A DNA stretch of 64,000 nt from positions 1 to 64,000 of the forward strand of contig DUOX01000002.1 in assembly GCA_012838665.1 (NCBI GenBank), in the 5' to 3' direction. The position numbers and the translations under genes were made by a program. This DNA comes from Clostridiales bacterium (lineage in GTDB: Bacteria > Bacillota > Clostridia > Oscillospirales > Oscillospiraceae). This document shows, in pieces, positions 1-64,000 of the stretch (positions within the stretch are counted from its first letter, which is position 1; every line of letters starts with the position of its first letter). The notes beneath the pieces are model-generated. The model made no database searches. It was not told the origin of the DNA and saw only the letters and a list, made by a program, of their open reading frames with translations.

Positions 1-1832
1 AGCTCCACAATTTTCCGGTTGAAGTCCCTCAGGTCCTCTTCGCTCTGCACCGTTCCGTTTTCAATCATAAAGCGGTTGTTGCAGATGGGCTGTATCTCCA
101 AATAATCATAAAAGGAGGCCAACCTTTTCAGCTCCGAGGAGCTTTTCTTCCGCACTACGGCGTCAAATACCTCCCCCGCCTCGCAGGCGGAGCCTATAAT
201 TATGCCCTCCCGGTGCTTCATAAGCAGGCTCTTGGGTATTGTGGGGGTCTTGTAGAAATGATCCAAATGGGACTTGCTGATGAGTTCATAAAGGTTTTTC
301 AATCCGGTTTTATTCCTGACCAGCAGTACAATATGCCTGGAATAACGATTAGACTTCACATCGTTCCGGAGCCTCAGGGTTAACTCCTGAATATCGCTGA
401 TGGTTTCTGCGCCGCGCTCCTGCAGCATGGGTATAAATCTGTTCATTATCCGCACCACGGTTACGGCGTCATCGGAGGCCCTGTGATGGCGGAAAGAGGG
501 CAGCCCCAGCCTGTCCGCCACAACGTCCAGCCTGTACCTTCTCAATTCAGGCAGAAGGCCCTGGGCAATGGCCAGAGTGTCCAGATACACTGGTTCGAAG
601 TCCAGGCCGCTTCTGCGGCAGGCGGCCTCAATAAAACCCACGTCAAAACCCGCGTTGTGGGCCACCAGAGGCCTGTCCCCCGCAAATCTGAGAAAGGCCT
701 CCACTGCCTCCCCCTGCCCGGGGGCGTCAAAAACATCCCTGTCCGTAATGCCCGTAAGCTCTATTACCTCTTTGGGCAGGGCCATGCCGGGGTTGACGAA
801 AGTCTCAAACCTGTCTGTTATCTCCCCGCCCCGGAAAACCACCGCGCCTATCTCCGTTATGCGGTCCCTGTCGGGGTCAAGGCCTGTTGTCTCAATATCG
901 AAAGCCACGAATTCATCCGTCAGGCTCCTGTCACTCTCTCCGTGGACGGCCAGCTTATCATCCACATCGTTGACAAGATAGCCCTCCAGGCCGAAAATGA
1001 CCTTGACGCCGTATTTCTTGGCGGCGTTCCATGCTTCCGGGAAGGCATGGGCTACTCCGTGGTCTGTAATTGCCACAGCCGGATGCCCCCACTGGGCCGC
1101 CCGCTTTACGACCTCCTGGGGGTCACAGAGAGCGTCCAGCGCAGAATAACGGGTGTGAAGGTGTAGCTCCACCCTTTTCTTTTCCGCCGTATCCTGGCGT
1201 ATGGATTTCTGACCCAGAACAATGTTTTTGGGCTCCAGGCTTATATCCTCATCATAGCGGTTATATGTAACCACGCCCTGAACGGTAACATACATGCCTT
1301 TTTTTATCTTGTCTATGATACTCTTATCCTCGTCGCCCCTTATGTACTTTGAAACCCGAATGGAGCTGGTGTAATCCGTGATGTCGAAGCTGAGAAGCGC
1401 CGCAGAGCGCTTTTGTATCTCCCGGCTGCCAACGGAGAACACCTCCCCCTGCACTATAACGCTGCCCGACTCCAGTGTTATATCCTTCATGGGAACAGGT
1501 TTTCCTTTTATGAGCCTGCCCATAAGTACCTCGCCTTTGAAACTCTCTTTGGCTTTTCGAGACTTCCTGGTTTCAGGCGCAGATTCCCCACGGGGGTAAT
1601 CAGCCTCGATATTAACGGCACGAAGGCCAAACTCCCCGGCAATACGGGCCTCAATGGCCGCCTTTTCCGCTGGGGCAGGCATACGGGGAAAGAGGACCTT
1701 TATTTCCATCTCCATTTTTTCACTGTTCACCAAAGTGGAAAGAACCTGCGCGTTTTTTAATCCTCCGCACATCTCCCCAAGGCTCTCGCAGCAGGGGAAC
1801 ATATCCAAAAGTGTTATCTTTTCAACGCTCAT
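1..1832 (-). CDS. polC: DNA polymerase III PolC-type, N-terminal part (cut by window edge)
   Basis: Replicative DNA polymerase of Gram-positive bacteria. About 610 codons are visible; the family is about 1,400 residues, so the polymerase active site lies outside the window. In order I read a lysine-rich N-terminal region, an OB-fold-like segment, the start of a PHP domain (HLHTRYSALDA near residue 223, with ITDHG following) and the inserted DEDD-type 3'-5' proofreading exonuclease (FDIETTGLDPD near residue 311; later HNAGFD and HHRASDD). The start ATG at 1832 is the first start codon after an in-frame TGA upstream; its ribosome-binding site is weak. It is the last gene of the pyrH-to-polC operon, 55 bp after ispG. 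The identity is very secure; the exact start is less so. Confidence 0.95.
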   Translation of the reverse strand, partial: MSVEKITLLDMFPCCESLGEMCGGLKNAQVLSTLVNSEKMEMEIKVLFPRMPAPAEKAAIEARIAGEFGLRAVNIEADYPRGESAPETRKSRKAKESFKGEVLMGRLIKGKPVPMKDITLESGSVIVQGEVFSVGSREIQKRSAALLSFDITDYTSSIRVSKYIRGDEDKSIIDKIKKGMYVTVQGVVTYNRYDEDISLEPKNIVLGQKSIRQDTAEKKRVELHLHTRYSALDALCDPQEVVKRAAQWGHPAVAITDHGVAHAFPEAWNAAKKYGVKVIFGLEGYLVNDVDDKLAVHGESDRSLTDEFVAFDIETTGLDPDRDRITEIGAVVFRGGEITDRFETFVNPGMALPKEVIELTGITDRDVFDAPGQGEAVEAFLRFAGDRPLVAHNAGFDVGFIEAACRRSGLDFEPVYLDTLAIAQGLLPELRRYRLDVVADRLGLPSFRHHRASDDAVTVVRIMNRFIPMLQERGAETISDIQELTLRLRNDVKSNRYSRHIVLLVRNKTGLKNLYELISKSHLDHFYKTPTIPKSLLMKHREGIIIGSACEAGEVFDAVVRKKSSSELKRLASFYDYLEIQPICNNRFMIENGTVQSEEDLRDFNRKIVE

Positions 1833-1887
1833 CAGTACCTGTTTCTCGCTTTCGTTTTCTTGTTTCTTGACATATAATCAGCCCGGA

Positions 1888-2943
1888 CTACCGTACGTCT
1901 TTCTCTATAATCTCCACAAGGGCCCTGGCAAGGTTTTCAGAGGGGACTTTACCCACAACTTCGCCTTTTTTAAAGAGCACCCCAAACCCCTGTCCGCCCG
2001 CCAGGCCGTAATCGGCCTCCCGGGCCTCCCCGGGCCCGTTTACCACGCAGCCCATAACTGCAACTGTAATGTCACGGGGATAACCGGCAAGCCTGGCCTC
2101 AACCTCCTCCGCGGTCTTTATGAGGTCAATGCCGCAGCGGCCGCAGCTGGGACAGGAAATGAGCCTTACCCCACCCTTTCGCAGTCCTGATGCCTTGAGA
2201 ATGGCAATTCCGGCCCTGACCTCCTCCTCGGGGTCCGCAGTGAGGGATACGCGGATGGTGTCCCCAATCCCCCGGCACAGCAAAGCCCCTAAACCCACGG
2301 CGGATTGGACAAGGCCATTGTAGGCGGTACCGGCCTCCGTAATGCCCAAATGCAGGGGATAGGGAAATTCCTTTGCCGCCAACAGGTTTGCCTCAATGGT
2401 GAGGGGGACATTGGAAGCCTTTAGGGAGAGGCAGATGTCGTCAAAATCAAAGCCGTTCAGCAGCTCTATATGCCCGCGGGCGCTGTCCACCATCGCCTGG
2501 GCCGTGGGAGCGCCGTACTTTGCAAGTAGCTCTCGCTCAAGGCTGCCACTGTTGACGCCAATGCGGATGGGTATGTTTTTTACCCTGCAGGCATCGGCTA
2601 CGGCCTTTACCTTTTCACGGGAGCCAATATTCCCCGGATTTATGCGGATTTTATCCGCGCCGGCGGCGGCCGCCTCAATAGCCAGCCTGTAGTCAAAGTG
2701 AATGTCCGCAACAATGGGCAGGCCAGCTTTTTCCTTTATCTTGCCCAATGCCCGGGCGGCTTCCATATTGGGAACCGCCAGTCTGACAATATCGCAGCCG
2801 GCCTCCCTCAGTCCTTCTATCTGAGCCAGGGTGGCCGGCACATCTTCGGTTCTCGTGTTGCACATTGACTGTACCGTTACCGGAGCTCCGCCTCCGACAG
2901 GAACGCCGCCAACGTTTATTTGCCTAGTTTCAGCTCGCGTCAT
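1888..2943 (-). CDS. ispG: 4-hydroxy-3-methylbut-2-enyl diphosphate synthase
   Basis: Iron-sulfur enzyme of the methylerythritol-phosphate pathway; it converts MEcPP to HMBPP. The 351-residue length is usual for the Gram-positive form. The TIM-barrel part begins RQINVGGVPVGG and carries VQSMCNTRT. The 4Fe-4S ligands are visible as Cys264 and Cys267 (SCPSCGRCG) and Cys299, with Glu306 in the GCVVNGPGE motif. Dxr is encoded two genes upstream, so two steps of the same pathway share this operon. It follows rseP after 23 bp. Confidence 0.97.
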   Translation of the reverse strand: MTRAETRQINVGGVPVGGGAPVTVQSMCNTRTEDVPATLAQIEGLREAGCDIVRLAVPNMEAARALGKIKEKAGLPIVADIHFDYRLAIEAAAAGADKIRINPGNIGSREKVKAVADACRVKNIPIRIGVNSGSLERELLAKYGAPTAQAMVDSARGHIELLNGFDFDDICLSLKASNVPLTIEANLLAAKEFPYPLHLGITEAGTAYNGLVQSAVGLGALLCRGIGDTIRVSLTADPEEEVRAGIAILKASGLRKGGVRLISCPSCGRCGIDLIKTAEEVEARLAGYPRDITVAVMGCVVNGPGEAREADYGLAGGQGFGVLFKKGEVVGKVPSENLARALVEIIEKDVR

Positions 2944-2966
2944 TTCCTACCTCCGGACGGCCTATT

Positions 2967-4025
2967 CTACGCCGCAATTATCTTTACAATGTCGTTAAAC
3001 ATTACAACAGCCATGAGGCCAAAGAGCAGAAAGAGCCCCGCCGCGTGGATGTAGCCCTCATATTTGGGGTCTATCTTCCTGCGGAGAACCCGCTCCGTCA
3101 CCCAGGTCACAACCAAAAACAGCACCCTGCCTCCGTCCAGAGCGGGTATGGGCAGCATGTTCATCACGGAAAGGTTGACCGTAATAAAGGCGGTGAAATA
3201 GGCAATGTTGCTAATGGCATCCGACACGTTTTCGGACCCCTGGCCCACATCGTTAATGAGCCCGACAATACCCACAGGCCCGGACATATCCCTGATGCCC
3301 ACAACTCCCGTTACAAGGTCCACAAGCCCCAGTCGCACCAGCCGCACGAAATCCAGGACACAGTACCAGGAATACTTCAGCCTGGCGGCGGCTCCCGTCT
3401 CTTTTACGCCGAAATACAGGCCATATTTCAGCACGGTTTCCCCGCCCTGCTCATACTCCCTAAGGGTCATGGGGTAATCATCCAGATAAATTTTTTTGCC
3501 ATCCCGAATAAGCACCAAATCAACGGTTTTGCCGTTGCCGCGCCCCAAATAAAAGCCCACATTGGAGGAAAAATATATCCGCTCCCCGTCAATCTTATAT
3601 ATCGTATCCCCTGCCATCAGACCGTCTTCTCCCTCGTAGGGGCAGTCCTCCATAAAGCCCGTTATTGTGGGCGTGGTGAAACTTTCAGCTTGGGAAAACA
3701 CCAGAAGTATGAGGACAAAACCCAGGAGAAAATTCATGGCCGAACCGGCTACAAGGATAATAATCCGCTTCCAGGCAACCTGATTTGTAAATGCCCGGGG
3801 ATCATTGGACTTGCTGTCCTCCCCCTCCATTGCGCAAAATCCCCCCACAGGCAGGGCTCGCAGTGAATACAGGGTCTCCTTCCCCTGCTTTTTATAAACA
3901 GCCGGACCCATTCCTATGGAAAACTCCACGACCTTGACGCCGCAGGCCTTGGCGGCTATAAAGTGTCCCAGCTCATGGGTGGCAATAAGAAGACCAAAAA
4001 CGATTATGGCAACAATTATATACAT
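2967..4025 (-). CDS. rseP: Site-2 intramembrane zinc metalloprotease RseP
   Basis: Membrane-embedded M50 protease that cleaves transmembrane anti-sigma factors or signal-peptide remnants. The zinc motif HELGH is at residues 17-21 in the first membrane segment. A PDZ-like domain lies around residues 105-190 and the third zinc ligand motif is near the C terminus (MNMLPIPALDGG). The 352-residue length is normal. The short spacing to dxr and ispG, and the neighbours cdsA and uppS, match the classic envelope-biogenesis operon. The substrate cannot be read from sequence. Confidence 0.96.
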   Translation of the reverse strand: MYIIVAIIVFGLLIATHELGHFIAAKACGVKVVEFSIGMGPAVYKKQGKETLYSLRALPVGGFCAMEGEDSKSNDPRAFTNQVAWKRIIILVAGSAMNFLLGFVLILLVFSQAESFTTPTITGFMEDCPYEGEDGLMAGDTIYKIDGERIYFSSNVGFYLGRGNGKTVDLVLIRDGKKIYLDDYPMTLREYEQGGETVLKYGLYFGVKETGAAARLKYSWYCVLDFVRLVRLGLVDLVTGVVGIRDMSGPVGIVGLINDVGQGSENVSDAISNIAYFTAFITVNLSVMNMLPIPALDGGRVLFLVVTWVTERVLRRKIDPKYEGYIHAAGLFLLFGLMAVVMFNDIVKIIAA

Positions 4026-4072
4026 ATATTCCCCTTATCCCTTTTTGGCATGTTTGAGTCTCAGATAAGGTA

Positions 4073-5221
4073 TTAAAGACTCTGCCTGACGAATTTTCTT
4101 GCCTCCGCATCCGACTCCAGTATTTCGTCCAGAGTGGGGTCTTTTATAATATCTATGCTGCCCAACGCAGCCGCAACACTGTCAAAAATCTGATTAAAGC
4201 CTATTCCGCCCTCCAAAAACATGGCCACCGCCTCCTCGTTGGCGGCGCTGAGTATGGCCGGAGCCGTTCCCCCGGTCTTTGCCGCTTCCATGGCCAGTGC
4301 AAGGCAGGGGGTTTTTTCCATATCCGGCTCCTCAAAGCTCAGTTTGCCCAGGGCGGCGAAATCTACCCGCGAAACAAAAGATTCCCGGCGGGCGGGATAT
4401 GTCAGGGCATACTGTATCGGCAGGCTCATATCCGGCATTGCCATCTGTGCAATAATGGAGCCGTCAATAAATTCCACCATGGAGTGTATAATACTCTCCG
4501 GGTGGATAAGAACCTGAATATTATCAGGAGAGCAGTCGAACAGGTGCATGGCTTCTATAAATTCCAGGCCCTTGTTCATCAGTGTGGCGCTGTCTATGCT
4601 TATTTTAGCTCCCATACTCCAGTTGGGATGGCGCAGGGCCTGCTGCGGAGTTACGGAGGCGGTTTCCTCACGCGTAAGCCCTCTGAAAGGTCCGCCGGAG
4701 GCTGTAAGAATAATACGCCGCAGCTCTTCACGGCTGGAGCCGCACCCCTCCAGGCACTGAAATATGGCAGAATGCTCGGAATCCACAGGTATGATTTCTG
4801 CTCCTTTCTTCCGGGCCCTTTCCTTAACTATGCTGCCGGCACAAACCAGGGTTTCCTTGTTGGCCAAGGCGATACGCCTGCCCTTGTCAATGGCCGCAAG
4901 GGTAGGACGCAGGCCAATACTGCCGGATACCGCCGTAACCACCGCATTGGCCCCTCGGATAGTGGCGGCCTCCGTCAAGCCACGTATCCCTGCCCCTACG
5001 GCAATGCCGGTATCCGCCAGGGATATGCGGAGCTTTTTTGCCGCAGCTTTGTTCCCCACGGCCACAAAAGCGGGTTTCAGCAGCCGGGCCTGCTGCTCCA
5101 ACAGTTCTATGTTGTTGTTCGTGGTAAGCGCCCGCACATTAATCCCAAGCCTGCGGGCCACCTCCACAGCCTGTCGGCCCACGGAACCTGTGGACCCTAA
5201 AATGGAAATGGAATTTATCAT
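4073..5221 (-). CDS. dxr: 1-deoxy-D-xylulose 5-phosphate reductoisomerase
   Basis: NADPH-dependent enzyme forming 2-C-methyl-D-erythritol 4-phosphate, the first committed step of the non-mevalonate pathway. The N-terminal nucleotide motif ILGSTGSVGRQ is present, as are the metal and substrate motifs PVDSEHSAIFQ, TASGGPF and MNKGLEFIEA. I chose the ATG at 5221 (MINSISILG). A GTG three codons upstream (5230) is possible, and neither has a strong ribosome-binding site. It sits 36 bp after cdsA in the operon. Confidence 0.96.
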   Translation of the reverse strand: MINSISILGSTGSVGRQAVEVARRLGINVRALTTNNNIELLEQQARLLKPAFVAVGNKAAAKKLRISLADTGIAVGAGIRGLTEAATIRGANAVVTAVSGSIGLRPTLAAIDKGRRIALANKETLVCAGSIVKERARKKGAEIIPVDSEHSAIFQCLEGCGSSREELRRIILTASGGPFRGLTREETASVTPQQALRHPNWSMGAKISIDSATLMNKGLEFIEAMHLFDCSPDNIQVLIHPESIIHSMVEFIDGSIIAQMAMPDMSLPIQYALTYPARRESFVSRVDFAALGKLSFEEPDMEKTPCLALAMEAAKTGGTAPAILSAANEEAVAMFLEGGIGFNQIFDSVAAALGSIDIIKDPTLDEILESDAEARKFVRQSL

Positions 5222-5257
5222 AAAAAACACCGCTATCTGTCTAAAGCATTGTATGCA

Positions 5258-6073
5258 CTAGAATATGGCAGGAACCCAGAGTACAAGAATCTCAATCATT
5301 GGCGCAGTAAAATACATGCTGTCAAAGCGGTCCAGCGCGCCTCCGTGTCCGGGGAGAAGATTTCCGTAATCCTTGACTCCATAAAGGCGCTTCACCGCCG
5401 AAAAGCTCAGGTCCCCAAGCTGGCAGGCAAGACTGCCCAAAAGACCGTACACGGCCATGACCGGAAGATTGGCCTGGTATCCCAGGGACTTCAGTATAAG
5501 ACCATATATAAGCATTGCCCCAATTGCGCAGATAAATCCTCCGACAGAGCCTTCAATGGATTTCTTGGGGCTGAGCCGGGGGGCAAGTCTGTGTTTTCCC
5601 AGAGAAATCCCAATAAAATATGCGCCGCTGTCGCTGGAGAAGGCCGCCACGAAAGGCAAAAGGATATATAAAGTTCCATGCTCCCTCTGCCCAAGACGCA
5701 CCAGGGCGGAGAGCAGGAGGGGCATCACGCCCCCAGCAAAAAGAACCTTTGCCGCCGTCTCAAAAGACAGGGCTGTTTCTTTATTAAATGAGAGCATCAG
5801 CTCGCAGAACACCAGGGCAAAGAGCAAAAAAACCAAGGGGGCATTCAAAGTGTTTCCGGCCAGCGCCGTAATCACGGGCACGGCCGCGGCAAACACCACG
5901 CCGTATATCAGCATCCTCCTTTCCGCCTTTACGCCCGCACACCGCATTAATTCATAGGCGGAGCAGGCGGCTATTGCTCCGACCAGGCACCCGAAAACTA
6001 TCAGGGGCGCAAAAAAAATCACTAAAAGTAAAACTGGTATGCCGATGGCGGCAACAATGATACGGGTTTTCAT
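5258..6073 (-). CDS. cdsA: Phosphatidate cytidylyltransferase
   Basis: Integral membrane enzyme making CDP-diacylglycerol for phospholipid synthesis. The 271 residues contain about eight hydrophobic segments. The CdsA signature is complete near the C terminus (SAVKRLYGVKDYGNLLPGHGG followed by LDRFDS). The start overlaps the end of uppS by 4 nt, so the two are probably translationally coupled. Confidence 0.96.
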   Translation of the reverse strand: MKTRIIVAAIGIPVLLLVIFFAPLIVFGCLVGAIAACSAYELMRCAGVKAERRMLIYGVVFAAAVPVITALAGNTLNAPLVFLLFALVFCELMLSFNKETALSFETAAKVLFAGGVMPLLLSALVRLGQREHGTLYILLPFVAAFSSDSGAYFIGISLGKHRLAPRLSPKKSIEGSVGGFICAIGAMLIYGLILKSLGYQANLPVMAVYGLLGSLACQLGDLSFSAVKRLYGVKDYGNLLPGHGGALDRFDSMYFTAPMIEILVLWVPAIF

Positions 6074-6810
6074 TTTATATCTCCATATCTGCGATTGCGG
6101 CGCTGAAACTCCGCAATCGCCTTGTTTATATCCCTCTCGGTAAAATCAGGCCACAGCGTGTCGGTAAAGTACAGCTCCGAATATGCCGACTGATACAGCA
6201 GAAAGTTTGAAAGCCGCTGCTCTCCCCCGGGGCGGATTATCAAATCGGGGTCGGGTATACCGCTGGAATAAAGGTGTTTCTCAAATTCCTCCATGCCGAT
6301 TTTGCCCCCGCCGTCCTTGAGGACCTCCTCCGCGCACAGCCGGGCCGCCCGGATAATCTCATCCCGGCCGCCGTAGTTGACGCAGATATTTACCTGACAT
6401 CCCTCATAGCGCTGTGAGATTTCCGCCGTTTTCTCGATGAGGCGCTGCAGTTCCTCGGACAGGATGGACACATCGCCAAAGAACTTCATCCTGACCCTGT
6501 CCTTTTCCATCTTCTCAATGGCTTCCCAAAGGTATTTTTCCAGCAGCCGCATTATGAACTGCACTTCCGGCGCCGGGCGTTTCCAGTTCTCGGTGGAAAA
6601 GGCATAGACGGTCAGATATTCAATTCCTATATCCTTACAGTAGGTGGCCACACGCCTGAAGGTTTCGGCCCCGGCGGCATGGCCGGCCGTACGGGGCAGG
6701 CCGTTGCGTTGGGCCCACCTGCCGTTTCCGTCCATGATAATGGCAATATGGCGGGGGAGATTTGTAAAATTCACCGCCCCCGCCTTTGGTTTTGATCTAA
6801 AAAGCTTCAT
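6070..6810 (-). CDS. uppS: Isoprenyl (undecaprenyl) diphosphate synthase
   Basis: Cis-prenyltransferase producing undecaprenyl diphosphate, the lipid carrier for cell-wall assembly. The catalytic loop IIMDGNGRWAQ and the C-terminal RPGGEQRLSNFLLYQ and YSELYFTDTLWPDF motifs are intact. The 246-residue length is typical. The start overlaps the frr stop by 4 nt and the stop overlaps the cdsA start by 4 nt. Its product pathway starts from Dxr and IspG encoded in the same operon. Confidence 0.97.
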   Translation of the reverse strand: MKLFRSKPKAGAVNFTNLPRHIAIIMDGNGRWAQRNGLPRTAGHAAGAETFRRVATYCKDIGIEYLTVYAFSTENWKRPAPEVQFIMRLLEKYLWEAIEKMEKDRVRMKFFGDVSILSEELQRLIEKTAEISQRYEGCQVNICVNYGGRDEIIRAARLCAEEVLKDGGGKIGMEEFEKHLYSSGIPDPDLIIRPGGEQRLSNFLLYQSAYSELYFTDTLWPDFTERDINKAIAEFQRRNRRYGDIK

Positions 6811-7364
6811 CCTATTTCAAACAACTCTTTTTCCTTCTTACTGCTCAGGTTATCAATCTCTTTAACGAAGTCGTCGGTGATTTTTTGGATGTCTTTTTCT
6901 ATGCTCTTATAATCATCCTCAGTAATTTCCGACTTCTTCTTTTGCGCCTTGAATTTTTCCATGCCGTCGCGCCGTATGTTGCGTATGGCTATTTTTGCTT
7001 CCTCGCCGTATTTCTTCACCTGTTTTGCCAGCTCTCTGCGCCGTTCCTCGGTGAGCTGGGGGAACAAAAGGCGGATTACACGGCCGTCATTCTGCGGGTT
7101 AATGCCAAGATCAGAAGCCTGAATGGCCTTTTCAATAGCCTTTAAAACGGATGCGTCCCAGGGCTGTATCATTAGTGTGCGAGGGTCAGGTGTGGAAATA
7201 GACGCAATCTGATTTATCGGGGTGGGAGTGCCGTAGTACTCCACAGTAATCTTATTAAGTACGCTGGCATTTGCCCGTCCTGCCCTGACGCTGGCAAACC
7301 GGGAAACAAGAACCTCCGTTGTTTTCTGCATTCTGTCAGTAAGCTCTTTATAATCGGTTGACAT
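6807..7364 (-). CDS. frr: Ribosome recycling factor
   Basis: Releases the 70S ribosome from mRNA after termination together with EF-G. The 185 residues match the family over their full length (MQKTTEVLVSRFASVRAGRANASVL at the N terminus, split here only for description; VRLLFPQLTEERR-like block in the centre; ITDDFVKEIDNL at the end). A good GAGGAGG-type ribosome-binding site precedes the ATG. It lies 22 bp after pyrH, the usual arrangement. Confidence 0.97.
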   Translation of the reverse strand: MSTDYKELTDRMQKTTEVLVSRFASVRAGRANASVLNKITVEYYGTPTPINQIASISTPDPRTLMIQPWDASVLKAIEKAIQASDLGINPQNDGRVIRLLFPQLTEERRRELAKQVKKYGEEAKIAIRNIRRDGMEKFKAQKKKSEITEDDYKSIEKDIQKITDDFVKEIDNLSSKKEKELFEIG

Positions 7365-7386
7365 AATACTGCCTCCTCTTTATAAA

Positions 7387-8106
7387 TTATTGTACAATTG
7401 TTCCAATTTTCTTTCCCATAACCACCCGAACAATGTTGTCCGGATCTTTGAGGGCAAAGAGTATTACGGGTATTTTATTGTCCATGGACAGAGATGTGGC
7501 CGTGGAATCCATTACCGACAGGTGTTTGGCCAGTATGTCATCATAGCTGATTACATCATACTTGACCGCATTGGCGTCCAGTTTGGGGTCGGCGCTGTAT
7601 ACTCCGTCTATATTTTTGGCCAACAATATTACATCGGCGCCTATCTCGGCTGCCCTCAGCACCGCCGCCGTATCCGTCGAGAAATAGGGATTGCCCGTGC
7701 CGCAGCCAAAGATTACTACCCTTCCCTTGGCCAGATGGCGTATGGCCCTTAAGCGGATATAGGGTTCGGCTACCGCCCGTATCTCGATAGCTGTCTGAAC
7801 GCGGACGTCAACTCCGATGTGCTCCAGCACGTCTGCCATTGCAAGGCAGTTCATGACTGTCGCCATCATGCCCATATGGTCGGCCCGGGTGCGTTCAATA
7901 AGCCCGCCGCCGTCTTTAACTCCCCTCCAGAAGTTGCCGCCTCCCACGACGACGCCTATTTCCACTCCGAGGTCCACGCATTTTTTTATGGCAAGGCAGA
8001 CGCTCTCTACCACTTCAAAGTCCAATCCGGTCTTTTTGTCACCGGCCAGAGCCTCGCCGCTGATTTTTAACAGTATCCGTTTATATAAAGGTTTTTTATC
8101 CTCCAT
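7387..8106 (-). CDS. pyrH: UMP kinase
   Basis: Hexameric bacterial UMP kinase of the amino-acid-kinase fold (UMP to UDP). The motifs [19 protein letters not shown] and [12 protein letters not shown] are intact and the 239-residue length is normal. It is the first gene of the run. In many Firmicutes rpsB and tsf lie directly upstream, but here a divergent EamA transporter is found instead, so the operon begins at pyrH. I could not find a convincing promoter in the AT-rich 188-bp upstream gap. Confidence 0.97.
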
Positions 8107-8232
8107 AGGCTCACCTCTTCCAACATAATAAATCTCATAAAAACTCTATTATGGTATTTTAATATAAAACGCGTGATTTTAAAAGAGTTTTTGAGGAAAA
8201 AGTTGAAAATTAACAGATAGTTTATATAGTAA

Positions 8233-8261
8233 TTGTCACAATTCCGGCGATATGTTATACT
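8233..8261 (+). promoter_or_regulatory. Sigma-A type promoter of the EamA transporter gene
   Basis: TTGTCA at 8233-8238 and TATACT at 8256-8261 are separated by 17 bp. Transcription would start near 8268, leaving a leader of about 27 nt before the ATG at 8295. Confidence 0.75.
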
Positions 8262-8294
8262 TACCAAGTAATTTTTTAAAGGGCTGTTCAGAAT

Positions 8295-9191
8295 ATGTGG
8301 TTTAGTCTTTCACTTTTAACTATTATAGCATGGGCCGGCTCCGACCTGTTCTCAAAAAAAGGAACCCGGCCCGATGACCGATACAGTCATCTCCGCCTTG
8401 TAATTGTTGTGGGAACCGTAATGGGAATTCACGCCCTTTTATACCTGCTCTTCACCGGTATGGAATACAGCCCATTTTCAATAATCCGGTATTTCCCCGT
8501 TTCGGCAATGTATATACTGTCCATGACCCTGGGGTATGCGGGGCTACGGTATATAGAACTGTCGGTTTCCTCCCCCATTTGCAATTCCTCCGGCGCGGTT
8601 ACCGCCATCCTTTGCTTTTTGATACTCGGACAGACTATGGAGGTTCTGCAACTTGTAGGCGTTACCCTCATATGCCTTGGAATTTTCCTCCTGTCCGTCC
8701 TGGAAAAAAGGAAGGATTACAGTACACGTATAAAAACGGAGGATGACCCGTACAGGAAATACCGGGTAGGAGCCATTGCCATAGTTTTCCCGTTGCTGTA
8801 CTGCATAATTGACGGCATGGGCAGCTTTTTGGACGCATGGTATCTGGAAAACCTCATGTCCGAGGCCGAGGCCAACATATCCTACGAGCTCACCTTTGCC
8901 ATCTGCGCCTTGATATCATACCTGTATCTGAAGGTAGTCAAAAAGCAGGAGTTCTCCTATTTGCGTGAAAAGGATTTCTGTGCCAGCGCTCTGTGTGAGA
9001 CCGCCGGGCAGTTTACCTATATTTACGCCATGAGCGACAACGCCATAGTGGCTGCCCCCCTTATCGCGTCTTACAGCATATTTTCAGTGCTAATGTCTCG
9101 AATCTTCCTGAAGGAAAAGCTGACAACTTCGCAGTATTTCGTCATTGCCATGGTTATGGCCGGTATCGTTGTTTTGGGGATTTTTGACTGA
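8295..9191 (+). CDS. EamA/DMT-family membrane transporter
   Basis: Predicted drug/metabolite-transporter-superfamily permease with about ten hydrophobic segments over 298 residues, arranged as two EamA-like halves (the second begins near residue 155, YRVGAIAIVFPLLYC). The substrate is unknown. It is transcribed alone and divergently from pyrH. The ATG at 8295 has an AAAGGG-type ribosome-binding site about 12 nt upstream. Confidence 0.85.
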   Translation: MWFSLSLLTIIAWAGSDLFSKKGTRPDDRYSHLRLVIVVGTVMGIHALLYLLFTGMEYSPFSIIRYFPVSAMYILSMTLGYAGLRYIELSVSSPICNSSGAVTAILCFLILGQTMEVLQLVGVTLICLGIFLLSVLEKRKDYSTRIKTEDDPYRKYRVGAIAIVFPLLYCIIDGMGSFLDAWYLENLMSEAEANISYELTFAICALISYLYLKVVKKQEFSYLREKDFCASALCETAGQFTYIYAMSDNAIVAAPLIASYSIFSVLMSRIFLKEKLTTSQYFVIAMVMAGIVVLGIFD

Positions 9192-9309
9192 TTGCCGCGG
9201 CTTAAACAGTCCGCCGGGGTTTTCCTCGCAAAAAGCGGAGGAACGGATTCCGTCACTTTAGCCAGTATTATATCAGATTTGCGGAGAAAAGGATATTGCT
9301 GAAAGAGAG

Positions 9310-9343
9310 GCGGCGTGATGTCTTACGATACACCACGCCGCCC
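9310..9343. terminator. Inverted repeat, possible terminator after ricT
   Basis: A 9-bp stem (GGCGGCGTG with CACGCCGCC) lies between the convergent EamA and ricT genes. Neither side has a good U-tract (TCTCTTTC on the minus strand), so termination is only plausible. Confidence 0.4.
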
Positions 9344-9401
9344 ATCCTATATATTACTTATCCGCCGACTTCAAGTCAATTATTTATCCTCACAGGGCCT
9401 T

Positions 9402-10622
9402 TCAGGCTTTCGGGGATTTTTCAGGTTGATTCGTTTTGGGTTTTTTTATGACTTTTTTGCGGCGGTTCTTGTTATTTGGCCTCTTCTTTTCAGTCTTTTC
9501 GCTCTCCCTGGCTTTGGGCTGGGCGCCTTTTTTGCCCTGGGATTTCTGCGCTCCCTGAGCTTTTGTCTCCTTTTGATTCTGGTTTTTTGCCTTGCGGCTT
9601 TGCTGCTCTCCCGCTTTTGCTCTACTCCGGCTCTTTTTGGAGCTTTTTTTCTTTGCGGGGGCAGGTGTTTCAGGAGTTTCTTCCGGAATATGATCATCCA
9701 CCAGCAGCATGGGCATCTCCCAGGGGTCCATTTCAAATTCAGATTCCTCTTCTTCCATCTTGGGTACAATCTGCAGCACCGAGGGCAGAGGTTCGCCCTC
9801 CTTGGGCCTGCCGCCGGGAACAACGGCAACCTCATCCATACTAAACGTCCTGAGAACGGGCTCTCCCGTACTGTCAATGTTCACCTTTACCGTCTGGCGG
9901 AGCAGATTAACCTGAATAACGTTGCCATAACCCAGGGGAGTTTCCACAAATGCGCCGTTTTTGGGGGCATTTTTAACCAATTCCTCATAGGCCTCATGCT
10001 CATAGCGCAAGCAACACATGAGCCGGCCGCAGGCTCCCGATATCTTTGTGGGGTTCAGTGACATTGATTGAATTTTGGCCATTTTTGTTGACACAGGCTG
10101 GAATTCATCCAGGAACTGGCTGCAACAGAAGGGACGGCCGCATATGCCCAGTCCGCCTAACATCTTTGCCTCGTCCCGGACTCCTATCTGCCGCAGCTCT
10201 ATGCGTGTTCTGAACACCGAAGCCAGGTCCTTTACCAATTCTCTAAAATCTACCCGCCCGTCGGAGGTGAAGAAAAACATTATCTTGCTGCCTTCAAAAT
10301 TGTACTCCACATCCACCAGTTTCATGTCTAAACCGTGTTCTGCAATTTTCTTAAGGCAGATTTCAAAGGCCTCTTTTTCCTTGGCCTTGTTGTTTTCCGC
10401 TACACGGAGGTCCTCCTCCGTGGCTACCCGTATAACAGGGCGCAGGGGTGGGACAATGCGGTCTTCCGGCACACTGTGGTTGCCCTTAACACACTCGCCA
10501 ATCTCCAGGCCTTTGGAAGTCTCCACAATGACCTGTTGCCCCTGGCTCAGCTCCAATCCGGAGGGGTCAAAATAGTAAACTTTCCCACTGCTTTTAAATC
10601 TTACGCTTACAACTTCTATCAA
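9402..10622 (-). CDS. ricT: RicT (YaaT), PSP1-domain regulatory protein with long basic tail
   Basis: PSP1-domain protein. In Bacillus the RicT-RicA-RicF complex carries iron-sulfur clusters and influences RNase Y and sporulation or biofilm control. The cysteine-rich core GLGICGRPFCCSQF and SGACGRLMCCLRYE is intact. I prefer the TTG start at 10622 because GGAGG lies 8 nt upstream and the product then begins IEVVSVRF, like family members; an ATG 9 codons upstream (10649) has no good site. The last ~100 residues are a Lys/Gln/Arg-rich disordered tail absent from the roughly 275-residue Bacillus protein. It follows holB directly. Confidence 0.92.
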   Translation of the reverse strand: MIEVVSVRFKSSGKVYYFDPSGLELSQGQQVIVETSKGLEIGECVKGNHSVPEDRIVPPLRPVIRVATEEDLRVAENNKAKEKEAFEICLKKIAEHGLDMKLVDVEYNFEGSKIMFFFTSDGRVDFRELVKDLASVFRTRIELRQIGVRDEAKMLGGLGICGRPFCCSQFLDEFQPVSTKMAKIQSMSLNPTKISGACGRLMCCLRYEHEAYEELVKNAPKNGAFVETPLGYGNVIQVNLLRQTVKVNIDSTGEPVLRTFSMDEVAVVPGGRPKEGEPLPSVLQIVPKMEEEESEFEMDPWEMPMLLVDDHIPEETPETPAPAKKKSSKKSRSRAKAGEQQSRKAKNQNQKETKAQGAQKSQGKKGAQPKARESEKTEKKRPNNKNRRKKVIKKPKTNQPEKSPKA

Positions 10623-10675
10623 AATTTTTTCCTCCATTGATTCGTTCATGGCGACAATTGCATTATTCCGTAAAT

Positions 10676-11473
10676 TTAGCGTCGTTTATCGGACTCCCGC
10701 GCGATGCCGCTTACCGCCAGCATGCCGAAAACATGTTTAACTCCAACATTCATATTAAGGTAGTTTTCAGCTTTTTTCATGAGCTCCGCCATAGCAATAA
10801 TATCGCCGCGGCTGAAGCCCAAATCCTGCTCTCTGCCGCAGAGCATATCCGTTAGCAATTGACCAGCACAAAAAACAAATTCTCTGGCCTGGCTGTTGTC
10901 CATGCCTTCATTTGCCATGCAAAAACCAAGAAGCTGGGGCATGTTTCCCGACGCGGCCAGACTCAGATACTCCCGGGCCAGGGCCGCGGTCTCCTCATCG
11001 GCGGCCGGGGCGTCGTTGTTAAGGGACAGCTCCACACAGCGGGAGCGGACGGTATCCAGCAGAGAACCGGCGTTATCCGTACACAGAATAAAGACGGCGG
11101 CGGCCGGAGGCTCCTCCAGAATCTTTAACATGGCATTCTGCGCGGGGACGTTCATATCTCCCGCATCCCTAATAATATATACCTTTTTTTCAGCCTCATT
11201 AGGCAAAACCTGCGCGTCTGCAATAATATTGCGTATCTGCCCCACATATATTTCCCTGCGCTGTTTTCCCTTGTCGTCTGTCTCCTTTTGCACCGTAATC
11301 ACATCGGGATGTATGTCGGAAGCCGCCTTTCGGCAGTGCCGGCACAACCCGCAGGGCCGCTCCCCGGCATTGGAGCAGACAATAGCGGCGGCCATTCTCC
11401 GGGCTCTTCCGTTGCGCTCCTCCTCCGAGGGGGAGGCGACAATATATGCGTGGGATAAATTCTCTCTTCTCAT
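10676..11473 (-). CDS. holB: DNA polymerase III delta-prime-like clamp-loader subunit
   Basis: Clamp-loader component that helps place the sliding clamp on DNA. At 265 residues it is shorter than typical delta-prime (about 320). The zinc-binding cysteine cluster is visible (CSNAGERPCGLCRHC, residues about 34-49), followed by the AAA+ core (VYIIRDAGDMN, AMLKILEEPP and a sensor-like VRSRCVEL). No Walker A lysine motif is seen, as expected for delta-prime. Its start ATG overlaps the TGA of a 20-codon upstream ORF (ATGA) and has no obvious ribosome-binding site of its own. In many Firmicutes tmk precedes it; here it does not. Confidence 0.9.
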   Translation of the reverse strand: MRRENLSHAYIVASPSEEERNGRARRMAAAIVCSNAGERPCGLCRHCRKAASDIHPDVITVQKETDDKGKQRREIYVGQIRNIIADAQVLPNEAEKKVYIIRDAGDMNVPAQNAMLKILEEPPAAAVFILCTDNAGSLLDTVRSRCVELSLNNDAPAADEETAALAREYLSLAASGNMPQLLGFCMANEGMDNSQAREFVFCAGQLLTDMLCGREQDLGFSRGDIIAMAELMKKAENYLNMNVGVKHVFGMLAVSGIARESDKRR

Positions 11474-11532
11474 AACTTATGAAACTTAGCGTCCAAAATT
11501 ATCACTGCTGCGGAGGCGTTACTTCTGGCCAT
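11470..11532 (-). CDS. Short leader ORF (20 aa) coupled to holB
   Basis: ATG at 11532, preceded by AGAGAGG with 10-nt spacing, opens a 20-codon frame (MARSNASAAV then IILDAKFHKL). Its TGA overlaps the holB ATG. It lies about 26 nt after the predicted transcription start of the holB promoter. No homology is recognised. Since holB lacks a good site of its own, the likely role is to load ribosomes onto holB. It could also be chance. Confidence 0.5.
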   Translation of the reverse strand: MARSNASAAVIILDAKFHKL

Positions 11533-11564
11533 TTAGAATATACCTCTCTGTAATATTTATAATC

Positions 11565-11593
11565 ATTTTACCTTTCCGTAATGTTTTCGTCAA
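11565..11593 (-). promoter_or_regulatory. Sigma-A type promoter of the holB-ricT operon
   Basis: On the minus strand, TTGACG (11588-11593) and TAAAAT (11565-11570) are separated by 17 bp. Transcription would start near 11558, just upstream of the 20-codon leader ORF. Confidence 0.75.
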
Positions 11594-11632
11594 TGGGCAG
11601 ATTACACGCGGCATAAACAACTTCCGGAAAAA

Positions 11633-11673
11633 CAAACAGAAGGGAACCCCTTTTTGGCGGCTCCCTTCTGTTT
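11633..11673 (-). terminator. Rho-independent terminator after acpP
   Basis: A 12-bp stem (AAACAGAAGGGA with TCCCTTCTGTTT on the minus strand) is followed by GTTTTTCC. It closes the rpmH-to-acpP transcription unit. Confidence 0.8.
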
Positions 11674-11701
11674 AATAATATTTTCAGCTTTATCGAGAGG
11701 C

Positions 11702-11929
11702 TCACACCAATTTTTCGATAAATTCCACCACTTGACGGACCGTATAAAGCTCGCTAACGCTTTCACTGGTGATAACAATACCGAATTCCTCTTCGATGGA
11801 CATAATGAGCTCCACCAAATCCAGTGAGTCAGCCCCCAAATCCTCGATTATATTGGTATCCAAGGTAATTCGATCCTCGCTTATCTCCAGCTGTTCTGTC
11901 AAAAGCCGTCTTATCCGATTGAAAACCAT
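11702..11929 (-). CDS. acpP: Acyl carrier protein
   Basis: Carrier of growing acyl chains in type II fatty-acid synthesis. The 75-residue acidic helical protein has the phosphopantetheine site Ser35 in GADSLDLVEL. The ribosome-binding site GGGAGG is well placed. It lies 66 bp after jag with no terminator between, so it is probably the last gene of the rpmH operon. The association is less common than acpP beside fab genes, so it may be a second ACP of the genome (inference). Confidence 0.93.
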   Translation of the reverse strand: MVFNRIRRLLTEQLEISEDRITLDTNIIEDLGADSLDLVELIMSIEEEFGIVITSESVSELYTVRQVVEFIEKLV

Positions 11930-11995
11930 ATTTTTTCCTCCCTCAATATTGCAGTTTTATATGCTCACGTCAGCGGGGAATGATCGGGATCGGAA

Positions 11996-12667
11996 TCATT
12001 TCCACTCTTGGCTTTTGGGCCTGGTGCCTTTAGCCTTGGATTTATCGTAAGATATCACAATACGGCGGTTTGGCTCCGTCCCCGTTGAGGAAGTGCTGAC
12101 TCCCTCAAAGTTCTGCAAGGCAGTGTGGATAATATGGCGCTCATAGGAATTCATAGGCTCCAGCGCCATACTGCGGCGGTATTTCACAACCTTTGCAGCC
12201 ATTTTTTCTGCCAGGCGTACAAGGGATTCCTCCCTCTTGCTGCGATAGTTCTCCGCGTCTACGCTTATGTGCGTGCGCTTTTCCGCACCGCGGTTTATCA
12301 CGTAATTTGTGAGATGCTGAATGGCATCAAGGGTTTCGCCCCTGCGTCCGATAACGACACCCATATTCTCGCCGCTGAGATTAACCATAAGGCTGCCGTT
12401 CTCGCGCTCGCTTATTTCGATGTCAGCTCGGATGTCCATATGCTCCAGCAGGCCCTCGATAAATTTCCTTGCCTTCTCCTCTTTTTCGTCTCCCACCTTG
12501 TAAAGAATCCTAACCACAGCGGGAGTGGCGCCGATACCAAGAAAGCCGGATTTTGCCCGCTCGACAATTTCAACGGAAACCTCATCCCTGTCGAGACCAA
12601 GTTGCCTAAGTGCGGAGGCAACAGCCTCTTCCTCGGTCTTGCCGGTAGCTTCAATTGATTTTATCAT
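11996..12667 (-). CDS. khpB: Jag/KhpB RNA-binding protein
   Basis: SpoIIIJ-associated protein, a KH and R3H RNA-binding protein linked to cell elongation and division in Gram-positives. Three domains are read in order: Jag-N (MIKSIEATGKTEEEAVASAL region), KH with the GRRGETLDAIQ loop, and R3H (LEPMNSYERHIIHTAL). The 223-residue length is normal. It lies 22 bp after yidC as usual. Confidence 0.95.
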   Translation of the reverse strand: MIKSIEATGKTEEEAVASALRQLGLDRDEVSVEIVERAKSGFLGIGATPAVVRILYKVGDEKEEKARKFIEGLLEHMDIRADIEISERENGSLMVNLSGENMGVVIGRRGETLDAIQHLTNYVINRGAEKRTHISVDAENYRSKREESLVRLAEKMAAKVVKYRRSMALEPMNSYERHIIHTALQNFEGVSTSSTGTEPNRRIVISYDKSKAKGTRPKSQEWK

Positions 12668-12689
12668 ATAAATTATCTCCCGTTACTGC

Positions 12690-14024
12690 TTATAAATCGT
12701 TGCTGTCGTCGTCTTGGTAGGACTCGATATGGTCCACATTTTCACCTTCATTGTAACTATCTTCAAAACCAGCAGGATTGACGGTCTCTGGCGCGGAACC
12801 AGTAGCATTGGCTTCTAAATCCATGGTTGGAGCCTCTTTCGATTCAGCTTCTGCCACTTCGGCCGTTTCAGCAGCCTCCTGGGCCCTCCCAGGTTTTTTA
12901 AAGCGGTCAGGATCATAAGCCCTGCCGCGGGCATAGGGGCGGTCTCCCACCTGGGAAGCAGGTTTTCCTTCATCCTTTTTAGGCTTTTTGCTGGCTATAC
13001 GCTCCTCTTTAAGTGCCTTTTGTTTGGCCTGGATTTTGCGTTTACTGGTGTTGGGGTTGCGGGTGGAGGCGCCCTGAGCGCGAAGTCTTTCCGTCTCTTG
13101 GCGCTTGCGCTCAATTTCAGCCTCTTTGGCCTTTTCCCGCTCCAGCCTTTCCGCTTCCTCGATGTCCAGAATCCTGTTATAGTGCCTTGTGAGCATCATG
13201 TCCTGGATCATTGTAAATACGTTGCTGCAAATCCAGTAGATACCCAGCGCGGCGGGCATGACAAAGCCAATCCAGAGTGAAATCAGAGGCATGGTCAGCA
13301 TCATCGACTTGGTGTTAGCCTGCTGGTCAGGGGTCTGGGGATTTGTCTTTGCGCTGATTTTCATGGAAAGATAGGACAAAAGGGCAGAGATTATGGGTAT
13401 AAGGAACAGTCCCAGTGCAGGTAGCCATTCGGCTGTGTTGCTCCAGTCAACTTTCAGGAAAAAGTTCCATTGGGGCTTAACGCCCAGGTCAAGTCCAAGA
13501 AATCCGAAGTCAATATCCAGAACTTCAGGGACGATTGCCTTTATCTGGTCGTAGTGCTGGTGTATCAGCTCTGTCAGGGCGATTTCATGATAGGCATCAA
13601 CCTTTGCCGGTATTTCATAAACGCCCATTGAAACGAATTTATTCGTTATCAGATCCACCTGTTCGGCGGCAAGACCCATCATTTTGGTGAGGGGCTGGCG
13701 TATTACGCTGTAAAGAGCTATGAGTATGGGAAAGGGAATCAGAGACCAAATACAGCCCGACAGCGGATTGATCTTCTCCTCCTTGTAAAACTTCGCAACT
13801 GCCTCCTGATATTTCTCTTTGTTGCCCTCATACTTTTTCTCCAGTTCCTTGAGCCTTGGATTCAAGCGCGTCACGCGCATCATGCTCCGCTTGCTCTTCA
13901 TCTGGAAGGGCAAGAGGATAAGCTTTACGATAAGAGCAAAAAGTATAATGGCAATACCGTAATTGCCTGATAATTCATATAGCTTCAGGAGCAGCCACGA
14001 AAATGGTGCTGTAATTATTGACAT
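12690..14024 (-). CDS. yidC: YidC/Oxa1 membrane protein insertase with long C-terminal tail
   Basis: Inserts and folds membrane proteins with or without Sec. The five-segment core is read from residue 15 (LYELSGNYGIAIILFALIVK region) to about 270 (GIYWICSNVFTMIQD). There is no lipobox in the N terminus. The last ~165 residues form an unusually long tail: first a Lys/Arg-rich coiled segment, then an acidic end. Basic tails in YidC2-type proteins contact ribosomes. A GGGAG site lies 8 nt before the ATG. It follows yidD after 32 bp. Confidence 0.95.
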   Translation of the reverse strand: MSIITAPFSWLLLKLYELSGNYGIAIILFALIVKLILLPFQMKSKRSMMRVTRLNPRLKELEKKYEGNKEKYQEAVAKFYKEEKINPLSGCIWSLIPFPILIALYSVIRQPLTKMMGLAAEQVDLITNKFVSMGVYEIPAKVDAYHEIALTELIHQHYDQIKAIVPEVLDIDFGFLGLDLGVKPQWNFFLKVDWSNTAEWLPALGLFLIPIISALLSYLSMKISAKTNPQTPDQQANTKSMMLTMPLISLWIGFVMPAALGIYWICSNVFTMIQDMMLTRHYNRILDIEEAERLEREKAKEAEIERKRQETERLRAQGASTRNPNTSKRKIQAKQKALKEERIASKKPKKDEGKPASQVGDRPYARGRAYDPDRFKKPGRAQEAAETAEVAEAESKEAPTMDLEANATGSAPETVNPAGFEDSYNEGENVDHIESYQDDDSNDL

Positions 14025-14056
14025 ACAGGTACTCCCATCCTTTGTGTTTCCCGCTG

Positions 14057-14269
14057 CTAAGGAACGGGATCATATAAATCACCTCTGTGAAAGGGGTGGC
14101 ATTTTAATATGCGCTTTAGGGTCAGCCATGTACCCTTTGCGGCCCCGTACTTTTCAAGGGCCTGCAACGCATATTCGGAACATGTCGGGATAAACCGACA
14201 GCTTGGCTTCGTTATGGGTGAGACGTGCCTGCGATAAAATCTCACTAAAGCGATAAGAAGCTTTTTCAT
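14057..14269 (-). CDS. yidD: Membrane protein insertion efficiency factor YidD
   Basis: Small membrane-associated protein (70 residues) that assists YidC. The family motif RFYRRHVSP followed by [11 protein letters not shown] is intact. I start at the ATG 14269 (MKKLLIALV), which gives the normal family length; an in-frame upstream extension to 14308 is open but not conserved-looking. Gene order rnpA-yidD-yidC is the standard one. Confidence 0.93.
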
Positions 14270-14383
14270 TGTAATGACCATTCCTTCCACAGCGCCTAAA
14301 TGAGACAATCAAAGGAAACGGCCATGTTATGGCGCATCATGTCGGGTGCCGGCAGTTGTCCGGCATAAGAAAAGGCACTGAGT

Positions 14384-14740
14384 TCAGCTTTTGTCCTGCA
14401 CCGCGCCAGAAAGAATACCCAGCTTTTCGCAGGCGGTTAGGAAAGCTTTTTCAAGCTCCCAATAGGTAGAATAACGGCTCCTGGCCCGGGCTACCAGGAC
14501 AATATCAATACCCCGGCGAAGCTTCGTCTCGTTTGTCCGGTAAATCTCCCTGAGACGGCGGCGCACACGGTTTCTGTGTACCGCTTTGCCGATTTTATTG
14601 CTGACCGTGATGCCAATTTGATTGTATTCCCGCCCATTTTTCCTGTAATAAACCACCATTATGGGCGTGGCGGCGCTTTTTCCCTTGGAGTACAGGCGTC
14701 GAAACTCGTAGTTATTTTTAAGAGAAGAACTAAATTTCAA
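14384..14740 (-). CDS. rnpA: Ribonuclease P protein component
   Basis: Basic protein subunit that supports RNase P RNA in 5' tRNA processing. The 118 residues contain the signature VSNKIGKAVHRNRVRRRLRE. It lies about 85 bp after rpmH. Confidence 0.96.
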   Translation of the reverse strand: MKFSSSLKNNYEFRRLYSKGKSAATPIMVVYYRKNGREYNQIGITVSNKIGKAVHRNRVRRRLREIYRTNETKLRRGIDIVLVARARSRYSTYWELEKAFLTACEKLGILSGAVQDKS

Positions 14741-14824
14741 CTGACCTCACCCCATGACCGTAGTTTTCCTAAAGCTGTGCTGGCAGCTTGTCCGAAAACC
14801 TGGAAAGAAAACCTTTGCTTGCCT

Positions 14825-14959
14825 CTAGTGAGTGAGCCTTGCGCGGCCCTTTGCCCTGCGGCGAGCCAATACTTTGCGGCCGTTGCGAGTAGACATTCTC
14901 TTGCGGAAACCATGCTCCCTTTTGCGCTGGCGTTTCTTGGGCTGATAGGTACGAAGCAT
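14825..14959 (-). CDS. rpmH: 50S ribosomal protein L34
   Basis: A 44-codon frame reads [18 protein letters not shown] and ends [11 protein letters not shown], an exact L34 pattern. ATG is at 14959 and TAG at 14825-14827. The site AAAGGCAGG precedes it. Longer frames over this stretch on either strand are shadows. It is the first gene of the rpmH-rnpA-yidD-yidC-jag cluster. No dnaA is found upstream. Confidence 0.97.
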
Positions 14960-15104
14960 TATCCATGCACCTGCCTTTCATAGTAATAATTTGCCCCAAC
15001 CGGTTCCGGCAAAAGGGGCATACTCAACTGCGGCTGGAGCCGCAGTAGTTGGCAATATAATTGTAGGTAGTTTTTAGGGCGGCCATACATGCCGCTAGCA
15101 AGTC

Positions 15105-15134
15105 ATTATATATTAAATAAATTACCTATGTCAA
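15105..15134 (-). promoter_or_regulatory. Consensus sigma-A promoter of the rpmH operon
   Basis: On the minus strand, perfect TTGACA (15129-15134) and TATAAT (15105-15110) are separated by 18 bp. This is one of the strongest promoters in the window, fitting ribosomal-protein expression. The start is expected near 15098. Confidence 0.88.
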
Positions 15135-15270
15135 CTCTTTTCCGCTGGTCATGCGGCAAAAGGCCAAATGCCGCTGCCGCCCGGATAAAAAGATTTAAGT
15201 TCTATTATTTTAAACTGAAGCGTCACAATATAAATAATATATTCCTTTTAGTAAGAAATTTAGGGAACCT

Positions 15271-15320
15271 TGACAAAAACTGCAGCACGTTCCAGCTCGA
15301 GGCCGGCCTGTGCCGCAGTT
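15271..15320 (-). terminator. Rho-independent terminator after thiT
   Basis: Minus-strand stem AACTGCGGCAC/GTGCTGCAGTT (11 bp with one G-U) followed by TTTTTG. It separates thiT from the rpmH promoter. Confidence 0.65.
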
Positions 15321-15345
15321 ATTATTGACTTTTTCTTTGCCAAAG

Positions 15346-15915
15346 TTAAGCCGCCAAATCCTCTCTCTTAATGTACTTTCTCAGAGGATGGGACAGCGCG
15401 GCGCCCGCAACAATCACTATCACGGTATTGGGCAGCATATAGGTGCTGTTGTAGAGGAGGGAATAAATCCAAGTGTTGGTCATGGTCAGGTTCATGAACT
15501 CCTCTGGCATATACTGGGCATAAATGGTAATCCCGCTTACAAAGTGCACGGCAAACCTCACCAGGCAGCCTACAAGCCCGCCGCTGACAAGGCCCCACTT
15601 CCGGTTTTTAAAGAGCCCGGCAAAGCCTACGGCCATGTAGGCGACGGAATAGTCCAGCACCATGGACTGCCAGTTAACCGCAAATCCCGCCGCGAAAAAA
15701 TACTTCAGGGCACCGAAAATCAAACCAGCCCCCAAGCCCCAGCCCAGACCCCAGCGAACCGCAAACAGCACAAGGGGTATCATGACCAGGTCAATGGAGC
15801 CGCCAAAACCGCCGAAAGACATGCCGATGGGAATCTTTATGTAGCTTAGGACAAGGGCCATGGCTACAAATACGGCGCCCTCACATACGCATCTTAAAAC
15901 CCTTTTGGTTGACAT
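15346..15915 (-). CDS. thiT: Thiamine ECF-transporter S component ThiT
   Basis: Substrate-binding membrane subunit for thiamine that works with a shared ECF energizing module. The 189 residues form about six hydrophobic segments. Motifs typical of ThiT are read: GGSIDLVMIPLVLFA and the C-terminal YNSTYMLPNTVI. A TPP riboswitch with its own promoter lies directly upstream, which independently supports thiamine as substrate. No ecfA or ecfT lies next to it. Confidence 0.94.
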   Translation of the reverse strand: MSTKRVLRCVCEGAVFVAMALVLSYIKIPIGMSFGGFGGSIDLVMIPLVLFAVRWGLGWGLGAGLIFGALKYFFAAGFAVNWQSMVLDYSVAYMAVGFAGLFKNRKWGLVSGGLVGCLVRFAVHFVSGITIYAQYMPEEFMNLTMTNTWIYSLLYNSTYMLPNTVIVIVAGAALSHPLRKYIKREDLAA

Positions 15916-15943
15916 AATATCCTCTGCCTTTCCCGGTGCGGAT

Positions 15944-15975
15944 AAAAAAACCGCACCATAATAAATACGGTGCGG
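15944..15975 (-). terminator. Riboswitch-controlled terminator before thiT
   Basis: Minus-strand stem CCGCACC (15969-15975) with GGTGCGG (15951-15957), followed by seven T. The same 7-mers recur in the aptamer and just before thiT, giving mutually exclusive pairings. Confidence 0.8.
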
Positions 15976-15992
15976 AAAAATACCAATTTATG

Positions 15993-16098
15993 TGTCCCTA
16001 CGCCGGCATTACCCGGATCAGGTTCCGCACCTCTCGGTGCAGGGGTCCGGAGCTTCAATTAGCTCCATCTCAGCCGGGAAAACCCGGCACCCCCCCTA
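15993..16098 (-). ncRNA. TPP riboswitch (THI element) controlling thiT
   Basis: On the minus strand the conserved TPP aptamer segments appear in order: GGGGTGCC, GGCTGAGA, GACCCCTGCACC, GAACCTGATCCGGGTAATG and GCCGGCGTAGGGA. It is followed by a terminator hairpin and thiT. High TPP should favour termination. Confidence 0.96.
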
Positions 16099-16111
16099 TT
16101 TCATTGAGAAC

Positions 16112-16140
16112 ATAATATACCAGCCATTATTTTTTGTCAA
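16112..16140 (-). promoter_or_regulatory. Sigma-A promoter of the thiT riboswitch transcript
   Basis: TTGACA (16135-16140) and TATTAT (16112-16117) on the minus strand with a 17-bp spacer, just after the galU stop. The start near 16105 falls directly before the aptamer. Confidence 0.85.
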
Positions 16141-16153
16141 CGGTCTGTTTCCA

Positions 16154-17041
16154 TTAACTGCGGCAGTTATACGCCAGTTCAGCGGCCTTGTCCAATATAA
16201 ACTGGCGCAGCCAGGGCCCGGATTCCTCGTTTTCCAGGGCAAAATCTATTGTGGCCTCCAGAAAACCCTTGAGGTTTCCCGTATCATACCTGCGGCCTTC
16301 AAACTCAACGGCAACCATGCGTTCCTTCCGGCAAAGCTCTTTCAGAGCGTCGGTAAGCTGGATTTCCCCTCCATGGCCGGGGGGAGTGCGCTCCAATATA
16401 TCAAAAATGGAGCTGGTAAGCACATAACGGCCCAGAATTGCAAAGTTTGAGAATTTTTCCCCGGGCCCGGGTTTTTCGTTCATATCGTGAACCGTGTAAA
16501 TACGTCCGTCAAGAGGACTCAGTTTCAGGGATGAATATTTTGAAATCTGGCTGTCCTCCACCTGCTGAGTGCCCACGCAGCTGCAGCCGTATTTTTCCGA
16601 AGCCGAGATAAGCTGGGCCAGAACAGGGGTTTTTGATTTCATTACATCGTCTCCCAGCAGGACGGCAAAGGGCTCCTTCCCCACAAAGTTCCTGGCTCTC
16701 CAGACGGCATGGCCCAGGCCTTTGGTCTCCTTCTGCCGGACATAAAAAATATTGCACAGGTCCGCGCAGCGGCGAATGGTGGCCGCCTCCTGCTCCTTTC
16801 CGGAACGCAGAAGGCGCTCCTCCAGCTCCGGGTGGTAGTCGAAGTAATCGTCCATGGCGGACTTGGCCCGGTTTGTGACTATCAGGATATCCTCTATTCC
16901 GGCGGCGGCGGCCTCCTCCACAACATACTGGATTACCGGCTTGTCCACCAGAGGCAACATCTCCTTCGGCACCGTCTTGGTGGCAGGTAGCATACGAGTC
17001 CCCAGCCCTGCCGCGGGGATAACAGCTTTTCTGACTTTCAT
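16154..17041 (-). CDS. galU: UTP-glucose-1-phosphate uridylyltransferase
   Basis: Makes UDP-glucose for glycolipids, polysaccharides and envelope polymers. The nucleotidyltransferase signature VIPAAGLGTRMLPATK is at the N terminus, followed by KPVIQYVVEEA and GDDVM. I chose the ATG at 17041 (MKVRKAVIP) because AGGAGGG lies 8 nt upstream; the frame extends six codons further but without a site. It lies 43 bp after queT with no terminator between, so they are probably cotranscribed. Confidence 0.96.
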   Translation of the reverse strand: MKVRKAVIPAAGLGTRMLPATKTVPKEMLPLVDKPVIQYVVEEAAAAGIEDILIVTNRAKSAMDDYFDYHPELEERLLRSGKEQEAATIRRCADLCNIFYVRQKETKGLGHAVWRARNFVGKEPFAVLLGDDVMKSKTPVLAQLISASEKYGCSCVGTQQVEDSQISKYSSLKLSPLDGRIYTVHDMNEKPGPGEKFSNFAILGRYVLTSSIFDILERTPPGHGGEIQLTDALKELCRKERMVAVEFEGRRYDTGNLKGFLEATIDFALENEESGPWLRQFILDKAAELAYNCRS

Positions 17042-17083
17042 CGGAGAAACCCTCCTCATTTTTCTATATTATCTAAATCCAGC

Positions 17084-17617
17084 TTAAAGGCTCGCAATAA
17101 ACTCCCTGAAGAATTTTAGCTTGGGCAAGTATCTCATGAGAGGCAGGCCTATGACCATCATTACAACGGCCTCCCCAAAAGCCACCTGGGCGGACATTCC
17201 CAAAAACCCCTCAAGAAAAGCCTCGGGGGTGTATGTATAGGCCAGGATAGCGCCTATTATGGGGCCGTTAAACAGTACGGGCATTGCGCAGGCCGCCGCG
17301 CAAGTCCAGATATTGGGCAGGACTCCGGTTTCGCGGTATTTCTTGCCCAGGCGGGCGGTGCACAGGGCAGCCAGCAGGGTGGCCATGGAGCCAAAGACAA
17401 TATCCAAAATCCCGGCGGCGCTTATAAGATTTGAAATGGCGCAGCCTATAAAAAGCCCAGCGGCCGTTGCCGGCACAAAAAACGGCAAAATACACATTGC
17501 CTCTGATACCCTAAACTGCAGGGAGCCATAGCTTATAGGGGCAAGCAGCATGGTAATGACTGCATAGGCGGCGCCGGTAATGGCTGAGACAACAAGCTTA
17601 CGGGTGGTGCTGTTCAT
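17084..17617 (-). CDS. queT: Queuosine-precursor ECF transporter S component QueT
   Basis: Membrane substrate-binding subunit of the QueT family, proposed to import queuosine or its precursors through an ECF module. The 177 residues show about five to six hydrophobic segments; GSLQFRVSEAMCILPFF is family-typical. The queuosine gene queH lies directly upstream, supporting the substrate. The 135-bp gap upstream contains the queH terminator and a structured leader, so queT probably has its own regulation. Confidence 0.9.
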   Translation of the reverse strand: MNSTTRKLVVSAITGAAYAVITMLLAPISYGSLQFRVSEAMCILPFFVPATAAGLFIGCAISNLISAAGILDIVFGSMATLLAALCTARLGKKYRETGVLPNIWTCAAACAMPVLFNGPIIGAILAYTYTPEAFLEGFLGMSAQVAFGEAVVMMVIGLPLMRYLPKLKFFREFIASL

Positions 17618-17715
17618 AGGGGTGTTTATCCTTTCACTGGGGAATAATTTCAGTTTATTCCCGCTGAATACTTTGCGTTTCAGGGGTGCTTCGAATTATC
17701 ATACTACATTGTTTT
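17618..17715 (-). promoter_or_regulatory. Structured leader upstream of queT (unassigned)
   Basis: Two hairpins can be drawn on the minus strand: CTGAA...TTCAG extended by CCC...GGG, then GGGAATAA...TTATTCCC, just before the start region of queT. preQ1 riboswitches often precede queT, but I could not match the class I or class II core, so this stays unassigned. Confidence 0.35.
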
Positions 17716-17738
17716 ACATATTTCCAGCAGCAAATATA

Positions 17739-17772
17739 AAAACAGCCGGCCATCAGCCCTCGCGCCTCCGGC
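17739..17772 (-). terminator. Rho-independent terminator overlapping the end of queH
   Basis: Minus-strand stem CAGCCGG/CCGGCTG followed by TTTTTATATTT. The 5' arm lies inside the last codons of queH. Confidence 0.7.
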
Positions 17773-18364
17773 TGTAGCTGCACCCGCACCAGTTCTGGCG
17801 GTACAGGCCATATTTCGCCGACAACTCCAGAGAACGCTTATATCCGTCGCGTTTTTTGAAATCCGAAGGCAGCCAGTCGACGCCATACTTCTCCGACAGG
17901 GTCTTGCCCAGTCTGTTTATACGCTGGGCGTCCTTGTGGGGGGAAAGGGTCAGGGTGGTGCAGAAGTAATCAAATCCGCCTTCTTTTGCCAGCTTCGCCG
18001 TCTCCTCCAGGCGGAGATTGAAGCACACCGTACAGCGCGCTCCCCCCTCTTTTTCTCCCTCCAGGCCTTTAACGGCCGTGTCGAATTCCTCGCCCCGCCA
18101 CAGGCACTCCATCAGCTTAACGGGGCGTTTCAGGTCCATTTTTTCCAGGAGTTTTTTCTGGCAGTCAAGCCGTTTTTGAAATTCCTCCCGGGGCTGGATA
18201 TTGGGATTATAAAACAGCAGCGTTATCTGAAAAAACTCCGACAGGTATTCTAGTACATAGCTGCTGCAGGGCCCGCAGCAGCTATGGAGGAGCAGCTTTG
18301 GAGTTTCTCCTTCCGGAAGGCTTTCCAGAAGGGCGGATAATTCTTTCTCATAATTGTTTTTCAC
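17753..18364 (-). CDS. queH: Epoxyqueuosine reductase QueH
   Basis: Iron-sulfur enzyme doing the last step of queuosine synthesis (epoxyqueuosine to queuosine in tRNA), the non-homologous alternative to QueG. The 203 residues carry the adjacent cysteines LLLHSCCGPCSSYV near residue 27, YNPNIQPREEF, CTVCFNLRLEET and a terminal QNWCGCSYS. These cysteines fit the cluster-binding set of the family. Next to queT. Confidence 0.93.
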   Translation of the reverse strand: MKNNYEKELSALLESLPEGETPKLLLHSCCGPCSSYVLEYLSEFFQITLLFYNPNIQPREEFQKRLDCQKKLLEKMDLKRPVKLMECLWRGEEFDTAVKGLEGEKEGGARCTVCFNLRLEETAKLAKEGGFDYFCTTLTLSPHKDAQRINRLGKTLSEKYGVDWLPSDFKKRDGYKRSLELSAKYGLYRQNWCGCSYSRRREG

Positions 18365-18410
18365 CCGCCATCACCTCGGCATCATTAATCCAAATAGTTC
18401 ATCAGAAACT

Positions 18411-18419
18411 ATTATACCA
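18411..18419 (-). promoter_or_regulatory. Extended -10 promoter of queH
   Basis: TGGTATAAT on the minus strand (TATAAT at 18411-18416) with no clear -35. Start expected near 18404, about 40 nt before queH. Confidence 0.55.
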
Positions 18420-18446
18420 TGAAATTGTTGAAATCCAGAAATGATA

Positions 18447-18478
18447 TTGACTTACGCCGGTGAATTTAATACTATAAT
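18447..18478 (+). promoter_or_regulatory. Possible promoter of the dCMP deaminase gene
   Basis: TTGACT (18447-18452) and TATAAT (18473-18478) are present but the spacer is 20 bp, longer than ideal. Confidence 0.4.
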
Positions 18479-18558
18479 AATGAATGAAGGAGCCATTTTT
18501 CTTATAAAATTTGCCATTTACAAAATAAAAATAAGCTTGAAAGGAATGGTCTATCAAA

Positions 18559-19074
18559 ATGGACAACCGCACCAGCAAGGAAAACTATTACCTTGACATC
18601 GCCGACGCCGTATTAAAACGCTCTACTTGCCTGCGCCGTCATTACGGAGCCATCATTGTCCGCAATGATGAAATCCTTTCCACCGGTTACAACGGAGCCC
18701 CCCGGGGCCGCAGGAACTGCTCTGACCTTGGTTTCTGCAACAGAGAGGCCCTTAATATACCCAGCGGTGAGCGTTATGAGTTATGCCGCAGCGTCCATGC
18801 GGAGACTAACGCCATTATTTCAGCCGCTCGCCGGGACATACTCGGGGGAACCATGTATCTTGTGGGACGTGACGCTAAAACCGGAGAACTTCTCAAAGAT
18901 ACCACACCCTGCTCCATGTGCCGCCGTCTTATCATAAACGCCGGGATATCCCAGGTAATCACCCGTATAGGCGAAAACGAATATACCACTACCAATGTCC
19001 GTGACTGGGTTTTCAACGACGATTCCCTGGATCCGCAATATGTTGAATTGAGCGATGCGCAGGTAGAGGCATAG
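18559..19074 (+). CDS. dCMP/cytidine deaminase family protein
   Basis: Zinc deaminase of the ComEB/dCMP-deaminase type, likely converting dCMP to dUMP for thymidylate synthesis. The zinc motifs HAETNAIISAARR and PCSMCRRLI are intact, and GYNGAPRG is the family substrate loop. The 171-residue length is normal. The gene is monocistronic between a promoter-like region and a bidirectional terminator. Confidence 0.92.
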   Translation: MDNRTSKENYYLDIADAVLKRSTCLRRHYGAIIVRNDEILSTGYNGAPRGRRNCSDLGFCNREALNIPSGERYELCRSVHAETNAIISAARRDILGGTMYLVGRDAKTGELLKDTTPCSMCRRLIINAGISQVITRIGENEYTTTNVRDWVFNDDSLDPQYVELSDAQVEA

Positions 19075-19146
19075 ATACATAGATACGCAGGTAAAACCCT
19101 GCTCCCGTTATTACGGGGAAAGGTTGCCCGACCCAAAATAAAAGCA

Positions 19147-19186
19147 TCAGCAGCAGCATGCTAATGCATGGTGCTGCTGTTTTATT
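19147..19186. terminator. Bidirectional terminator between dCMP deaminase and arcC
   Basis: 8-bp stem CAGCAGCA/TGCTGCTG followed by TTTTATTT on plus and preceded by AAAATAAAA, so it can serve both convergent genes. Confidence 0.75.
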
Positions 19187-19250
19187 TGCTTTAATTTTGC
19201 CGGGAAGAGCAACCTCGCCGCCCTTCCTACGCGGTTTTTATAGATATGCG

Positions 19251-20195
19251 TCAGTCCGGCTCCCTGATAATCGTGCCGGTAAGCCCGGCTACGGCTTCTC
19301 CGGCCTTTTCCAGCAGTGTTATGAGAACTGTCCGCTCCGGCGCGGATTCCGCAAACGTCACGGCGGCCTCCACCTTAGGCAGCATTGAGCCGGGAGCGAA
19401 GTGCCCTTCCTCTATATACCTGCGGGCCTGGGCGGGACTGAGCTCGGACAGCCATTTTTGATCGGGCTTGTTGAAATTTACAGCCACCTTTTCCACGGCG
19501 GTGAGAATAACCAGAAGGTCCGCTCCCAGTTGTTCCGCCAGTTTTTCCGTGGCGTAGTCCTTATCGATGACGGCAGGAACCCCTTCCAAACGGTTCTCTC
19601 CCGTCCGGACAACGGGTATTCCTCCCCCTCCTGCCGCAATCACTACCTGCCCGGCCTCCAGCAGGGCAAGTATGGAATCCGTCTCTATTATCTCCACGGG
19701 CTTCGGACTTGCCACCACCTTGCGCCAGCCCCGGCCTGCGTCTTCCATAACCGCCGCGCCCGTTTCCGCGGCAAGTTTTTGGGCCTCTTCCTGCGTCATA
19801 AAGCCCCCGATGGGCTTGGTTGGCTTTTGGAAGGCCGGGTCGTTGGGGTCCACCACCACGTGGGTGAGAACCGTGACAACCGGCCTTTTGATTCCCCGGT
19901 TTAACAGCTCCTCCCTCAGGGCATTTTGCAGGTCATGGCCTATATATGCCTGGCTCATCGCAACCGAGACGGACAGGGGGACATCCTCCGCGTCCGGTTC
20001 CAGCTTTCTGTATGCCGCAAAGGCTTTTTCTATCATGCCCACCTGAGGGCCGTTGCCGTGAGTTATAACCACCTGATGCCCATTGGCAATCAGGTCCGCT
20101 ATGGCTTTTGCTGTTACCCTTGCGGCAGCAGCCTGTTCACTGAGATTCATCCCCAGGGCATTTCCGCCAAGGGCAACAACAATTCTTTTTCCCAT
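19251..20195 (-). CDS. arcC: Carbamate kinase
   Basis: Transfers phosphate from carbamoyl phosphate to ADP, yielding ATP, CO2 and ammonia. The 314 residues carry the family motifs VVALGGNAL, THGNGPQVG, IAAGGGGIPVV and IDKDYA. It begins 7 bp after the ygeW stop, so carbamoyl phosphate released by the YgeW-type enzyme would be its substrate. The arginine-deiminase genes arcA and arcB are not present, favouring a role in the purine/ureido catabolic cluster. Confidence 0.96.
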   Translation of the reverse strand: MGKRIVVALGGNALGMNLSEQAAAARVTAKAIADLIANGHQVVITHGNGPQVGMIEKAFAAYRKLEPDAEDVPLSVSVAMSQAYIGHDLQNALREELLNRGIKRPVVTVLTHVVVDPNDPAFQKPTKPIGGFMTQEEAQKLAAETGAAVMEDAGRGWRKVVASPKPVEIIETDSILALLEAGQVVIAAGGGGIPVVRTGENRLEGVPAVIDKDYATEKLAEQLGADLLVILTAVEKVAVNFNKPDQKWLSELSPAQARRYIEEGHFAPGSMLPKVEAAVTFAESAPERTVLITLLEKAGEAVAGLTGTIIREPD

Positions 20196-20202
20196 AATAT
20201 CA

Positions 20203-21399
20203 CTATCCCATCATTCGTAGAGTATTGCGTGTATGTATTTCATTCAGCATTTGGCCGGGGTCTTTCACTTTAGACAGGAAAATCATGGCTGCAATTATGT
20301 ATGGCTTATATCCGGCCTGCCTATACAGCTTTGTGCGGTATCTTTCAAACACGGTGGCCGACACCTCTCCCTGCCGGCAGGAGACTCCGGTAATGTCGGC
20401 GGGCAGGCAGTGGAGATACAGGGCCTTTCCGTCTCTTGTCCCGGCCATCATCTCCTCAGTGCATTCCCAGTCTTTGTGCAGGGTGTTCTGTGCGAGCATT
20501 TCCTTTTCCAGAGCATTTATGCCGTCAAAGTCCCCGGCTTCGTAAAGTTTGGTGCGCTTCTCCATGGCGGCATAGGGCGCCCAGCTCTTCGGATAGACTA
20601 TATCCGCACCCCTAAAGGCCTCCTCCATGGAATTTGTTTTTGTGAAGCTCCCGCCGCTTTCCGCTGCATTTTTCCTTGCAATCCCCTCCACCTCCGGCAT
20701 AATCTCATATCCCTCAGGATGGGCCAGGGTCACCTCCATGCCAAAGCGGGTCATAAGTCCTATAACCCCCTGAGGCACCGAAAGGGGCTTGCCGTAGGAG
20801 GGGCTGTATGCCCAGGTCATGGCCAGCTTTTTGCCTTTTAAGTTTTCCACGCCTCCGAATTCGTGGATAAGGTGGAGCATATCCGCCATGCACTGAGTGG
20901 GATGGTCGATGTCGCACTGGAGGTTAATAAGGCAGGGCCTCTGCTGAAGCACGCCGGCGCGGCTTCCATCAGTAACGGCGGCGGCAACCTCCCGCATGTA
21001 TGCGTTGCCCTTGCCTATGTACATATCGTCCCTGATGCCGATGACATCCGCCATGAAACTTACCATATTGGCAGTCTCCCGTACCGTTTCCCCGTGGGCT
21101 ATCTGGCTTTTGCCCTCGTCCAAATCCTGGACGTACAGCCCTAAGAGGTTGCAGGCGGAGACAAAGGAAAACCGGGTGCGGGTGGAGTTGTCCCGAAACA
21201 GGGAAACGGCCAGACCGGAGTCGAATATTCTGGCGGAGATATTGTTTTCCCGGAGACAGCGCAGGGCGTCTGCCACGGTAAACACCGCCTGAAGCTCCTC
21301 ATAGGTCTTCTCCCAGGTAAGGAGGAAATCGTCTCCATACATGCCCTTAAAATTTAATGAGTTAAGTTTAGCAATGAAAGATTTTATGGTCAAGTCCAT
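20203..21399 (-). CDS. ygeW: YgeW-type knotted carbamoyltransferase
   Basis: Aspartate/ornithine carbamoyltransferase relative of the knotted YgeW group; its natural acceptor is debated. The carbamoyl-phosphate motif SLFRDNSTRTRFSF and the HCLPAD motif are intact, and QCDIDHPTQCMADM corresponds to the HPxQ loop. The 398 residues fit YgeW, longer than ornithine carbamoyltransferase (about 330). Adjacent ygeY and arcC match the arrangement known from purine-degradation clusters. A GGAGG site precedes the ATG. Confidence 0.93.
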   Translation of the reverse strand: MDLTIKSFIAKLNSLNFKGMYGDDFLLTWEKTYEELQAVFTVADALRCLRENNISARIFDSGLAVSLFRDNSTRTRFSFVSACNLLGLYVQDLDEGKSQIAHGETVRETANMVSFMADVIGIRDDMYIGKGNAYMREVAAAVTDGSRAGVLQQRPCLINLQCDIDHPTQCMADMLHLIHEFGGVENLKGKKLAMTWAYSPSYGKPLSVPQGVIGLMTRFGMEVTLAHPEGYEIMPEVEGIARKNAAESGGSFTKTNSMEEAFRGADIVYPKSWAPYAAMEKRTKLYEAGDFDGINALEKEMLAQNTLHKDWECTEEMMAGTRDGKALYLHCLPADITGVSCRQGEVSATVFERYRTKLYRQAGYKPYIIAAMIFLSKVKDPGQMLNEIHTRNTLRMMG

Positions 21400-21423
21400 T
21401 TTTACTCCTCCAAAGCAATTTTT

Positions 21424-22635
21424 TTATTTAATATCCCGTATCAGTTGCTCGTACGCTCCGGGAACCGCCGCATATACTGCGGCGCACTTTACCAGGTCGC
21501 TTTTCCAGGTAATCTCGTTGGGAGCGTGGGCCTGGGCCTCGGCACCGGGGCCGAAACCAATGCAGGGAATTCCGTACCGGCCCATTATTGACACGCCGTT
21601 GGTGGAAAAAGTCCACTTATCCACCCTGGCCGGCCCGAACATGGCCTCATGGGCCTTCACAAGGGCTCTTGTAGGCGCCGCCTCCTCTGGTATCACCCAG
21701 GCCGGAAAATAGCACTCCGTAGGATACACAAGCCCTGTCCAGCTAGGGCTGTCGTAAGAGTACATGCTCACCTGTGCGCCGTATTTCCTCACGCTGGGCA
21801 GGGCGGAAATCTCCTCCAGGGCGCCCTCCCAGGTCTCGCCCCAGGTGAGCCGCCTGTCGATGGAGACAGCGGCCATATCCGCCACGGCGCAGCGGCTGGG
21901 GGAATTGAAAAATATCTGGGACACCGTAAGGGTTCCCTTGCCCAGAAAGAGGTCGTCCCCCAGCCTGTTCGCCAGGTCGCGAAGCTCCTGTATTATATCC
22001 GCCATCTTGTAAATGGCGTTGTCCCCCCGCTCTGGGGCGCTTCCATGGCAGGAGACTCCCTTTACCTCCACCCTGATTTCCATGCGGCCCCGCTGGCCAC
22101 GGTAAATTCCCCCGTCGGTGGGCTCCGTAATCACTACAAATTCCGGCCGTATTTTATCCTCGTTTATTATATACTGCCAGCACAGGCCGTCGCAATCCTC
22201 TTCCTGGACGGTTCCGGTTACCAAAACAGTCACGCCATCGGGGATAAGGTTTAAATCCTTCATTATTCTGGCCCCGTAGCAGGCGGATACCAGGCCCCCA
22301 AGCTGGTCCGAGGCCCCTCGGCCGCCTATTTCCGTTTCCGTCTCAAAGCCCCGGTAGGGGTCAAATTTCCAGTTGCTTGGCTCTCCCAGACCCACGGTAT
22401 CCACATGGGCGTCAAAGGCAATAATGCGGCTTCCGGTTCCCATACTGCCCAGGACATTCCCCATGGGATCTATTGTCACCTTGTCAAAGCCTAACTTTTC
22501 CATCTCCCTGGCTATGCGCCTGACTACTTTTTCTTCGCCGCAGCTTTCCCCGGGAATGGCTATGAGCTGGCGAAGAAACTCCGACATGCTTTTTTCGTAA
22601 CCGGCGGCGGCTGCTTTTATGGCTTCGAAATTCAT
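21424..22635 (-). CDS. ygeY: YgeY-family selenium-metabolism-linked M20 hydrolase
   Basis: M20 dinuclear-zinc peptidase/deacylase fold. The metal ligand motifs [20 protein letters not shown] and [11 protein letters not shown] and a late HAPNE are intact over 403 residues. The name reflects co-occurrence with selenium-dependent hydroxylases, not a demonstrated selenium content; no in-frame TGA is seen. It is the first gene of the ygeY-ygeW-arcC operon and is divergent from the xanthine dehydrogenase gene. GGAGGAGC precedes the ATG. Confidence 0.92.
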
Positions 22636-22740
22636 GCTGCTCCTCCTTTACCAAATATTGTGATACGCCCTTGCTTTTCAGTGTGTCACATGTTAATTTT
22701 TATTTGAGAAGACCCACTAATTTTTCAGGGGGGGATTCCC
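22636..22740. promoter_or_regulatory. Divergent promoter region between ygeY and xanthine dehydrogenase
   Basis: A 105-bp gap must hold both promoters. A plus-strand candidate is TTGCTT with TAATTT 17 bp later (TG before the -10). An imperfect dyad TGTGA...TGTCACA overlaps the same place and could be an operator. Both are weak readings. Confidence 0.35.
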
Positions 22741-25302
22741 ATGTTCGAAATGACGGTAAACGGCAAAAGGGTTACGGCAGAGCGTGATGAAAAGCTGCTT
22801 ACTTTTCTGCGTGAAGAGCTGGAACTGACCTCGGTGAAAAACGGCTGCTCCGAAGGTTCCTGCGGCACCTGCACTATAGTGGTGGACGGGAAAGCGCTTC
22901 GGGCATGCACCCTTACCACTTCCAGGGCGGCGGGAAAAAACATCGTCACCTGCGAGGGCCTCAGCCAAAGGGAGCGGCAGGTCTATGGCTACGCCTTCGC
23001 CCGGGTGGGAGCGGTACAATGCGGATTCTGCACTCCCGGCATGGTGATGAGCGCCAAGGCCCTGCTTGATTCCGACCTATCGCCTGCCCCCGACAAGGTG
23101 AAGGCCGCCCTCCGGGGGAATATCTGCCGCTGCACCGGTTATAAGAAAATCATAGACGCGGTGCTGATGGCGGCGGAGATTTTCCGGGGGGATTTGCCAC
23201 TGCCGGAAAATGAGGACAGCGGCTTTTTGGGCGACAGCATGCTACGGGTGGACGCCCGTGCAAAGGCGCTGGGGGAGGCGGAGTATGTGGACGACATACG
23301 CATTCCCGGCATGATTTACGGCTCCGCCGTGCGCAGCCGCTACCCCAGGGCAAGGGTTCTGTCCATCTACCTGACCGAGGCCCTGAAAGTTCCCGGCGTT
23401 GTCTGCATACTCACCGCCGAGGACATACCCGGAAAGAAGAAGATAGGCCATATCAAAAAGGATTATGACGTTATGATACCAGTAGGGGGCATAACCCATT
23501 TCAGGGGGGACGCTGTTGCTCTTGTGGCAGCCGAGACCCAGGAGGCCCTGGAGCGGGCCAAATCCCTTGTCAGGGTGGAATATGAGCCCCTGCGACCCGT
23601 CCTGTCCCTTCACGAGGCCATGGCCGAGGGCGCCCCTCCGGTCCACGAGGACTGCCCCGGGAACCTTCTCAGCGAGGTGCGCTTAAAGCGGGGCGACACG
23701 GACGGGAAAATAGCCGCGTCAAAGTATTCCGTCACAATGAAATACACAACTCCCCCTACGGAACACGCCTTCCTGGAGCCGGAATCCGCCGTTGCCCTGC
23801 CCGACGGGGATGGGGTACTGATATACTGCTCGGACCAGGGTATCTACCAGACCCGCAGGGAATGCGCCGAGGCCCTGGGGCTGCCGGAGGAAAAGGTGCG
23901 GGTGGTGGCAAAGATGGTGGGCGGCGCTTTCGGAGGCAAGGAGGACATGAGCGTCCAGCACCATGCCGCCCTGCTGGCTTATAAAACGGGTCGCCCCGTT
24001 AAAGTGAGCCTCACCCGGGACGAGAGCATTCTCATACACCCCAAGCGCCACGGCATGGAGATGGAGTTTACCGTGGCCTGCGACGAAAACGGCTACCTTA
24101 CCGCCATGAAGGCCCTAATTCTAACGGATTCCGGCGCCTACGCCTCCCTGGGCGGGCCGGTTCTGCAGCGGGCCTGTACCCACGCCGCCGGGCCGTACAA
24201 CTATCAGGATATAGACATTGTGGGCAGGGCCTATTACAGCAACAATCCCCCCTGCGGCGCTTTCCGGGGCTTTGGCGTCCCTCAAAGCTGCTTTGCCATA
24301 GAGTGCAGCCTGAACCTTCTGGCGGAAAAGGCTAAAATATCCCCCTGGGAAATCAGATACAGAAATGCCATACGGCCGGGAGACATCCTGCCCAACGGCC
24401 AGATTGCCGACAGCGGCACCGCCTTGGTTGAAACCCTTGAAGCCGTCAGGGATTATTACGAGGCCCACCCCAAGGCCGGCATTGCCTGCGCCATGAAAAA
24501 CAGCGGATTGGGGGTAGGCGTCCCCGATACGGGCAGGGTAAGGCTGCTGGTCAGAGGCGGCAGGGTGGAGATTTACTCCGGCGCCGCCTGCATAGGTCAG
24601 GGCATAGGCACTGTTTTAACCCAGATTGTCCGGGAGACAACCGGCCTGCCTCTGGAGAACTTATCCTACCTACCGCCGGATACTGCAAATTCCCCGGACT
24701 CCGGCAACACCACCGCCTCCCGGCAGACCCTTTTCGCCGGAGAGGCCGCCCGCCTTGCCGCCCTGAAATTGAAGGTCGCCCTTGAAAACTCGGATTTGTC
24801 CGGCCTTGAAGGCAGAGAGTTTTTGGGGGAATACACCGCAATCACCGACAGTTTCGGCAGCGATAAGGAAAACCCCGTAAGCCATGTGACTTACAGCTAC
24901 GCCACCCATCTGGTGGATTTGGACGAGAACGGGAAGATTAAGCTGGTGATTGCCGCCCACGATGTGGGCAGGGCTATTAATCCCCTGAGCATAGAGGGTC
25001 AGATTGAGGGCGGGGTGGTCATGAGCCTGGGCTGGGCCCTGACGGAAAAGTTCCCCCTGGAGGACGGGCAGCCGAAAGTCAAGTTCGGGACCCTGGGCCT
25101 TTTGAGGTCCCATCAGGTGCCGGAAATACGCCCCATTATTGTGGAAAAGGTCGGCTCCCAACTGGCCTACGGAGCTAAGGGCATAGGGGAAATATGCTCC
25201 ATTCCCACCGCCGCCGCCGTTCAAAATGCCTACTACAATTATGACGGTGTTTTCAGGACCGCCCTGCCTCTGGAAAACTCCCCCTACAGCAAGAAGAAAT
25301 AA
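22741..25302 (+). CDS. Selenium-dependent-type xanthine dehydrogenase, fused 2Fe-2S and molybdopterin subunits
   Basis: Molybdenum hydroxylase, likely oxidising xanthine or related purines. The N-terminal ~150 residues are the two-2Fe-2S subunit: CSEGSCGTCTIVVDGKALRAC and a second set CGFCTPGM...NICRCTGY. The rest is the molybdopterin subunit: GGAFGGKEDMS, GAFRGFGVPQS and the catalytic-glutamate motif AYGAKGIGEICSIP near the end. At 853 residues there is no FAD domain, unlike three-subunit or eukaryotic enzymes; electrons may pass to YgfK or another flavoprotein (inference). Surrounding ygeW, ygeY, ygfK and ssnA fit the selenium-dependent hydroxylase group. Actual selenium content cannot be read. 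Confidence 0.93.
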   Translation: MFEMTVNGKRVTAERDEKLLTFLREELELTSVKNGCSEGSCGTCTIVVDGKALRACTLTTSRAAGKNIVTCEGLSQRERQVYGYAFARVGAVQCGFCTPGMVMSAKALLDSDLSPAPDKVKAALRGNICRCTGYKKIIDAVLMAAEIFRGDLPLPENEDSGFLGDSMLRVDARAKALGEAEYVDDIRIPGMIYGSAVRSRYPRARVLSIYLTEALKVPGVVCILTAEDIPGKKKIGHIKKDYDVMIPVGGITHFRGDAVALVAAETQEALERAKSLVRVEYEPLRPVLSLHEAMAEGAPPVHEDCPGNLLSEVRLKRGDTDGKIAASKYSVTMKYTTPPTEHAFLEPESAVALPDGDGVLIYCSDQGIYQTRRECAEALGLPEEKVRVVAKMVGGAFGGKEDMSVQHHAALLAYKTGRPVKVSLTRDESILIHPKRHGMEMEFTVACDENGYLTAMKALILTDSGAYASLGGPVLQRACTHAAGPYNYQDIDIVGRAYYSNNPPCGAFRGFGVPQSCFAIECSLNLLAEKAKISPWEIRYRNAIRPGDILPNGQIADSGTALVETLEAVRDYYEAHPKAGIACAMKNSGLGVGVPDTGRVRLLVRGGRVEIYSGAACIGQGIGTVLTQIVRETTGLPLENLSYLPPDTANSPDSGNTTASRQTLFAGEAARLAALKLKVALENSDLSGLEGREFLGEYTAITDSFGSDKENPVSHVTYSYATHLVDLDENGKIKLVIAAHDVGRAINPLSIEGQIEGGVVMSLGWALTEKFPLEDGQPKVKFGTLGLLRSHQVPEIRPIIVEKVGSQLAYGAKGIGEICSIPTAAAVQNAYYNYDGVFRTALPLENSPYSKKK

Positions 25303-25334
25303 TGCTCATCCAGCTGCCGCCGAATCCGGCAGTT

Positions 25335-25373
25335 CCAACCGTCGCCGGACCCGGCGGCGGTTTTTTATTTGTG
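25335..25373 (+). terminator. Terminator between xanthine dehydrogenase and ygfK
   Basis: Stem CCGTCGCCGG/CCGGCGGCGG followed by TTTTTTATTT on plus, overlapping the last codons of the convergent ygfK. Confidence 0.75.
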
Positions 25374-28352
25374 CAGCAGGTGCGCGTAGTCTGTTTCTAC
25401 CGTTCTTATAAGAGCCGCGATGTCCCGGGGAAGCCCCGCGTTATCAGATATTATGTCAACCGCTTGAGTTTTTCCACCAAGCCGGACTTCATATTTTCCG
25501 TTTTCCAGCGGCAAAAAGCCCTGATTTGCGCTGTCACCAAAATCCTCTTCAGACCAGAAGAGGGTGAATTTGTGTTTGTATGGAGCCGAGTCATAGGGGC
25601 AGAAGGTTTCACAGTTGCCGCATTCGTTGCACATGCCGTCAATATGTACTATCTGGGGCCTGCCTTTCACCGATACGGAAATATTTGCCCTGTTGGGGCA
25701 CACGTCAACGCAGTTTTCGCACACGGTTGCACACTCAAGGCAGCGCCGGGAAGGGTCGCAGTTCGTACAACCTGTAATCAACACGCCCTTTTTCTCCCGT
25801 ACCCTCTCCTGCGAGGGCGCTACGTTTACATGGACGTACTTCTCTAAATCCGCGCCCGTTATGGCCGATGCCACCCTGGCGGCGTCTGCTATGGCCTCCA
25901 CCACCGTAGAAGGCCCGCAGCGCCCGTCACCGGCAATATAAACCGAAGCCTGACTGGTCTCCAAAGTTGCGGGGTTTGTCACTGCCCTGCCCCGGCTGTC
26001 CGTCTTAATACCGTTTGCCGTAAGGAAGTCCCTGTCAATCTGCTCTCCCACGGCGGCAATCACAGTGTCCGCCGGGATTTGCACCGTCTCCGGAGTCTCC
26101 ACTGGCCGGCGCCTGCCGTCGGCCTCGGGCTCGCCCAGGGCAATTTTCCTGCACTCTAAGACACCGGAGCTCACCCCTACCGGCGATAACAGTTCACAAA
26201 GCTTTACGCCTTCCTCCAGTGCCAGCTTGAGTTCTTCAAAGTGTGCGGGCATATAGCGTTTAGTGCGGCGGTATACGAGGGAGACGCTTTCTACTCCAGG
26301 CACCCGGAGGGCCGCCCGGGCGGCGTCTACGGCGGTGTTCCCTCCGCCAATTACCGCAACGTTTTTGCCCAGGCGCAGGCCATTGGGCATGGCATTAAAG
26401 CTTTTTAAAAACTCAATGGCGTTAATGCTGCTGCCGTATTTGAGAGGCAGTACTCCCGGCTTTAGGGCGCCCAGGCACAGCACCACCGCGTCAAAGCCCA
26501 TGGATTTCAGTTCCTGAACGGAGCGCACCTGGTAACCCAATCGGAATTTAACACCCGCGGCCCTGCACAGCTCTATATCCCTGTCAAGAGCCTCCCGGCT
26601 CAGCCGAAACTCCGGAATCACGTGCCGAAGTATGCCCCCAAGGGAATTTGATTTTTCAAACACGGTTACGTCGCAGCCGCTCCTGGCCAGCAGGAAGGCC
26701 GAAGCCAGCCCCGCCGCCCCGCCGCCTGCCACTGCCACTTTTTTCCCGGTGCCCTCCGGCGGCTTTATAGTCCAAATAAGTTCCTTGAAGGCCTTTTCGG
26801 CGCACCGGAGCTTTGTCCCCCGGATATCCACGCCCTCGTCGTAAAAAAGACGGTTGCAGCGTTCCCTGCAGGGCTGGGGACATATGCTGCCCGTTGTAAA
26901 AGGAAGGGGATTGCGGTGCGTTATAACCTGCAAAGCCTCCAGATACCTGCCCTCCCCCGCCAGCCGGATATAGCCGGGTATGTCCTGGCCTATGGGGCAG
27001 CCGTCCCTGCAGGGGGCCGCAAAGCAGTCCATGAGAGGCACCTGCCTGTTTATTTTTATAACCGGTTTGGGCGGGCCCTCCTTCCTGTAATGGGGACTTA
27101 TCAGGGCGTCGGCGGCAAGGCGGGCAGTTTTTTCCACGTCGACACCGGAAAAGAGGGTGTATTCGGCATCCACAAACATGTCCGCCATCTGCCGCAGGCG
27201 ATTATAGCCTCCGGGCTTTAAAAGGGTGGTGACCATGGTTATAGGCCATATGCCAACATCGAAAAGATTTTTTGCGTTAAAGGCGTCCGCTCCCCCGGCA
27301 AAGGAGATGCGCAGTTTCCCTTCGAACTCCCTTGTAAGTTTCTCCGCCAATGCGATGGTAAGAGGATACAGGCTCCGGCCTGACATGTACATTTCCCCTG
27401 CCGGCAGTTCCCCCACCTGGGGCGCAACCGGCAGGGTGTTGGTGAGCTTTACTCCAAACCAAAGCCCCTCTTTCCCCGCCAGGTTCTGAAGTCTGCGGAA
27501 CATCGGCACCGCTTCTTCATATTGCAGGTCGTCATTGAAGTGGAAATCGTCAAACACCAGGTAATCAAAACCCAGACGGTTCAATGTTTCACGTGTAACT
27601 TTATAGCCCAGGAGCGTAGGATTGCATTTGACAAAGGTGTGCAGGCCCTTTTCCCTTATGAGATAGGCGGCAATGCGCTCTATGTCCCGGGACGGGCAGC
27701 CATGAAGGGTGCTCAGGGTGATACTGTCGCTGATTAGGGGGCTGATTTGGTTTACATAATCCGTGTCTATCCGGCTGAACCTGTGGATATTCCGGATAGC
27801 CCAGTCCCGGCATATGTTGAAGATTTCGGTGTTTTCCGCGTTTTTCAGGCCCTCGATAAAGCCGTCGATTTTCCCGGAGCGTATGCCCTCCATGTCATAC
27901 CCTACGGACATATTGAAAATGAAGCCCTCCGGGTCTCCCAGCTCAAATTCCCTGGAGATAAGCTTTATGGCAAACCATGCCTTTATGTATTCCTCCATGG
28001 CCTGGGGAACCCGCAGTTCCGTAGACCATTCGCAGTTGTAGCACTCGTCCGCCGCCGTAATGCAGGGCTTGGGCACCGGCAGGTCCTCCCCGTCCAGCAC
28101 CTGCACCGTTTTCAGCTCGAAAAAGCGGCCTCCGGCGGCGTAGGCGGCAATGATGTTCTGGGCAAGCTGGGTGTGGGGCCCCGCCGCCGGGCCTATGGGC
28201 GTCTCCAGCTTCTCCCCGAAAAACTTAAGCGCCTTGCCCTCGGGAGCCCTGTACAGCTTTTCCACCCCGAAAATTGTTTTTCTGGCTGAGTACTCCTGGA
28301 AAATCCAGTCCATAAGCTGCGGAAAGGGTATGGGTCTCATGCGGTCGCTCAT
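25365..28352 (-). CDS. ygfK: Putative selenate-reductase-type subunit YgfK (Fe-S flavoprotein)
   Basis: Large electron-transfer flavoprotein of unresolved biochemical role. Order: an N-terminal dihydropyrimidine-dehydrogenase-like barrel region (about residues 1-430), a GltD-type 4Fe-4S domain (CFAAPCRDGCPIGQ ... CPQPCRERC), an FAD domain (VAVAGGGAAGLASAF), an NAD(P) site (VAVIGGGNTAVDAARAA) and a C-terminal double ferredoxin (CENCVDVCPN and CNECGNCETFCPYD). I prefer the ATG at 28352 because GGGGGG lies 6 nt upstream; the frame is open to an ATG at 28394 overlapping the ssnA stop. A plausible redox partner of the FAD-less xanthine dehydrogenase (inference). Confidence 0.93.
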   Translation of the reverse strand: MSDRMRPIPFPQLMDWIFQEYSARKTIFGVEKLYRAPEGKALKFFGEKLETPIGPAAGPHTQLAQNIIAAYAAGGRFFELKTVQVLDGEDLPVPKPCITAADECYNCEWSTELRVPQAMEEYIKAWFAIKLISREFELGDPEGFIFNMSVGYDMEGIRSGKIDGFIEGLKNAENTEIFNICRDWAIRNIHRFSRIDTDYVNQISPLISDSITLSTLHGCPSRDIERIAAYLIREKGLHTFVKCNPTLLGYKVTRETLNRLGFDYLVFDDFHFNDDLQYEEAVPMFRRLQNLAGKEGLWFGVKLTNTLPVAPQVGELPAGEMYMSGRSLYPLTIALAEKLTREFEGKLRISFAGGADAFNAKNLFDVGIWPITMVTTLLKPGGYNRLRQMADMFVDAEYTLFSGVDVEKTARLAADALISPHYRKEGPPKPVIKINRQVPLMDCFAAPCRDGCPIGQDIPGYIRLAGEGRYLEALQVITHRNPLPFTTGSICPQPCRERCNRLFYDEGVDIRGTKLRCAEKAFKELIWTIKPPEGTGKKVAVAGGGAAGLASAFLLARSGCDVTVFEKSNSLGGILRHVIPEFRLSREALDRDIELCRAAGVKFRLGYQVRSVQELKSMGFDAVVLCLGALKPGVLPLKYGSSINAIEFLKSFNAMPNGLRLGKNVAVIGGGNTAVDAARAALRVPGVESVSLVYRRTKRYMPAHFEELKLALEEGVKLCELLSPVGVSSGVLECRKIALGEPEADGRRRPVETPETVQIPADTVIAAVGEQIDRDFLTANGIKTDSRGRAVTNPATLETSQASVYIAGDGRCGPSTVVEAIADAARVASAITGADLEKYVHVNVAPSQERVREKKGVLITGCTNCDPSRRCLECATVCENCVDVCPNRANISVSVKGRPQIVHIDGMCNECGNCETFCPYDSAPYKHKFTLFWSEEDFGDSANQGFLPLENGKYEVRLGGKTQAVDIISDNAGLPRDIAALIRTVETDYAHLLHK

Positions 28353-28390
28353 CATATTCCCCCCTCTTCTTTTCTTGGAACGCAGTCTGG

Positions 28391-29722
28391 TCATCCGTTA
28401 AGAGTTTTCCAGAGCTTTGCGGCGGTTTGGCAGATGTCGGCTTTTATTTTCTCTTCATCAACGCAGGTGAGTTCCCTGTCTTTCATAAGCACGCGGCCGT
28501 TTACAATGGTTGTGCGGCACTGTCCCCCGTTCATTCCAAACAACATATGGCCGTCCGCGTTTTCGTGGGAGAAGGGCGTATAGGGCTTATAGTCCATTAT
28601 AATCACGTCTGCCGCCGCCCCGGGCTTAAGAACGCCAAGAGGCTTTTCAAAATACCTCGCGGCGATTCTGGCGTTGTTGTAAAAGAGCATTTCCGTTACC
28701 TCCTGCCATGCCACATTGGGCAGGCCCGCGTTGTGGCGCTGGATAGCCAGGGCTACCTTGGCGCTCTCCAACATGTCGTGGGTGTATGCATCTGTACCCA
28801 GACCCACCAGTATGCCCTTTTCGAACATCTGCAGAACGGGAGAGCAGCCTACGGCGTTGCCCATGTTGGATTGGGGATTGTTGACCACCATGGTATCGGT
28901 AGCGCAAATCAGGTCCATCTCTTCGGAATTTATATGTATGCAGTGGCCCAGAATAGTCTTCTCCCCTAAAATCCCCCGGTCCATAAGGCGGCTAACCGGG
29001 CGCTTGCCGTATTTTTGCAGGGTGTCGTTAAGGTCGTTTGGACCCTCGGAAACGTGGAGATGGAAGCCGGCAAGGTCATCGTTTGCCTCCACGCACCGCT
29101 CCAGGGTTCTGTCGGAAACCGTAAACAGGGCATGAATTCCAAACATGCCTTTAAGCATATCGTCGTTCAGGGACCTTGTGTATTTGATAAACTCCGCGTT
29201 TTCCCTGATGCCCTCCAGGCACTTTTCCTCTCCGTCCCTGTCGGACACCTCGTAGCACAGGCAGGAGCGCAGCCCCAGTTCCTTTGTAACTTCCCCGATG
29301 GCAAACAGCGAGCCCGGTATCTGGCAGTAGCTGGCGTGGTGGTCGAATATGGTGGTAACTCCCTGCCTTATGCAGTCCATGACGGTGGCGTAGGCGGACG
29401 CCCTGGTGCCCTCCATGGTCAGGTGCCGGTCTATGTTCCACCACATGCCCTCCAAAATCTCAAGAAAGTTTGTAGGGGCATAGCCCTTTATGGAAAGGCC
29501 CCGGGCCAGGGCGCTGTAAATATGGGTGTGGGCATTGATAAAACCCGGCATGATGACGCCGCCCCGGGCGTCCACAAACTCCGCCTGGGGGTACTTTTTG
29601 CGGAGCTCATCGTAGTCCCCCACCTCTTTGATTATTTCCCCATCCGTCAGGACGGCGCCGTTTTCATAGTAGGGCTCCTCCCTGTTTCGGGTCAACACCT
29701 TCCCTTTTCCTATAAGTAGCAA
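28391..29722 (-). CDS. ssnA: SsnA-family aminohydrolase
   Basis: Amidohydrolase-superfamily enzyme related to guanine/chlorohydrolase-type deaminases; the substrate is not settled. Metal and catalytic motifs are intact: NAHTHIYS with His65 and His67, GFHLHVSE, LGHCIHI and GLGTDAYTHD. The start is TTG at 29722, with AGGAGG 8 nt upstream. It is the first gene of the ssnA-ygfK operon, and follows a 185-nt structured leader. Its place in a purine cluster suggests a purine or ring-opened purine substrate (inference). Confidence 0.93.
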   Translation of the reverse strand: MLLIGKGKVLTRNREEPYYENGAVLTDGEIIKEVGDYDELRKKYPQAEFVDARGGVIMPGFINAHTHIYSALARGLSIKGYAPTNFLEILEGMWWNIDRHLTMEGTRASAYATVMDCIRQGVTTIFDHHASYCQIPGSLFAIGEVTKELGLRSCLCYEVSDRDGEEKCLEGIRENAEFIKYTRSLNDDMLKGMFGIHALFTVSDRTLERCVEANDDLAGFHLHVSEGPNDLNDTLQKYGKRPVSRLMDRGILGEKTILGHCIHINSEEMDLICATDTMVVNNPQSNMGNAVGCSPVLQMFEKGILVGLGTDAYTHDMLESAKVALAIQRHNAGLPNVAWQEVTEMLFYNNARIAARYFEKPLGVLKPGAAADVIIMDYKPYTPFSHENADGHMLFGMNGGQCRTTIVNGRVLMKDRELTCVDEEKIKADICQTAAKLWKTLNG

Positions 29723-29910
29723 AGCGACTACCTCCTTTTCGCAGTTTTCCCGGTAAACTAATGCGTCAATTAAACATATTGGGGAGCGTTCAATCCTATG
29801 AACGCTCCCCAGGTTTTGTTCCGGCTAAGCCACCGGAACACGCCTTAAAGAGCGGTCAAGGTGGCCCGTGCGCAAAGCACTCCGTTACAACCAACACTAT
29901 GTATTTGTAA
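29723..29910 (-). ncRNA. Structured cis-regulatory leader RNA of ssnA-ygfK
   Basis: The minus-strand leader, about 185 nt, contains several stems: GTGC/GCAC with loop TTTGC; GTTCCGG/CCGGAAC; GCCACC able to pair with GGTGGC (exclusive with the previous stem); an outer GGTT/AACC; and a perfect 11-bp hairpin GGGGAGCGTTC/GAACGCTCCCC at 29781-29810, about 50 nt before the AGGAGG. CGCTC in the front part can also pair with GAGCG of the last hairpin. A conserved ssnA leader motif has, to my recollection, been catalogued in Firmicutes; membership is untested here. Confidence 0.6.
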
Positions 29911-29913
29911 TGA

Positions 29914-29942
29914 ATTTTACCACTTTTTCATCTTTTTGACAA
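29914..29942 (-). promoter_or_regulatory. Sigma-A promoter of the ssnA-ygfK operon
   Basis: TTGTCA (29937-29942) and TAAAAT (29914-29919) on the minus strand with a 17-bp spacer. Start near 29907 gives a leader of about 185 nt. Confidence 0.75.
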
Positions 29943-29974
29943 TAGATAAAACCCGGATTTATCGGAGACAGAGC

Positions 29975-30505
29975 TCATTTTAAAACGGAAATCAGGGGTG
30001 ACGAATAATAGTTTTGAGGGTTTACCGTCAGGACGTACCTGTTGTTACTATAGGCGTATATGCCTGCGTCCATGACGTCGCCTTTTTTCCCGTCGGTGAC
30101 GACCAGAACAAAATGGCTCTTGCTTACCATAAATTTATTCCTTTTGGATATGGAGTCTTCCGAGGCGCGCCCTTCCAGCAGATACTCCTTATCTGTCTGG
30201 ACAATTATTTTATAAAACCTGTCGCATTCCTCTTCCAGCCAGTCGTTGCGCATGTCCTCATTGGCCAGAAAACAGTCCAGGGTAATGGGGTATTGCTTTT
30301 TTAAGTCGAGAATAATCTCCGCTGCATAGGTTTCCGCTCCCCGTTCAAGTCCCGTCAAAAAGCGTGTCACGCCATATGTAGTAATCATATGCTCTATTTG
30401 CTGCCTCAGCAGTTTTTTAAGTTTGATACATCTGGGGTCTTCTTCGTTAAATCTCCATATCAGTTCCTGCGGCCTCTGCCCAATAATGCAACACGTATGA
30501 TCCAT
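29975..30505 (-). CDS. SLOG-family (DUF1273/YpsA-like) protein
   Basis: Small soluble protein with a Rossmann-like SLOG fold thought to bind nucleotide-derived ligands. Readable motifs are CCIIGQRPQEL at the N terminus, TRFLTGLERGAETYAAE, and a C-terminal SKSHFVLVVTDGKKGDVMDAG. The function is not known. The ribosome-binding site is weak. A promoter-like pair at 30694-30723 would give a 180-nt leader. It ends about 30 bp before the ssnA promoter, so it is a separate unit. Confidence 0.75.
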   Translation of the reverse strand: MDHTCCIIGQRPQELIWRFNEEDPRCIKLKKLLRQQIEHMITTYGVTRFLTGLERGAETYAAEIILDLKKQYPITLDCFLANEDMRNDWLEEECDRFYKIIVQTDKEYLLEGRASEDSISKRNKFMVSKSHFVLVVTDGKKGDVMDAGIYAYSNNRYVLTVNPQNYYSSPLISVLK

Positions 30506-30910
30506 TCTTACAACACACCAAATCCAGTAATTATGTAATAATGCTTAAACTCTATGCCGGCTGTAGTTCTATGGTGGATTGCCATCGGCATAATGTTTAT
30601 GGTGGCCCGATATGCAAACATCTGCATATCAATAATCGTTGCGCATTAATCTGCCTGTCCCGTCATATAAATACCGGATTTTCCATTGAAGGGATTATAC
30701 TGTTGTGCCTTACTTTCAGACAACTAGTGTAACGCCGATACAGGATTTCACACTTCAATGCTAACGATTGCCCCCACAGTGTTATATCATAAACCGTCTG
30801 GCGTTGCAAGAGCAAAAAAGGTCGAAAAATGTAATATGTGTAATTCTTTTACATTTGATGTCGTAATTTGCTTAATACTTGCCATCAGGGCCTTTCCCAC
30901 AAACAAAAAA
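30506..30910. other. Intergenic region upstream of the SLOG gene
   Basis: No convincing gene. It contains a minus-strand promoter-like pair, TTGTCT (30718-30723) and TATAAT (30694-30699) with an 18-bp spacer, and then a roughly 180-nt leader with the dyad TGCCG...CGGCA. Short open frames here have no ribosome-binding sites. Confidence 0.5.
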
Positions 30911-30948
30911 TACTGCCGGCAATAAACTGCCGGCAGCATTTTTTGTTG
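30906..30948. terminator. Terminator after phosphoketolase
   Basis: 9-bp stem CTGCCGGCA/TGCCGGCAG with A-rich and T-rich flanks (ATTTTTTG on plus, ATTTTTTGTTTG on minus), usable in both directions. Confidence 0.8.
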
Positions 30949-30957
30949 CACCAGATG

Positions 30958-33381
30958 TCAGATTCCCTCACCGTTGTTCCATTTCCAGTTTCGTATCTCA
31001 GGCATGTCTATGCCGTAGTCGCGGATATACTGGCGGTGCTCTACCAGCTTGTCCTTCATGTGCTGGACCAGGTAGGCCGCCCGGTTGCCCAACGCCGGCA
31101 AACGTTGAATTACGTCTATAACCAGGTGAAACCTGTCGATATCGTTGAGCACCCGCATATCAAAGGGAGTTGTAATGGTTCCCTCCTCCTTGTAGCCCCG
31201 CACATGGAGATTTCTGTTGTGACGGCGGTAGGTCAGCTCGTGGATGAGGGTAGGATAGCCGTGGTAGGCAAAGATTATGGGCTTGTCCCTGGTGAACAGG
31301 GTGTCGTAGTCCACGTCGGAAAGGCCGTGGGGATGCTCCGTTCTGGGCTGCAGCTTCATCAAATCCACCACGTTGATAACCCTGATTTTCAGCTCCGGCA
31401 GTTCCCGGCGCAGAATAGTCACCGCCGCCAGGGTTTCCATGGTGGGGGCTTCCCCGCAGCATGCCATGACCACGTCCGGCTCCTGCCCCTGGTCGTTGGA
31501 GGCCCATTCCCATATTCCTATACCCTGGGAGCAGTGCTTTACCGCCTGGTCCATGGTGAGCCACTGGGGCCGGGGGTGCTTGGAGGTGACCATAATGTTC
31601 ACGTAGTTCCGGCTTTTTACGCAGTGGTCAAATACCGACAGCAGGCAGTTGGCGTCGGGGGGCAGGTAAATGCGCACCACGTCCGCTTTTTTGTTGGCGG
31701 CATGGTCCAGAAAGCCCGGGTCCTGATGGGTAAAGCCGTTGTGGTCCTGCTGCCATACGTTGGAGGAGAGAAGATAGTTTAATGAGGCAATGCTATGGCG
31801 CCAGGGCAACTCGTTGCAGATTTTCAGCCACTTGGCATGCTGGGCAAACATGGAGTCAATAATCCGTATAAAAGCCTCGTAACTGTTGAAAACGCCGTGG
31901 CGCCCGGTTAACAGATAGCCCTCCAGCCAGCCCTGACACATGTGCTCGGAGAGCATTGAGTCCATGACCCTTCCGTCGGGGTCCAAAAATTCGTCATCTT
32001 CGTTTATGCCGCCGAGAAAACGCCGGCCCGTAACTTCAAATACGGGTCCCAGGCGGTTGGACATGGTCTCGTCCGGGCCAAAAATACGGAAGTTCCGGGA
32101 CTCCATGTTCAGCTTCATCAAATCCCGGACATAGTGCCCCAGCACCAGCATGTCCTGGGCCTCAATCTCACCCGGTCCGGGCACATCCACCGCATATTCC
32201 CGGAAATCCGGAGTGCGAAGATCCCGCAGGAGCAGGCCGCCGTTGGCATGGGGATTGGCCCCCATCCGGCGTATTCCCTTTGGCGGGAAATCCCGGATAA
32301 TTTCCCTGGGGCGGCCGTTTTCGTCAAAAAGTTCTTCCGGCCGGTAGCTGCGGAGCCACTTCTCCAGCAGGGGCAGGTGCTTCTCCGTATTCTTCCCCAT
32401 GGTCAGGGGCACCTGATGCGCCCGGAAGCTGCCTTCCACTTTTTTGCCATCCACCTCTTTGGGGCCTGTCCATCCTTTGGGCGTCCGGAGCACAATCATG
32501 GGCCAGGTGGGCCGGGTGGTGTTGTTATGTGCGCGGGCGTGGCTCTGGATGCGGCGTATCTCCCTGATAACGCCCTCCAGTGTGGCGGCCATAAGCTGAT
32601 GCATTTGTTCGGGCTCCGAACCCTCCACGAAATAGGGCTCCCAGCCACAGCCCCGGAAATAGCTCTCCAGCTCCTCCCGGGTAATCCGGGCGAAAATTGT
32701 GGGGTTGGCAATTTTGTATTCGTTGAGGTGGAGTATGGGAAGTACCGCTCCGTCGGTAATTGGGTTTAGGAATTTGTTGGAGTGCCAAGAAGCAGCCAGG
32801 GGACCAGTTTCCGCCTCTCCGTCCCCCACTACGCAGGCGGCGATAAGGTCCGGGTTGTCGAACACCGCTCCGAAGGCATGGGCCAGGCTATATCCTAGCT
32901 CTCCGCCCTCGTTTATGGAGCCGGGGGTCTCAGGCGCCACGTGGCTGGGTATGCCCCCGGGGAAGGAAAACTGCTTGAAGAGCCTTTTCATCCCCTCCTC
33001 GTCCCGGGTAACGTTAGGGTAAATCTCCGTATATGAACCGTCCAGCCAGTCCTGAGCCACCATGGCGTTGCCCCCATGCCCCGGCCCGGACAGGTATATC
33101 ATGTTGAGGTCCATTTTTTTGATGACGCGGTTTAAATGGGTGTATATAAAGTTTTGCCCGGGCACAGTGCCCCAGTGCCCCACAATGTTCTTTTTAATAT
33201 CCTCGGGTGACAAGGGCCTTTTCAGCAGGGGGTTGTCAAGCAGATACAGCTGACCTGCCGACAGATAGTTCGACGCCCGCCAGTATGCGTCGATTTGCTT
33301 CAGCTCTCCGGGCGTCAGCACGGGTTTTCTGGGTATCCTCGTCCTTGGCTTATATGTCCGGTTTTCCATAGCAGTGGCCAT
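30958..33381 (-). CDS. xfp: Xylulose-5-phosphate/fructose-6-phosphate phosphoketolase
   Basis: Thiamine-diphosphate enzyme splitting xylulose 5-phosphate (and possibly fructose 6-phosphate) to acetyl phosphate. The 807 residues cover the whole family length. GPGHGG, the TPP-binding [15 protein letters not shown] and [14 protein letters not shown] are intact. I use the ATG at 33381, 7 nt after AAGGAGA; a TTG two codons upstream is too close to that site. It is monocistronic with its own terminator. Acetyl phosphate to acetate would yield ATP. Confidence 0.97.
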
Positions 33382-33594
33382 ATTCAAATCTCCTTTGCTT
33401 GAAACTGGTTTTAGTTCCTCTTAGTAATTTCTGCTCCGGACTGCAATTTATTCATGGAAACCCTGGACACCGTGAATTGCCTTTGAGTCAGCCGTGAGGC
33501 GGACATCTTGGCCGGGATTTCGACCCTTTTTTATATTCTGCTTGCCTTAAAGGAAATAAGAATATACAATATGCTCGGGAGTGATGGGATAACC

Positions 33595-34491
33595 ATGATA
33601 AACAGGGATACCTTTTCAAGCTGCCACCCGGCTGTAAATTTTCTGTATTTCGCCCTTGTGCTGGCTTTTTCCATGATATTCATGCACCCTGTGTGCCTGG
33701 GCGTATCCCTTGTCTGCGCCCTGGCATACAACGTTTATTTAAACGGGCGCAGGGCGGTGCGCTTTAACCTCTTATATATGCTGCCCATGTTCCTTGTGGC
33801 GGCGCTTATTAATCCCGCCTTCAACCATCAGGGCGTGACTATCCTGCTTTATCTGAAAAGCGGCAATCCCCTGACCCTGGAATCTGTCATTTACGGCATT
33901 GCAGCCGGTGTTATGCTGGTATCGGTTATTTCATGGTTCGCATGCTTCAACGCCATCATAACTTCCGATAAATTCATATACCTTTTTGGCCGGGTGGCCC
34001 CCTCCATGTCCCTGATTTTGTCCATGACCCTGCGTTTTATTCCAAGATTTAAGGCTCAGATTAAAGCGGTGTCGGACGCCCAAAAATGCGTCGGCCGGGA
34101 CATTTCCAGCGGCAGCCTTATACAGAGGGCTAGAAACGGAATAACCATACTGTCTATCATGGTCACCTGGGCACTGGAAAACGCCATTGAAACTGCCGAC
34201 AGCATGAAGAGCCGGGGCTACGGGCTCCAGGGCCGTACGGCCTTTTCCATATACCGCTTCGACAAAAGGGACCTCTGGGCTCTCCTCTTCCTGCTGATTT
34301 GCGGAACATATATTGCCCTTGGAGCCATACTGGGTGGGCTTAGGTGGCACTATTTCCCCACAGCGGGGGGAGTCGGGCTGGAGCCCTACCCGGTCAGTAT
34401 TTTTTTAGTCTATTTTGCACTTTGCATAAGCCCCGTGGCAATCAATCTTTTGGAGGATAGAAAATGGAAAGCTTTGCAATCCGCAACCTGA
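33595..34491 (+). CDS. ecfT: ECF transporter T component (EcfT-like)
   Basis: Transmembrane coupling subunit of an energy-coupling-factor transporter. It has about six hydrophobic segments and, in the cytoplasmic part, two alanine/arginine-type coupling regions (DAQKCVGRDI and ADSMKSRGYGL). The frame is open from 33508. I prefer ATG 33595 because a promoter-like pair TTGCCT/TACAAT (33542-33570, 17-bp spacer) would start transcription after the ATG at 33571; this choice is uncertain. It overlaps the fused A-A-S gene by 28 nt. Confidence 0.87.
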   Translation: MINRDTFSSCHPAVNFLYFALVLAFSMIFMHPVCLGVSLVCALAYNVYLNGRRAVRFNLLYMLPMFLVAALINPAFNHQGVTILLYLKSGNPLTLESVIYGIAAGVMLVSVISWFACFNAIITSDKFIYLFGRVAPSMSLILSMTLRFIPRFKAQIKAVSDAQKCVGRDISSGSLIQRARNGITILSIMVTWALENAIETADSMKSRGYGLQGRTAFSIYRFDKRDLWALLFLLICGTYIALGAILGGLRWHYFPTAGGVGLEPYPVSIFLVYFALCISPVAINLLEDRKWKALQSAT

Positions 34492-37163
34492 GCTTTATAT
34501 ATCCCGGACAGACCAAAAAGGCGCTGGACGGATTGAGCTTTTCCGTAATGCAGGGCGAATTTGTAACCCTTGTAGGCCCTTCCGGCTGCGGGAAAACAAC
34601 ACTTCTGCGACAGCTAAAGACCGTTTTGGCTCCTTATGGTTCCACAAGCGGTGAAATCCTCTTTGAGGGCAGGCCCCTGAAAGAGATTGACCAGCGGGAG
34701 CAGAGCGCCCGTATCGGCTTTGTGATGCAAAACCCGGACAGCCAGATTGTAACCGACAAGGTATGGCACGAGCTGGCCTTCGGCCTTGAAAGTTTGGGTT
34801 ATGACAGGGCCACCATACGGGGCCGCGTAGCCGAAGTGGCCAGCTTTTTCGGCATTCAGAACTGGTTTTACAAAGACGTAGCGGAGCTTTCCGGCGGGCA
34901 AAAGCAGCTTTTAAACCTGGCCTCCATCATGGCAATGCAGCCCTCGGTACTGATTCTTGACGAGCCCACCAGCCAGCTTGACCCCATTGCAGCCACTGAT
35001 TTTCTGGCAACAATCGGTAAAATCAACCGGGAGCTGGGGCTTACCGTCATAATGACCGAACAACGGCTTGAGGAAGTATTTCCTATAAGCGACAGGGTTC
35101 TTGTCATGGATGAGGGAAGGCTGATATGCGACGGCAGCCCCGGGGATGTGGGGCAGATTCTGAAAAACAGTGGACACAGCATGTTCCTTGCCATGCCGGC
35201 GCCCATGCAAATCTACGGGGCCGTTCAAGGCGATGAGGACTGCCCCGTTACTGTGCGGGAGGGCAGGCTTTGGCTCAGTAATTATGCAAATAATCATATG
35301 CTAAAGGATATACCCGAGGAAGCCGTTTACTCTCCCCCTTTGGGTTCACCCCCCGTTGTGGAACTGGAAGACATATGGTTTAAATACGGGAAAGACCAGC
35401 TCGACGTGCTACGGGGCCTGTCCCTGAAGGCCTACCGGGGCGAATTCCTGGCCGTAGTGGGCAGCAACGGGGTCGGCAAGACCACCATGCTCTCCATTAT
35501 ATCTGGCCTCAACAGGCCCTACAGGGGCAGGGTCATATTGGAGGGCAGGGAGCTGTCGGAGCATAAAAGCCCTTACAGAGGCCTTTTGGGCGTTCTCCCC
35601 CAAAACCCTCAGTCCCTGTTCGTAAAGAAGACGGTCAGGGAGGATTTGCTGGAAATGCTGGAATCCCCCTCCCTTTCAATATCGGAAAGGGATAAGAAAA
35701 TTGCCCACGTTTCCCGGCTCTGCCGGCTGGAGGAACTGCTGGACCGGCATCCTTATGACCTTTCGGGGGGCGAGCAGCAGCGGGCGGCCCTGGCGAAGAT
35801 ATTACTTCTGGAGCCCCGGATACTGCTCATGGACGAGCCCACAAAGGGTCTGGACGCCGAGTTCAAACAGGCGCTGGCCGCCATACTCCAAAGCCTTCTG
35901 CGCCGCGGCGTGACGGTTATCATGGTGAGCCATGACATTGAATTCTGCGCCAAATACGCCCACCGCTGCGCCATGTTCTTTGACGGGGGAATCATAACCG
36001 AGGATACCCCCAGGGCCTTCTTTTCCGGCAACAGTTTCTATACCACCGCCGCCAACCGTATGTCCCGCCACCTGCTCCCCTCCGCGGTAACCGCTGAGGA
36101 CGTAATTGCGGCCTGCGGCGGAAAGCTGCCACCCTCTCCGGAACTGCCGGAAGACAGCGACATCGGCTACAGCATTTCCCCTCCAAAAATAGCGGAAGCT
36201 CCCGATAAAAAGCTTCCCCTGTGGCGGAAAATAATTGCCGGAATAGCCGGTAGCGCCTTTCTTGCCGTTACCGCAGCCTCCCTTGCCGGGGCTGATATGT
36301 CTTTCCTCTTCGGCACAAACCCCATAACCGTAAATATTTTTCTTATAGGCGCCCTCCTGACGCTGGCTCTGGCCGTGAGCCGGCGGGGGGATAATGTCAC
36401 CGGGAACAGGCAAATACCCGTTGGGCAGCGGCGGCTTTCAAAAAGAACAGCGGCTTCGGTGCTTATGATACTTCTGGCAGTCCCCCTGACCATCTTCATA
36501 GGAGTGTACTATCTGGGGGACCGCAAGTATTTCTTTATTTCGCTCTTAATCATTCTCGAGGCCATGCTCCCCTTTTTGCTGGTTTTTGAGGGCCGGAAAC
36601 CCCAGGCCAGGGAGCTGGTGGTCATCGCCGTTTTATGCGCCATGGGCGTCGCGGGCAGGGCTGCCTTTTTTGCGCTGCCCCAGTTTAAGCCCGTGGCGGC
36701 CCTGGTAATTATCGCCGGTGTGGCCTTCGGCGGCGAGGTGGGGTTTCTGGTGGGGGCGCTTACCATGCTTGTGTCAAATATCATGTTCGGCCAGGGCCCC
36801 TGGACCCCCTGGCAGATGTTCGCCATGGGCATAATTGGTTTTCTGGCGGGACTGCTTTTCCGAAAGGGCTGGCTGCGCCGCAGCCGCCTGTCATTAGGCG
36901 TCTTTGGCGGGCTTTCCGCCCTTGTCATTTACGCGGGACTGGTAAACCCCTCCATGGTCCTTGCATATTATGCAAACCCCACCTTGCCCATGTTCCTGAC
37001 GGCATATATCGTTGCCCTGCCCTTTGACGTCATCTTTGCCCTTGCCACGGCTTTCTTTCTTTGGATTTTTTCCGGGCCCATGCTTGAAAAGTTGGACCGC
37101 ATTAAAGTCAAATACGGCCTTGTGCAGGTGCCGCCCGAGAGCATGAAAGAGACAGACGAATAA
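34464..37163 (+). CDS. Fused ECF transporter: two ATPase domains plus S component in one chain
   Basis: An 899-residue fusion. ATPase 1 has Walker A GPSGCGKTT at 38-46, signature LSGGQKQ near 141 and Walker B VLILDEPTSQLD near 162. ATPase 2 has Walker A GSNGVGKTT near 333, LSGGEQQRA near 432 and ILLMDEPTKGLD near 452. From about residue 590 to 885 come roughly nine to ten hydrophobic segments; the later six resemble an S component (GRAAFFALPQFKPVAA; NIMFGQGPWTPWQMF). With the overlapping ecfT gene this is a complete two-gene ECF transporter. The substrate is unknown. GGAGG precedes the ATG; a strong terminator follows. Confidence 0.88.
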   Translation: MESFAIRNLSFIYPGQTKKALDGLSFSVMQGEFVTLVGPSGCGKTTLLRQLKTVLAPYGSTSGEILFEGRPLKEIDQREQSARIGFVMQNPDSQIVTDKVWHELAFGLESLGYDRATIRGRVAEVASFFGIQNWFYKDVAELSGGQKQLLNLASIMAMQPSVLILDEPTSQLDPIAATDFLATIGKINRELGLTVIMTEQRLEEVFPISDRVLVMDEGRLICDGSPGDVGQILKNSGHSMFLAMPAPMQIYGAVQGDEDCPVTVREGRLWLSNYANNHMLKDIPEEAVYSPPLGSPPVVELEDIWFKYGKDQLDVLRGLSLKAYRGEFLAVVGSNGVGKTTMLSIISGLNRPYRGRVILEGRELSEHKSPYRGLLGVLPQNPQSLFVKKTVREDLLEMLESPSLSISERDKKIAHVSRLCRLEELLDRHPYDLSGGEQQRAALAKILLLEPRILLMDEPTKGLDAEFKQALAAILQSLLRRGVTVIMVSHDIEFCAKYAHRCAMFFDGGIITEDTPRAFFSGNSFYTTAANRMSRHLLPSAVTAEDVIAACGGKLPPSPELPEDSDIGYSISPPKIAEAPDKKLPLWRKIIAGIAGSAFLAVTAASLAGADMSFLFGTNPITVNIFLIGALLTLALAVSRRGDNVTGNRQIPVGQRRLSKRTAASVLMILLAVPLTIFIGVYYLGDRKYFFISLLIILEAMLPFLLVFEGRKPQARELVVIAVLCAMGVAGRAAFFALPQFKPVAALVIIAGVAFGGEVGFLVGALTMLVSNIMFGQGPWTPWQMFAMGIIGFLAGLLFRKGWLRRSRLSLGVFGGLSALVIYAGLVNPSMVLAYYANPTLPMFLTAYIVALPFDVIFALATAFFLWIFSGPMLEKLDRIKVKYGLVQVPPESMKETDE

Positions 37164-37170
37164 TATTTTA

Positions 37171-37207
37171 AGGCTGAAACCGCTATATTTGACGGTTTCA
37201 GCCTTTT
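37171..37207 (+). terminator. Rho-independent terminator after the fused ECF gene
   Basis: 11-bp perfect stem GGCTGAAACCG/CGGTTTCAGCC followed by TTTTTCCC. Confidence 0.9.
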
Positions 37208-37244
37208 TCCCTGTCTGACTAAAAAATGCTTGCATTTTGCCGTA

Positions 37245-37253
37245 TGTTATAAT
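37245..37253 (+). promoter_or_regulatory. Extended -10 promoter of the MFS gene
   Basis: TGTTATAAT (TATAAT at 37248-37253) without a good -35 hexamer; start near 37260, about 87 nt before the ATG. Confidence 0.5.
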
Positions 37254-37346
37254 ACGTCAGGTACTTGACAATTGTTCCAAACCGGGGTAAGCTATCGGAA
37301 ATGTAAATTATTTGTAATAAAACACAACCAAGGAAGGAAGTACTCA

Positions 37347-38762
37347 ATGAAAAGAAGTAAACCCCGCAATGGTTGGCTCGTGCTTTTCACCCTCTATTTC
37401 TACAGTATCTGCGGCAGTCTTAACGTGCTCAAGGTGCCGCCAGTTTTTGGCTTGCTAATGCCGTATTTCAATATCAATTCAACCACGGCAGGCTTTATTA
37501 CTTCCATCGCTTCCCTCTCCGCTCTTATACTGGTGTTCCCCAGCGCCCAGATTATGAGGAAGCTGGGACCATATAGATGCGGATTGCTTTCCATAAGCCT
37601 TGTTGGCTTAGGCGGGTTAGTTGGCGCCATCTCCACCAGCCTGCCCATGCTTCTGGTAGGCCGCTTCATCGAAGGGTTCGGCACCAGCATGACGGGCGTT
37701 ACGGTATCCACCCTGGTGGCTCAATACTTTCAGGGTCCTGCCCTGGGGCTTCCCATGGCCATCTGGTCCACCTGGTTCCCGGTAGGCAGCGCGTTGGGTT
37801 ATATCATGTCCAGTAACGTGGGCTATGCCTTCAATAATTGGCGCGCCGTCTGGTGGGCGGGCGTGATACTCGAGGTTATTGCCTTCACCCTTTTCGCGAC
37901 AATAGTGCGTGAAAAACCAAGCCCCGAAACCAGCCGCCCGGACAACGGGAACGCGGCAAAACAGCCCGGCTTTTTCCTTGGCATCAAAAACGCGAGGGTG
38001 TGGTGCCTCGGCCTTAGCTATACCATAATGATGCTGGGCAACGTGGGTTTCCTTTCATTCGCCACTCAGTATTTCACCCAGGTTCTGCATATCGAATCCG
38101 CGGTGGCCGGCTCGGTATCCAGTCTGGGCTATTGGTTCACCGCAATAGGCGGCATCGCTGCCGGCATCGTCTCCAGGCTGCGCAAAACCTCCTCGCTTAA
38201 ACCTCAGTTTGTCCAGATTATTGTCTGCTCTGCGTGCGCTCTGGCCATTCTTCCCTTCGGTTTCCTGCTACCATGGAGCGTGATGCTGCCGTATCTGTTC
38301 GCTCTTGGTTTCATTAACGGTTATACCCTTGCGGTGATTTTTGCGACAGTGCCGAGAATTGCCGTTATGCCCCAGCTTATCGGCGTCAGCATGAGTATAA
38401 TCTTCTTTACCCAAAATATGGGGAGCTTTTTCGCTCCGCCGCTTATGGGCAGGCTTATTGAGGGCGGCAACTGGACAAACGCAGCCTTACCCATGGTAGG
38501 CATTCTGACCGTCGGCCTCCTGTTGACGGTAGCTGCCGCCTTGCTGAAGGGCGAGGGAAGTTTGCTGGACAAGAAAGCCCGCCCCGCCGGCGCTGAAGCT
38601 GACGTTAAGGGAGGAAGCGACGAAATCATAAGCGGCAACGGCAGCTCTTCCGGCGACTCAGAAGAACCGGGCCCCCCGGGCAGTGACAGCCGGCCTGATG
38701 TCCATCCGGTCTTGAGCGCCGTATCCGGCGACGACACGGAAAGGTCAGACTCCGGCGAATAA
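37347..38762 (+). CDS. MFS transporter
   Basis: Major-facilitator carrier with about twelve hydrophobic segments over residues 10-410. The start ATG 37347 has AAGGAAG upstream; the open frame begins earlier but without a site. Motifs such as GRFIEGFGTSMTGVTVSTLV and the second-half IVSRLRKTSSLKPQF loop fit an anion/cyanate- or nitrate-type MFS, but the substrate is not readable. The last ~60 residues are a hydrophilic Gly/Ser/Asp-rich tail that is not part of the carrier fold. Confidence 0.85.
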   Translation: MKRSKPRNGWLVLFTLYFYSICGSLNVLKVPPVFGLLMPYFNINSTTAGFITSIASLSALILVFPSAQIMRKLGPYRCGLLSISLVGLGGLVGAISTSLPMLLVGRFIEGFGTSMTGVTVSTLVAQYFQGPALGLPMAIWSTWFPVGSALGYIMSSNVGYAFNNWRAVWWAGVILEVIAFTLFATIVREKPSPETSRPDNGNAAKQPGFFLGIKNARVWCLGLSYTIMMLGNVGFLSFATQYFTQVLHIESAVAGSVSSLGYWFTAIGGIAAGIVSRLRKTSSLKPQFVQIIVCSACALAILPFGFLLPWSVMLPYLFALGFINGYTLAVIFATVPRIAVMPQLIGVSMSIIFFTQNMGSFFAPPLMGRLIEGGNWTNAALPMVGILTVGLLLTVAAALLKGEGSLLDKKARPAGAEADVKGGSDEIISGNGSSSGDSEEPGPPGSDSRPDVHPVLSAVSGDDTERSDSGE

Positions 38763-38807
38763 ATCATCGGGTCGGCAGCGTCCTTCTGCCGGCTGCTTTA
38801 ACATAAA

Positions 38808-38844
38808 AATAAGACAGACCACGCCTTGCTGGTCTGTCTTATTT
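38808..38844. terminator. Bidirectional terminator between MFS gene and tRNA-Arg
   Basis: Stem AAGACAGACC/GGTCTGTCTT with ATTTT on plus and ATTTTTATG on minus, shared by the convergent MFS gene and tRNA gene. Confidence 0.8.
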
Positions 38845-38921
38845 TGGCACCCCCGACGCGATTCGAACGCATGACCTTTCACTTAGGAGGCGAACGCTCT
38901 ATCCTGCTGAGCTACGGGGGC
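38845..38921 (-). tRNA. tRNA-Arg (anticodon CCT)
   Basis: The minus strand folds as a cloverleaf: acceptor GCCCCCG/CGGGGGT, D arm with AGCTCAGCAGGATAGAGC, anticodon loop CTCCTAA giving CCT, TTCGAATC T loop and an encoded CCA end. CCT reads AGG arginine codons. Confidence 0.96.
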
Positions 38922-38971
38922 ATATGGAGTTTTTAATCGGGCATACCCGTTATCCGATGTGCCAGAAAACC

Positions 38972-39000
38972 ATTTTAACTTATAGCATGGATATTGTCAA
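38972..39000 (-). promoter_or_regulatory. Promoter of tRNA-Arg
   Basis: TTGACA (38995-39000) and TAAAAT (38972-38977) on the minus strand with a 17-bp spacer, about 50 bp before the tRNA. Confidence 0.82.
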
Positions 39001-39050
39001 GTGCCGCCATGGAATTAAAAAGTTCGGCCGGGAAAAGAAAAGTAAAATCA

Positions 39051-39074
39051 AAGCGGCTCGTATGAGCCGCTTTG
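39051..39074 (-). terminator. Terminator after the SH3/C39-like gene
   Basis: 10-bp stem AAAGCGGCTC/GAGCCGCTTT with a 4-nt loop, followed on minus by GATTTTACTTTT. Confidence 0.7.
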
Positions 39075-39078
39075 ATTA

Positions 39079-40038
39079 TTAGTAATACATTACCTTATAA
39101 AAATACGGGTAGACATTTATAACCTGCTGGAGGTTGGTCCTTGACCAGGAGCCGGGGTCATTCACGGTAAAGCTGGAGGCGGAAAGGGATGAGCCTCCGC
39201 CATAGCCTTTCACAACCACCCAATGCTGGCCGCCCCAGGAATTTTTAAGTCCCACCATGACAGGCCTGCCGGCTTTAATTTTGTCGTAAGTGAACTTCAA
39301 ATAATCTCCGCCGGTATACGCGCCGTAATTGCCGGGCCAATATACCGCGCCGCCGGAGGTATATTTCAGCCTGGAGGCCATGGTGTTTGGGTAAATGTTG
39401 GTTCCCGTCCTGTGGGATTCCATCATGGCCAGGGCCACGGTTGAACAGCCTATATCCCCTATTGTCCTGCCCGAAGAACCTACTTTCGTATAGGCCCACC
39501 TGGAATCGTTCTGTTTATAGTCGGGTACGTTAAGTGAAACCGCTGAATAGCCGCCACCTGTCTTTAAGTAGGTTCCGCTGGCGTAGCCTACCCGGGTTCC
39601 GCCGAAAAGCACCTTCTTCCACTTGCCAGAAGATGATAAGACCACGGCATATTCCCCGCTATTGAGCCAGCCTATTACGCCGTAGGATGTACCCGGCCCT
39701 GAGCGGACGTTTAGGCTGCCTTCCACATACGCGGGATATGTACCGGAGACTTGCTTTATGTAGGAACCGTGACAGTAACCGTATTGGCCCTTGCCGTATT
39801 CCACGCGCCACCAGTTTCCGCTTTTGGATATCAGAGTCACATAGCTTCCGTTGGGCAGGCTAGTCAGAATTGGCGCTGATGTGGAGGCCCAACTCCGCAC
39901 GTTCAGCCTTCCCGAGGACAGGGAGACAATCCCCGCTGTTGAGGCGCCGTCCGCTGCCAACGCGGCGACAGACATGGCGCTGGCTATGACTATAACAACC
40001 AACACTATGGATATTATCCTATATAACTTGTTCTTCAT
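39079..40038 (-). CDS. Secreted SH3-domain protein with C39-like peptidase domain
   Basis: A Sec signal peptide (MKNKLYRIISIVLVVIVIAS, cut after AALAA) precedes two bacterial SH3 domains (about residues 36-92 and 105-160; each with an RSG/RSW-type LNVRS strand). The C-terminal ~150 residues are a C39_2-type papain-like domain with candidate catalytic Cys in IGCSTVALAM, His in GGQHWVVV and Asp in TVNDPGS. It probably binds the wall and cleaves peptides or peptidoglycan cross-links. AAAGGAGA precedes the ATG. It is monocistronic. Confidence 0.85.
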   Translation of the reverse strand: MKNKLYRIISIVLVVIVIASAMSVAALAADGASTAGIVSLSSGRLNVRSWASTSAPILTSLPNGSYVTLISKSGNWWRVEYGKGQYGYCHGSYIKQVSGTYPAYVEGSLNVRSGPGTSYGVIGWLNSGEYAVVLSSSGKWKKVLFGGTRVGYASGTYLKTGGGYSAVSLNVPDYKQNDSRWAYTKVGSSGRTIGDIGCSTVALAMMESHRTGTNIYPNTMASRLKYTSGGAVYWPGNYGAYTGGDYLKFTYDKIKAGRPVMVGLKNSWGGQHWVVVKGYGGGSSLSASSFTVNDPGSWSRTNLQQVINVYPYFYKVMYY

Positions 40039-40358
40039 AGAATTCTCCTTTCACCGTTAGTTTAGGGGAATTTTGGCCAGAGCCGCAAAGATTTCACCCA
40101 TTTGCTGCGGCAATTGCGGCAGGCCAAGAAAAAATAAGCCCTTTCTGTCTTTACAGGCCTTACAGTTCCACAGTATAACAGACTTTGTCTTGCTTTTGTC
40201 AGGCCAATTTCTGTTACGGCAGCCATTATTCTTATCTGGCTTATTTTATTTCCAAAATAAAAAACTAAAAAAAGTCAAAAATATGATATAAGGTATTTTT
40301 TCATACGAAAAAATACAAAAGCCCAAAAAGGGCCAATATATACGGGAGGCATATATTC
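40039..40358. other. Divergent intergenic region between SH3/C39 and DUF378 genes
   Basis: On minus, an extended -10 TGTTATACT (TATACT at 40172-40177) would give a 126-nt leader with a GCCGCA/TGCGGC stem before the SH3/C39 gene. On plus, a perfect 10-bp hairpin GTATTTTTTC/GAAAAAATAC (40291-40314) and GCCC/GGGC precede the DUF378 gene. No coding sequence is seen. Confidence 0.5.
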
Positions 40359-40574
40359 ATGGATAGATTGGCGTTAATACTGTTAATTATAGGCGGACTC
40401 AACTGGGGCTGTATCGGCTTGTTCCGATTTGACGTGATTGCCGCCATATTCGGGGGGCAGGTCTCCTCCTTGAGCAGGGTAATATATACAATAGTCGCAT
40501 TGGCCGCAATCTGGTGTATATCTTTTCTGTTCCGCGAACGTGAAATCGTCAGGAGAAAACATCCCAATAACTAG
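40359..40574 (+). CDS. DUF378 small membrane protein
   Basis: A 71-residue protein with two hydrophobic segments (about residues 4-24 and 37-57). The sequence LILLIIGGLNWGCIGLFRFD is diagnostic for DUF378. The function is unknown. CGGGAGG lies 11 nt before the ATG and a strong terminator follows. Confidence 0.88.
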   Translation: MDRLALILLIIGGLNWGCIGLFRFDVIAAIFGGQVSSLSRVIYTIVALAAIWCISFLFREREIVRRKHPNN

Positions 40575-40575
40575 C

Positions 40576-40615
40576 AACAAAGACAGCATGCGAAAAAAGC
40601 ATGCTGTCTTTGTTG
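40576..40615 (+). terminator. Terminator after the DUF378 gene
   Basis: Perfect 15-bp stem ACAAAGACAGCATGC/GCATGCTGTCTTTGT with a 7-nt loop, followed by TGTTT. Confidence 0.85.
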
Positions 40616-40749
40616 TTTCAAACAAAAATTTATTGCAACCGTCTGCAAGATTTGATGAATTGGTAAAAAACCTGGGTTTTCCTGTCGAATTGGTTTGTTA
40701 AAGGGAGTGATGCGGAACGAAACTTATCTCGGCTGCCTCTACCCCGCAA

Positions 40750-42291
40750 TTAATACTTCTTTTTCTCGACCAAATCCGAGTATTTTCCTTTGAAATATAT
40801 CTCCAAATCGTTCTTTGGCGGCCCCTCAAGAAGCCTGCCCTCGGTGTCGAACCTTCCCCCGTGGGCCGGGCAGTCCCAGGTTTTTTCCGCAGTGTTAAAG
40901 TTCAAGTTGGTTGACATGTGGGTGCACATGATGTCGATAATCGTGACGTTGTCGTTCTCATCCCGATAAATTCCGGCCTTTTTGCCTTCGAAGTTTATAA
41001 CTCTCCCTTCACCGGGCATAAGGTCGGCTATGCTTTCCGCACCTTCCAGTTTGGACTTTATTAGTTCTTTTACGGCGCTGGTTACGCCGTACAGGGTCTT
41101 GCCCAGGGAGCTTATCTGGTCCTTGCGGGTTCTGGAGTACAGGCTCTCATAGCGGCAGTTGCCCTGGGAAATCAAATCCGCAATCATGATGCCGGCAAGG
41201 CTGCCGTTGGAAAGCCCCCACTTGCGGTATCCCGTAGCCACGTAGATGTTGGAGTTGTCGGAAATGCGCCCAATATAGGGAATCTGGTCCGGAGTCTCAT
41301 AGTCCTGGGCGGACCATCTGGCCAGAACCTGCTCCACTCCCGCGATACTCTCGGCAAATGTAATCAGGTTTTCATGGTGCTTGTACATATCCTTTTCGCC
41401 CCGCCCCGTCTCGTGGCTCTCTCCCACCACGATGAGAATACGTTCGCCGTTCTCAACATGGGTTCTTATGGAGCGGGCGGGGTCGCTGACGTTGATATAA
41501 CTGCCGTCAGGCCAATCCCTTTTTACCTTTGCGGCCACGCCATAGGCGCGCTTGGGGTACAGGCGGTTATAAAACAGATTAGGCCCGTCGTAAAAGGGGT
41601 ACTGGGTGGCCATTACCAGGTGCTTGGCCCTGATTATGGCTCCGTTTTCGCAGTGTATTATTTTTATATCCTCATTATCCAGCTTTATGGCTTTTGTGTC
41701 GCAGTATATTTCCGCTCCCCCGGATACGGCGGCCTCGGCCAGACCGTTTACATACCGGACAGAATGAAAAACCGCCTGATTTTTAAAGCCCAGCATGCCA
41801 TAATTCTCCGCCGGAAAGTCGGGTTCTTTTATGAACTCCGCATCAATTCCAAGCCTTTTGGCGGCCTCATACTCCATTTCGACGGTCTCAATGTCCCACT
41901 TTGTGGAGGCGTACACATAGGCTGTGCTGTCTGCAAGCTGGCAGTCGATGGATTCCTTTTCCACCGCCCGCCTGACAAATTCAATGGCCTCGCTTTGGGA
42001 TTGGGCATATTCCCTGGCGACGTCCTCGCCGTATTTGTCGATGGTGTTGCTGTAGAAAATATCGTGCTGGATTGTGAGCTTGCCTGTGGTATTGCCGGTG
42101 GTGCCGCCGCACAGGGCCTCCGCCTCAATCAAGACCGGTCTTTGTCCTTTTTGGGCCAGACAATAGGCACAGGTAACCCCCGTTATGCCGCCGCCTATTA
42201 TAAGTATATCGGTTTCAAGGTCTTTTTCCAGCCTGGGATAATTCTTTCCGGAAGCCGTCATCCTCCAATATGACAGGGTGTCTGCGTTCAA
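40750..42291 (-). CDS. FAD-dependent oxidoreductase with C-terminal Rieske domain
   Basis: A 513-residue DAO-type flavoprotein. The N-terminal FAD site is ILIIGGGITGVTCAY; KWGLSNGS is the conserved C-terminal FAD contact. The last ~80 residues are a Rieske 2Fe-2S domain with CTH near residue 453 and CPAHGG near 473. The enzyme substrate is unknown; homologues are usually annotated as glycine/D-amino-acid-oxidase-like with Rieske. It is divergent from the enoate-reductase-type gene, with a shared 200-bp regulatory gap. Confidence 0.88.
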   Translation of the reverse strand: MNADTLSYWRMTASGKNYPRLEKDLETDILIIGGGITGVTCAYCLAQKGQRPVLIEAEALCGGTTGNTTGKLTIQHDIFYSNTIDKYGEDVAREYAQSQSEAIEFVRRAVEKESIDCQLADSTAYVYASTKWDIETVEMEYEAAKRLGIDAEFIKEPDFPAENYGMLGFKNQAVFHSVRYVNGLAEAAVSGGAEIYCDTKAIKLDNEDIKIIHCENGAIIRAKHLVMATQYPFYDGPNLFYNRLYPKRAYGVAAKVKRDWPDGSYINVSDPARSIRTHVENGERILIVVGESHETGRGEKDMYKHHENLITFAESIAGVEQVLARWSAQDYETPDQIPYIGRISDNSNIYVATGYRKWGLSNGSLAGIMIADLISQGNCRYESLYSRTRKDQISSLGKTLYGVTSAVKELIKSKLEGAESIADLMPGEGRVINFEGKKAGIYRDENDNVTIIDIMCTHMSTNLNFNTAEKTWDCPAHGGRFDTEGRLLEGPPKNDLEIYFKGKYSDLVEKKKY

Positions 42292-42492
42292 GGCTTATAC
42301 CTCCAAAGCTTTCCGTCCCGTAACAGCTTGGCATTACGCAGAAAGCAGTTATTTTTCAATGCGTACATATTATGTGTTTTATAGAAAAAAATATTAAAGG
42401 TACTAATTGTCGGCAAAAGAAAACCTGCGGTGGCTCTGTCGAATTATATTCCGGCAGAACGTCAGCGCAAAAAGCTGAAGAGGAGGAATATT

Positions 42493-44430
42493 ATGCTCAA
42501 CTATGACCTGCTGTTTACCCCCTTCAAGATAGGGAAAATGGAAGTCAAAAACCGGATTGTCCTGTCCCCCATGGGTCTAAACTGTGCCCATCCCGACGGG
42601 ACCATAGCCGATGACGAGATTTATTATTTCGAGGAGCGGGCTCGGGGCGGCACCGGGCTTATTATCATGGGCTGCCAGTTTATCACCAAAGACCTTGCCC
42701 AGGGCTCTCTTGAGGGCTATCTTGACAGTACACATGTAATACCTCAGCTTACCAACCTCTGTGAATCGGTTCAGAAATACGGTACCAAGATAGTAGCTCA
42801 GTTAAGCTGCGGCACCGGGAAAAACGCTTTCGCGAACATGTACGATGACCCACCCGTGTCGGCGTCCCCCATCCCCTCCATGTTTAATCCCGATGTTATC
42901 TGCCGGGAGCTTTCCGTAGAAGACATTAAGAAAATCATGGAGCAGTTCGCCTTTTCCGCTAAGCTGGTGAAGGACGCAGGATTTGATGCCATTGAGGTAC
43001 ACGCCCATGCCGGATACCTGGTGGACCAGTTTATGTCTGCCGTTTGGAACAAGCGCCAGGATGAATACGGCGGCACTCCGGAAAAGCGCATGCGCTTTGC
43101 TGTTGAGATTGTCCAGGCCATCCGCGGCGCCGTGGGGCCGGACATGCCAATTCTGTTCAGAATCGCCTGCAAACACCATTTTGAAGGCGGGCGCACCCTG
43201 GAGGAGACCCTGCCCCTCCTGAAAATTCTGGAGAAAGCCGGGGTAGATGCCCTCGACATTGACAGCGGAAGCTATGAAAACATAGAATACATCTTTCCGC
43301 CGGCATATTTGGGAGACGCCTGCATGGAGGATGTCTGCGAAGGGGCCAGAAAGGCCGTAAGCATACCTCTGATGAATTCGGGCAACCACACGCCGGAAAC
43401 CGCCCTCAGGCTGATTGAATCCGGTAACGCCGATTTTGTCATGTTTGGCAGACCGCTTATAGCCGACCCCTACCTTCCCAACAAGCTGATGCAGGGCAGG
43501 CGGGAGGATGTGCGGCCCTGTATCCGCTGTAATGAGGACTGCATCGGCAGGATTATTACACGGCTTACCAAAATAAGCTGCTCCGTTAACCCCCTGGCGG
43601 GCTTTGAAAAACGTTTTTCCGTTGAAAGGGTAAATGAGCCCAAAAAAATCGCCGTCGTCGGCGGCGGCCCCGCCGGCTGCGAGGCCGCCAGGACAGCGGC
43701 GATCCGAGGCTTCAACGTCAGCCTCTACGAGAAAGGGGACGTCCTGGGCGGCCAGCTCAGAGCGGCAACCACCGCGGACTTCAAGTCCCAGCTTAGAAAG
43801 CTTGTGGACTGGTACGAGCGCCAGCTTAAGCTTTGGGGGGTTAACGTCCATTTAAATACTGAGATAAGCGCGGATTCCCCCCAGCTGGAAGAGGCCGAGG
43901 CCATCATCGTGGCTACGGGGGCAACACCGTTGAAGCCTGATATAATGGGCCTGGAAAACGCCATTGATATCATCACTACCCACACCCATCCGGAAAAACT
44001 AAAGGGAGACAAGATAGTCTACTGCGGCGGAGGGCTTTCCGCCTGCGACAGCGCTTTGGAAAACGCCTTAATGGGCAAGAAGGTGGCAATAATAGAAATG
44101 CTGGACGAAGTGGCCGCAAATGACCATTTCATCAACAAGGCTGCCCTGCTGCCTATGCTCCGGAATAACGGGGTGGAGCTCTATACCGGGCATAAGGTGC
44201 TGGAAATCACCAATAATGGCGTAAGGGCCAGAAAAAAGGATGGTACGGAGGTCGTTATAGAGGCGGACACCGTAGTCTCCGCCTTTGGCATGGAGCCAAA
44301 CGACAGGTTAGCAAGGGAAATTGACGCGAAATACCATAATAAAACCCGAATTGTCGGAGACTGCGCAAGGATAGGCAAAGTTGGCACCGCGGTCCGGGAT
44401 GGTTTTTTTGCAGCGATAACCATACAATAG
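42493..44430 (+). CDS. NADH:flavin oxidoreductase / 2-enoate-reductase-type iron-sulfur flavoprotein
   Basis: A 645-residue enzyme of the OYE-plus-FAD architecture (2-enoate reductase, dienoyl-CoA reductase and bile-acid BaiCD/BaiH relatives). The FMN barrel starts LLFTPFKIGKMEVKNRIVLSPM; HAHAGYLVDQF is the active-site region. The 4Fe-4S ligands are CIRCNEDC near residue 341 plus a Cys 12 residues later. The FAD motif VVGGGPAGCEAA is near 388 and a second nucleotide site IVYCGGGLSACD follows. ATG 42493 has AGGAGG. The substrate is unknown. Confidence 0.9.
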   Translation: MLNYDLLFTPFKIGKMEVKNRIVLSPMGLNCAHPDGTIADDEIYYFEERARGGTGLIIMGCQFITKDLAQGSLEGYLDSTHVIPQLTNLCESVQKYGTKIVAQLSCGTGKNAFANMYDDPPVSASPIPSMFNPDVICRELSVEDIKKIMEQFAFSAKLVKDAGFDAIEVHAHAGYLVDQFMSAVWNKRQDEYGGTPEKRMRFAVEIVQAIRGAVGPDMPILFRIACKHHFEGGRTLEETLPLLKILEKAGVDALDIDSGSYENIEYIFPPAYLGDACMEDVCEGARKAVSIPLMNSGNHTPETALRLIESGNADFVMFGRPLIADPYLPNKLMQGRREDVRPCIRCNEDCIGRIITRLTKISCSVNPLAGFEKRFSVERVNEPKKIAVVGGGPAGCEAARTAAIRGFNVSLYEKGDVLGGQLRAATTADFKSQLRKLVDWYERQLKLWGVNVHLNTEISADSPQLEEAEAIIVATGATPLKPDIMGLENAIDIITTHTHPEKLKGDKIVYCGGGLSACDSALENALMGKKVAIIEMLDEVAANDHFINKAALLPMLRNNGVELYTGHKVLEITNNGVRARKKDGTEVVIEADTVVSAFGMEPNDRLAREIDAKYHNKTRIVGDCARIGKVGTAVRDGFFAAITIQ

Positions 44431-44670
44431 GGTTAAATCATCCGTCGATAATCAAAAGCTGTTCATATTAAACCCAATACAAAGCAGGGGCTGGGAAACA
44501 GCCCCTGCTATTGCTTTGGTTAAGCTATTATTGCCACCAAAAGGCAGGCTTATCAAGCTGAGGATCGCGGCAGAGGATTGTTGCGGTTTTCGCGTTTGTC
44601 ATAACCTTCCGAGCATAAACGCAGCACCCCATCATTGATGGACACCCTATATTAATCCCTGCTGAAACCG
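44431..44670. other. Intergenic region with terminator after the flavoprotein gene
   Basis: A perfect 11-bp stem AGCAGGGGCTG/CAGCCCCTGCT (44481-44511) follows the flavoprotein gene; its U-tract is poor (ATTGCTTTGGTT). No intact gene is seen; the stretch is probably degenerate sequence leading into the LytTR remnant. Confidence 0.5.
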
Positions 44671-44983
44671 ACAGCCATTTCCTTATCATCCTGTCCCTAT
44701 AAGCCCAAAAGCATCTTTTTCGACGGGCAGAACTGTGCTGTATCACCTGCGCTCCGGCAAGGTAATCCAATGTACGGAATCCTTTTCCTCGGTCTGTGAT
44801 AAGCTGGTAAAATACGGATGTTTCTTCAAACCCCACCGCTCCTTTCTTGTGAATATGGATTATGTGGATACCATTAATAACCGCCAAGTAACCTTGCGGA
44901 CTCTCGCCTCCATCCCCATCGCCCAGGGAAAGGCAAAAGAAATCAAGCAGCAGTATTTGGCCTATCAGATGGAGGGAGAATAA
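44671..44983 (+). pseudogene. LytTR response-regulator remnant (DNA-binding domain only)
   Basis: The frame reads, from about 44690, VPISPKASFSTGRTVLYHL and then RSGKVIQCTESFSSVC, KPHRSFLVNMDYVDTI: a LytTR DNA-binding domain, C-terminal ~95 residues. No receiver domain precedes it; an in-frame TGA lies near 44662. The first GTG is at 44735. It is therefore a truncated response regulator, next to a wrecked cognate-type sensor kinase. Confidence 0.75.
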
Positions 44984-45006
44984 GCAGTGTGGGCAGGTAC
45001 TTTTAA

Positions 45007-45589
45007 ATGATATTAACGGTGTTAGAACTCCTGCGATTTGGTTTTTCTCTGGTCTTTGGCCTGGCGGTGTCGGCTCTCTTTGCGGGAATAGAGCCCACGC
45101 GGAAAAACAGGCTCAGCCTTGGCCTGCTTTGCGCAGTTTCTCTTTTTATTCAGGCCGCCTGTTGGTGGCTTTGGGGCCTGGATTTGACGTCAAAGCTGTA
45201 TCCTGTCATTACCCACATTCCGCTGGTATTTATATTCTCCCTATACTATAAACGCCCGTGGCCGGTATCCGCCGTCAGTGTGCTTACCGCCTACCTTTGC
45301 TGTCAAGCGCCGAGCTGGGTGGGTTTCCTTGCGGGAGCCGTCTCGAGAAGCAGTCTTGCAGACCACATTTTCTATATTGCCGCCGTGTTTCTGTGTTATT
45401 ATTTCCTGAAAGAATATGTGGCCGGCTCCGTTTGGCAGCTAATGGAAAAATCAATAGAATCCTGCCTGTTATTGGGCGGGGTGCCGCTTTTTTACTACAA
45501 AAAGCATGGCGCATATCGTCGACAAGCACGGAGGAGTATTCCGGTTTTCAGTAAAGGATGGCTGGTTTATATTTCAGGCCACTACATAG
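45007..45589 (+). pseudogene. GHKL sensor histidine kinase remnant with large internal deletion
   Basis: The first ~165 codons encode the multi-pass N-terminal membrane domain (five to six hydrophobic segments) typical of AgrC/VirS-like kinases. At about 45500 the frame jumps; in the +1 frame, 45506-45589 reads MAHIVDKHGGVFRFSV then KDGWFIFQATT and a stop, the extreme C terminus of a GHKL ATPase domain. The dimerisation helix and nearly all of the ATPase domain are missing. A 198-residue open frame to 45603 is a chimera. Confidence 0.75.
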
Positions 45590-45601
45590 TAGTAAAAATT
45601 T

Positions 45602-45640
45602 GAGCCTGCCCTCACAAGAAAGGGCAGGCTCGTGTTTTTA
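45602..45640. terminator. Terminator between kinase remnant and ferredoxin gene
   Basis: 11-bp stem GAGCCTGCCCT/AGGGCAGGCTC followed by GTGTTTTTA on plus. Confidence 0.75.
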
Positions 45641-45648
45641 TATGGTTT

Positions 45649-46083
45649 TTAGCAGTATATAAGTTTAGGCAGAGCCATTATATCCACGCTCAGGGCCCCG
45701 TTGGGGCAGATGCGGACACAATAGGTCCCTCCGCCGCATCCGTCGCATTTAACCATTTTTCCGCTGCTGTCAAAGCGGGGGATGCCGAAAGGGCAAACCT
45801 TGGCACAGGCGCCACAGCCGGCGCACTTATCTGCGTCCACCCTGGTCCAACCGACCTCATCCCTGCTGATTGCCCCCGAAGGGCAATGTGTCATACATGG
45901 AGCATTTTTGCAGTGGCGGCAGCTTTCAGTTATATAGTGGGTATAACCGGAAGGGCATACCATCTTGCGGTAAAGTCTCCGTGACACCGTATCCTCCCTG
46001 CCATCGGCATCATGATAATCCATACAGGTGACAACGCAGGCAAGGCAGCCGGTGCATTTATCAGTATCACAGGCTATCCTCAT
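45649..46083 (-). CDS. Ferredoxin-type electron-transfer subunit (three to four 4Fe-4S clusters)
   Basis: 144 residues of the DmsB/NrfC/HycB type, the usual partner of molybdopterin oxidoreductases. Cysteine groups: CTGCLACVVTC, CRHCKNAPCMTHC, CAGCGACAKVC and CDGCGGGTYCVRIC. The frame is intact with a GGGAGG site. Its catalytic partner directly upstream is a pseudogene, so it may now be orphaned or serve another enzyme. Confidence 0.87.
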   Translation of the reverse strand: MRIACDTDKCTGCLACVVTCMDYHDADGREDTVSRRLYRKMVCPSGYTHYITESCRHCKNAPCMTHCPSGAISRDEVGWTRVDADKCAGCGACAKVCPFGIPRFDSSGKMVKCDGCGGGTYCVRICPNGALSVDIMALPKLIYC

Positions 46084-46811
46084 TTCCTGTCACCTCCCAT
46101 AATCTTTTCCAACCGGCAGACATAACTGCGTGTGATTTTCCAGACCGGACAGCCAGCTGAGCCGGTAAGTTCGGGAATGGAACAAATGCGCCCTTCTGGC
46201 CCCGGTGGAAAGGATAAACGGATACTCCGGGGAAAGCCCGGCAATATCCCGCCAGTCGTGATATACTGGCAGCGCCTCGTGTCCGGAAAGCGCAGCATAC
46301 CGCTCCAATACCGAGGAGACAAACTCCAGTTTGCCGCTGGGGGTTTTGAAGCCCTTCCCCGGATTCATAGGTACCGGCGTTGACAGTTTAACCGCGCGTC
46401 CACTTCCTCCGGACGGGCTTTTAACTCCTCCAGAGTCACGCCGGTCAGGCGCATAATATAATTAAGGTAAGCCTCATAGTCCTTAAGGTCCAAAATCTCA
46501 CTGTGGAGGCCCATTGCATGTGCCAGGCGCAGCAGGATTTCCACATCCGGTAACTTGTCATCCGGGTCTATAAGCCGTGGAATCAGAAACAGTCGGTTAT
46601 TCCGTCCGATTACCACGTTATCCCGCTCCGGCGCCGTACAACTGGGCAGGACGTAGTCCGCATATTCGCAGGCTTCGTTCCAGAATTGTTCCACCACCAC
46701 ACTGAACTCCACCTTGGACAGCGCCTCCCGTACCCGGTCGGCGGCGGGCCACATTCCTATGTTGGCTCCCAGCATTACCAGATTGCGGATTGGATAGGGC
46801 TCCTCCTTCAA
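46084..46811 (-). pseudogene. Molybdopterin oxidoreductase fragment, truncated and frameshifted
   Basis: Two successive frames carry parts of a DMSO-reductase-family catalytic subunit. 46365-46811 has NLVMLGANIGMWPAA, FWNEACEYADYVLPSCTAPER and the following C-terminal region. 46090-46400 continues in another frame with GKGFKTPSGKLEF and PFILSTGARRAHLFHSRTY. The roughly 400 N-terminal residues with the cluster and cofactor domains are missing, a frameshift lies near 46370-46400, and the C-terminal dinucleotide-binding domain is cut at 46090. Confidence 0.8.
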
Positions 46812-47080
46812 TATCGCGTAGCGTTGTTTTTGTTTACTGCCCTTCTTTTAAACGTATCTCCAATGATGTCTTTGCAGTCGAAGACGAGCTTATTGTTTCT
46901 CCCTGGGCCAAAGAGGAAGTGGCCAAGGCTCAGGAGCTGGGGTTTGTGCCGGAATATTTAGATGATGTTATCTCTTACATGAACGACCAGAAAGGGGAAT
47001 TGTTAACGGAAAAGGGCGTTTACCATGTCACGGTGGATGTAGAGACTTTTAAATGCATTGTAGAAAAAGAATCGCTGTAA
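46812..47080 (+). pseudogene. Orphan C-terminal fragment of an unrecognised protein
   Basis: From about 46840 the plus frame reads as a plausible acidic protein end (FAVEDELIVSPWAKEEVA, LGFVPEYLDDVISYMNDQK, GVYHVTVDVETFKC). It has no convincing start or ribosome-binding site but is followed by a good terminator, suggesting the 3' end of a lost gene. The family is not recognised. Confidence 0.4.
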
Positions 47081-47091
47081 GAATAAATAGT

Positions 47092-47135
47092 CCAGTCTGT
47101 AGAGTTCTATCTACGGGCTGGATTTTGTTTTCGCA
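47092..47135 (+). terminator. Terminator after the orphan fragment
   Basis: 12-bp stem CCAGTCTGTAGA/TCTACGGGCTGG (two G-U pairs) followed by ATTTTGTTTT. Confidence 0.7.
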
Positions 47136-47321
47136 AATGCAAATATTGTTTCGTTTCTTGCAGCCTGGAATAGCGCGCCGATAATATAGCTAAAAACAAA
47201 CTTCTGAAAAAAGTAGTCGAAAGAATAACATATTTAAGGGATGGTGACAATATAACCATAAAAGTAAATTATCTCTAGGCGTAAAGTGTGTAAGATAAAA
47301 CGGAAAGCGAGGTGGTGCCAA

Positions 47322-49350
47322 ATGAAACCGACTGGTAAAGCCAATAGATTGATTTCTGAAAAATCCCCCTACTTGCTCCAGCACGCCTACAATCCCGTTG
47401 ACTGGTATCCATGGGGTCAGGATGCCTTTGACAAGGCAAAACAGGAAGACAAACCTGTTTTTCTATCTATTGGCTATTCGTAGGTTTATTTGACCGACAT
47501 GCCATTGGTGCCATGTGATGGAGCGGGAGTCCTTTGAGGATGAGGAGGTGGCCCGGCTCCTGAACAAAAACTTCATCAGCATCAAAGTAGACAGGGAGGA
47601 GCGGCCAGACGTCGATTCCTTTTATATGGACGCCTGTGTTGCTCTGAACAACTCCGGGGGTTGGCCTTTATCATGTTTCCTGGACCATGACAAAAGGCCG
47701 TTTTTCGCAGGGACGTACTTCCCCAAAAACGATAGCCCGTATGGGGCAGGTTTCATGACAATCCTAAAGCGCATTTCCAAGCTATGGGAAAATAACCGAA
47801 GGGAGCTTTTAAATTTATCCGAATCCATAATCAGGCATTTAGACCAAAAAGGGGAAAGCAACGATCCGCCGGCAGACGTTACTTCTTCCGCATTTAGAAG
47901 CCTTTTGGCACGATTTGACGCCAAGTTCGGCGGATTTGGCGGGGCCCCTAAATTCCCGTCCTTTGGCAATCTTTTGTTCCTCAGCAGGTATTATTTTTTG
48001 AAAAAAAGCCAGTCCGCTAAGGAGATGCTTAAGAAAACCCTGGATTCCATGTACCAGGGCGGAATCTATGACCACATAGGCGGCGGTTTTTGCAGGTACT
48101 CCACGGATGAAAAATGGCTGGTGCCCCATTTTGAAAAGATGATGACGGACAATGCCCTGCATATATTGATATACTCCGAAGCTGCCGCAATTTTAGGCAG
48201 TGAGTATGGAGACATCTCCCGCCACATTACGGAATTCTGCATTCGTGAAATGCTGGACTCAAAGGGCGGGTTCTACACTGCCACGGACGCTGACAGCGAG
48301 GGCGTTGAAGGGAAATTTTATGTTTTTACGCCAGACGAAATAATTGAAGTTCTGGGAGACAAGGACGGTCAAAGATACTGCCAAATGTACGACATCACCC
48401 CCGGCGGCAATTTTGAGGGGAAAAGCATACCAAATCTTATTGGCAGGGATTTAGACGAAAATGTTGTCAGTTTTGCAAAAGAGTGTAACAAAAAGCTTCT
48501 TCAATACCGGAACCTGCGTGTTCCACCCTTCCTGGACGACAAGATACTGGTTTCAATTAACGGCCTGATGATAGCGGCATTATCGGTGCAGGGCCGCGTT
48601 CTAAAGGACGAATCCATTGTAAAAACTGCGGAAAACTGCGCTCAGTTCGTGATTTCATCACTTATTAAGAACGGGCGGCTGTTGGCCCGTTTTAGAAACG
48701 GCGAGGCGGGAATAGCTGCCAACAGCGATGACTATGCCTGCTTCATCTGGGGACTGATTGAGCTTTATCAAACGACTCTAAACCCCAAATGGCTTAAAAC
48801 TGCCACCCAATTAACCGAAGATATGCATAACTTATTCTGGGACCATGAATCCGGCGGCTACTATTTTGCGAGCATGGATATGGATGAGCTGCCAATACGG
48901 CAAAAGAACTTTATTGACGGCGCTTTGCCTTCCGGAAACGGAATTATGGCAATGAATCTTATAAAACTGTCCAGAATCTGCGCGGAAGCGAAATATGAGG
49001 AAAAGGCAAGGGCCATTATCCGATGTGCCGCAGAAGTTATGGAAGCTTATCCTGCCGCAAACTCTACGATGCTTTGTGCCCTGCTTTACCTGGAAGACGG
49101 AGGCACGGAAATCGTGCTTGTAAACGGCCGGGACTTTGGGGAACTTAAAGACGCTCTCCCCCCTTTTCGCCCTTTTACTGTTGCGGCTGTCTGCGGAAAG
49201 GGATTTGAAGAAATGCAATCTCTTGCCCCATATTTGAGGGAATACAGGCAAATTGACGGCAGGGCGGCGGCATATGTCTGCAGAAAGGGAAGCTGTAGCA
49301 GCCCTGTAACAACAACACCCGAACTTGAGGAACAGCTGTCTAAACCTTAG
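47322..49350 (+). pseudogene. Thioredoxin-domain (DUF255/YyaL-type) protein gene broken by a 16-bp insertion
   Basis: 54 codons from ATG 47322 ([21 protein letters not shown]...[10 protein letters not shown]) end at a TAG. Removing 47481-47496 restores the frame as STCHWCHVME and gives 670 residues, the usual family length, so the lesion interrupts the CxxC redox motif itself. The downstream part (47515-49350, 611 codons) has no other defect: KVDREERPDVD, the (alpha/alpha)-barrel region and GGWPLSCFLDHDKRPFFAGTYF-type motif are clear. GAGGTGG precedes the ATG. A terminator follows. Recent mutation or an assembly error are both possible. Confidence 0.85.
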
Positions 49351-49377
49351 GAGGGGTTTGCTCCTAAGGTTTTAATA
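49347..49377 (+). terminator. Terminator after the thioredoxin-domain gene
   Basis: 9-bp stem CCTTAGGAG/CTCCTAAGG followed by TTTTAATATTT; the stem overlaps the stop codon. Confidence 0.8.
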
Positions 49378-49836
49378 TTTACAGTTTGCAATATTTTTGA
49401 TGATAATTATTTTTATAAAAACTGCAATTATTGCACCACTAAGCATTTTTTATTGCAAAATTTAAATGAAAAAAACTACCTGCTTTCCGCCCCTCAGCTT
49501 GACATGGATTTGATTATTAAGTATTATTTAAGTATTACCAAAGAATAAAAGCCTTAACTGCGGCAATTTTGATTATAATTGTCGCAAAATAAGCAATTTG
49601 CTCGACCAGATTTCGGCAAGCGGCGATTTGCATTATTGCATTTTATGACAAAGGTTATTATTACTAGATGTATTTTTTGCCGCCTATTTTTGCAAAATCA
49701 ATCCCTTTTTGTCGTTGCATGTCGATTTCAGGAGCGTACCTATGGTGATTGGGGGGGGGTGGCAACAGCACTTTAACGAGCAAATAGACTGTGAAGGGCG
49801 TCAGCATTTACACCCTAATTAAAAAAGGAGGAACTG
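49378..49836 (+). other. AT-rich region with the long leader of the osmoprotectant operon
   Basis: No gene is supported. A promoter lies at 49499-49527 and the leader to 49837 is about 300 nt. It contains a 9-bp hairpin GCGGCAATT/AATTGTCGC (about 49560-49586), several repeats of GCAAT/ATTGC, and a run of nine G at 49751-49759. I could not match a c-di-AMP riboswitch core, which would be expected for osmolyte transport. Confidence 0.5.
49499..49527 (+). promoter_or_regulatory. Sigma-A promoter of the osmoprotectant transporter operon
   Basis: Perfect TTGACA (49499-49504) and TATTAT (49522-49527) with a 17-bp spacer; start near 49534. Confidence 0.8.
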
Positions 49837-50826
49837 ATGAAAAAACAATTATCAATAATTATTCTTTGTATTTTTTTGATTGCACTATTCAGCTCATGTT
49901 CGGATAAAACAGAAAGCGCAGGCAAAGTTATCTTTGGCGATGCAGGCTGGGACAGCATGAAGTTCCATAATGAGGTGGCCAGACTGATAGCCGAAGCCGC
50001 CTACGGTTTTGATACCGAAGTCGTCAGCGGCTCCACAGCCATAACCTATACTGCTCTGAAGTCCGGGGATGTACACGTCTATATGGAAACCTGGACCGAC
50101 AGTATAGCAACATACGCTGACGATGTGAAAAATGGCAATGTCATTGAACTGTCCGTAAACTACGATGATAACGCCCAGGGTCTTTATGTGCCCCGTTACG
50201 TCATAGAGGGCGACCCCGGGAGAGGGATAGAGCCCATGGCTCCCGACCTTAAGACTGTCGAGGACCTAAAAAAATACAGCCACATCTTTACAGACCCCGA
50301 CGACCCCTCCAAGGGCAGGATTTATGGCGCCATTTCCGGCTGGGAAGTGGACAGAATAATGCGCAACAAATTTGAATTCTACGGCCTTGGCGAATTCTAC
50401 AACTACATTGACCCCGGCTCCGATCCCGCACTTGCCGCCGCGATTTCCGCAGCCTATGAGAAGGGAGAGCCCGTTGTGGCATATTATTGGGAACCCGCAT
50501 GGATAACGGGAAAATACGATTTGGTGCTCCTTGAGGATGCCCCTTACGATCCCGACCTTTATCAACTCGGGCAGTGCGAATGCCCCGCAATACGCATTAC
50601 GGTAAGCGCCAACCCCGAATTCGTAGAGGAAAATCCGGAATTCTGTGGTTTCCTCAGTAAATATGAGACATCCAGCGCCCTGACTTCGGAAGCGCTGTCA
50701 TATATACAGGAAAACAACGCCAGCTACGAAGCCGCCGCAAAATGGTTCCTAAAGGAACATGACGAATTGCTTGACCAGTGGCTCCCTTCCGACAAGGCAG
50801 AGCTGGTTCGGAAACAGCTTAATTAA
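49837..50826 (+). CDS. opuAC: Glycine betaine/proline-type ABC transporter substrate-binding lipoprotein
   Basis: Extracellular osmoprotectant-binding lipoprotein. The signal ends in a lipobox (ALFSSC, Cys24 region). The mature part begins GKVIFGDAGWDSMKFHNEVA, typical of the OpuAC/ProX group, and contains several Trp/Tyr-rich substrate-cage segments (YMETWTDSIATY, YYWEPAWITGKYD). 329 residues. AAAGGAGGAACTG precedes the ATG. First gene of a three-gene operon with permease and ATPase. The exact ligand (betaine, proline or another quaternary amine) is not readable. Confidence 0.9.
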   Translation: MKKQLSIIILCIFLIALFSSCSDKTESAGKVIFGDAGWDSMKFHNEVARLIAEAAYGFDTEVVSGSTAITYTALKSGDVHVYMETWTDSIATYADDVKNGNVIELSVNYDDNAQGLYVPRYVIEGDPGRGIEPMAPDLKTVEDLKKYSHIFTDPDDPSKGRIYGAISGWEVDRIMRNKFEFYGLGEFYNYIDPGSDPALAAAISAAYEKGEPVVAYYWEPAWITGKYDLVLLEDAPYDPDLYQLGQCECPAIRITVSANPEFVEENPEFCGFLSKYETSSALTSEALSYIQENNASYEAAAKWFLKEHDELLDQWLPSDKAELVRKQLN

Positions 50827-50843
50827 TGGGGGGAGTAAGCGTT

Positions 50844-51713
50844 TTGGAAGATTGGCTATTTAAGTTTCCCGAAAATATATATATCAATATTAAGGAGCCC
50901 ATTGACGGCGCAATAGATTACATGCTTAGAAACTGGGAGCCTTTCTTTGACGTAATTACAAAAGTTCTCCGGTCAATGCTCAGCGGGATCGGCACTTTTG
51001 TGGAGCTTATCCCCTGGTGGCTGCTGATTTCCCTGGTCTTCATTGCCACCTATGCCATGAGCCGGAAAATCCTCCGGGCCATATTGTACTCGGTTCTTCT
51101 GTTTTTTATCGGGGCAATCGGACTCTGGGACCTTATGAATCAGACCCTTACGGTAGTTATTTCCTCTGTAATTATCTCCCTGGTTTTTGGCCTGCCCATA
51201 GGAATATTGATTTCCTCAAGCAAAAGGGCCAATGCAGTTGTCCGGCCTATCCTTGACACCATGCAGACAATGCCCAGCTTTGTTTACCTTATCCCGGCAG
51301 TTATGCTCCTGGGGCTTGGCAACGTACCTGCTGTCATTGCCACTACAATATACGCCATTCCGCCGGTTATTCGCCTTACCAGTCACGGCATTCAGCAGGT
51401 GGATGTTGAAGTGGTAGAGGCGGCAAAATCATTTGGAGCTACCAAGGCCCAGGCACTGTTTAAGGTTCAGATTCCCCAGGCAATGCCCACTATTATGACG
51501 GGCGTTAACCAGACCATAATGATGGCAATTTCCATGGTGGTAACATGCTCCATGATTGGCGCCACCGGATTGGGTACCGAGGTGCTTATCGGGATTAACC
51601 GCCTTGAGAGCGGTACGGGCTTTGCCGCCGGAATTGCCATTGTTATCGTGGCCATTATAATGGACAGGCTGACTCAGGGAATTATCAGGGAGGAAAGTGC
51701 ACCCAATGAATGA
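50844..51713 (+). CDS. opuAB: Glycine betaine/proline-type ABC transporter permease
   Basis: Membrane subunit with about six hydrophobic segments and the BPD permease loop EVVEAAKSFGATKAQALFKVQIPQAMP. I prefer the TTG at 50844, which has GGGGGGAG 9 nt upstream; the ATG at 50826 overlaps the previous stop and lacks a site. The length is 289 residues. Between the binding protein and the ATPase genes. Confidence 0.92.
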   Translation: MEDWLFKFPENIYINIKEPIDGAIDYMLRNWEPFFDVITKVLRSMLSGIGTFVELIPWWLLISLVFIATYAMSRKILRAILYSVLLFFIGAIGLWDLMNQTLTVVISSVIISLVFGLPIGILISSSKRANAVVRPILDTMQTMPSFVYLIPAVMLLGLGNVPAVIATTIYAIPPVIRLTSHGIQQVDVEVVEAAKSFGATKAQALFKVQIPQAMPTIMTGVNQTIMMAISMVVTCSMIGATGLGTEVLIGINRLESGTGFAAGIAIVIVAIIMDRLTQGIIREESAPNE

Positions 51714-52896
51714 AGTCAAGAACAATAACATAATTCTGCGGGTGGAAAACCTGACAAAGCTGTTTGGAACCAAGAAAACCCTTGCCCGGGAAATGCTGAA
51801 AAAAGGCCACGACAAAGAGGAAATACTCAAACATACCGGGGTTACCGTAGCCGTGAACAACGTATCATTCGAAGTGGAGCGCGGCAAAGTCTTTGTCCTA
51901 ATCGGACTGTCCGGCTCAGGAAAATCCACGGTGGTACGCTGCATAAACATGTTGCAGCCCCCCACCTCAGGAAAGATATACTTTGAAGGCCAGGATGTGG
52001 AGAGCTTCTCAAAAAGCGAGCTACTGGATTACCGCCGCAATAAAGTATCCATGGTTTTCCAGAGCTTTGGCCTTATGTCCCACAGGAATGTGCTTAACAA
52101 CGTGGCTTTCGGCCTGGAGATTAGGGGAGTAAAGAAAAGCGAACGCGAGGAGCGTGCCATGGAGATGATTTCCATGGTGGGTCTGAAGGGCTGGGAATAC
52201 AGCGATATATCCAGCCTCAGCGGAGGCATGCGACAGCGCGTAGGCATAGCAAGAGCCCTGGCAAATAACCCTGACATCCTCCTGATGGACGAGCCTTTTT
52301 CCGCTCTGGACCCCCTGGTGCGCCAGGATATGCAGTTTGAGCTTTTGTCCATACAGGAAAAACTGAACAAGACCGTAATCTTTATTACCCATGATATAAA
52401 CGAGGCCTTTAAGCTGGGCGATACCGTGGCCATAATGCGAGACGGCAAGATTATCCAGATAGATACGCCAGAGGGCATGTCTTCCAACCCCGCCGATGAC
52501 TACGTGCGCAACTTCATAAACAGCGCCGACAAAGCACAAATTTACTGTGTTAGGAGTATTATGCAGACTCCCACCTGCCTTGTCCGCACCCGGGACGGCG
52601 CCAATCACGCATTGAAACAAATGAAAATTAACGGCGTTTCCAGCGCCTTTGTGGTTGCGGAAAAAATGCAGTTTGTGGGCATTCTTACACTTGAAAACGC
52701 ACTTAAGGTCAGGGCGGGAGAACTTGCCTATCAGAATGCCTTCATCAGGGACCTGCCTACAACCACTCCTGAAACACATATAGCCGACCTGATTCCAATT
52801 GCCGCAGAGGCATCATTCCCTATTGCCGTTGTGGATGAAAACAACCAGCTTTCCGGCATAGTCACGAAAGCCTCGGTTTTGGCATCTCTAATATAG
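51706..52896 (+). CDS. opuAA: Glycine betaine/proline-type ABC transporter ATPase with CBS domains
   Basis: ATP-binding subunit of the ProV/OpuAA type. Walker A GLSGSGKST, signature LSGGMRQRVGIARAL, Walker B ILLMDEPFSALDP. The last ~120 residues form two CBS domains, which in OpuA sense ionic strength or nucleotides. It overlaps the permease stop by 8 nt. ATG 51706 is chosen over GTG 51697, which sits too close to GGAGG. 396 residues. Confidence 0.94.
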   Translation: MNEVKNNNIILRVENLTKLFGTKKTLAREMLKKGHDKEEILKHTGVTVAVNNVSFEVERGKVFVLIGLSGSGKSTVVRCINMLQPPTSGKIYFEGQDVESFSKSELLDYRRNKVSMVFQSFGLMSHRNVLNNVAFGLEIRGVKKSEREERAMEMISMVGLKGWEYSDISSLSGGMRQRVGIARALANNPDILLMDEPFSALDPLVRQDMQFELLSIQEKLNKTVIFITHDINEAFKLGDTVAIMRDGKIIQIDTPEGMSSNPADDYVRNFINSADKAQIYCVRSIMQTPTCLVRTRDGANHALKQMKINGVSSAFVVAEKMQFVGILTLENALKVRAGELAYQNAFIRDLPTTTPETHIADLIPIAAEASFPIAVVDENNQLSGIVTKASVLASLI

Positions 52897-52909
52897 GGCC
52901 TGTTGACTG

Positions 52910-52948
52910 AATAACAGCGCGCTGCGAAAAGCAGCGCGCTGTTATAAC
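52910..52948 (+). terminator. Long hairpin after the osmoprotectant operon
   Basis: Perfect 15-bp stem ATAACAGCGCGCTGC/GCAGCGCGCTGTTAT with a 5-nt loop. There is no U-tract, so it may stabilise the mRNA or act with the next hairpin. Confidence 0.6.
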
Positions 52949-52982
52949 TATCCCCCGTAATTTTCTGCCGGCTGGCAATCAA

Positions 52983-53032
52983 CTGAGGCTGTACGCCCAT
53001 TTGTCATACAGCCTCAGTTTAGTTTTTATTAC
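52983..53032. terminator. Terminator between the osmoprotectant operon and the OFA carrier
   Basis: 10-bp stem TGAGGCTGTA/TACAGCCTCA followed by GTTTAGTTTTTA on plus; lies between convergent genes and may serve both. Confidence 0.7.
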
Positions 53033-53057
53033 AAAGTCCCGAAGAACTTTGGAGTTG

Positions 53058-54293
53058 CTAAATCTTTTTCCCCAAACCCCTGCAAATCTTACGCAGCATT
53101 GTCATGGCTGCAACAGATATCAGCGATACAGCTGCGCAGATTACAAATACAATATTGAACCCCTCCGGGGATGCGGAACCTACTGCTGAAGCAATCTTTC
53201 CAAAGGTGATTGAAGAAAACGCGAGTCCGATAAGAATTATACCAAGGTTTGCTCCCGAATTCCTGGCGCCGAATAACTCCGTGGACATAACGGGTTGAAT
53301 GCCTGAGCCTCCGCCATAGGTAAACGCAATGAGGAAAACCGCTGCCAGATACATGCCCCTCTTTGCAAAAATCATCAGAACACAGGCAACGGAAGTCACA
53401 ATCGCACAGCCAATCATAATCCCGGACCTGCTAAACTTATCGGATATCGCGGGGCAAATAAGACGACCTGAGGCGCTAGCCACCCCTGTAACCATAACAG
53501 TCGCCATAGCCAAACCGGTGGAGATACCACGGTCAGCGGCAATTGTCTTTATGTAAGGTATGATAACTATGTAAGGCGCGGTAGAAACAATGGTAGACAA
53601 GATTATCAGGTAGAACATGGGGGTCTTGACCATCTCGGCAGGAGTGTATTGCTTCATGTTGGCGCCATTGTTCGCCTCAGAACTTCCATGCAGGTAATAC
53701 TCAACCGGGGGCTGATTTATAAAAACCAACGCACCGCAGCCAACAATGAGGAATGCAAAAGAGAGAACCATAAAGGTAGTTGAAACACCACTACCTTCAA
53801 GGAGAATGTTGACAACAGGAGTAAGAATAACCGTAGCGGCGCCAAAGGAGCCGACTGCCAGCCCCGTAACCAGGCCGTTTCTTGCCATATACCATTTTTG
53901 AAGTACCGAAATCACAGAGTTGTAGGCAATACCGCAGCCGATACCGGAAAGCACTCCATATGTAAGGTATATCATCCACGGAGCCCCGCCATTAAGCAAG
54001 GAGGTCAGAAACATGCCGGCTGCAAACATTATACAGCCGGTGCAGATAATTATCCGGGTCGGTATTTTCTTCTGGACAAGGCCGCTGAGGATATTGCCAA
54101 GCACAAAGGCCGCCACCATTATTGACGAAGTCATGCCCACGTCGCCCGGCGCCCAGCCGAATTCTTCCGCTACATGGGGCAGAAAAATGCTCCACATATA
54201 TAGTATTCCGGTGAAGAGCATAATTAAAAGTCCCATTATCAGGGACATTGTTTTTCTAGCCTGTAAATCCTGTTTTGATATTACTTCTCTCAC
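53058..54293 (-). CDS. OFA-family MFS transporter
   Basis: Twelve-segment carrier of the oxalate/formate-antiporter group, 411 residues. Family features include FTGILYMWSIFLPHVAEEFGW near the N terminus, SGIGCGIAYNSVISVLQKW and the second-half STELFGARNSGANLGIILIG. The substrate cannot be assigned; OFA members move organic anions. The start is GTG at 54293 with AGAGGAG 10 nt upstream. It is monocistronic with its own promoter. Confidence 0.88.
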   Translation of the reverse strand: MREVISKQDLQARKTMSLIMGLLIMLFTGILYMWSIFLPHVAEEFGWAPGDVGMTSSIMVAAFVLGNILSGLVQKKIPTRIIICTGCIMFAAGMFLTSLLNGGAPWMIYLTYGVLSGIGCGIAYNSVISVLQKWYMARNGLVTGLAVGSFGAATVILTPVVNILLEGSGVSTTFMVLSFAFLIVGCGALVFINQPPVEYYLHGSSEANNGANMKQYTPAEMVKTPMFYLIILSTIVSTAPYIVIIPYIKTIAADRGISTGLAMATVMVTGVASASGRLICPAISDKFSRSGIMIGCAIVTSVACVLMIFAKRGMYLAAVFLIAFTYGGGSGIQPVMSTELFGARNSGANLGIILIGLAFSSITFGKIASAVGSASPEGFNIVFVICAAVSLISVAAMTMLRKICRGLGKKI

Positions 54294-54335
54294 AAATATT
54301 GGCTCCTCTGTAATATATTGATACTTACATATCGG

Positions 54336-54364
54336 ATTATACTACTGTCTAGTTTAAAAAACAA
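54336..54364 (-). promoter_or_regulatory. Sigma-A promoter of the OFA carrier
   Basis: TTGTTT (54359-54364) and TATAAT (54336-54341) on the minus strand with a 17-bp spacer. Confidence 0.7.
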
Positions 54365-54714
54365 TGTTTTTCTATTAATTTCCAATATGTATAAAGAGCC
54401 TAGATTGAAAAGATTAGTGTTTTTGCTGTCTCTAACTCAAGATTAAGTCCTGTCGCTATTTCCCTCCTGCGTTTTTTATTAATATAAAGCCATAGTCAAG
54501 TCCAGAACCAAGAGATGTTTATAAAACCATTTAAGTTTTGTGTTGATTTTTGTCGAAAGCTGTGATAACATGTATTTAGATATATAAAACGGTTCACGCC
54601 AGTCGGAATCGCATATGCTCTGATCTATTAATGCCTGTCCGGTCCCGGACAGGCATCTTTTTTCCCCCTGCGGCTACTAAGCTATAGCAGCGCCTGGCAA
54701 TTTCTAATCATAGC

Positions 54715-54756
54715 GAAAAAGTCTCAGAACCGTTTGACGGTTCTGAGACTTTTTTA
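54715..54756 (-). terminator. Terminator after tRNA-Thr
   Basis: Stem AAAAGTCTCAGAACCG/CGGTTCTGAGACTTTT with U-tracts in both directions, immediately after the CCA end of the tRNA. Confidence 0.85.
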
Positions 54757-54832
54757 TGGAGCTACTGATGTGACTCGAACACACGACCTGCTGATTACGA
54801 ATCAGCTGCTCTACCGACTGAGCTACAGTAGC
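54757..54832 (-). tRNA. tRNA-Thr (anticodon CGT)
   Basis: Minus-strand cloverleaf: acceptor GCTACTG/CAGTAGC, D arm TAGCTCAGTCGGTAGAGCA, anticodon stem CTGAT/ATCAG with loop TTCGTAA giving CGT, TTCGAGTC T loop and an encoded CCA. CGT reads ACG. Confidence 0.96.
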
Positions 54833-54864
54833 ATAAATCTATAATTGACTATCTCGGCCTTGGT

Positions 54865-54894
54865 ATTTTAGCACAGCCTAAGGCCCAAAGTCAA
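54865..54894 (-). promoter_or_regulatory. Promoter of tRNA-Thr
   Basis: TTGACT (54889-54894) and TAAAAT (54865-54870) on minus with an 18-bp spacer. Confidence 0.72.
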
Positions 54895-55325
54895 TGCTCC
54901 AAACTCCGTCGAGATTGATTACCCTGCGTATATTGAAGGAAAAAATGTATCAAAGTTGCGACATTTTTTTCTATTTTTCCTGATTAAGATAAAAAGTTCT
55001 CCAAAAATCACCTTCAAAAAATAAAGTCCTAACAAATAATTGTCGATTAATCTGCTTTTATTATCTTTTTAACCCTTGTTCCACGCTTACAATTATTGCC
55101 GTTAGATTGACATAAAGACGGTTAGAAAATGTTTGCAAGGAGTTATCAACATTATCAACAGGGTTTTCAACATTAAATAATCCCTTAGCCCCCAATAATT
55201 ACAAGTCTATTTTACAATAATATCCAAATCGCCTATTGGGGTAATTATCAAGATGCAATATTTATTTAGTTTACATAATATTGTTTACAGCAGAAATAAT
55301 CGTCGACCGAATCAAGAAAAAGCAA
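54895..55325. other. AT-rich gap with three DnaA-box-like 9-mers
   Basis: No gene is seen in about 430 bp. TTATCAACA occurs twice in direct tandem (55143-55160) and TTTTCAACA follows after 3 bp (55164-55172); each differs from the DnaA-box consensus TTATCCACA by one or two bases. The rest is very AT-rich. Confidence 0.5.
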
Positions 55326-55358
55326 AAAATGCAAGACATTAAAAAATGTCCTGCATAT
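55326..55358 (-). terminator. Terminator after radC
   Basis: Minus-strand stem ATGCAGGACATT/AATGTCTTGCAT (one G-U) followed by TTTTTTGCTTTTT. It ends the uvrB-to-radC unit. Confidence 0.85.
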
Positions 55359-55360
55359 TA

Positions 55361-56041
55361 TTACCTGCTTTCTAAAAGGCCACTTTCCGCAAGCGAAACG
55401 TAATCGTCACCTGCGACAATTATATGGTCCGCCAGGGTAATGCCCACCATCTCCAAAGCCGCTTTTATCTGCAAAGTGGTCATCTCGTCTTCATAGGAGG
55501 GTAACGCAATACCGCTTGTGTGGTTATGGGATATGATAACGCTGGTGGCATTATTGGCCAGGGCAAATTCTACTATCTTGCGGATGCTTACCTCTGCTGT
55601 GTTTACCACTCCCCGGGATATTTCCCGGCAGCTTATAACCTTTCTCTTGGCGTCCAGGCATATCATGTAAACTACCTCGTCCCTCTCATACATAAACAGG
55701 GGCATAAGGTATTGGCCGGCCTTGGTCACCGAGTCCAGAATATCGTAGTCGGAGTTTTTTGAAATCAAATAGCGGCGGCTGACCTGGGGCACCAGTTTCA
55801 AAAGAATGGCCGCGTTCTCCCCCATGCCGGGCACCCTTTTCAAATCCTCGATTGACGCTTCCAGCACCCCGCTAAGGCTGCCGAAATGATTCAGCAGATT
55901 GTGGGCGAGGGGATTTAAGTCCCGGCGGGGCAGTGCATAGAAAAGCAGCAATTCCAAAACATTATGGTCATCAAAATTGTCAAGGCCATACTGAAGAAAG
56001 CGTTTTTTCATCCGTTCTCTATGTCCGTCATGGATACCCAT
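55361..56041 (-). CDS. radC: RadC-family JAB-domain protein
   Basis: DNA-repair-associated name, but the biochemical role is unsettled. N-terminal helix-hairpin-helix (LKRVPGMGENAAILLKL) and a C-terminal JAB/MPN metal domain with the JAMM-type motif ISHNHTSGIALPSYED. The 226-residue length is normal. Last gene of the uvrB-polA-rimI-tsaD-radC run; 39 bp after tsaD. Confidence 0.94.
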   Translation of the reverse strand: MGIHDGHRERMKKRFLQYGLDNFDDHNVLELLLFYALPRRDLNPLAHNLLNHFGSLSGVLEASIEDLKRVPGMGENAAILLKLVPQVSRRYLISKNSDYDILDSVTKAGQYLMPLFMYERDEVVYMICLDAKRKVISCREISRGVVNTAEVSIRKIVEFALANNATSVIISHNHTSGIALPSYEDEMTTLQIKAALEMVGITLADHIIVAGDDYVSLAESGLLESR

Positions 56042-56080
56042 ATTTTTTATCCCTTCCCTAATATCTGTCTGCGGGATTTA

Positions 56081-57082
56081 TCATATCTCCAGGGTGGCAT
56101 AGGCGTTTAGTTCAGGTCCGGCTGTATTGCCTGCCAGATATTCATAATATCCCTGGCATCCTATCATGGCTGCGTTATCGCCGCAAAGGCGCATGGGGGG
56201 AATGTAAAGCTCCAACCCCTCCTTCCCTGCAACTTCCGTGAAATCCCTGCGAATCCGGGAATTTGCCGCCACGCCCCCGGCGACGGCAAGTTTTTTGTAA
56301 CCCAGCTCCAGAGCGGCAGCTATGGTTCTCGGTACCAGAATATCGCTGACTGCGGCGGAAAAGGAAGCGGCCAGGGAAGGCTTATCAATCTCCTGCCCCT
56401 TTTGCTCCGCGTTGTGAATAATATTGATGACTGCGGTTTTAAGGCCCGAAAAGCTCATGTCATAGGGATGGCCTTCAATATGCGCCCGGGGCAAATCATA
56501 TTTCTTGTCGTCCCCCGTCTGGGACAGCTCATCAATGGGCTTGCCGCCGGGATAGCCCAGGCCCAGAACCCGGGCGGTCTTGTCGAAGCACTCCCCCGCC
56601 GCATCATCCCTTGTGGAGCCTATAACACTCATATCGGTATAATCCCGGACATCCATTAGCATTGTGTTGCCACCCGATATGGCCAGGCACAAAAAAGGAG
56701 GCTCCAGCTCCGGATATGCTATATAGTTGGCGGCTATATGCCCCCGTATGTGGTGCACCGGGATAAGGGGCACATCCAGGGCAAATGCCACGGATTTCGC
56801 AAAGTTCACTCCCACCAGAAGAGCGCCGATAAGGCCGGGGGCATAAGACACCGCAACACCTTCCAAATCGGTCTTTTTAATGCCTGCCTCCTTTACGGCC
56901 CGGTCGGCAAGCTGGGTAATGACCTCCACATGAGAGCGGGAGGCAATCTCCGGCACAACCCCGCCATACACGGCGTGGAGGTCCGCCTGGGAAAAAATCT
57001 GGTCCGTAAGGACTTGCCGGCCGTTTCGGGTAATGGCCACGGCGGTCTCGTCACAGGTGGTTTCTACAGATAATAACAGCAT
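56081..57082 (-). CDS. tsaD: tRNA N6-threonylcarbamoyladenosine transferase TsaD
   Basis: Catalytic ASKHA subunit for t6A37 modification of ANN-decoding tRNAs. ETTCDETAVAI at the N terminus, the metal-binding histidines of HHIRGHIAANY, and GGVAANSRIR and CGDNAAMIG near the end are intact. 333 residues. Its partners tsaB and tsaE, often adjacent in Firmicutes, are not in this window. Confidence 0.96.
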   Translation of the reverse strand: MLLLSVETTCDETAVAITRNGRQVLTDQIFSQADLHAVYGGVVPEIASRSHVEVITQLADRAVKEAGIKKTDLEGVAVSYAPGLIGALLVGVNFAKSVAFALDVPLIPVHHIRGHIAANYIAYPELEPPFLCLAISGGNTMLMDVRDYTDMSVIGSTRDDAAGECFDKTARVLGLGYPGGKPIDELSQTGDDKKYDLPRAHIEGHPYDMSFSGLKTAVINIIHNAEQKGQEIDKPSLAASFSAAVSDILVPRTIAAALELGYKKLAVAGGVAANSRIRRDFTEVAGKEGLELYIPPMRLCGDNAAMIGCQGYYEYLAGNTAGPELNAYATLEI

Positions 57083-57119
57083 TTACAGTCCTCTTTCCTA
57101 AGTAGGGTACCAATGGGCT

Positions 57120-57584
57120 TTAGAGCGTCAAGGTCATAAGTATGGCATCCTCCGTGGGGTTTTGATAATAGTTCTTCCTTCGCCCCACATCATTAAAGCC
57201 CAGTTTTCTGTACAGAGCGCGGGCGGCTCCGTTTGAAGCCCGGACCTCAAGGGTAACAAATGAAAGCTTCAGCTCCCCGGCGCGTTGTATAAGAGCCCTC
57301 AGCAGCTTTGTGGCCAGGCCCCGGCGTCGACAGGCGGGGTCCACCGCCACATTTGATATATAACCCTCATCCAACACATACATCATTCCAACATAGCCCA
57401 GCACCCGGCCGCCTTCCTCAGCCACAAGCAGGATATGGCGCTGGCTTCCAAGCTGGGACAGTAGCATTTCCCGAGACAAGGGCACGGAAAAGCAGGCAGC
57501 CTCAAGGGCTTCTATGGCCGGTATATGCTCTTTACTGGCGTCTGCTATTTTAAACTTTTCTGTCTTTTCGTTACTTTGCGTCAT
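57120..57584 (-). CDS. rimI: Ribosomal-protein-alanine N-acetyltransferase RimI-type
   Basis: GNAT acetyltransferase, commonly next to tsaD. The acetyl-CoA loop is VDPACRRRGLATKLL, and ARALYRKLGFNDVGRRKNYY is the typical end. 154 residues. It starts 14 nt inside the polA end. The true substrate (S18 or another N terminus) is not readable. Confidence 0.93.
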   Translation of the reverse strand: MTQSNEKTEKFKIADASKEHIPAIEALEAACFSVPLSREMLLSQLGSQRHILLVAEEGGRVLGYVGMMYVLDEGYISNVAVDPACRRRGLATKLLRALIQRAGELKLSFVTLEVRASNGAARALYRKLGFNDVGRRKNYYQNPTEDAILMTLTL

Positions 57585-60126
57585 ACCAATTCCTTCCGAT
57601 ATGCGCCTCGGCGGTGAGGGGTACGCTCAGGCTGACGGCGTTTTCCATCTCCTCCACCAGTAGGCGCCTCACTCGCTCCGCTTCATTTTCGGGGCATTCG
57701 GCAATCAGCTCGTCGTGAACCTGAAGTATCAGCCTGGCCTGGAGTCCCTCCTCCTTCAGACGCCTATGGACATTCACCATGGCCAGCTTTATTATGTCAG
57801 CCGCAGTACCCTGTATAGGCATGTTCAGCGCCACCCGCTCTCCAAAGCTGCGTATGTTGTAATTGGAGGACTTGAGTTCCGGTAAAGCCCGCCGCCGGCC
57901 GAACAGGGTGGACACATAGCCGTCCTCCTTAGCCTTTTGGACTATGCTCTTCATGTAGTCCCGCACTCCGTGGTATTTGGACAGGTAGGCGTCTATATAA
58001 GCCCTGGCCTCGCTCCTGAACACCCCTATGTCCTGGGCGAGGGAGAAGTCCGATATGCCGTAAACAATGCCGAAGTTTACCGCCTTGGCCTGGCTGCGCT
58101 GCAGGGGAGTCACTTCCTTTAAAGGCACCCCAAACACCTGGGAGGCCGTGACCGCATGTATGTCCTCGTTGGCCATAAAAGCATTCCTCATGGTCTCGTC
58201 CCCGGAAATGTGGGCCAGCAACCGCAGCTCTATCTGGCTGTAATCGGCGTCCACCAGCACTTTCCCCGGAGGAGCAACAAACATTTTCCGGATTTCCCCC
58301 CCCAGTTGGGTGCGTATGGGTATGTTTTGAAGGTTCGGCTCCGTGGAAGACAGGCGCCCTGTGGCGGTGACGGTCATCTGAAAGCTGGTGTGTATCCTGC
58401 CATCGGGGGAGATAACCTTTAGCAGTCCGTCCGTATATGTTGATTTCAGCTTTGTAAGCTGGCGGTACTGAAGTATCTCTCCTATTATGGGATGTTTGTC
58501 TCTGAGCTTTTCCAGCACTTCCACATTGGTGCTCCAGCCGGTCTTTGTCTTTTTCCCCGAAGGAAGCATCAGCTTGTCAAAGAGCACGGTCCCCAGCTGC
58601 TTGGGGGAATTGATGTTGAACTCCTCCCCGGCATGCTGCCAGATGCTCCCCTGCAGCTGCTCAATGTGGTAATTTAAGCTTTCCCCAAAGTCATACAGGG
58701 CCTTTTTGTCCACCGCGAAACCCACTATCTCCATGTCCGCCAGCACCCGGCACAGGGGCAGCTCAATTTTATAAAACAGCTCGGACATGCCAAGCTCCGA
58801 CAGCCTGTCGTCCAGTATGGAATAAAGGTTATAAACGGCCTCTGCGCCGTCCTGCCGCCGGTCAAGGTATTTTTGGCTGAGCCGGGGCAGATTGTAATTG
58901 CTCTCCGTGGCCTCCAGCAGGTAGGCCGCCAGGGCGGTATCGAAAATAAAGCCCTCCGCGGGCAGGCCTTCCTTAAGCAGCATGCCCATCAGGTCTTTTA
59001 CATTGTGGGAGACCTTTTTTATGTCCCCGGAAAAAAGTTCGCGGAGGAAATCGTTATAGCCATCCCCTGCCAGGGACCAGTGCACCGTAGCGGTGCATTT
59101 CCCGTCGCATATCTGCACCGCGTCCAAATCTTCCATGGGCAGCAGGGAGACATACTCCGTGCTGCGTATGCTCTCCATCAGGTCGGCCAGAGAATCAGGC
59201 CCGTCGATTTCCACTTCCGGCAAAGTGGGGTTTTCCCGGGTTTCTGGGCCTTTCCCGGGCTTTATTCCCCAGTTTTCTATGAAGCGCTTGAAACCCAGCC
59301 GAATAAAAATATCGTAAAGCTCCGGTCCGAAGTCAAAGCTGCATTTTGTATCCTCCGGGTCGAATTTCAGGGGCGCGTCCTTGTCTATGGCCGCCAGCTC
59401 ATAGGAAAGTTTTGCGTTCTCGGCCCCTTCCGCCAGCTTTTTTCTGACATGTTCCTTAATGTCCAGCTCCTGGAGCCTGGCGTATATCTCCTCCACGGTG
59501 CCGAAGCGGCGGACAAGGTCCAGAGCGGTCTTCTCCCCTATCCCCGGGACTCCCGGGATATTATCGGAGGCGTCGCCCATCAGGGCTTTCAAATCCACCA
59601 TTTTGGCGGGTTCAAAGCCGTATTCCTCGTAAAACTGGGCAGGGCCATACTCTAGGGTCTCCGTCCTGCCCATCCTTGTTTTCACGTATTTGACATGGGT
59701 CAGGTCGGTGATGAGCTGAAAACTGTCCTTGTCTCCGGTGACTATGAGGCATTCCCAGCCCCTGCTCTCGCAGTGCCGGCTGGCTGTGCCGATAAGGTCG
59801 TCCGCCTCATACCCCGGCTCCTCGCAGCGGCAGATTCCCATTGCGTCCAGCACTTCCTTGAGTATTGGAATCTGAACGGCAAGCTCATCGGGCATGGCCT
59901 TCCTTTTGGCCTTGTAGCCCTCAAATTGCTCATGCCGAAAAGTGGGCCCGGGCAGGTCAAAGGCAACGCAAAGGGCCTCGGGCTTTTCCTCATCAAGTAG
60001 CTTCCGGAGTATGGTCAGAAAGCCGTATATCCCGTTGGTGGGAGTGCCGTCCGGGGCGCTGAGCATGCGTATGCCGTAAAAGGCCCGGTTCACTATGCTG
60101 TTTCCGTCAAGTATCATCACTTTCAT
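57571..60126 (-). CDS. polA: DNA polymerase I
   Basis: Repair and Okazaki-fragment polymerase, 851 residues. I use the ATG at 60126 (MKVMILDGNSIVNRAF) with GGGGGA upstream. N-terminal 5'-3' exonuclease (residues 1-290: YEADDLIGTA, VTGDKDSFQL, LMGDASDNIPGVPGIG) and C-terminal polymerase (DADYSQIELRLLAH, RSQAKAVNFGIVYG, LQVHDEL) are intact. The middle proofreading domain lacks the Asp-x-Glu of exo motif I (VSLLPMEDLDA), so it is probably inactive, as in many Firmicutes. 40 bp after uvrB. Confidence 0.96.
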   Translation of the reverse strand: MKVMILDGNSIVNRAFYGIRMLSAPDGTPTNGIYGFLTILRKLLDEEKPEALCVAFDLPGPTFRHEQFEGYKAKRKAMPDELAVQIPILKEVLDAMGICRCEEPGYEADDLIGTASRHCESRGWECLIVTGDKDSFQLITDLTHVKYVKTRMGRTETLEYGPAQFYEEYGFEPAKMVDLKALMGDASDNIPGVPGIGEKTALDLVRRFGTVEEIYARLQELDIKEHVRKKLAEGAENAKLSYELAAIDKDAPLKFDPEDTKCSFDFGPELYDIFIRLGFKRFIENWGIKPGKGPETRENPTLPEVEIDGPDSLADLMESIRSTEYVSLLPMEDLDAVQICDGKCTATVHWSLAGDGYNDFLRELFSGDIKKVSHNVKDLMGMLLKEGLPAEGFIFDTALAAYLLEATESNYNLPRLSQKYLDRRQDGAEAVYNLYSILDDRLSELGMSELFYKIELPLCRVLADMEIVGFAVDKKALYDFGESLNYHIEQLQGSIWQHAGEEFNINSPKQLGTVLFDKLMLPSGKKTKTGWSTNVEVLEKLRDKHPIIGEILQYRQLTKLKSTYTDGLLKVISPDGRIHTSFQMTVTATGRLSSTEPNLQNIPIRTQLGGEIRKMFVAPPGKVLVDADYSQIELRLLAHISGDETMRNAFMANEDIHAVTASQVFGVPLKEVTPLQRSQAKAVNFGIVYGISDFSLAQDIGVFRSEARAYIDAYLSKYHGVRDYMKSIVQKAKEDGYVSTLFGRRRALPELKSSNYNIRSFGERVALNMPIQGTAADIIKLAMVNVHRRLKEEGLQARLILQVHDELIAECPENEAERVRRLLVEEMENAVSLSVPLTAEAHIGRNWYDAK

Positions 60127-60166
60127 TGTTTTTCCCCCATATAACTGCCCCTGCGGGTAGATAAGT

Positions 60167-62137
60167 CTATTTCTCTCCCCTGAGCTTGATAAGCCTGTCC
60201 CTAAGCACTGCCGCATACTCAAATTCCAGCATCTGAGCCGCCTTCTTCATTTCCTTCTCCAGCCTTGCAATCTCCTGCTGGCGCTCCCGGGCGGTCATTC
60301 TGACCCCGCCCTCGGTGTAAGAATCCTGCTCCAGTGCACTGTCGGATATTTCAATAATATCCCGTACGCTCTTGATTATGGTCCTGGGCGTTATGCCCAT
60401 ACGGCGGTTATACTCCATCTGCTTGGTCCGGCGGCGGTTTGTCTCGGTTATGGCAGCCTCCATGGAGCGGGTAACCGTATCCGCGTACATAACGACAAGC
60501 CCGTCGGCGTTCCGGGCGGCCCTGCCTATGGTCTGGATAAGGCTGGTCTCGCTTCGCAGGAAGCCCTCCTTGTCGGCGTCCAGAATTGCCACCAGGGACA
60601 CCTCCGGCAAGTCCAAACCCTCACGCAGCAGGTTTATGCCCACCAGCACGTCAAATTCGCCCAGGCGCAGGTCGCGGATTATCTCCATGCGCTCTATTGT
60701 CCCCACATCGTGGTGCATATACCGGCATTTGATACCAGCCTCCGCCAGATAAGCCGTCAGGTCCTCCGCCATCTTCTTGGTAAGGGTTGTAACAAGTGTG
60801 CGCTGCCCCTTTTCAATCCGGGCATTGACTTCCTCGATGAGGTCGTCTATCTGGCCCTCCACCGGGCGTACCTCAACTCTCGGGTCCAAAAGCCCCGTTG
60901 GCCTGATTACCTGTTCCACAATCTGGGCCGAGCGCTCCTTTTCAAAGTCGCCGGGGGTGGCGGAAACATATATTATCTGATTAACCCTCTGCATAAACTC
61001 GTCAAATTTCAATGGACGGTTATCAAAGGCGGAAGGCAGGCGGAAACCATAGCTGACCAGGGTTTCCTTTCTGGAGCGGTCGCCGGCGTACATTGCTCGG
61101 ACCTGGGGCAGCGTCACATGGCTCTCGTCCACAAACAGGACAAAGTCCTTCGGGAAATAGTCCAGCAGGGTCATGGGCGGGCTGCCCGGCGGGCGCCCGC
61201 TGATTATCCTGCTGTAGTTTTCAATGCCGGAGCAGTAGCCAAGCTCCTGCATCATCTCAATGTCAAAGGCGGTCCGCTGGGCTATGCGCTGGGCTTCGAT
61301 GAGTTTGCCCGCCTCTTCAAAAAACTTTACCCGCTCTTCACATTCCCGCCTTATTTCCTCAATGGCCCGGGCCATTTTTTCCTTGGTGGTTACATAGTGG
61401 GAGGCCGGATATATGGCCACATGGTTCAGGTAGCGCACGGGAACCCCGGTAACTACGTTTATCTCGCTGATGCGGTCAATCTCATCGCCGAAAAATTCAA
61501 TTCTTATGGCGTTATCCCTTGCGTAGGCCGGGAACACCTCCACCGTATCCCCCCTCACCCGGAAGCAGTTGCGCTCGAAGGCTATATCGTTCCGCCCGTA
61601 GCGTATATCAATCAGGCGGCGCAGCAGCTCGTCCAGGCCGCGGGTCTGCCCGGGACGCAGGGATATGACCATGTTGGCGTAGTCTATAGGGTCGCCCAGG
61701 CCGTAAATACACGAAACGGAGGCCACGACAATCACATCCCGCCGCTCAAAAAGGCTGGAGGTGGCGCTGTGACGCAGGCGCTCTATCTCGTCGTTTATGC
61801 TGCTGTCCTTTTCGATATATGTGTCCGTATGGGGCAAATAGGCCTCCGGTTGGTAGTAATCGTAATAGGATACGAAGTATTCCACGGCATTTTCCGGGAA
61901 AAATTCCTTGAATTCCGCACATAGCTGGGCAGCCAGCGTCTTGTTGTGGGCAAGTACCAGTGTGGGCCTTTGCACGCGCTCGATAATCTTTGCCATGGTA
62001 TAGGTTTTCCCGCTGCCGGTCACGCCCAACAGGGTCTGTTCTTCAAACCCCATATCCAGCCCTATTGCAAGGGCATCAATTGCCTCCGGCTGATCTCCCG
62101 CCGGGGAGTATTCGCTTACCACTTTGAACTCCGCCAT
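60167..62137 (-). CDS. uvrB: Excinuclease ABC subunit B
   Basis: DNA-damage-verifying helicase-like subunit of nucleotide excision repair. Walker A GVTGSGKT, beta-hairpin region [23 protein letters not shown] and a C-terminal UvrB/C motif ([18 protein letters not shown]) are intact. The ATG at 62137 ([14 protein letters not shown]) has GGAGG and gives 656 residues, the family norm; the open frame to 62200 would reach past the predicted transcription start. No LexA-type box was found upstream. Confidence 0.96.
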
Positions 62138-62202
62138 CAATGCGACCTCCGCAGGTTTGACAACACCAAAAACTGATACCTCTAATTTAATCATACCCAT
62201 TT

Positions 62203-62230
62203 ATTCTACCATAAAATAGCGGCAAATCAA
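62203..62230 (-). promoter_or_regulatory. Promoter of the uvrB-polA-rimI-tsaD-radC operon
   Basis: On minus, TTGATT (62225-62230) and TAGAAT (62203-62208) with a 16-bp spacer and TG before the -10; start near 62196. Confidence 0.6.
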
Positions 62231-62242
62231 CTAGCCGGAGAA

Positions 62243-62275
62243 CAAATTAGCTGCCTCCATTGCTGGAGACAGCTA
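62243..62275 (-). terminator. Hairpin downstream of a gene remnant
   Basis: 13-bp minus-strand stem TTAGCTGTCTCCA/TGGAGGCAGCTAA with loop GCAA, then TTTGTT. Probably terminated a minus-strand gene now reduced to the remnant at 62299-62455. Confidence 0.65.
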
Positions 62276-62298
62276 ATGCTGTAATGATATTACGTTTA

Positions 62299-62455
62299 AC
62301 GGGTCTCGTACCTGTCATATGCGGCTTTAATATCACCCATCTTGCCGAATACGGCGCCAAGCTTGCCGTTCAGCAAATCGGTGAGGGCCGCTTCGCTCTG
62401 GGTAAAACCCATAACTGTGCTGGATGGGAAAGTCCTTCCATACCAAGTCTTCTTT
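62299..62455 (-). pseudogene. Possible C-terminal gene remnant
   Basis: The minus frame ends GFTQSEAALTDLLNGKLGAV and FGKMGDIKAAYDRYETR then TAA, composition like a real protein end, followed by a terminator hairpin. No start, ribosome-binding site or upstream domain is seen; an alternative frame is also open across the first part. The family is not recognised. Confidence 0.35.
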
Positions 62456-62570
62456 AGCCAGGTTTATATGTTTCAAAAATGCCCGAAGAACAAAAAAGCG
62501 GACAAAGAAACTGCCCTACGCAACAAAACCGTAAGGTAGTACACTTGTCCGTCGACAGCAAAAATTAGTA

Positions 62571-63107
62571 TTACTTAAACAGGCAGCAGCTTACAAAGGC
62601 CATGGTATTGGGGCCGTAATAGTAAGGCACCCCGTTATCCTTGCATACCTGGCTGACGAAAAGCCCGCAGGCCTCCATTGAGGGAAAAACCAGCTCCGGG
62701 AAACGGCAAGGCTCATCCGGCCAGGTGCATTTTTCACAGAGGCGGCAGGCCCCCACCCCCATGGGCAGCATGTCAAGTTCCAGTTCTCTAAGGTGCCTAA
62801 TCAGCTTTTGGAAATTCTTTTGATGGCGCCGTTCCAGTTCCATTATAGCCTCGTAATCGTAGGAGCTTTCAAGTTCCCCTACGGTCTGTACCAGTATTCC
62901 CTTGTCATACTGGGAGCACCTGGCCTCCAGCTCCTTCAGGCTACCGCAGGCCGGGGGGCAGCTCCAGCTCTTGTTATAGCTCTGGCACCTGTCAGCAGCG
63001 CACATTTCCCTGACTTCAGGCAGGTGCTTCAGGGTTTTGGGGTCCAGAGGCTCAGCCACCGTAAAGCCGCAGTCCCTGGCAATTTCAATAATGCTTTCAG
63101 TTTTCAT
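62571..63107 (-). CDS. DUF2284 metal-binding protein
   Basis: A 178-residue cysteine-rich soluble protein. Cysteines sit in CAADRCQSYNKSWSCPPACG, then CRLCEKCTWPDEPCRFP, the DUF2284 pattern that may hold an iron-sulfur cluster; the function is not established. It overlaps the end of the corrinoid-activation gene by 11 nt, so the two are coupled, and homologues are often found by corrinoid methyltransferase systems. Confidence 0.87.
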   Translation of the reverse strand: MKTESIIEIARDCGFTVAEPLDPKTLKHLPEVREMCAADRCQSYNKSWSCPPACGSLKELEARCSQYDKGILVQTVGELESSYDYEAIMELERRHQKNFQKLIRHLRELELDMLPMGVGACRLCEKCTWPDEPCRFPELVFPSMEACGLFVSQVCKDNGVPYYYGPNTMAFVSCCLFK

Positions 63108-64000
63108 CGCTTACCTTGTTTGCCTCGTCAAAAGTCATTACTTCTATATATTTCTCATAAAACAATGAGGAGGCCGACAGCTCCAGATACTCGCATTTCG
63201 CGGTAATCTCCTTCAAAAGCTCCCGGTTTGCCATGTCCAGGGCCATGGCCGCCCCGGCTCCGGCAGAGTTGCCCACATGGTGGGTTTTCCCCATCAGGGC
63301 CGGAGGAAGAAGGCCTATGGTACAGGCGCTTTCTACCCGCATATAGGCCCCGAAGCCCCCGGCAATGATAACTTTTTCAATATCGTCATAAGTTTTGCCC
63401 AGGATTTCCATGAGGGTTTCTATTCCCGCGCGTATGGCGGACTTGGCCAGCTGCAGCTGGCGCACGTCAGCCGCCGACACATACACCTTGTCCGTAAGAT
63501 AAAACCGCATCTGGCCCTTCTCGTCCGCCTTAAGGCGCTCTCTGATATGCTCCGGCGCCTCCTCCGGGCGACGCATGCGCCCGCTCTCCTCCACTGCACC
63601 GCAAAGCAGCATTGCCGCAAGAATATCAATGAGTCCGGAGCCGCAAACACCCCTGGCGACCCCGCCGCCGATAACGGTGAATTCCAGCCTTTGGTTTACA
63701 TAACTTGCCTTGTTGATAGCCCCGGCAGTGGCGTCCATGCCGCACTCTATTTCTGCGCCTTCAAAGGCCGGTCCGGCCGCCGTGGCGCAGCAGATTAACC
63801 CGTTCTTGTCCCCCAACGCCATTTCGCCGTTGGTTCCTATATCCAAAAACAGGCAGGTTTTATCTTCCTTCCAAACCCCGGAGCTGAGCATGCCCGCAGT
63901 GATATCCCCGCCCACATAGCCGGCCAGGGCGGGACATAGATACAGCTCTGCATCCTCAGCCAACCCTACGAGTAGCTCCGACGCCGGTCGCATATCCCCA
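63097..64000 (-). CDS. Corrinoid-activation ASKHA ATPase (RACo-type), C-terminal part
   Basis: ATP-dependent reductive activator of corrinoid proteins. Only the C-terminal ~300 residues are inside the window; the N-terminal 2Fe-2S domain would lie beyond 64000. The ASKHA core is read as FLDIGTNGEMALG, ATAAGPAFEGAEIECGM, GVCGSGLIDILA, AKSAIRAGIETLM and IIAGGFGAYM. Likely keeps the corrinoid of a methyltransferase (O-demethylase or acetyl-CoA pathway) in the Co(I) state. Coupled to the DUF2284 gene. No stop is seen before the window edge. Confidence 0.88.
   Translation of the reverse strand, partial: GDMRPASELLVGLAEDAELYLCPALAGYVGGDITAGMLSSGVWKEDKTCLFLDIGTNGEMALGDKNGLICCATAAGPAFEGAEIECGMDATAGAINKASYVNQRLEFTVIGGGVARGVCGSGLIDILAAMLLCGAVEESGRMRRPEEAPEHIRERLKADEKGQMRFYLTDKVYVSAADVRQLQLAKSAIRAGIETLMEILGKTYDDIEKVIIAGGFGAYMRVESACTIGLLPPALMGKTHHVGNSAGAGAAMALDMANRELLKEITAKCEYLELSASSLFYEKYIEVMTFDEANKVSDEN

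Follow-up and report, generated by a model that had tools for sequence, protein, structure and literature searches.

Purine riboswitches are built on a three-way junction fold. The xanthine-I riboswitch (NMT1 motif), found in Proteobacteria only, senses xanthine and uric acid and works as a translational OFF switch (PMC7373994). On the metabolic side, anaerobic reduction of uric acid via yanthine was reported in 2025: in the E. coli pathway, XdhD turns uric acid into yanthine (2,8-dioxopurine) by reduction, YgfK reduces yanthine, and the rings are opened by SsnA and HyuA (PMC12507026). The ssnA RNA (RF03031) is a catalogued orphan cis-regulatory RNA, and no ligand was found assigned to it in the papers searched. 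The ssnA leader in the window, that is, the whole stretch of 64,000 nucleotides that was analyzed, belongs to this class.

Scanning the window with cmscan gave a match to RF03031 at 29853–29900 on the minus strand with 42.0 bits against a gathering score of 37.3 (E 4.8e-8), covering the full model (1–48), and it was the sole credible RNA-family match to the leader. The ssnA leader motif mentioned in the preliminary description, which had proposed an Infernal search with Rfam models, is thus a real family. The RNA shows two stacked short helices (P1 and P2, both intact) with an asymmetric conserved internal loop, and an ssnA-type gene starts about 130 nt downstream. The leader boundaries given before were correct, and all elements drawn at that time were found on the minus strand: promoter, GCCACC/GGTGGC, GTTCCGG/CCGGAAC, CGCTC/GAGCG, a hairpin, AGGAGG and the TTG start at 29722. 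The hairpin in front of AGGAGG/TTG (29811–29780) has 13 pairs instead of the 11 bp that had been counted. The features of the locus are as follows.

29914–29942, minus strand: sigma-70-type promoter TTGTCA-N17-TAAAAT, TG-extended (10/12 consensus matches)
29853–29900, minus strand: ssnA RNA (RF03031), aptamer-like domain (cmscan, 42.0 bits)
29862–29893, minus strand: P1 UGGUU (29893–29889)/GGCCA (29866–29862) around P2 GUGC (29880–29877)/GCAC (29871–29868), with conserved loop GUAACGGA (compensatory changes in relatives)
29827–29867, minus strand: predicted anti-aptamer pairing GGGCCACC (29867–29860)/GGUGGCUU (29834–29827), which excludes P1 (MFE folds of the 81-nt transcript and the full-length leader)
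29818–29839, minus strand: hairpin GUUCCGG/CCGGAAC, which excludes the anti-aptamer pairing (sequence and folds)
29795–29861, minus strand: predicted antiterminator CCUUGACCGCUCUUUAAGG (29861–29843)/CCUGGGGAGCGUUCAUAGG (29813–29795), which abuts P1 and takes up the 5' arm of the terminator (MFE of the transcript ending before the terminator 3' arm)
29780–29811, minus strand: terminator-like hairpin GGGGAGCGUUC/GAACGCUCCCC with a weak U-tract (AAUAUGUUUAAUU) (13 pairs; −23.6 kcal/mol for the inner 30 nt)
29720–29736, minus strand: ribosome binding site AGGAGG (29736–29731) and TTG start of ssnA (sequence)
28391–29722, minus strand: ssnA, amidohydrolase of uric acid degradation (NF005540 SsnA, 653 bits, above cut-off)
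25365–28394, minus strand: ygfK, yanthine reductase homologue (TIGR03315, 1376 bits, above cut-off; function from PMC12507026)
22741–25302, plus strand: xdhD-like selenium-dependent xanthine dehydrogenase, convergent and not under the leader (TIGR03311, 1384 bits; ORF)
21424–22635, minus strand: M20-peptidase (YgeY)-like ORF (sequence reading)
20203–21399, minus strand: carbamoyltransferase (YgeW)-like ORF (sequence reading)
19251–20195, minus strand: carbamate kinase-like ORF (sequence reading)

By this pathway, the leader would control the two steps just after XdhD. The three ORFs at 19251–22635 on the minus strand, where no ssnA RNA match was obtained, read as genes that, next to xdhD, complete a cluster for uric acid degradation, and a hydantoinase-like gene (52% identity) is present elsewhere in the genome. 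The window also carries a TPP riboswitch (RF00059, 56.6 bits) at 15978–16104 on the minus strand, upstream of a 189-aa membrane protein (15346–15915, minus strand) that may be ThiT-like. At 29779–29812 on the plus strand, the same hairpin as in the ssnA leader is followed by GTTTTGTTCC, which gives that strand a terminator-like site as well.

Rfam models only 48 nt of the RNA, the first third of the leader, leaving expression platforms and non-ssnA contexts outside the model; the rest of the leader was studied in 135 non-redundant relatives, nearly all from Oscillospiraceae. Across them, the core hairpin GNAASGNAGUG...GCRCACGGGC has covariation support. The pattern used for collecting fixed the core and GGGC, so invariance of both is partly by construction, while the 5' strand of P1 was left free. 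P1 pairs 12-35, 11-36, 10-37 and 9-38 are standard in 134/134 sites, with four pair types at 9-38 (AU, GU, GC, UA). Pair 8-39 appears as UG, CG, UA or AU and is unpaired in a quarter of the sites, and P2 pair 24-30 as CG, UA or UG. In the alignment of 68 distinct rows, 13 double-changed cells were counted against 4.3 after shuffling, and none of 500 shuffles gave a covariation score as high. The window RNA has a rare U-G at pair 11-36, G-C at 9-38 and U-A at 8-39, and its loop GUAACGGA was seen in 19 of the 135 relatives. A conserved leader with covarying stems thus stands before ssnA in related genomes, the two things whose lack would have spoken against the structured leader first proposed. 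At L231 and L232 the core reads GUAAAG and GCAAAG; position 17 varies between C, G and A in an otherwise near-invariant loop. Locus L031 has a partial tandem duplicate of the core (GGCTGCAAGGAAGTGCTATGCGC) about 40 nt upstream of an intact copy. Upstream of the motif, promoter-like sites were found in 67/134 relatives but in 10% after mono-shuffling; the −10 element mostly ends 25–31 nt before the core.

Downstream of the motif, a hairpin followed by a U-tract was found in 128/135 leaders, compared with 59/204 shuffled sequences (29%). The window and six other leaders have no such terminator, and those six may act on translation. In 29 sites the terminator uses at least two bases of the aptamer (P1, P2 or core), as in L149 (GCGCACGGGC...GCCCGUGCGC-UUUU) and L110 (GCAGCGGCUGUAAC...GUUACGGCGGUUGC-UUUU), and because it takes these bases, a transcript cannot hold the conserved fold and terminate at once. 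In the majority group, the 5' strand of P1 can pair with CUAUC (P0), overlapping the antiterminator strand, which pairs as CACUC with GAGUG or as CACCUAUC with GAUAGGUG. Compensatory change in P0 at position 5 left 31/33 paired, against a permutation mean of 21.4 (0/500 permutations). For the 99 leaders without shared bases, the aptamer disfavors the terminator, with a median coupling of +1.7 kcal/mol where controls gave −0.1 (MWU p 2e-11, a value that overstates independence given that the sequences are related); the opposite, OFF-like sign (coupling below −1) was seen in 13/99. The model of the majority pattern predicts an ON switch. Conserved aptamer and expression platform are therefore coupled in the family through terminators, mutual exclusivity and folding energy, with a weak U-tract in the window.

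An OFF riboswitch, in which P0 plus terminator would be the bound state and shut the genes down, is highly improbable. It would be in keeping with a P0 that encloses P2 and covaries in the majority group, and with xanthine-I being a known OFF switch (PMC7373994), but the 29 sites where termination consumes P1, P2 or core bases argue against it, and a substrate would hardly be expected to repress the operon that breaks it down. The leader, an ssnA RNA, is probably a transcriptional ON riboswitch that serves the anaerobic breakdown of uric acid, and its ligand would most likely be an early oxopurine, either uric acid or the XdhD product yanthine. In this ON mechanism, the ligand would stabilize the short hairpin aptamer (P1 and P2 around the conserved GNAASGNA loop) and close the P1 strands to the competing pairing, be it the terminator arm, P0 or the anti-aptamer; the antiterminator could then form and ssnA-ygfK be transcribed. 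Without ligand, the competing pairing would take the P1 strand and the terminator would form. In the window, the competitor would be GGGCCACC/GGUGGCUU for P1 UGGUU/GGCCA and the GGGGAGCGUUC/GAACGCUCCCC hairpin for the antiterminator CCUUGACCGCUC.../...GGGGAGCGUUCAUAGG.

The window leader up to the 13-bp hairpin (128 nt) folds at −59.1 kcal/mol, far below the mean of −39.2 for dinucleotide shuffles (z −5.6), none of which in 200 folded as well. Equilibrium folding of an 81-nt transcript gave the anti-aptamer pairing; a transcript just short of the terminator 3' arm gave the GUUCCGG/CCGGAAC hairpin and the long antiterminator beside P1; and the full-length leader gave the anti-aptamer and the 13-bp hairpin. 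Such folds of truncated transcripts show no ligand dependence by themselves. They would place the two mutually exclusive pairings, earlier taken as an expression platform, in one mechanism. The coupling between aptamer and terminator in the window is +4.98 kcal/mol, a value reached by 14/300 shuffled controls.

The hairpin at 29780–29811 on the minus strand was not detected as a U-tract terminator, so attenuation in the window may be weak or may work otherwise, without a canonical U-tract, and termination efficiency is uncertain. That the window leader is a derivative which has decayed or acts on translation is rather doubtful. The weak U-tract would fit a derivative, as would the score of 42.0 bits, which places the RNA in the lowest-scoring tier of ssnA RNA matches; against this, the core sequence is fully conserved, P1 is kept by compensatory change, and the competition between antiterminator and terminator is retained. 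Translation control in the window found no support, since the predicted folds show no SD sequestration.

Of 150 genomes sampled from the window's family, 32 have the RNA and 40 have SsnA, with all 32 among the 40, an overlap whose chance probability would be 1.7e-25 for independent genomes, which these are not. Larger scans gave matches in 109/400 genomes of the family and in 4/398 of the phylum, two of the latter above the cut-off; the phylum matches L032 and L033, sub-threshold and without SsnA in the vicinity, were set aside. Further copies, nearly all in Oscillospiraceae, came from scanning named genomes with a DNA pattern. Pattern matches outside an ssnA context, mostly in unrelated taxa, were taken as chance (L066, L094, L113, L141, L185). 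All 31 above-cut-off matches of the first genome scans precede ssnA, and SsnA lies within 1 kb at 107/120 pattern sites.

Some copies precede other genes. At L085 the RNA stands before a dihydropyrimidinase/hydantoinase gene and at L110 before an NfnA/NfnB-like flavoprotein pair; the RNAs at these two loci and at L157 exceed the Rfam cut-off. At L157 (1738–1789) and L179 (2845–2896), the gene that follows encodes a YczE-like membrane protein and may be a new purine-related gene; a PbuX-like xanthine permease gene lies upstream in divergent orientation. These four loci look genuine. One genome (G767) has three copies, before ssnA, the hydantoinase gene and the NfnAB-like pair, the last just below the cut-off. 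The two-gene NfnAB-like unit follows the RNA at L110, L221, L223 and L225, and the association suggests that it feeds electrons into the reduction of uric acid or yanthine.

Selenium-dependent xanthine dehydrogenase (TIGR03311) is present in 25/25 genomes with the RNA, and xdhD usually lies outside the transcription unit of the RNA, being co-directionally downstream in three loci. Because of these two observations, gene context points to uric acid and yanthine as the leading ligand candidates, with xanthine and later intermediates behind. An ON riboswitch specifically for yanthine, set also before the hydantoinase gene and the NfnAB-like pair, is a tentative but possible version. It is unlikely that the ligand is instead the molybdenum cofactor, a selenium-related compound or a general purine such as guanine, even though XdhD is a molybdenum enzyme and ssnA and ygfK were formerly, and for long, annotated as selenium metabolism genes. 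In the loci read, the RNA stands in front of ssnA-ygfK, the hydantoinase gene or NfnAB-like genes but not of xdhD, and the MOCO and Purine Rfam models gave no match to the window leader. Since the controlled genes belong to the uric acid pathway or to electron supply and the gene of the molybdenum enzyme is usually not under the RNA, a purine-degradation ligand is favored and the molybdenum cofactor was rejected on gene context. Given the reductive uric acid pathway, the candidate ligands of this orphan class are now few and its switch direction can be predicted. If confirmed, the RNA would be a sensor in gut bacteria for uric acid or its breakdown product, of interest in work on hyperuricemia and as a part for biosensors.

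Among known systems, the RAT hairpins of BglG/LicT antiterminators have a similar architecture, a conserved hairpin of about 30 nt overlapping a terminator with ON logic, but they are bound by protein. That the ssnA hairpin is likewise the target of a purine-responsive RNA-binding antiterminator (BglG/LicT- or ANTAR-like), with no riboswitch involved, seems improbable. ANTAR proteins occur in 17/25 genomes with the RNA, the window's among them, but they are missing from the other 8, the CAT-RBD domain is missing from the window's genome (G000) and from 20/25, and no antiterminator gene was recognized beside the RNA; moreover, the single-stranded loop is near-invariant across genera, as expected of a ligand pocket. 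The xanthine-I riboswitch (PMC7373994) resembles the ssnA RNA in being a small bulged-hairpin aptamer associated with purine degradation genes. Its conserved sequence differs, the NMT1 consensus gave no match in 29700–29950 at E up to 10, and the ssnA RNA is found in Bacillota with terminators and is predicted to be an ON switch. Purine riboswitches (guanine, adenine and xanthine variants; PMC9295807), too, commonly have transcription terminators in Bacillota, and oxopurine ligands like theirs are conceivable for the ssnA RNA, but the window leader has no match to the purine family. The closest relation is to the ssnA RNA (RF03031) itself, which the leader matches in sequence and structure with a score over the gathering threshold and in its place immediately before ssnA.
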